Positions 1 to 23,207 of a stretch of 23,207 nt of DNA are shown here, piece after piece; the first letter of the stretch is position 1; the number at the start of each line of letters is the position of its first letter. The notes under the pieces were generated by a model. The model made no database searches and was not told the origin of the DNA. It saw nothing but the letters and a program-made list of their open reading frames with translations. Source of the DNA: a virus; IMG/VR virus record IMGVR_UViG_3300037674_000058, positions 1 through 23,207 of that record; one strand, written 5' to 3'. The position numbers and the translations under genes are program-made.

Positions 1-144
1 AAGAGAAGTCCAAGCTGTAGACCCGTCCCCTGCTTTAAGTTTTCCAGTATCAGTTTCTAGTGCTAATTCTCCAGAAGCTAATGTGGGATTAGTACTAGTC
101 CAATTGGACGCTGTATCCCTTCTAATTTGTATAATATCAGCCAC
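1..144 (-). CDS. Tail fibre/baseplate protein, N-terminal fragment (runs off left edge)
   Basis: The first 48 codons of a gene that continues beyond the window. It has no ATG. It starts at a GTG that overlaps the stop of the preceding gene by eight bases and lies 5 nt after a strong AGGAGG. The N-terminus reads VADIIQIRRDTASNW, followed by NPTLASGELALETDTGK and a GDGSTAWTSL motif. This is the short phage fibre adaptor seen in many tail fibres of aquatic phages (PxLxxGE, D-x-GK and GDG-x-W pattern). It is paralogous to the N-termini of the two genes upstream of it (MAQTIKLKRSS and MAQIVKIKRSS), so it probably docks a further receptor-binding or structural domain to the baseplate. The C-terminal function is unknown because it lies outside. 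GTG at 150 is an in-frame alternative start, but the one at 144 aligns better with the paralogues (V/M-A-D/Q). Confidence 0.75.
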   Translation of the reverse strand, partial: MADIIQIRRDTASNWTSTNPTLASGELALETDTGKLKAGDGSTAWTSL

Positions 145-613
145 CTGCACCTCCTCCGTTTATTGTTTGTACGCTTGTATATGTTGTATTTGCTGCTCCG
201 CCATCAGCTTTAATAATATTTTGTGTAAGAGTGCCCGCCCCTGCAAATGCAACTATTTGTATAATATCGTTAACAGCGGCTCCAGAAGCTAATGTTATAC
301 TAGTACCATTACTTGCAATAACATCTGTTCCTACAATTAATTTGACCCCGTTTAGATATATATTTATAAGCCCTGCTGTATAAGTAAGACCAGTAACAGT
401 TGTTTGATTTGCTGTAGCAGTAACTGTAGTTTTTACGAATATACTACCGCCACCACCGGTTCCTAACTCTACTATAGAGTCAGACCCATCGTTTTTCTTG
501 ATGAACATCTTGCCGTCAAAGGTGTTGATTGCAACTTCACCTAGGGCAAGATCGGACGTGCTTGGTTCAGCCCCTTCAGTACTAGACCGCTTGAGCTTAA
601 TTGTTTGTGCCAT
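137..613 (-). CDS. Small tail fibre/baseplate-associated protein with fibre adaptor
   Basis: 158 residues. Residues 1-50 are the adaptor module (MAQTIKLKRSS, LALGEVAI, DGKMFIK), homologous to the starts of both neighbouring genes. A Gly-rich linker GTGGGGS follows. Residues 75-125 hold the repeat YTAGLINIYLNGVKL...NGTSITLASGAAVNDIIQIVAF, a beta-rich module common in fibres of marine phages (pattern Y-x-G-x-x-x-V-Y-x-NG-x-x-L). The C-terminus ends in a Gly-rich tail. The ATG has a good AGGAG upstream with about 7 nt spacing. I infer a structural fibre or connector subunit of the virion. There is no catalytic motif. The receptor or partner is unknown. Confidence 0.8.
   Translation of the reverse strand: MAQTIKLKRSSTEGAEPSTSDLALGEVAINTFDGKMFIKKNDGSDSIVELGTGGGGSIFVKTTVTATANQTTVTGLTYTAGLINIYLNGVKLIVGTDVIASNGTSITLASGAAVNDIIQIVAFAGAGTLTQNIIKADGGAANTTYTSVQTINGGGAGG
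150..157 (-). promoter_or_regulatory. Shine-Dalgarno that decides the GTG start at 144
   Basis: On the minus strand GGAGGAGG is followed by TGCAG and then GTG. It is one of the strongest ribosome binding sites in the window. It is encoded inside the last Gly-rich codons of the upstream gene (the GGGAGG tail), so coding sequence and ribosome loading share the same bases. Confidence 0.7.
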
Positions 614-630
614 ATGGCTCTCCTAACTTC

Positions 631-642
631 GCGTATATACGC
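631..642. repeat. 12-bp perfect palindrome between fibre genes
   Basis: GCGTATATACGC is self-complementary over all 12 bases. It sits in the 38-nt gap between the stop of the 453-residue fibre gene and the AGGAG of the next gene. It could be a protein-binding site, or an mRNA element between differently expressed cistrons. As an RNA hairpin it would be short, with a strained loop. No T-run follows, so it is not a terminator. Confidence 0.45.
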
Positions 643-651
643 TAGAGTGTG

Positions 652-2013
652 TTAGAATGTTCCCCCATCAATGGATGCTGACCAAGTGGGAGTACCGGAG
701 TTAGATAAAAGTATATACCCATCTGCTCCTGCTGCGGTAGCATTTACGCCACCAGTACCATTACCGTATAAAAGACCATTTGATGTAAAGGAGCTTCGTC
801 CTGTTCCACCATCTGCTACGGCTAAATCTGTAATTCCTGTTATTGTTCCGCCTGTGATTGTAGCACTAGAAGATTCTATACTTGCTACAAGTGTACCTGC
901 TGCATATCCTGTTCCGCCTGTATTTACAGTCGTAGTAGGAACTGCTTGTAAATCTTTAAATAGTTTCCATTTTCCGCTATCATTAGCGTCTCTGAAAAGT
1001 CCAGAGTATTTATCTGTACCTCCAGTATCGTATAGTCCGTATAAGCCAATATCAATAGCATCTGCCGAATTATTACCAGTTGCTAAAGCCAATAATGGAT
1101 CTTCAACAGCCATAGTCTCAGTATTAACAGTAGTAGTTGTACCGTTTACTGTGAAATTTCCAGTAACAATTAAATTATTAGAAGTAGTAATATTAGTTGC
1201 AGTAATGTCGTCTGTAGCCAGTGTACCGTCTACAGTTACGTTATTGAAAGTTACATTACTATTCGTTGCAACGGCTTGGCCAATACTAACTTGTCCGCTC
1301 GAGTATGTAACACCCGTGCCCGCTGTGATATGCGCTCGAACTTCTGCTGCGCTCGGGCCAGTATATGTAAACGCTCCAGTAGAATTGTTATATGCAAAAG
1401 ACCCGTCGCCTCCTGCGTCTGTTGCACTTACTAAACTTCTTATCTGAGCATCTGACTTACCGTTAAATGTTATAGCATCATCTGCCACAACAGTATCAAT
1501 ATTAGTTCCACCATTAAAAGTAAGGGTACTACCAGTAGTAAAAGTATCGTTTGTTCCAGTGTCTGCTGATAATGTAAATGAACTTACAGGAGGTGCAATC
1601 CAAGAGGATTGCCCAGAGCCATTAGTCGAAAGTAAATACCCACTAGTACCATCAGCAGCTGGCCAGTTTACTCCATCGAGTATAACCTTTCCAGAGCCAT
1701 TAGGAGAAAGAGTGAGGTCACCATTAGTATTGCTAATACTAATGGTATTTCCATTGAATGTTAAATTATCAACTTTTAATTGGTCTAATTTGCTACTAGC
1801 ATCGGTTATCAGAGCACTAGAAGCTGTCAAAGTACCTGCTGTATGATCAAGCATATCCATATACAGCTTACCACCAATTACGGTTACTTCTGCATCTCCG
1901 GGCTGACCAATAAATAGTTTATCACTGGAAGAAGAATACGCCATCTCTCCCTGGTTCAGGGTAGTTGGGGTGGCTGTACTACTACTTCGTTTTATTTTTA
2001 CTATTTGTGCCAT
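652..2013 (-). CDS. Tail fibre protein with repeated beta modules
   Basis: 453 residues, rich in Thr, Ser, Gly and Asn. Residues 1-48 are the adaptor (MAQIVKIKRSSS, LNQGEMAYSSSSDKLFIG), paralogous to the next two genes. Residues 80-140 carry beta-repeat segments ending in GYLLSTNGSGQSSW. Residues 285-356 hold the GNFTVNGTTTTVN...AVEDPLLAL...GLFRDANDSGKWKLF module, which is widespread in marine phage fibres. Residues 400-445 have ADGGTG followed by GLLYGNGTGG and GYILLSNSGTPTW, a second copy of the GYLLxxNxxGxxxW pattern near residue 125. No signal peptide or enzyme motif is visible. I infer a trimeric beta-structured fibre shaft or tip. It follows the previous gene after 14 nt with only a weak ribosome site. 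Confidence 0.8.
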   Translation of the reverse strand: MAQIVKIKRSSSTATPTTLNQGEMAYSSSSDKLFIGQPGDAEVTVIGGKLYMDMLDHTAGTLTASSALITDASSKLDQLKVDNLTFNGNTISISNTNGDLTLSPNGSGKVILDGVNWPAADGTSGYLLSTNGSGQSSWIAPPVSSFTLSADTGTNDTFTTGSTLTFNGGTNIDTVVADDAITFNGKSDAQIRSLVSATDAGGDGSFAYNNSTGAFTYTGPSAAEVRAHITAGTGVTYSSGQVSIGQAVATNSNVTFNNVTVDGTLATDDITATNITTSNNLIVTGNFTVNGTTTTVNTETMAVEDPLLALATGNNSADAIDIGLYGLYDTGGTDKYSGLFRDANDSGKWKLFKDLQAVPTTTVNTGGTGYAAGTLVASIESSSATITGGTITGITDLAVADGGTGRSSFTSNGLLYGNGTGGVNATAAGADGYILLSNSGTPTWSASIDGGTF

Positions 2014-2027
2014 GGGGTTACTCTAAG

Positions 2028-2426
2028 CTAAAAAGCTCCTGCATCGACTATATCTGAGTCTCCGGGAGGGGTTCCGATCATTATTGGTGCCCACGCAAAA
2101 ACTCCAGTTGATATTTCTCTGTATACTTTAAATTCGTCATCATCCGTATCATACCAGGTATCACCTTCGCTTACGGTAGCTCCTGTAGGTGCAGCGGCTT
2201 GTCTAAAACTTTGATCTGCTAGTTGTTCTATAGCCCCTTGTACATTTGTTGCGGTTATTGGGCCATAAGCACTACTAGGTATGCTGGTGGCTGTATCCGT
2301 AACTGTAGGTAGAGCTAAATTATACGCGGTTACGCTTGAAGTTCTATCCGTAATAGCGATTGATGTATTAGTGCCTGTGGCAGTTATACTTGTTACAGAT
2401 TCTGTAATGTCTACACTTGTTGCCAT
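2028..2426 (-). CDS. Small baseplate/fibre structural protein
   Basis: 132 residues. The N-terminal half is Thr/Ser-rich beta sequence. Residues 58-70 read TATNVQGAIEQLADQ, a short helical motif that recurs in phage tail fibres. Residues 85-115 (SEGDTWYDTDDDEFKVYRE...FAWAPI) match a fibre module with the pattern GDxWYDTDxxxxKxY. The protein is acidic overall and ends DAGAF. Its start codon shares one base with the preceding stop (TAATG), which points to translational coupling and a fixed ratio with the 112-residue partner. The function is inferred from module type and position only. Confidence 0.7.
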   Translation of the reverse strand: MATSVDITESVTSITATGTNTSIAITDRTSSVTAYNLALPTVTDTATSIPSSAYGPITATNVQGAIEQLADQSFRQAAAPTGATVSEGDTWYDTDDDEFKVYREISTGVFAWAPIMIGTPPGDSDIVDAGAF

Positions 2427-2764
2427 TATCTTGTCACTTCAGGGGTTAGAATAACAGTCCCTTCTAGTAGTCTACTGACTATGGTATTTCCACTTGTGAA
2501 TATTTCTAAATCATAATAATACTTGCCCGCAGTCATGGCCGAAGAAGTAGCATTAGTAAGTTCTACTTTCATTTCTCCAGCTGCTGCATTGGTAATTGTA
2601 ACCGTAAAACTGCCTGCCACTGTCGAAGCACTTTTAGTAGATCTCATTTGCGCTCTGCCAGAATATCCATTAAGATTCTTTACGGCATTATCTTCTTTTA
2701 CAATTAAGTCAAGTGCAAAGTCTGAACCTTGGTCTATTGTTAAGTTATAAGCTGCTGCGGTCAT
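2426..2764 (-). CDS. Small baseplate protein, BppU-N-terminal-like
   Basis: 112 residues, first gene behind the promoter at 2784-2812. The pattern is YNLTIDQGSDFALDLIVKEDN...LNGYSGRAQMRSTKSAS...GKYYYDLEIFTSGNTIVSRLLEGTVILTPEVT. This is the short beta-sandwich found at the N-terminus of upper baseplate proteins and in many stand-alone small phage proteins (hallmarks: G-x-x-F near residue 13, GY-x-x-x-x-x-R, YYYDLE, and a final V-x-x-PEVT). I infer an adaptor between tail tip and fibres. The GGAG site lies 7 nt before the ATG, and the predicted leader is only about 13 nt. A BppU-like assignment rests on pattern, not a database match. Confidence 0.7.
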   Translation of the reverse strand: MTAAAYNLTIDQGSDFALDLIVKEDNAVKNLNGYSGRAQMRSTKSASTVAGSFTVTITNAAAGEMKVELTNATSSAMTAGKYYYDLEIFTSGNTIVSRLLEGTVILTPEVTR

Positions 2765-2783
2765 TTAGATTCTCCATGCTGTA

Positions 2784-2812
2784 ATTATAGCAAGCTCGAC
2801 ATTTTAAGTCAA
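2784..2812 (-). promoter_or_regulatory. Sigma70-type promoter for the distal baseplate/fibre cassette
   Basis: Minus strand: TTGACT (2812-2807), a 17-bp spacer, then TATAAT (2789-2784). The -10 is a perfect consensus match and the -35 matches 5 of 6. An A/T tract (GAAAAAATTTC) directly abuts the -35 and resembles an UP element. Transcription should start near 2777, about 13 nt before the ATG at 2764, and read the small baseplate and fibre genes to the left. Confidence 0.85.
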
Positions 2813-2870
2813 GAAATTTTTTCGGTAGGTGGACTACCCAAGCTAGTAAATGCAGGTTATTGTCCCTGTA

Positions 2871-2899
2871 TTAGTAGTGTAGTTGAGATTTTACGTCAA
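2871..2899 (-). promoter_or_regulatory. Degenerate tandem copy of the downstream promoter
   Basis: Minus strand: TTGACG (2899-2894), 17 bp, then TACTAA (2876-2871). Aligned without gaps to the promoter at 2784-2812 and its flank, 23 of 34 positions agree, including TTGAC-x-TAAAAT-x-TC and a trailing T-ACAG. The -10 is poor, so this is probably weak or decayed. It lies directly behind the stop codon of the 373-residue fibre gene. Confidence 0.35.
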
Positions 2900-2920
2900 A
2901 AAATTGTTTTTTGTCAGGTC

Positions 2921-4042
2921 TTAATTTCCGTATGTAGCATCATGTCTACTCTTAAATATACACCAATCTGAATAAAGAGTTCTATTTGTATATCCGCTAG
3001 GTGCCCCTATTTCTGTAAATACAATTCTTCCTTTTTCTGATATTACTATACTATGAGTTTGATTACCTGGCAAAGTACTTGGAAATGTAACCTCTCTGTT
3101 GAATTGAAAGTAGGGCTGTTCTGTGCCGTTTGGCCAACCTGCGGACATACTAGAGTTCCCATTATATTTTCCTCCAGTGCCTTGAAGAACTGTATTATTT
3201 GCACTAGTTAAATCACTGTCTGTTGAGGAATGAATCCATCTACCATATGAATTGTCAAAATCAGCGGTAACAGACCAAGTTGTGCCTTCTCCCTCAAGAC
3301 CGTTTCCAGGCTCATTATTTCCAGCATTTACTTTAAATTGATCACTAAATGCTGTTATAGAAGCAAAAGCACTTCCAGTACCTTGAGGTTCTATCTCTAT
3401 TTCTTCTATGTATACCTGATGAGGTGCTGATCCACTAGGTGATACAACTGCAGAAAACCAAGTTTTAGAGGTATCAGAAATATCAAAGTAAGCCGTTGCA
3501 TAGTCTCCCGACGGATCAGGAGTTGGTCCAGCATGGTCTAAACCTATAGGAATACCACTACTACTACTCGTATATAATACTGTATAAGCTCTTTCTGGGG
3601 TTGTTGATTCAGTTGTTCTATCTGCTTTTACTGTAAACTGTACTGAAGCTGTATTGTTATTAACAGTAAAAGTCCAAGGAACATTACTTGTACCAGATCC
3701 TCCTACAATATCATCTACTGGGGTGATGCCACTTGTTTCTGAGTACACTTGAGTCCCATTGGCAACATTTTTTGTTGTTAAAGTTATTGTAACGTCTCTA
3801 TTAGTTGTTTCATTAACTTGAGTAGGGCTAGCTACTAGACTATATTCTCTATTATCTGCAGAATAAAAATTAGAAAGTGAAATAGCACCGCTCTTAGGTA
3901 TATTTTCATTAAATTTAGTATTGTGAACAAGAGACCCGTTTCTATAAAACTCACTTAAACTAGAAGCACTTAAAGGGTCATCCCCATAATGAGTTCTCAA
4001 ATCACTTATAGAAATAGTCCCACTACTTTGAAGATTTGCCAT
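2921..4042 (-). CDS. Tail fibre/adhesin-like structural protein with Ig-like domain
   Basis: 373 residues. The N-terminus has two copies of an adaptor motif common in marine phage virion proteins: SSGTISISDLRTHYG followed by SSLSEFYRNGSLV (5-39), and IPKSGAISLSNFY (48-60). Residues about 67-190 look like an Ig-like or Calx-beta-like sandwich (SLVASPTQVNETTNRDVTITLTT...VQFTVKADRTTE...YTVLY). Residues 195-373 form a further beta-rich domain ending GYTNRTLYSDWCIFKSRHDATYGN, which I do not recognise and which may bind receptor. The start lies 20 bases inside the end of the S74-type fibre gene, and both share the same transcript. No signal peptide. Role inferred: host-contact or decoration protein at the tail tip. 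Confidence 0.75.
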   Translation of the reverse strand: MANLQSSGTISISDLRTHYGDDPLSASSLSEFYRNGSLVHNTKFNENIPKSGAISLSNFYSADNREYSLVASPTQVNETTNRDVTITLTTKNVANGTQVYSETSGITPVDDIVGGSGTSNVPWTFTVNNNTASVQFTVKADRTTESTTPERAYTVLYTSSSSGIPIGLDHAGPTPDPSGDYATAYFDISDTSKTWFSAVVSPSGSAPHQVYIEEIEIEPQGTGSAFASITAFSDQFKVNAGNNEPGNGLEGEGTTWSVTADFDNSYGRWIHSSTDSDLTSANNTVLQGTGGKYNGNSSMSAGWPNGTEQPYFQFNREVTFPSTLPGNQTHSIVISEKGRIVFTEIGAPSGYTNRTLYSDWCIFKSRHDATYGN

Positions 4043-7000
4043 TTTCTAATTCCTCTACTTTTTCTTTTAATTCTTTGATTGCTTCGATTAAGTATCCTAC
4101 TAAGTTTCCATATGCTACTGACTTATACTCACCATCTTTTACTAGTTCCGGAGCGATTTGTTCTAGTTCTTGTGCGATAACTCCACTACCCGGACCTTCT
4201 GTCATATCAAAAGTTACTCCGCGCATTTTAGAAACTTTATCTAACCCATTTTCTATAGTTTTAATATCAGTTTTTAATCTTATATCTGAATAAGCCGTAA
4301 CGTTTTGTGATGCTGTTATACTTCCTGTAACCTGCATATTACCTGATGAAGTGATGGCTCCAGTAGATATAGCCCCAGATAGTACAGTAGCTACTCTAGC
4401 ATTTGTGTAATATAGATTACTTCCTTCTGATAAATTACCTGTATTAAAAGCACCCATATTAACAGCTACATCATTTGCGTTTACAGTAATACCAGTACCC
4501 GCTCCTACATTAACAGTTGCATCTCCAGAAGTACCACCCCCAGTTAAACCTGCCCCCGCTGTTACAGAGGTAATATCTCCAACATTTGAAGTATAACCAA
4601 AGTCAGTAACAAACGTATGAATTTGATCTGCTGTTGCAAGCCCTGTGCCTCCATCTGCTATCGCTGCAGTAGTAGCAGATATGACAGGTGCTGTACCCCC
4701 ACTAGAAACTATAGGAGCTGTAGCTGTTACACCTGTTACAGTACCTGTAGTAGTGGAATAATTTAAACCAGTAACAAAGTCGTATACATCATTACCTGAT
4801 GGTATTGTCGCAGCACCATTTGAAACTGCAGCTGTTGAAACATTTAGTGTAACATTTCCAGAAGTTCCACCACCTGATAAATTAGTACCAGCTGTAACAC
4901 CTGTGATAGTACCAGAACCTCCGCCACCACTAGCAGCGGCCCATTCTAAAGTGGCCACCCCACCTGCTAAACTATTAAATTTTAAATAATCTCCAGAACT
5001 AGGAGTGCCTGCAGGGAAGGTTATTCCATTTCCACCAAGATTAAGATCTTTTGTTCCAACTGAGAATGTCCCACAAGTTAAACTTCCATCAATAATTCCG
5101 GAAGTAGCTTTTACTCCTGCAGTTCTATGCCCTAGCCACCCTTTATTTGACCCGTTATTGTCTCCATATACTCCTCCAACATCTCCACTAGTATCTGTGC
5201 TTCTTCCCCCCACTCCTACGTTTGTACCTATGAAACCAGCACCAGCTTTGGCGGTACTATTAACCCCCATAACGCAAGGAACATTAACGATTGAAACCCC
5301 TGATCCAAACTCAATTGTAGAAGCGTTGTTATCATATTTAAAATTTTGAGCTTCTATAGTAGAAGTAGATTTTATATTTCCATCTATGTTTAAATCTGTA
5401 CCATCCCATGTAAATGCAGATTTTAATGAAAATTTTCCATCCTCATCTACATAAAAGCCAGTATTGGTATTACTCCAAGTTCCTGTTCCTATGTACATTT
5501 TGGTTTCTTCTAATGTGACTCCTCCGCCTGAAAGCATCCCTAAATCTGAGGCATCTTGTCCAGCCGCAGATGTCATATTTATTTCTCTAGCTGTAATAGT
5601 TCCAGTATCAATTCTGCCTCCATCTATAACAGTAGTACCACTTGAACCTAAATCTGATGCCTCAAGCGGTGTAACACTATTACTATTCCCATCTACTAAG
5701 TTTGTGCCACTAAATTTTACTAAGCCTACAAAATTATGTGCGGTATAAACAGAAGCACTATAAGTAGGAGTATTAGTAGTATCGGTATTTGAGGTTTGAG
5801 TCACGCTCCAATATACATAATATGTTATTTGATTAGCTGCACCACCCTCAAGTGTGGGCGCATTTAGTTGCCATCCAGAAGGTGTCGTACCAAAAGGTAC
5901 ATTTGCTCCCCAAGTATATGTGCCTCCAGAAGGAGGCCCTGAAGGAGCAGTTCCTATTGTACTATAATATAAGTATCCATGAGAGCTTTTTAACCCCGTA
6001 GCTCCAGTTTCGCCATTCTTCATACTAAGAACAGGAGCCGACCAGCTAAGAGAAGTATCTGTTCCTGTTGGACTAGTTGCAGTAGCAACTGCTCTAGAAG
6101 TCCAAAGGTGGGGCGTGCCTGAGGGTATGGCTTGGTACCATGGGGGCGAAGCACTTATAGGCCCACCAGTGATAGTACCATTACTAAAATTATATGTGCC
6201 TCCCGAAGGAGAAGCAGGAGTGTTATTATCTCTTATATAAATAGTTAGTTCTGCTATAGAAACTCCATCAACTCCGTCTGAGCCTTCTATTTTAATAGGA
6301 GTTTGCCAAGTATAATTAGTTGCTCCAGAAGCTTTTGTTCCTACACTTGACCATATTGGGTTGGACCCCGATGGAACAGAATTCACATCCGTATACCAGC
6401 CACTAGGGGTTCCGGAAGAAGCAGAAGGAGTAGAGGGCTGATTTTCAGAACGTTTAAATACAATATCTACTCCGTCACCTGGGGTTCCTTGCCCTCCTAC
6501 AGTATATTTTGAATATATTACTGGAGTAGTCCAAGTACTGGTTTGAGGAGATTCTCCATCACTAGTAAAAGTTCGAGAAGTTGTATAAATCGTATTCCCA
6601 TTAGTGGTTCCAATATCAGGAACCGCAATAGTCCATCCTGCTTCTGCCCCACTTGTTGGGTCAGACCAAGTACCGAAAGTATTTGAAGTTAAACTACTAT
6701 CATTCAACTTGTATAAATTTACATATTTAATGCCCTGTCCTGTCCCTGCAGTTCCATCCGTTCGTTGAGAATAAATGACAGGAGCAGTCCAATTAGCATC
6801 TTGAGGGCTTTCCCCATCACTAGTAAAAAGACGAGAACATACATATACTTTATCATTATTTGCAGTTAAGCCTGGAATAGATAAACTCCATCCTGTCTCT
6901 GCGCTATCTAAAGGGGTGTCAAAAGTGCCAAAAGTATTTGAAGTCAGACTATCGTCATTTAACTTGTAAATATTGACTGTTTTTACATTTTGTCCTGTAA

Positions 7001-7979
7001 AGGCACTTGAGTCCACATCCAGTTCAATAGCAAGTTTTTCAAATGTGCCCGCGTTATTCCTTATAGAATAAATTACAGCATCATAGTTCTCATCTATTGT
7101 AAGACCCTGCTTTTTAATTTTTACCGATGTTCCGTTAACACTCGTAGCAGTAGTAAAATCTCTATCTATATTTAAAGAAGTATTGGACTCGATATAAGTA
7201 ACTATTCCCGCTTTTGTGCTGCTGAAATATATTATATCACCTATTGCGTATTCAGTTGTGAAAGATGTTCCAACTCCTACTACATTACTAGACCCTGCTG
7301 CTATAGTTACTGCTCCAGTTTTATCTACAAAGGTAGACTCAGGAGTAACGTCTCCGTCTCCTGTATCATAAAAATATCCAATATTTAGATTATTAGAAGT
7401 AGAATATACATTATCTTCATACTTAATCAGCTTCCATGGATCATTCGCATCACTAAAATCAAAAAGCATATAGTGAGATTTAATTGCTTGTTCTTCTGGC
7501 GTAAATCCACTAAAAGTTAAAGATGCTACATCGCTACAATCTTGTTCGAATCTACCTGTTTGTCCAGGTAAAAAGGTACTAAAAACTTTAGGCGCACCGG
7601 CTCCTGCAAAAGACCATCCTGTAGTATCTGATATATTAAAAATTCCCCCAGAACTAATAGTAGAACCAGAGCTGATAACGCCCCCTAAAGAAACCCCATA
7701 GTCTCTTTTGGCATCAGGATTTTGAACTAAAGTAGGAACCTCAAATTGAGTTACAACTTTGGAAGATTTAAATCCTCGATTATTTACAGCAGCTACAGCT
7801 ACTTGATATTTACCCGCAGGTAGTGCTTGAGTACCTGTAGTGGTACCTGGAGGCACTGTTAAAGGGCTTGCTGTTCCTGAAATATTATGATGAATTTCAT
7901 ACTCTTTTAAATGCTCATAAACACTTCCATCTGCATTAACAGGAGCACTCCAACTAATTTTTACGTCTTTTGTTGTCAT
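4023..7979 (-). CDS. Large central tail-tip fibre with FNIII domain and S74 intramolecular chaperone
   Basis: 1318 residues. Residues 1-82 resemble a fibronectin III domain (ISWSAPVNADGS...YEIHHN...AGKYQVAVAAVNNRGFKSS). Residues 334-404 and 418-490 are two tandem copies of a repeat (YKLND-x-SLTSNTFGT...FTSDGESPQ...PVIYS). Looser Gly/Pro repeats follow to about 745. Residues 841-866 (GFYVDEDGKFSLKSAFTWDGTDLNIDG) match the module that ends many J-type fibres. Three TSVTAGxxLxGGGTSG-like repeats occupy 1026-1161. Residues 1231-1318 are a Peptidase_S74-type chaperone: S1231-D-I-R-L-K-T-D-I, GVIAQELEQIAPELV, a YGNLVGYLIEAIKEL segment, then a coiled coil. In that family the fibre trimerises and the C-terminal 90 or so residues cleave themselves off at the Ser. 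Start shares a base with the J stop (TAATG). Confidence 0.88.
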   Translation of the reverse strand: MTTKDVKISWSAPVNADGSVYEHLKEYEIHHNISGTASPLTVPPGTTTGTQALPAGKYQVAVAAVNNRGFKSSKVVTQFEVPTLVQNPDAKRDYGVSLGGVISSGSTISSGGIFNISDTTGWSFAGAGAPKVFSTFLPGQTGRFEQDCSDVASLTFSGFTPEEQAIKSHYMLFDFSDANDPWKLIKYEDNVYSTSNNLNIGYFYDTGDGDVTPESTFVDKTGAVTIAAGSSNVVGVGTSFTTEYAIGDIIYFSSTKAGIVTYIESNTSLNIDRDFTTATSVNGTSVKIKKQGLTIDENYDAVIYSIRNNAGTFEKLAIELDVDSSAFTGQNVKTVNIYKLNDDSLTSNTFGTFDTPLDSAETGWSLSIPGLTANNDKVYVCSRLFTSDGESPQDANWTAPVIYSQRTDGTAGTGQGIKYVNLYKLNDSSLTSNTFGTWSDPTSGAEAGWTIAVPDIGTTNGNTIYTTSRTFTSDGESPQTSTWTTPVIYSKYTVGGQGTPGDGVDIVFKRSENQPSTPSASSGTPSGWYTDVNSVPSGSNPIWSSVGTKASGATNYTWQTPIKIEGSDGVDGVSIAELTIYIRDNNTPASPSGGTYNFSNGTITGGPISASPPWYQAIPSGTPHLWTSRAVATATSPTGTDTSLSWSAPVLSMKNGETGATGLKSSHGYLYYSTIGTAPSGPPSGGTYTWGANVPFGTTPSGWQLNAPTLEGGAANQITYYVYWSVTQTSNTDTTNTPTYSASVYTAHNFVGLVKFSGTNLVDGNSNSVTPLEASDLGSSGTTVIDGGRIDTGTITAREINMTSAAGQDASDLGMLSGGGVTLEETKMYIGTGTWSNTNTGFYVDEDGKFSLKSAFTWDGTDLNIDGNIKSTSTIEAQNFKYDNNASTIEFGSGVSIVNVPCVMGVNSTAKAGAGFIGTNVGVGGRSTDTSGDVGGVYGDNNGSNKGWLGHRTAGVKATSGIIDGSLTCGTFSVGTKDLNLGGNGITFPAGTPSSGDYLKFNSLAGGVATLEWAAASGGGGSGTITGVTAGTNLSGGGTSGNVTLNVSTAAVSNGAATIPSGNDVYDFVTGLNYSTTTGTVTGVTATAPIVSSGGTAPVISATTAAIADGGTGLATADQIHTFVTDFGYTSNVGDITSVTAGAGLTGGGTSGDATVNVGAGTGITVNANDVAVNMGAFNTGNLSEGSNLYYTNARVATVLSGAISTGAITSSGNMQVTGSITASQNVTAYSDIRLKTDIKTIENGLDKVSKMRGVTFDMTEGPGSGVIAQELEQIAPELVKDGEYKSVAYGNLVGYLIEAIKELKEKVEELENGKSSK

Positions 7980-10813
7980 TATAATATCTCACTAGATAAA
8001 TTTGTAGGCGCAGGCACAAATTGGCTTGGGGTTAATAAAGTTTCCACATAAGGTAACCCAAAGTCTACATCAATATCATTAAACTTTTCATTATAGTGTT
8101 CCACAGCAGTTATATCATAGACTCCTTTTTTTGCTTCTTTAATACTTAATATCTTATACATTTTTTTAGAAGCTGCTGAGTCCAAATTAGATGCTGTAAC
8201 GTGCTCTTGTAACGCCCAAATAGTTTCAGCATTAGGAGCTACAGTAAAAGCTGTATCAACTGTTAAAGAAGTAACGGTTCCAGCAGATGTACTAACGTCT
8301 TGAGTCTCTACATGAGTATAAGGAGCCCAATTAATTTGAACCAGTACATTATTACTGTCCTGTATATTAGAGGCTGCTTCCTCAGTAGTAAATCCTGGAA
8401 TTATATCTCCTCTTGTATAAGCTGTTCCACCTATAGTTGCACTATCTTGTGCTAAAAAAGGCACAGAACTTTCTATAAGAACACTTAATTTATATGTACT
8501 ACCACTATTAAGAATAGTTGCCCTGTCTAAAGGTATTGAAGTAGTTGAAGGAGTTCCTGTATTAGATACTCTTCCACTATATATTATATCATATCTGTCT
8601 GCGTCTTGTACATTTACAATGTCTCCAGGAGCTATAAAAGCAGCATTTATTGCAGTTCCAAAACTTATTACTTCCGATTGATTAATAGCTGTCCATAATT
8701 TCCAGCGACCATATCTAGTGGCTTGTCCTATAGAAGTTGCTCCAAACGCAACGGCATTTTCTGAAATTATTTTCCCTGTTTTTACAATATTCTGTTTATC
8801 TTCTACTAAAAGAGCTTCCGGAACATACGCATTTTCAGGATTATTCCAAGTAACTACGACTTGATTGGAACGTAGTTTAGACCCTGTACCTTCATAGTTA
8901 AACTCTCCGTCTATAACATTGCCTTTTGTAAAATTATAAACGGGATCTTTATCTTGATCTACTACAGGAACAATATTACCTTCAGACCAGTATAAAATAG
9001 ATCTAAAAGTAGTTGCCATATCTTTAAGCACTTTATAGCAATCAGTTGCTTTTGTTAAGTAAATATTTGCTCTAAATCTAGGCTCTATGTCTCCTTTTCC
9101 ATCAGGCACAAGTTCATCGCAATATCGAGCAATTCTATATAAAGAGTATATATCTATATCTACAGACTTTAACCACTTTCCTAATCCGTACCTATCATTG
9201 TTAATAATGTCATAAAATACCCAAGCAGGATTATCGGTATAAACAAGTTGCTTTCTAAAAGTCCCATCCCAGTCCTGATCTTGAGAAGCATGGATAGCTC
9301 CACTTGAAGCTATTCTTCTGTAGTTTGCCACACCTCCTGTTTCCTCTCTAGTCTGATAGTTAGAAGGAACATAAACGAGTCTACCCTTACATAAATAAGA
9401 CCTTTTAGGTATTGAGTTAAAAGAAGCCGCGTCAACACTTACTTGAGCATAAGCTGTCCAAGGGTATATAAACCTCTCTCTAATTATACATACTGTACTT
9501 GCTAAAGTTGAAGAAAGTTGTACACTATAATCATCGTCATAATCTCCTGCGGACTGTATACCAGTATCATCTCTTGTAGCTTTAGTAAATTTTAATTTAA
9601 AATCTGTAAAAGGTTTAAACCTATCAAGACTTAAAGTTTCCTGAATATAAAAAGAATTATTCTGCTCTCCTGTATGATAAAAATACTCTCCATCTACTTT
9701 GTAGTTCTCATATGACCCCATTCCTCCGCCTTTATTAACAGCTATTTCAATTTTATAGGCTTGTAAGCCGGGATATTTACTATCTGTTGATGTACTGGCT
9801 TGACTTAAAGCTGGATAGCTAAATATTACCCTGACTTCATCAACTTGTCTAGCAGTAGAAGCACTAAGATTCATCTGGGAAGAAGTTCTTTCTATTGGAT
9901 CAGCCCCCGATATACTTGGCCAACTGGTTCCAGAATCTGGGTAAGTAAAAGCAATTCCATGAGACGCAGGAATAGAAGTAGCTCCAGAGCCCCCATAAAT
10001 ATCGTTAATAGGAGACTGAGTTAGGGTACCCTGTCTAAATTGATAAGAAAAACTTTTGTAATTAGAAATACTTGGAACTGTTGTATTTGATGTAAAATTA
10101 GCAAAAAACTCAGAGTTTGATAAATCACATTTAAAAGTTCCAGTCTGAACATTAGTAGAAGAAACCAAAGTAATATTATTATTACTTATAGTAGATATTT
10201 TTAAAGCCCCGCTTATAGATACTGTATATTCCCCCGAGCTTTTATCTACATACATATCAGTCATATAATTACCAATAGGTATGGCCTTAGCTACAGTTGC
10301 TGAAACCACTTCTTTAATGTGCCCTAGAAAATATAAACCGTCTCCGATTGTTAGAGTAACATGAGGCTGATTCTCAGGACTTATAGTAGTATCTTTTACC
10401 ATCCAAGATTCGAAAAAAGAACTGGCAGCAGTAATGGTTATTTCAGGATGACTTGAAAGAGTAGTTATAGCAGAACTAGCTCCCGCCTGCTGTCGCATAT
10501 TTACTAGTCTTAAATACTTACTTCCAGTTATACTACCCGCAGTAAAATCTGCAAGAGTAGCATTAGTAGAAGTTACACTAGTACTTCCAGCTGTGAAAGA
10601 AAAAGAAGCAGCTCCATGAGATAGCATTTGTGCAGCTTGACTTACATCTGCAGCTGGATTACCGTCTAAATAAACAGAATTCGCACCTGTACTTAAACCA
10701 AATATAGGCCCCTCTGAGATTATGTCTACAGCGGAAACAATTTGATTTTTGTTTATCACACTTCGACTTATCGAAGCCCCTGTGGGAGATGCATCTTTTA
10801 CAAAATCATTCAT
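7979..10813 (-). CDS. J: Tail tip hub protein, lambda J-like (host specificity)
   Basis: 944 residues. The start (ISRSVINKNQIVSAVDIISEGPIFGLSTGANSVYLDG) is the typical J N-terminus (V-x-x-x-EG-x-I-x-G-L...LDG). Residues 306-335 and 349-450 continue the hub (ARQVDEVRVIFSYPAL, then AYKIEIAVNK and FKLKFTKATRDD). Residues 525-740 hold the baseplate-hub tail domain: NPAWVFYDIINNDRYGLG, RFRANIYLTKATDCYKVLKDMATTFRSILYWSEG, QATRYGRWKLWTAINQSEVISF and IAPGDIVNVQDADR. About residues 65-135 look like an inserted beta domain. The protein should form the trimeric hub below L and bear the central fibre. The FNIII and fibre part that lambda J carries in one chain lies here in the next gene. Coupled to I by TAATG. 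Confidence 0.9.
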   Translation of the reverse strand: MNDFVKDASPTGASISRSVINKNQIVSAVDIISEGPIFGLSTGANSVYLDGNPAADVSQAAQMLSHGAASFSFTAGSTSVTSTNATLADFTAGSITGSKYLRLVNMRQQAGASSAITTLSSHPEITITAASSFFESWMVKDTTISPENQPHVTLTIGDGLYFLGHIKEVVSATVAKAIPIGNYMTDMYVDKSSGEYTVSISGALKISTISNNNITLVSSTNVQTGTFKCDLSNSEFFANFTSNTTVPSISNYKSFSYQFRQGTLTQSPINDIYGGSGATSIPASHGIAFTYPDSGTSWPSISGADPIERTSSQMNLSASTARQVDEVRVIFSYPALSQASTSTDSKYPGLQAYKIEIAVNKGGGMGSYENYKVDGEYFYHTGEQNNSFYIQETLSLDRFKPFTDFKLKFTKATRDDTGIQSAGDYDDDYSVQLSSTLASTVCIIRERFIYPWTAYAQVSVDAASFNSIPKRSYLCKGRLVYVPSNYQTREETGGVANYRRIASSGAIHASQDQDWDGTFRKQLVYTDNPAWVFYDIINNDRYGLGKWLKSVDIDIYSLYRIARYCDELVPDGKGDIEPRFRANIYLTKATDCYKVLKDMATTFRSILYWSEGNIVPVVDQDKDPVYNFTKGNVIDGEFNYEGTGSKLRSNQVVVTWNNPENAYVPEALLVEDKQNIVKTGKIISENAVAFGATSIGQATRYGRWKLWTAINQSEVISFGTAINAAFIAPGDIVNVQDADRYDIIYSGRVSNTGTPSTTSIPLDRATILNSGSTYKLSVLIESSVPFLAQDSATIGGTAYTRGDIIPGFTTEEAASNIQDSNNVLVQINWAPYTHVETQDVSTSAGTVTSLTVDTAFTVAPNAETIWALQEHVTASNLDSAASKKMYKILSIKEAKKGVYDITAVEHYNEKFNDIDVDFGLPYVETLLTPSQFVPAPTNLSSEIL

Positions 10814-11529
10814 TATCCGAACAGATCCTCACCGCCATAAAGAAAAGAATTTATTCCATTTCCATAAAGCTCCGGAGGTGCTCCAGTATAAAAACCATCA
10901 GTAGTTGTATGTACAAGTCTATCTTCTTGTTCAGGAGTATATCCTCCCGAAGCTATATTATTTAGAGCTATAGAAATTGGCTGACCTGCTACTCTCAATT
11001 CTCCATATAATAAAGGAACTGGATCTCCTTCCACTATTATATTTGTATCACCTGTATATAAATATCCTTCATCTTCTTGATCTTCAGTGGCAGGATCCGG
11101 TGCAAGCATACCTTGTATACCTTGCATAGCTAAGTTTATTCCTACAGCCATTGTTGCTTTTGCCACAAACGCACCAATTTTCCCTCCAAGCGCGTAGGCG
11201 CCTTCAGGCCCAATTAAGGTAGATATATAGATAAGTGCTATTGCGGTTACTATTTTCATTCCGTCGCTTTTAGATCCTGCGGGTAGAGCTGCAATAGTAA
11301 TATCCCCTTCTTTCAAAGGAGAAAGTAAATCTTGATCTTCTATATCTTTTCCAGCGGCTTTAATAGCAAATGCTATGTCATTTTCATGGCACTCTAATAA
11401 GTACTTCTTAAAGCCCGGACGATTACAGTCAATACACTTAATGACATCGCTAAAAGAAGATGAGTTAATAGTAAACTCAGACCCAAATTTCTTCTCTATT
11501 TGTCCTTTTAAATATACTTTACGTCTCAT
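10813..11529 (-). CDS. I: Tail assembly protein, lambda I-like
   Basis: 238 residues from the chosen ATG at 11529 (MRRKVYLKGQIEKKFGSEFT). An upstream ATG at 11622 would add 31 residues, but it lies 104 bases inside the conserved end of the K-like gene. The ATG at 11529 overlaps K by only 11 bases, has AGAAGAG 9 nt upstream, and gives the expected beta-grasp start. Residues 1-80 look ubiquitin-like (ending KEGDITIAALPAG). A hydrophobic, Gly/Ala-rich stretch follows (MKIVTAIALIYISTLIGPEGAYALGGKIGAFVAKATMAVG), then a C-terminal GDPVPLLYGELRVAGQPIS motif as in the I family. Known role: tip assembly together with K and J; probably not retained in the virion. Sits between K and J as in lambda. Confidence 0.85.
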   Translation of the reverse strand: MRRKVYLKGQIEKKFGSEFTINSSSFSDVIKCIDCNRPGFKKYLLECHENDIAFAIKAAGKDIEDQDLLSPLKEGDITIAALPAGSKSDGMKIVTAIALIYISTLIGPEGAYALGGKIGAFVAKATMAVGINLAMQGIQGMLAPDPATEDQEDEGYLYTGDTNIIVEGDPVPLLYGELRVAGQPISIALNNIASGGYTPEQEDRLVHTTTDGFYTGAPPELYGNGINSFLYGGEDLFG

Positions 11530-12223
11530 ATCTATATGCTCTTCTAAAAAACTTTTTCCAAAATGGGTATAGATTTTCTCTACACGAAATTCTATTTTCC
11601 ATATGATGATAAAATAAATCATCGCCTAAATAAACTCCGCAATGATTAGGAGTACTACCCTCTACTGTAAAAATTAGTAAATCATTCTTTTGTAAATTAT
11701 CTACAAGATTAAAGCCCCATTCTTTAATGTGCTCATCCGTCATATAATTTTCGCCAGATTTCCACCAATCTCTTTTATATGCTCTTTTCTTTTTTAAGTC
11801 AATATACAGTTCTTTTCTGTAATAATCTCTTACAGCCTCTAGACAATCTGTAACGCCCCATTCATAGTCTCGTCCCATTAAAGGAATATCAGAATTCTTC
11901 GGCTCTAGTTTATAACAATCCATGCTAGGGTAACTAAAAATATAATACGGTACATCTGAAGCATTGCAATATTTTATATCTGTTTGACTAGGCTCGCAGG
12001 AAGCGTGTACATGGCTATGTACTATTCCTACAATATCATGAGTATGGTGTATATCAACATACTCATTCGGATCTAGTGCAAAATCATCATCATCTACGGC
12101 TATATTAGTACACGGAATCCATTTTAACTTCCCCCGCTTTACTGCTAAAACACCACAACCTTCTCTAGGAGCACACCTTCCAAAATGTGAAAACATTTCC
12201 GAAAGGATTACAGAACTAATCAT
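11519..12223 (-). CDS. K: Tail tip peptidase, lambda K-like (JAMM + NlpC/P60)
   Basis: 234 residues with two enzyme domains. Residues 1-110 are a JAB/MPN domain with an intact JAMM zinc motif: E21, then H69-S-H71-x7-S79-x2-D82. Residues 115-234 are an NlpC/P60 domain with C127 in GVTDCLEAVRDYY, H194 in NHCGVYLG, and a third polar residue at H206 or H207 (FYHHM). Both active sites look complete. Family knowledge: K-like proteins act at the tail tip and may cut peptidoglycan cross-links during DNA entry. The JAMM half may process a tip component. Overlaps the L-like gene by four bases (ATGA) and the I gene by 11. Confidence 0.92.
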   Translation of the reverse strand: MISSVILSEMFSHFGRCAPREGCGVLAVKRGKLKWIPCTNIAVDDDDFALDPNEYVDIHHTHDIVGIVHSHVHASCEPSQTDIKYCNASDVPYYIFSYPSMDCYKLEPKNSDIPLMGRDYEWGVTDCLEAVRDYYRKELYIDLKKKRAYKRDWWKSGENYMTDEHIKEWGFNLVDNLQKNDLLIFTVEGSTPNHCGVYLGDDLFYHHMENRISCRENLYPFWKKFFRRAYRYET

Positions 12224-13323
12224 CTATACTTTTCACTCCCTGGAAACCCTCCAAATGGTAGAGGCTTAGAAGTATCTTTATTTTCTGACGGAAAAGTATT
12301 GGGATTATTAACTGTATCTGGGTCAAATTGAAATCTACATTTACAAGAATTTAATAATTTACCACATAAATCCCCTCTAACCCAGTATTTCGATCCGATG
12401 GCGGGAGTATTATTAGTATTAGTCCTTACTAATCTCCAAATAGTATTGCCAGATTCTACATAGTGGTGTAAATTACTAGAACTATAGGTATAAGCTGATG
12501 TATTCCAAACCGTATAAGTTCTTATTCTTTGCCAATCCACATTTGCATCGGAAGGCTCTGAATCATCATTTGTAGAATTAGATCTCCAATACCCACTACT
12601 GTGAGTTACCCAATTATTTGGCCCGTAAGTAGTAGAACTACTCCAAGCTGTTCCAATATGACTAGTAGCATCTGAAAGTAAAATAATAGGCTCATCGTCT
12701 ATATTAAAGTATGCTTTATAGTTTGTAGTTCCAATTTTTATTTGACTGTTTTCTCTCCAAGTACAGCCCCCTCGACCTTTTGGTACTCCTTGATATTCCC
12801 ATCCACAATACTTTCCAACAACGATTCTTCCAGGTATCTTTACCCCTTCTAAATCCATAACTGCGGCTAATTCAAAATTTATAGCTACTTTATTTTCAGA
12901 CGCAACTCTATCAATTATAAACTTTTCAACAGGAAATTCTACAGGAGGGTTAGAATCGGCACTTTCACCGTATAAGTACTTTTTTAATGTTTGTCGTCTA
13001 ATTACCCTTTTTCCAATCAAATCCTTATTAGTTAAATCTCCTATTAAACCCCTGAAAGTATTTAGTACATTAGCTACCGTTAAAGAAGGTCTTGCGGAAG
13101 CGCCATCGGTATTTCTTTCTACTCCTTTTAATTCTATTGGAATAGAAGTATATGTTCTTATAGTTGCAGGAGTAGTTAAATCTCTAAACTGTATAGAAGT
13201 TAAATCAGTATCAATCCCCGAATGTAAATAAATAGAACTAGTATCACTTAGTTCTATTTCGATAAGCTCTACCAGTTCGCTGCCGGGTTCTTGGGTTTGT
13301 ACTGCGTCTATTAATGTTGTCAT
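12220..13323 (-). CDS. L: Minor tail protein, lambda L-like, Fe-S domain with carbohydrate-binding-like insertion
   Basis: 367 residues; lambda L is about 232. Residues 1-165 match the L N-terminal domain (VELIEIELSDTSSIYLHSG, PIELKGVERNTDGASARPSLTVAN, LIGKRVIRRQTL, DRVASENKVAINFELAAVMDLEGVKIPGR). The C-terminal domain keeps the cysteines that hold a 4Fe-4S cluster in lambda L: C173 (KYCGWEYQG), C187 (GGCTW), C320 (LCGK), and C327 or C329 (NSCKCRFQF). Between C187 and C320 lie about 110 extra residues with two similar units, 227-266 and 273-316, each with the spacing W-x5-7-Y...Y/W-x-x-x...P...W. These resemble CBM5/12 chitin- or glycan-binding repeats. L sits on top of the J hub as a trimer, so the insertion would face outward. 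ATGA overlaps at both ends. Confidence 0.88.
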   Translation of the reverse strand: MTTLIDAVQTQEPGSELVELIEIELSDTSSIYLHSGIDTDLTSIQFRDLTTPATIRTYTSIPIELKGVERNTDGASARPSLTVANVLNTFRGLIGDLTNKDLIGKRVIRRQTLKKYLYGESADSNPPVEFPVEKFIIDRVASENKVAINFELAAVMDLEGVKIPGRIVVGKYCGWEYQGVPKGRGGCTWRENSQIKIGTTNYKAYFNIDDEPIILLSDATSHIGTAWSSSTTYGPNNWVTHSSGYWRSNSTNDDSEPSDANVDWQRIRTYTVWNTSAYTYSSSNLHHYVESGNTIWRLVRTNTNNTPAIGSKYWVRGDLCGKLLNSCKCRFQFDPDTVNNPNTFPSENKDTSKPLPFGGFPGSEKYR

Positions 13324-13709
13324 GCTTCATAAACTCTTCTGAATTTTGCCTTACAGCTATAAAAGTCTCCATAATCATAAGAAGTGGAGAAATCCTCGCA
13401 AACTACTTTAAGTATAGTTTCTTTAGGTGTACCACTTGCATTACTATCAGGAATGGTAAAATTAAATGCAGTAACACCTTTTAAAGAATCGAAATAACCT
13501 ACAATATCATCTATTTCTTCTTTTGGTCTTTTATTAAAAGATACTCTAAATTCTTGAGTGATAGAGTTAATACCATCTGCTAGTCGTTGTTCATATCCAT
13601 CCCCAAAAGTAGCCACATGAACTTTAGGTTTAGATGACCTTCTCATAGATCTATCTGGACGAATAGTTCTGCTTCCAAACGTTCCTGTAGTTGTGAATCC
13701 TATTGCCAT
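13320..13709 (-). CDS. M: Minor tail protein, lambda M-like
   Basis: 129 residues. Hallmarks of the Phage_min_tail (M) family: VHVATFGDGYEQRLADGINSITQEFRVSF near residues 31-59, a FDSLKG-x-x-AFNF segment, and a C-terminal VVCEDFSTSYDYGDFYSCKAKFRRVYE. Lambda M is of similar size and forms the ring that joins the last tube hexamer to the tip. It lies directly after the tape measure and before L, the order of lambda H-M-L. Its ATG shares a base with the tape measure stop (TAATG), and its stop overlaps the L-like start as ATGA. Confidence 0.9.
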   Translation of the reverse strand: MAIGFTTTGTFGSRTIRPDRSMRRSSKPKVHVATFGDGYEQRLADGINSITQEFRVSFNKRPKEEIDDIVGYFDSLKGVTAFNFTIPDSNASGTPKETILKVVCEDFSTSYDYGDFYSCKAKFRRVYEA

Positions 13710-16700
13710 TATGCTGTCCCGTATCTATTGAGAATTCCACCAGATCGTTTCTGATTTTGTAACTCTTCTTGAACGGCTGCGGCAATAGCCCTTCCAAGTC
13801 CATCACTATCACTTCCGCCTTCTGTTTCTGTTTGCCCATCAGATGAAACATTTACAGTTATATTGTTATTTTGTGCGCTACTTCTCATATCTACAGGAAT
13901 GGCTTTACCATTTGGTAGAGGAACCACAGCTTCATTATGTCTGCCTTCTCCTATCAAACCAAGTGTAGGACTATTGGCAATTCCTCCATTAGCATACTTG
14001 CGGAAGCCTCCTTTTAGAATACCTCCATCTGCCATTCCAAGGAATCCAAGACCTGGAATCATTCCTAAAAGGTCTCCTGCTCCTCCTAATAGATCTCCGA
14101 ATATACCTCCTAACTCTCCAAACATACTTCCTAAACCTTTAAGAAAGCTACTATCTCCTGAGAAAAAGTCTCCTAATCTGGACAAGAAGGGGCCTTCTCC
14201 TGCAAAAAGATTCTCAAAAGAACTAATTACTGGTCCAAATATTGACGCGGTTCTAGTACTGCTCGTGTTTCCATAGTTTCCTTGGTCCTGACCTGCTTCA
14301 GCGTTAAACATTTGCGGTCCATCTGAATTTAAAGTAGGGCTTTCAATTTTCTTTCCAAACATTTTTTCCCAGATCCCTTTTTTCTCTTCTTCAGGAGCAG
14401 GGTCCTTGAGCATAAACATATCTTCTGGTAAAGCAGATAACCTATCGGCCGAAGACAATGTCTGCGGGGAAACCATTTCATTTTCTCCGACTCCTCCTCC
14501 TAAACCTAAAGCTCTTCTGATTGCATCGCCAACAATTCGAGCACCTTCTGTAAAGGCCTCCACGGTTTTAGTATGCACAGTAGTTGCTCCAGTTACTGCT
14601 GCATCTCTAAATGCCGCAGCAGGACTTTTTATACCCATTAAGCTCTGAATTAAATTTTCTGATATAGTATCGGCTACTTTTCCTAAAACACTTTCTGCTA
14701 TTTTTAAAAAGGCATCACTTATACTCTTTTCCTTTCCCTTTATTAAATCAGCAAGATTTGAAACTGCAGCAGTTTCAAAAGCTTGATTAGCTGCTCTTGC
14801 AATTTGTATTTGAAGTTGTTCTTGTTTTTCTAGCTCTTCTATTTGTGCTCGATATAGCTCAAGTTTTGATTCTTCAAGATCAATTGTAACTTGTTCTGCG
14901 GTAGTCCGTGCTATTCTTCTTATTTCTTGTTCTTGTTCTATTTTATTTATTTCATGTTCTAACTTAAAAATTTCATGCTCTCTATTTAGCTGCTCTGATT
15001 GTAGTCTAGTTTGTCCTGCTAATGCCTTGAATCTTGCTGTTGCAAGTCGCTGAGCATTCAAAAGCATAGTTTCTTCTATTTTTAGTATGTCATCTCGTAC
15101 TGCCTTCATTTCTTTAGAAATCTGAAGAGCTTGAGCCTGAAGCTTAGTAGCTTCTATTTGTACACCATTAACTTCGATCATTCCTGCTTCAACTTCTTGT
15201 ACCCTTTTTAAAGCATCGTCTCCTAACATTCTATCAATCATTGCTTCAGTGCCTTCTCCAAGAATGGAGTCAAAAGTGGCACCTGTATCTACTTCTCCTA
15301 GCCCTTCTATCATATTTACATAAGCTTCTCCTACATCAGTAAAAGCTTCTCCTAGTGAAGAAAATCTTGAATTTTGAACTATGAATTGTTTTTGTGTCTC
15401 ATTAAAGTTTTCTAAGGCTCTTTCGGTTCTTTCAACTCCCGTAGGTACAGATTGTAGTACTGCAGTAGCTGAAGTAACAACTGCGGGGGCTTCTCCTAAA
15501 ACGGCCTGTAATTCTGCTCTTAAAGATGCAGCACTTTGTGCCGCTGTAGCAAAGGCAAGCTCTAGATCTTGCACGGCTCCCGCTTCTAGAGGCCCTGCTT
15601 GCGCTGGCCCAAATCCCTCTGCTCGACGGTCACTAATCGCGTCGTATCTGTCTTGTAAATCTGCATCCATTCTTAAAGCCACTGCATTTGCCGTTAGTAC
15701 TTCCTGACTTATTCTTTCTATTTCAAGTGCATGTGCTCGGATAGCTGGTGCTCCTGAGGATCCTCTGCTTTCCAATAAATCTGCCTGCCTTTGAAGTAGC
15801 TCAATACCCGTTTTTATATTTTCATTAAATCCGCTCTCACCCCCTAATACTTCTAAATTCAAGTCGTCTACTTTTACCTTTTCCAAAGCCGCAGCCATGC
15901 CTAGAAAAGGTTGCATATTAAAATTACTCATTACATTTGCAAATTGCTGAACCTCTTCTAAACTAGAATTTGTATCTTTTAATCCTTGTACTAATTCGGT
16001 TATATGTTTGTTTTGGCTTGCAAAAGTATCTGATATACCTTCCATAGCATCTTGCATTGCTTTTATAGCAGGGTCTTTGAACATTTCTATAAGCTGTTTT
16101 CCCATGCTTATAGCTATAGATAATATACCTAATACACCAATAAAATTAAGAGCACTACTTGCGAATCTACCTAGATTTGCTAATCCGGCTTTTATAGTTC
16201 CCACCATTCTTCCGTGATGAGCTTGATACTCTAACAATTCTGCCTTTCTCATTGCCCAGAAGCGTTTCCATCCAGTTGAGCGCTCTGCGAGGCCTCTCTC
16301 TTCTATGGCTCTAATTATTCGGATATGTTTTCGAACTTCCGCTTTATTTCGGTTTAAAAATATTTTTTCGCTTTTACCTTTAGCACTTCTTTCAACACCA
16401 CCTAATCCACCTTTTGGAACCTTTCCAGTTTGACTCAATTCTCCAATTCTTTCTCTAGAGCGTGCGAGAGTTTCTTCAACATCTTGTATAGCGGCTGGAG
16501 CAGGGGTTAAACTTTTAATAATTCCTGTGCCTAAAAGTGCAAATGCACCTGCTAAAGCTGCAATATTCTTATTCAATCCTCCCGCTACAAACTCCGCTAT
16601 AGGGGTGATCATATCTTTTATGCTATTCAATAAATCATCAAATTCTTTTCCCATCTTAGTAAATTGATTTAATTGAACATTATAATCTTTAAACTTTTTC

Positions 16701-17407
16701 TGACCTTGAGTTATTACTGCATTTACAACTGCTTGGCTCTTTTCCCAAGTAGTTAAGTCTTTTGCAGTTTTACCCACGGTTTGAGCATAGTCTGATGTGG
16801 CCTGATCTAGCCTTACAATAATACCTAATTCGTCTAATAGTTCTGGTTCTGCTTTAATAGCACCTCTGGTTAAACGATTAAAAGAATCAGTTAAATCTCT
16901 ACCAAGTGCTAAAGAGGCACTTTTAGCGACAGCAGCTAAATCTGTGATTTGAGAAGAGTCTAAGCCTGCGGCTCTACCTATTTGAACGGCTTGTGCGGCT
17001 TCTGTGAAGTTTAGCATTTGGCCAGTGGCTTCTTGAACATTAGCAGTTAATAAAGCCATGGATTCGCCAGTTGTCTGGGCGTATTCTAATTGACCTTCTC
17101 TCATAACTCTGAGATCAGCTGCGTCTTTTAAGAATCGAAAAGCTGCGGAAATAGCAAAGATATTAGCCGCCAAAGTTGCGTAGGCTCCAACGAGTCCACC
17201 CATACCTTGCGACATTTTTGAAAAGTTTTTAGATGCACCAGAAGAAGCATTTGCAGCTCCTTTAATATTTCGATCGGCTTCTCGAGAATTTTTCGCGACC
17301 TCGCCTAACCCTTTTCCGGCTTTTTTGCTTTCAACGGCTACTTTTTTAAAGCCACCGCCTTTAGCATTTACCTCTAATTGTACCTTAGCCTTAGTCTTCT
17401 TTGCCAT
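13709..17407 (-). CDS. H: Tape measure protein, lambda H-like
   Basis: 1232 residues, the longest uninterrupted Ala-rich helical protein here. Residues 1-70 are basic and Gly/Ser-rich. Hydrophobic segments lie near 71-93, 281-300 and 415-436, fitting the membrane-inserting parts of tape measures. Residues 770-880 form a long coiled coil rich in Glu, Gln, Arg and Ile. Residues 1060-1125 repeat Phe/Gly/Leu patterns (FGELGGIFGDLLGGAGDLLG). Residues 1126-1175 hold the classic C-terminus MADGGILKGG...YANGGIANSPTLGLIGEGRHNEAVVPLPNG. At about 0.15 nm per residue this predicts a tail near 185 nm. It sets tail length, is wrapped by G/GT during assembly, and is ejected at infection. Coupled to GT by TAATG. 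Confidence 0.93.
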   Translation of the reverse strand: MAKKTKAKVQLEVNAKGGGFKKVAVESKKAGKGLGEVAKNSREADRNIKGAANASSGASKNFSKMSQGMGGLVGAYATLAANIFAISAAFRFLKDAADLRVMREGQLEYAQTTGESMALLTANVQEATGQMLNFTEAAQAVQIGRAAGLDSSQITDLAAVAKSASLALGRDLTDSFNRLTRGAIKAEPELLDELGIIVRLDQATSDYAQTVGKTAKDLTTWEKSQAVVNAVITQGQKKFKDYNVQLNQFTKMGKEFDDLLNSIKDMITPIAEFVAGGLNKNIAALAGAFALLGTGIIKSLTPAPAAIQDVEETLARSRERIGELSQTGKVPKGGLGGVERSAKGKSEKIFLNRNKAEVRKHIRIIRAIEERGLAERSTGWKRFWAMRKAELLEYQAHHGRMVGTIKAGLANLGRFASSALNFIGVLGILSIAISMGKQLIEMFKDPAIKAMQDAMEGISDTFASQNKHITELVQGLKDTNSSLEEVQQFANVMSNFNMQPFLGMAAALEKVKVDDLNLEVLGGESGFNENIKTGIELLQRQADLLESRGSSGAPAIRAHALEIERISQEVLTANAVALRMDADLQDRYDAISDRRAEGFGPAQAGPLEAGAVQDLELAFATAAQSAASLRAELQAVLGEAPAVVTSATAVLQSVPTGVERTERALENFNETQKQFIVQNSRFSSLGEAFTDVGEAYVNMIEGLGEVDTGATFDSILGEGTEAMIDRMLGDDALKRVQEVEAGMIEVNGVQIEATKLQAQALQISKEMKAVRDDILKIEETMLLNAQRLATARFKALAGQTRLQSEQLNREHEIFKLEHEINKIEQEQEIRRIARTTAEQVTIDLEESKLELYRAQIEELEKQEQLQIQIARAANQAFETAAVSNLADLIKGKEKSISDAFLKIAESVLGKVADTISENLIQSLMGIKSPAAAFRDAAVTGATTVHTKTVEAFTEGARIVGDAIRRALGLGGGVGENEMVSPQTLSSADRLSALPEDMFMLKDPAPEEEKKGIWEKMFGKKIESPTLNSDGPQMFNAEAGQDQGNYGNTSSTRTASIFGPVISSFENLFAGEGPFLSRLGDFFSGDSSFLKGLGSMFGELGGIFGDLLGGAGDLLGMIPGLGFLGMADGGILKGGFRKYANGGIANSPTLGLIGEGRHNEAVVPLPNGKAIPVDMRSSAQNNNITVNVSSDGQTETEGGSDSDGLGRAIAAAVQEELQNQKRSGGILNRYGTA

Positions 17408-17841
17408 TATCCTTGTATGTTATGGGTGTAGTTTTTACCATCACCGCCGGCTTTATTTTTCCGCTTGTCTGCCTTTCTCTTTTCTTCTGCTTGTTCTGCT
17501 CTATAATTAACTAGTAATCTTTCGTACATTTTCATAAAGTACATAATTACTTTTTGATCTTCTATTTCCCATATGTCGAATAACTGACTACAATGAGACC
17601 AATCTTTTCCCATATATGATCCAGACATTCCTTCCCAAACATCTGATAGAAGGTCAAACATAAAAAATGCCACTTGAATCTCAAGCGGAAAGTCCGATTG
17701 AGATAGCGGCATCTTTGATGGATCAGGCTCTTCCCCTAACTGTTCACAAATCCTGTAATACTTTTCTATATCAATAGTAGCATTACGCTGATTTATAAAT
17801 CGAACAAATAGACCCTGAATTTGCTCTACTTGTTCCCAGTA
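17407..17841 (-). CDS. T: T domain of tail assembly chaperone GT, made by -1 frameshift
   Basis: This reading frame is open from 17853 to its stop at 17407, with no credible separate start before an internal ATG at 17712 that lacks a good ribosome site. After the -1 slip at 17841-17847 translation continues FYWEQVEQIQGLFVRFINQ and adds 144 residues. The GT fusion (17407-18272) is then 144 + 144 = 288 residues. The T part has a helical segment (LEIQVAFFMFDLLSDVW...DQKVIMYFMKMYERLLVNYRAEQAEEKRKADKRKNK) and a very basic end. In lambda the T domain of GT recruits tube subunits while G coats the tape measure. The stop shares one base with the tape measure ATG. A stand-alone 101-residue protein from 17712 is the alternative, but it would leave 113 nt of conserved open frame unexplained. 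Confidence 0.85.
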   Translation of the reverse strand, partial: YWEQVEQIQGLFVRFINQRNATIDIEKYYRICEQLGEEPDPSKMPLSQSDFPLEIQVAFFMFDLLSDVWEGMSGSYMGKDWSHCSQLFDIWEIEDQKVIMYFMKMYERLLVNYRAEQAEEKRKADKRKNKAGGDGKNYTHNIQG

Positions 17842-17847
17842 AAATTT
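17802..17847 (-). promoter_or_regulatory. Programmed -1 ribosomal frameshift signal
   Basis: Slippery heptamer A AAT TTT in the zero frame of G (17847-17841), the canonical X XXY YYZ form. After a 5-nt spacer (ACTGG) comes the 10-bp stem GAACAAGTAG (17835-17826) with CTATTTGTTC (17811-17802), fully paired with one G.U. The 14-nt loop is 17825-17812. The G stop codon TAG lies within the first stem arm. Four sense codons separate the TTT from the stop. Confidence 0.88.
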
Positions 17848-18272
17848 TCGAGGTCACCTACAACATCTGTTACCCATGTATCAAAATCATTAGAATTTTT
17901 CATGAGTAACATCGCATTATCATGCGTATAGGGCAGCATATCATTAGGATCATAATCTGAAACATCCACCAAAAGAAACTCTTCTAAGTATGAAAATTTC
18001 AGGCCTTTCCAATCTTTAATTACTGCTTTTGTATATTCTGTGAGAAACTTCTCTTCGTCTAAAGACTCTTCTGGTTGGTGAGTCTTTCGATTAAATTTTG
18101 TAGATAAAGACTTTTTCCTTAGTTTTAGCAGTTCTTCTCTTGCTAAATAACAGATAGATACTGAGAAACCATCACGTCCAGGAAAATCTATTGATACTGT
18201 TTTGCTTGGAGTCATAAGACTCGCTAGTGAAACCGGTTCAGCTTTCGGTTTCGCAGTTGCTGTGTCTACCAT
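17826..18272 (-). CDS. G: Tail assembly chaperone, lambda G-like
   Basis: 148 residues, starting after AGGAAG with 5 nt spacing. The sequence is beta then helical: SLASLMTPSKTVSIDFPGRDGFSVSICYLAREELLKLRKKSL, EEKFLTEYTKAVIKDWKGL, DVSDYDPNDMLPYTHDNAMLLMKNSNDFDTWVTDVV. This layout (beta start, FxxxYxxxVIxDWKGL core, C-terminal helix near D-x-W) is shared by many siphophage chaperones placed between tube and tape measure genes. Together with the frameshifted product GT it should keep the tape measure soluble and start tube polymerisation. It is not expected in mature virions. It lies behind the promoter/terminator cluster at 18293-18367. Confidence 0.85.
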   Translation of the reverse strand: MVDTATAKPKAEPVSLASLMTPSKTVSIDFPGRDGFSVSICYLAREELLKLRKKSLSTKFNRKTHQPEESLDEEKFLTEYTKAVIKDWKGLKFSYLEEFLLVDVSDYDPNDMLPYTHDNAMLLMKNSNDFDTWVTDVVGDLENFTGNK

Positions 18273-18292
18273 TACTACTTCCTATTTGAGTT

Positions 18293-18322
18293 AAAAAAAT
18301 GGCGAGGGGGTTAACCCCCCTC
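18293..18322 (-). terminator. Intrinsic terminator between major tail protein and G
   Basis: Minus strand: GAGGGGG (18322-18316), loop GTTAA, CCCCCTC (18310-18304), then GCCA and seven T (18299-18293). The stem is 7 bp and almost all G-C. It probably limits readthrough from the highly expressed tail tube gene. It also lies only about 10 nt downstream of the predicted start of the promoter at 18339-18367. Confidence 0.85.
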
Positions 18323-18338
18323 ACTCGATTATTAATAC

Positions 18339-18367
18339 ATTATATTTCACTTTGACAAAAATGTCAA
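18339..18367 (-). promoter_or_regulatory. Consensus sigma70 promoter upstream of the tail assembly genes
   Basis: Minus strand: TTGACA (18367-18362), 17-bp spacer, TATAAT (18344-18339). Both hexamers and the spacer are exact consensus, which is rare in natural genomes. The predicted start is near 18332. The promoter lies right behind the stop of the major tail protein and points at G, GT and the tape measure, but the terminator at 18293-18322 stands between them. Confidence 0.9.
18352..18367. promoter_or_regulatory. Candidate operator: inverted repeat covering the -35
   Basis: TTGACA-TTTT-TGTCAA is a perfect 6+6 inverted repeat with a 4-nt centre. Its left half is the -35 hexamer itself and its right half lies in the spacer. 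A dimeric repressor or activator could bind here. It may also be chance, because a -35 followed by its own complement needs only six matching bases. Confidence 0.4.
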
Positions 18368-18376
18368 GATTTATTT

Positions 18377-19735
18377 TTAGGCCGGTGTTGGACCGTAGTA
18401 TACTAATGTTACTTCGTCTGTGTCATCAATTGAAGTAGGCAAGGCTTGGAATGTAGTTTCCAAGGTAATGATATCTTCAATAGAGTGAGTAGGAATATCC
18501 ACGTGACACTTAGCAGCATTAATTTGTAAACTTGGAGTTACTGGACTTGCAGTAGTACCACCTCCAATACAGAATACTAAATTAAATTGATTAGAAACTA
18601 CCTCACGAATTGCGGTAACATCATCGAAAAAGTCCTTACTTGCAGTAGTAGTTGCTGTATCATCTGATAGATAACAAGTAAAACTACCTCCAAAAGCACG
18701 TGTACCCGTTACGTGACCAATAGGTACGTTCACCACGCCTAATTCTTCTGGTGTTAAGTATGTAACATTATTACTAAGAGTTATATTGCCCCCTGTTAAT
18801 GTTAGTACATAATCATCTTCTAGTACATTAGATCCTGTTCCACCTGGGTCTCTGTCTACCGGATCAACTGTTAATGTTGTTAATCGATTACGAATAAAGT
18901 TATTCGTTGCAGTAGTACCTTCAGTATAATCAGCAGCCGGAGGACCGAAAGTTAATACAGTATTATTTGCAATCGTTTGAGAAGTTGACAATACAAAAGT
19001 ATTATTATCTGTTATTGAAGCAATCTTCGGTGTACCAACTATACCGGTGCCACTAACTTCTTGTCCGACTACGAGAGTACCAGTATCTGTGGTAGATATA
19101 TTTACAGTAGTAGATGAACTAACTGCAGGGGTAACTACTCGTGTTGAGGAGTACTGAGTAATAGTATCTGCGAATCCAGACCACTGAATACTTGCAACAC
19201 CATCAATGTCAAAATCAATAGAGGCTTCATTAAGAACAATATTACTTAGTTTATAAGTAACCTTATTAGCGTCACCTAATTCAAAATATAAGGTTGCACC
19301 TGCTGCTGGGCCAAGTGTTGATTTGTTTGATTCACTAAAGTCAATATCTAAATTAGTGCCATCATGTGTAGTTTGATTTGTAAAGTCAAAAGCAGTAGCA
19401 TTATGAGTAGCAGGTCCGGAGAATAATGCCCATAGTGCTTCCTCTACTGCGTGATGATAAGCATTATCATCTACTGCTCCTGTTCCGCTTCCTGCGGACT
19501 TGAACGGACGTATATAAGTACCAAAAGAAAAATCAACGGGGGCAAGAGAGTCATTAAAAGCTCTTCGTCCTCGACGACTTACTCCTGCAGTACTTTCCAT
19601 CTCGTTCAAGGTTATTTCCGACACATTCGTAGCCTGTGAAAAGCTAAAGCCTTCGAGGACAGGGATTTTCCAAGTTTTAGTCCCTATCTGCAAACGCATT
19701 ATCGAGTCGCGGCTAAAATATAATTGTTGAGCCAT
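18377..19735 (-). CDS. Major tail (tube) protein with inserted Ig-like/beta domain
   Basis: 452 residues, about twice the size of a simple tube protein. The N-terminal tube part (MAQQLYFSRDSIMRLQIGTKTWKIPVLEGFSFSQATNVSEITLNEM...STAGVSRRGRRAFNDSLAPVDFSFGTYIRP) runs to about 198. The pattern resumes at about 270-452 (TTLTVDP...VLTLTGGNITLSNNVTYLTPEELG...GSFTCYL...SLQINAAKCHVDIPTHSIEDIITLETTFQALP). Residues about 199-266 are a separate beta module (TLVVGQEVSGTGIVGTPKIASITDNNTFVLS) of the kind used as surface decoration in phage proteins. Size and layout recall long-tail tubes such as T5 pb6, where two tube folds occur in one chain; here that is inference. Strong AAGGAGAT site upstream, terminator downstream, position between tail terminator and chaperone: all fit the most abundant tail protein. 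Confidence 0.87.
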   Translation of the reverse strand: MAQQLYFSRDSIMRLQIGTKTWKIPVLEGFSFSQATNVSEITLNEMESTAGVSRRGRRAFNDSLAPVDFSFGTYIRPFKSAGSGTGAVDDNAYHHAVEEALWALFSGPATHNATAFDFTNQTTHDGTNLDIDFSESNKSTLGPAAGATLYFELGDANKVTYKLSNIVLNEASIDFDIDGVASIQWSGFADTITQYSSTRVVTPAVSSSTTVNISTTDTGTLVVGQEVSGTGIVGTPKIASITDNNTFVLSTSQTIANNTVLTFGPPAADYTEGTTATNNFIRNRLTTLTVDPVDRDPGGTGSNVLEDDYVLTLTGGNITLSNNVTYLTPEELGVVNVPIGHVTGTRAFGGSFTCYLSDDTATTTASKDFFDDVTAIREVVSNQFNLVFCIGGGTTASPVTPSLQINAAKCHVDIPTHSIEDIITLETTFQALPTSIDDTDEVTLVYYGPTPA

Positions 19736-19739
19736 TATT

Positions 19740-19747
19740 ATCTCCTT
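19740..19747 (-). promoter_or_regulatory. Strong ribosome binding site of the major tail protein
   Basis: AAGGAGAT followed by AATA and ATG. This is the best-spaced and most complementary site of any full-length gene here, in keeping with high tail tube demand. It decides the start at 19735. Confidence 0.75.
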
Positions 19748-19770
19748 CTAACTCTTGAAAAGCCTGAACT

Positions 19771-19790
19771 AGAACTTTTGTTCTTGTCAA
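19771..19790 (-). promoter_or_regulatory. TTGACA element with abutting inverted repeat, before major tail protein
   Basis: Minus strand: TTGACA (19790-19785) directly followed by AGAAC-AAAA-GTTCT (19784-19771), a 5+5 inverted repeat. It sits 6 nt behind the stop of the tail terminator gene. No -10 is found at 16-18 bp, so this is not a complete sigma70 promoter. It resembles the arrangement after the major tail protein, where TTGACA also forms part of an inverted repeat. Confidence 0.35.
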
Positions 19791-19796
19791 GATTTT

Positions 19797-20249
19797 CTAG
19801 TATCGAACCTCTATGGCAATTTCTCCTACACCTAAAGGCTCAAGCACACCTTCATCAGTTTCAATGCTGATAATTGTGATTTGTTGTATCGCTGCATCTG
19901 CTCCTAGTTTATCAGTATATGTTAGACCTGCATTATCTTCAAGTACTGTCTCTACATCTTCTAATAAAGCGTCTAACGCGTCTACAGCGTCTTCTTCGTT
20001 TACATAGCAACGGCAAGTGATAGTTAAAAATCTATTCTTTACCCCGCCAGTTAAATATTCTCTAGTTTCCATTCCTGCATTTAAATGAACTGCTGGAAAC
20101 TCTTCTACTTCATCCCAAAATTTCAATCTTGGGCTTACATTGTCTGCTAAATTTGTATGATTGGCACCCGACCCATCAATTTGTTTTAATTTATCAACGA
20201 GAGCATTTACAATTCCTTGTCTGCGAGTTGTGTATGTTCTAGTTGCCAT
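19797..20249 (-). CDS. Tail terminator protein
   Basis: 150 residues. The layout is that of gpU-like/DUF3168-like terminators: an N-terminal helix (TTRRQGIVNALVDKLKQIDG), FWDEVEEFPAVHLNAGMETREYLTGG, a long beta strand (RFLTITCRCYVN), an acidic helix (EEDAVDALDALLEDVETVLEDN), and a closing IQQITIISIETDEGVLEPLGVGEIAIEVRY. Known role: it caps the tail tube at the correct length and joins it to the head connector. Its place just before the tail tube gene matches lambda (U before V). Start is coupled to the preceding stop (TAATG). Confidence 0.85.
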   Translation of the reverse strand: MATRTYTTRRQGIVNALVDKLKQIDGSGANHTNLADNVSPRLKFWDEVEEFPAVHLNAGMETREYLTGGVKNRFLTITCRCYVNEEDAVDALDALLEDVETVLEDNAGLTYTDKLGADAAIQQITIISIETDEGVLEPLGVGEIAIEVRY

Positions 20250-21709
20250 TACCCTGTCCTTCTAGTAAAAAACCTTCCCAATGCATAATTAGCTGCAATC
20301 TGTCTTATAGATTCATTAATCAGCTTTCTTGGGTCTCTTTCAGGAGTTCCCTGAGCATGACCCACTTCAAATGTTTGATAGGGGCTTAAATCATAAGTAT
20401 ATCCAAAAGATGGAAACCCTTTAGGAGTTATTGCTGCATCTGTAAGTCTAACAGAGCTTGCAAATCTTCCACTTCTATTCTCAAGAGCAGGAGGGCCCAT
20501 ATTAGACCTAACTGCTTCTGGTAATTGTTCATTCATTCTAGCAATAAGGGCTAGTGGTTCTCTACCTGCCGAACGTCGTTTTGTTTGACGCGTTTTTTTA
20601 GGCTTTATTTTTTTAAGCCCTTCTTTCCCTATAGACATTCCAACGCCTTGTATTCCTATAGGCATCTTGCCTTTGACTGTTTTTCTAGCCGTACCTTTGG
20701 AGTGCGTTTTTACTGTTTTTGTTGGCTTTCCTCCAGTAATTTTAAAAGATTTTTTAGACCCTTTAGAGGTTAAATTATATAGTATAGTATCTCTTAAAGC
20801 CTGTTGTAAAGAACGTGACCCCTCTAGAGTTGCTGCCTCCTCTAAACCCGTTGCAAATGCAGTTAGTGCGTCTGATTCTCTTTTTCTATCTATTTGATTA
20901 GTTAATGTCGATTGTAAAGATAAAATTGGTACATAATCTAAATCAACATTTCCGTCTGCATCAAGTAATTGATCTCTATCTACTTCAAACTCAAAATTAT
21001 CATTATAGGTTTGAAATAAAGACCTCATATACTCTTTTTCAGTCTTATTATAGTTCAAGCCGCTTTTTTCTGCTGCTTGCTGAACCATAGCTGCTCTTAC
21101 TTGACCTGCTCCTGCACCTTCAAATTCTCCGTGACCTACTTGCCATCCTGTTCCCGCGCCTTTGCCCCCGAGAGCTGCCAATTCCTCTTCTATAACCGTT
21201 AGGCCTGCCTTTTCTATAGTATTTTTAACTATACGAATCAACGCGCCTCTAATTTTTCCGTTTTTATCCAACGAGGCTTTTTTAATTTCAACCATTGCGC
21301 TATATTTTGTAACGATAAAAGCAGCTCTTTCACCTTTAATAGTATGTCTTTTCTTTATCTTTATTATGCTATCTTGCCATGCTTTAGTATAATCTTCCCA
21401 AATTCTAGGGCTATCCTTAGTTCTTTTCGTGGACCTTTTTAACTCCTTTTCTCGATTATGTAAGGTTTTAAAAAATTTAATTCTAATTTCTCTAAAGATT
21501 TTTTGTATCGTTAGCTTGTCAACACCTTCAAAAGTTCTTTTTAAATCTGTTTCTAAAACTTTAAAGAATTCTTTTTCCTCAATAATAAATATACTGAATT
21601 GAGGGTTTCTAGTTAAGGCTTTTCTAGCTGATTTTTCTGCGTCTTGAGAAGTTTTATGAAAATCAACTGTTATACCTGCAACCCATTTTTTAAATTCTGC
21701 TGAGGCCAT
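20249..21709 (-). CDS. Large basic neck protein, putative head-tail joining/tail completion
   Basis: 486 residues, unusually long for this position. Residues 1-190 are helical and rich in Lys, Glu and Arg (FKKWVAGITVDFHKTSQDAEKSARKALTRN... ETDLKRTFEGVDKLTIQKIFREIRIKFFKTL). A Gly-rich stretch follows (GGKGAGTGWQVGHGEFEGAGAGQ, 195-215). Residues 315-385 are strikingly basic (KGSKKSFK, KKIKPKKTRQTKRR). Residues about 386-486 (ENRSGRFASSVRLTDAAITPKGFPSFGYTYDLSPYQTFEVGHAQGTPERDPRKLINESIRQ) recall the HK97 gp10/lambda Z type of tail completion protein (tGxlxxSixv...YxxxxExG...P) and a protein shared by marine phages. The place between connector and tail terminator supports a neck role. One protein may replace head closure and tail completion factors, since neither is present separately. 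Confidence 0.65.
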   Translation of the reverse strand: MASAEFKKWVAGITVDFHKTSQDAEKSARKALTRNPQFSIFIIEEKEFFKVLETDLKRTFEGVDKLTIQKIFREIRIKFFKTLHNREKELKRSTKRTKDSPRIWEDYTKAWQDSIIKIKKRHTIKGERAAFIVTKYSAMVEIKKASLDKNGKIRGALIRIVKNTIEKAGLTVIEEELAALGGKGAGTGWQVGHGEFEGAGAGQVRAAMVQQAAEKSGLNYNKTEKEYMRSLFQTYNDNFEFEVDRDQLLDADGNVDLDYVPILSLQSTLTNQIDRKRESDALTAFATGLEEAATLEGSRSLQQALRDTILYNLTSKGSKKSFKITGGKPTKTVKTHSKGTARKTVKGKMPIGIQGVGMSIGKEGLKKIKPKKTRQTKRRSAGREPLALIARMNEQLPEAVRSNMGPPALENRSGRFASSVRLTDAAITPKGFPSFGYTYDLSPYQTFEVGHAQGTPERDPRKLINESIRQIAANYALGRFFTRRTG

Positions 21710-22302
21710 TAAAAATTCTTATAAAGGTCTAAGACCCTCTTAATGTGATCTGGAAAATCCACATTGTCACTCATTGATGAAGTGCCTCTATTTTGTACAC
21801 TTGCACCCTGCATTGTTCGTCTTTCTTTATACTCATCTTTCAAGTAATAAGTAATAAGATCAGCAACCGCTAGTTGCAAATCTTTTGGCGCGGTAGAATA
21901 CCCTGCGGTATAAACTACTTTAACAGCGCCAGGGCCTTTTGGCCAGTTTTTGTAAGCACTACCTGTTGTAGTACGAATTATACTGTCTGTATCAGTATCT
22001 AAAAAATATTCATTGTCACTAGTCGTAAGAGTAGTATAAGAACTAGAATATCCTTCTCGTTCCTGCACACTTACAATAGCATTGACAGGACTTTCTGTTA
22101 ATTGGACCATATGAGTATCCCAGTTAACATTAAAAGTCTCAGTCTTATTAGAACTATAATAATCTACAATATTATTCCCACAATAGGTTTTTACTAATTG
22201 ACTTACTGAATCTATGAGTGCATCAATCCTACCATCCTCCTTTACACTTTGAGAAAGGTTTTTTAAGGATTTATACTCATCTCTTGTTATTAAATCTGCC
22301 AT
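21709..22302 (-). CDS. Head-tail connector (adaptor), HK97 gp6-like
   Basis: 197 residues. The N-terminal helical part (LITRDEYKSLKNLSQSVKEDGRIDALIDSVSQLVKTYCGN) and the later GAVKVVYTAGYSTAPKDLQLAVADLITYYLKDEYKERRTMQGA are hallmarks of the gp6-like connector family (VxYxAGY-x-x-x-P-x-DL-x-x-A-x-x-x-L). It should form the dodecameric ring below the portal. The family protein is usually about 100-110 residues. Here the middle (55-115) has additional beta sequence, as in the longer Ad1-type adaptors. The ATG lies only 12 nt beyond the T-run of the capsid terminator and has no clear Shine-Dalgarno, so expression is probably low. Confidence 0.83.
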   Translation of the reverse strand: MADLITRDEYKSLKNLSQSVKEDGRIDALIDSVSQLVKTYCGNNIVDYYSSNKTETFNVNWDTHMVQLTESPVNAIVSVQEREGYSSSYTTLTTSDNEYFLDTDTDSIIRTTTGSAYKNWPKGPGAVKVVYTAGYSTAPKDLQLAVADLITYYLKDEYKERRTMQGASVQNRGTSSMSDNVDFPDHIKRVLDLYKNF

Positions 22303-22314
22303 AAGTTAATTAGT

Positions 22315-22345
22315 AAAAACCTGGGGGAAGGCCGAAGCCCTCCCC
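22315..22345 (-). terminator. Intrinsic terminator behind the major capsid gene
   Basis: Minus strand: GGGGAGGGC (22345-22337), tetraloop TTCG, GCCTTCCCC (22332-22324), then CAGG and five T (22319-22315). The stem is 9 bp with one G.U pair, closed by a stable C(UUCG)G loop. Outer ACCT/AGGT bases can pair further. It would stop most transcripts after the capsid gene and lower the dose of the neck genes. Confidence 0.9.
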
Positions 22346-22371
22346 ACAAGGTAATAGTTAAATACTCCTAA

Positions 22372-23207
22372 TTAGGCGTATTCAATTCGAACACAAGGCT
22401 CATCGGCAGCACCATCACCAGCAACTAACTCTTCAAATCCTCTGGATTGTGAAGCGACAACTGCTGTACGCTGACCTGCTACTTCGTAGTCAGTTTCAAT
22501 ATTAACACCGCGTAACTTAGGCATTAAGTAGTTATGAACATTGACTGCGACAGCCGCTGTTTTAGTAGTTGCACGTGCAAACTGATCACTAGCTATGACT
22601 GGAGAGCCATAGATAGATCCAACTTGACCAACTACCTTCATAGCGAGGTCACTACCAACTTCTGACACGTCCGAGAACGCCGCATCTGCGATTAGGTTAA
22701 AATACTCTTCAACGTTAACAATGTATGCTACGTCTCCAGGATTAACTCCGTATTTACCCATTTCAGAGCGAATGGACAGTAAGTTTGCGCCTGTTACAGC
22801 ACCTGAACCATTATTTGCGATATCAGTAACATTGGCAGAATCTTTCGCAAAGAAAGAACCCGCACCATCAGTACCTGCTCCACCAATAAGACCAGCTTGA
22901 TTAGCTGTACCATTCATGATTGAGCTATCAATTGCTCGAGCGTGTGCTCGTGCAAGAGCTGATAGAATCCAAGGAAGAACATTAACAACGATTTGCTCGT
23001 CAGTATCGTTTGCGATAAACGTACCAGAAATCAAACGATATGCGTTCAGTGTGACACGATTAATGTGATAATTATTATCGGTCGCACCTTTCTCTTCCAA
23101 GAGATTAGCAGTGGTTTCTAGACCAGTAGCGTTCCAGTTAGCGTTTTCAGTATCTGGAATGACTGGCATGACAGTGGCACCTGAATTAACCGCCATATCT
23201 TTAAAAA
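22372..23207 (-). CDS. Major capsid protein, HK97 fold, C-terminal part (5' end outside window)
   Basis: The frame stays open to the right edge (FKD before the ATG at 23196), and a 274-residue protein from that ATG would lack the N-terminal arm. The real start is therefore very likely outside. Visible features: SGATVMPVIPDTENANW, TLNAYRLISGTFIANDTDEQIVVNVLPWILSALARAHARAIDSSIMNGTANQAGLIG (spine helix and E-x-D-x-x-NG type motif), AKVVGQVGSIYGSPVIASDQFA-like A-domain sequence (VVGQVGSIYGSPVIASDQF), and a C-terminal LMPKLRGVNIETDYEVAGQRTAVVASQSRGFEEL. This order and the following connector gene identify the HK97-fold capsid protein. A strong terminator follows, fitting a product needed in hundreds of copies. 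Confidence 0.88.
   Translation of the reverse strand, partial: FKDMAVNSGATVMPVIPDTENANWNATGLETTANLLEEKGATDNNYHINRVTLNAYRLISGTFIANDTDEQIVVNVLPWILSALARAHARAIDSSIMNGTANQAGLIGGAGTDGAGSFFAKDSANVTDIANNGSGAVTGANLLSIRSEMGKYGVNPGDVAYIVNVEEYFNLIADAAFSDVSEVGSDLAMKVVGQVGSIYGSPVIASDQFARATTKTAAVAVNVHNYLMPKLRGVNIETDYEVAGQRTAVVASQSRGFEELVAGDGAADEPCVRIEYA

Follow-up and report, generated by a model that had tools for sequence, protein, structure and literature searches.

The window analysed here (23,207 nucleotides, the whole of a 23.2-kb IMG/VR record) carries a genuine frameshift cassette at the junction of two tail assembly chaperone frames, G and T. It consists of a slippery heptamer A AAT TTT and a 10-bp stem, and a chance origin is excluded because the cassette is conserved among relatives. 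We are highly confident in reading it as a programmed -1 frameshift that yields mostly G protein (148 aa) and, as a minority product, a GT fusion (288 aa), in a tail assembly chaperone of the T5 type whose dosing signal is exchangeable and whose T frame includes a predicted terminator. This is a known mechanism in kind, the lambda-type G/GT shift, with a new signal. All features described below are on the minus strand.

The two frames are placed between the genes for the major tail protein (18377..19735; phrog_3575, E=1.5e-42) and the tape measure protein (13709..17407; phrog_3779, E=1.8e-41). G is a zero-frame ORF of 148 aa (17826..18272) identified by ORF calling, by its match to phrog_313 (tail assembly chaperone, E=9.6e-10) and by its predicted fold. 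The T part of the fusion lies in the -1 frame (17407..17841; 144 codons plus the stop TAA), was defined by reading the frame, and matches phrog_3914 (tail assembly chaperone, E=3.7e-17). These matches and the gene position support the G/GT assignment made in an earlier sequence-only reading of this DNA. Relatives in annotated phage records are mainly T5-like (Demerecviridae), with 899 records for G and 892 for T. Two of the records carrying enterobacterial T5-like chaperone genes, MG065642.1 (Campylobacter phage A148) and OR846901.1 (Listeria phage LM 4-11-1), are possibly mislabelled or contaminated. Modelled with AlphaFold (mean pLDDT 80), G retrieved T5-like 'tape measure chaperones' from BFVD (best E=1.1e-13), and the HK97 chaperone 2ob9 matched the model only at E=4.4 (TM 0.33-0.42). 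PDB profile and fold searches gave no significant match, Pfam searches with G and T and an Rfam search gave no match, and no relatives were returned by a genome-contig search or by viral scans seeded with two Vibrio proteins, L152 and L148.

On the minus strand the zero-frame end of G reads GAA AAT TTT ACT GGG AAC AAG TAG. The heptamer (17841..17847) is in phase and is separated from the G stop (TAG, 17828-17826) by four sense codons. It is followed by a 5-nt spacer, ACTGG (17836..17840), the 5' arm of the stem, GAACAAGTAG (17826..17835), a loop of 14 nt (17812..17825) and the 3' arm, CTATTTGTTC (17802..17811), as defined by RNA folding and, for the arms, by pair counts and covariation. The arms form 10 bp with one G.U, and an optional eleventh pair (A-U) would reduce the loop to 12 nt. 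Cassette RNA has a minimum free energy of -15.2 kcal/mol (z = -5.3), and none of 200 shuffled sequences folded equally well. In signals of the X_XXY_YYZ type the stimulatory structure lies 5-9 nt downstream of the heptamer; the stem in the window is at 5 nt. The sequence-only reading had placed heptamer, spacer, stem and loop exactly in this way, and its coordinates were verified. It also stated that the loop encloses the G stop, which is incorrect: TAG forms the final three bases of the 5' arm.

Just upstream of the heptamer a TGA (17854..17856) closes the -1 frame, which is then open for 144 codons up to a TAATG junction, where the T-frame TAA overlaps the ATG of the tape measure gene at 17407; this, too, had been described from the letters alone and is accurate. 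The predicted fusion would thus have 288 residues, 144 from G and 144 from T. ORF calling instead starts T at the ATG at 17712 and gives a protein of 101 aa, losing 43 residues, in agreement with the loss of about 43 that had been anticipated. The frame overlap in the window contains no other heptamer in phase. Nor does the window match the +1 motif UUU_CGN, since its T occupies the -1 frame and ACT comes after its TTT.

In the mechanism that we propose, the hairpin would hold back ribosomes whose tRNA-Asn and tRNA-Phe are paired to A AAU UUU, 5 nt upstream of it. A minority of these would slip by -1 and produce GT, and those that do not shift would terminate at a UAG within the hairpin's own 5' arm. 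We infer both the efficiency of this slippage and the function of GT. The roles assumed for the products are taken from lambda G and GT (reviewed in PMC5009743): by analogy, G would coat the tape measure protein, and the major tail protein would be recruited through the T domain.

Scans of IMG/VR yielded 141 loci in which both frames are present, corresponding to 79 distinct 60-mers. All 141 have T in the -1 frame and an in-phase A AAT TTT; the distance from heptamer to G stop is nearly always exactly 19 nt. Codon choice at the site is also fixed: AAT is used in 77/77 cases (254/360 elsewhere in G), TTT in 77/77 (339/420 elsewhere) and, immediately before the heptamer, GAA for 75/75 Glu (711/947 elsewhere), although these counts come from related sequences, with homologs down to about 50% identity, and are not independent. 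The heptamer is universal in the marine clade to which the window belongs, with its synonymous codons fixed. We found no relative in which the heptamer is lost and T has a conserved start with a ribosome site: some slippery signal is present in all usable junctions, and 53 of 77 T frames contain no start preceded by a Shine-Dalgarno-like motif. Among the relatives, T has no conserved start that is preceded by a ribosome site.

The stem is supported by comparison as well as by folding. In an alignment of 64 sequences, pairing across the 11 positions of the stem reaches 78.4%; sliding the 3' arm by one to three columns lowers it to 25-45%. Cells in which both sides of a pair have changed number 34 (13.6 in shuffles), and the covariation score of 0.146 was not reached in any of 500 shuffles. 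In 67/77 sequences, against 10.6% of shuffles, a stem of 7 bp or more without interruption begins no more than 12 nt from the heptamer; 10/77 lack one. In several subclades the 3' arm has been relocated, yet its pairing partner remains the 5' arm around CAAGTA; for example, the loop is 7 nt in L032, L043 and L289, and the 3' arms of L057, L272 and L280 are placed differently. When folding was scanned in sliding windows of 48 nt, the mean z was -3.35 at the heptamer (81% below -2) and about 0 upstream; the remainder of the scan was nearly flat except for one further peak at +120 nt. With synonymous shuffling of T codons and the overlap held fixed, the mean z was -1.97. The RNAalifold consensus is weak, with 5 pairs; it is short across the whole alignment because the outer pairs are lineage-specific. 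On these alignments the core of the stem is firm and the outer pairs are particular to each lineage.

We then classified 370 related loci from a widened sampling with a single classifier. A -1 A_AAU_UUU signal was found at 145 distinct junctions, a -1 G_GGA_AAC signal at 37 and a +1 UUU_CGU or UUU_CGA signal at 29, the last in T5 and Vibrio T5-like phages. One junction (L067) carries A_AAA_AAC in phase with T in the -1 frame; its G is a very distant homolog, with 31% identity over part of the protein. T is truncated in 3 junctions, and no usable junction is without a signal. In T5 the +1 site reads GAT ACT TTT CGT AGC. The T5-like phages sampled (L148-L160, L162, L163) always have T in the +1 frame and TTT CGT or TTT CGA at the conserved Phe, and UUU_CGN is present in 11/11 dereplicated lineages of the T5 family. 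The shortest +1 overlap is 11 nt (L148, AAC TTT CGT TAA). A -2 shift was considered for these phages and rejected: tRNA-Phe cannot re-pair two bases back at AAC UUU CGU, and the 11-nt overlap of L148 leaves UUU_CGN as the only site. UUU_CGN is likely to be the +1 frameshift site of T5-like phages.

All signals align at the same Asn-Phe at the end of G. The same conserved Phe codon serves A_AAU_UUU and UUU_CGN, G_GGA_AAC is one codon further upstream, and the -1 fusions share a register (LENF-YWEQ, LANF-YEEQ and LGN-LFEEQ). G_GGA_AAC is used by freshwater-type T5-like contigs of up to about 102 kb (L192-L214, L295-L370), and within this clade it has been replaced by A_AAU_UUU in L190, L191, L194, L199 and L208. 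In a tree of the fusion proteins, built by a quick method with the junction removed and left unrooted, the +1 rows fall on one side of a branch with support 100, and the A_AAU_UUU pair L194 and L208 is nested in the G_GGA_AAC clade, also with support 100. The tree requires three changes of signal, one of them nested, compared with a mean of 29 when signals are shuffled; being unrooted, it gives no direction for the change between +1 and -1. The comparison shows at least three frameshift solutions within one homologous gene pair, one of them +1. The sequence-only reading was correct that A AAT TTT is a different solution from that of lambda, but this was incomplete given the range of solutions in this gene pair. 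In the proposed mechanism the dosing signal would be exchangeable at the same Asn-Phe between -1 A_AAU_UUU with its stem, -1 G_GGA_AAC and +1 UUU_CGN.

Frameshifts in tail chaperone genes are textbook knowledge, and their direction is known to differ between unrelated phages. The present set adds a traceable series of switches in a single gene pair: -1 A_AAU_UUU, -1 G_GGA_AAC and +1 UUU_CGN all fall on one codon pair, and one replacement is nested inside a clade. How a signal is exchanged without loss of the fusion protein thereby becomes a directly testable question. The window shares with lambda the order major tail protein, G, T, tape measure, a -1 shift near the end of G, a T frame that runs on to the tape measure gene, and a short G with a long GT. 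It differs in its signal (A AAU UUU instead of G GGA AAG, followed by a strong hairpin that has the G stop in its 5' arm), in its T5-type chaperone proteins and in a terminator-like hairpin inside T. The T5.143 and T5.142 genes of the T5 family (Demerecviridae) are homologous to G and T by sequence and predicted fold, and the shift falls on the homologous Phe codon; unlike the window, this family has T in the +1 frame at UUU_CGN and a terminator after T, not inside it.

The genome paper on Sugarland describes T5-like tape measure chaperones without a predicted frameshift signal (PMC6256483); UUU_CGN provides a specific proposed site for such phages. Fusion in T5-like phages was already suggested by the record of Salmonella phage Shivani (KP143763; L372), in which the chaperone frames are joined. 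By length arithmetic the span of this join implies a 2-nt overlap (-2). Set against the conserved motif, a +1 at UUU_CGU, the join is possibly an annotation slip. The motif of the T5-type homologs is that of influenza PA-X, where the UUU_CGN +1 shift has been demonstrated by mass spectrometry (PMC3498833), and of the HF1 haloviruses, where it has been proposed (PMC7230728); the window uses -1 A_AAU_UUU instead. Phage Mu gpGT, as cited in PMC3498833, is a tail-chaperone frameshift that also departs from the lambda geometry, although in the -2 direction and at another slippery site. We found no report in the open-access literature of A_AAU_UUU in a phage tail chaperone.

The earlier reading recognised the frameshift at this locus correctly and overlooked a second element, a terminator-like hairpin followed by U6 inside the part of T that is read only after a shift (17662..17715, with the U6 at 17662..17667; MFE -29.7, z -6.6). 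It has a G+C-containing stem followed by a U tract, the form used to recognise terminators. The hairpin is kept in 73 distinct relatives of the wider clade of the window and is missing from other marine subclades. Pairing in the outer stem reaches 97% (38-60% in slid controls), its covariation exceeds that of all shuffles, an inner pair shows a U-A/C-G exchange, and at least 5 U follow in 73/73 aligned copies. In a synonymous-codon control the mean z was -2.52 for the marine set, -5.0 for the window and -0.05 for the freshwater set. Terminators are predicted inside T in 50/77 rows of the window's clade and none is predicted there in 27/77. In T5-like phages they are instead predicted after T, with offsets of +421 to +494 nt relative to the G stop (9/11), and one is annotated in the T5 record too; in the freshwater clade they are near or after the end of T, at +371 to +399 nt. 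T5-like phages have 25-97 nt between T and the tape measure gene and the listed freshwater rows 33-132 nt; in the clade with the hairpin this gap measures about 2 nt. The simplest reading of these positions is that the terminator of the gap now lies inside T where the gap has gone.

Two other ways of explaining the overlapping frames must be weighed. In one, T would be expressed on its own, through internal initiation or through reinitiation close to the G stop, and the overlap would be incidental. ORF callers do provide T with a start of its own, many phage records show two separate CDSs, and the hairpin clade conserves the ATG at 17712. This start, however, is within the strong hairpin, lacks a ribosome site at a suitable distance and would cost 43 residues that are conserved. 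A slippery signal would be needless for an independent T, yet one is present at all usable junctions, and the survey of 77 T frames, with its 53 lacking a start behind a Shine-Dalgarno-like motif, does not support such a start; we regard this explanation as very improbable. Even less credit can be given to the idea that polymerase rather than ribosomal slippage, on AAAATTTT, generates the fusion. The site does contain A4 and T4 runs. These fall short of the homopolymer length of about 8-9 that polymerase slippage needs; moreover, the downstream stem is selected at the RNA level with spacing of the frameshift type, and the G GGA AAC of the sister clades contains no long run. On run length and these sister clades it is rejected, and programmed ribosomal frameshifting is the reading retained.

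A further alternative concerns only the hairpin in T, which could be an element of mRNA stability, processing or translational pausing and not a terminator; the frameshift would be unaffected. We give this a substantial minority of the weight. A hairpin alone is no proof of termination, this one sits in a translated frame, and the 27/77 rows with no predicted terminator there are consistent with another role. Against this are the U tracts that follow every aligned copy and the predicted terminators that T5 and the freshwater phages have in the T/tape-measure gap instead. Termination remains our preferred role for the hairpin. Located about 110 nt into the stretch read only by shifted ribosomes, it would probably lower transcription into the tape measure gene relative to the chaperone, an activity that we infer from its form and conservation. 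A message ending at U6 would encode the whole of G and a GT truncated without a stop codon. A hairpin within a frameshift-only frame suggests that controls of translation and transcription are stacked on one gene, and frameshifting and attenuation might jointly set the doses of chaperone and tape measure protein.

Upstream of G we found a sequence match to a sigma-70-like promoter, TTGACA-N17-TATAAT (18339..18367; 12/12 positions), and, between it and G, a strong terminator-like hairpin with T7 (18302..18324). Matches of at least 10/12 occur in 34/70 marine rows (12/12 in 16 of them), in 1/11 T5-like rows and in 3/20 freshwater rows. The hairpin in T is also present in 33 of the 34 rows with the promoter, an association that is mostly shared descent and offers too few independent pairs on the tree. 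We tentatively suggest, with rather less than even confidence, a dosing system with two layers: a dedicated sigma-70 promoter would make the G message, the frameshift would set the ratio of GT to G, and the terminator in the frameshift-only frame would limit transcription into both the C-terminal part of GT and the tape measure gene. Shifted ribosomes, which alone translate that stretch, might themselves alter termination, and across T5-related phages the frameshift signal could be freely replaced at one conserved Asn-Phe, even between +1 and -1, with the fusion kept. The predicted promoter and the strong hairpin with T7 are at most about 15 nt apart, and the pair could represent either an attenuator or the source of a very short RNA. 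In several relatives the terminator precedes the promoter instead.
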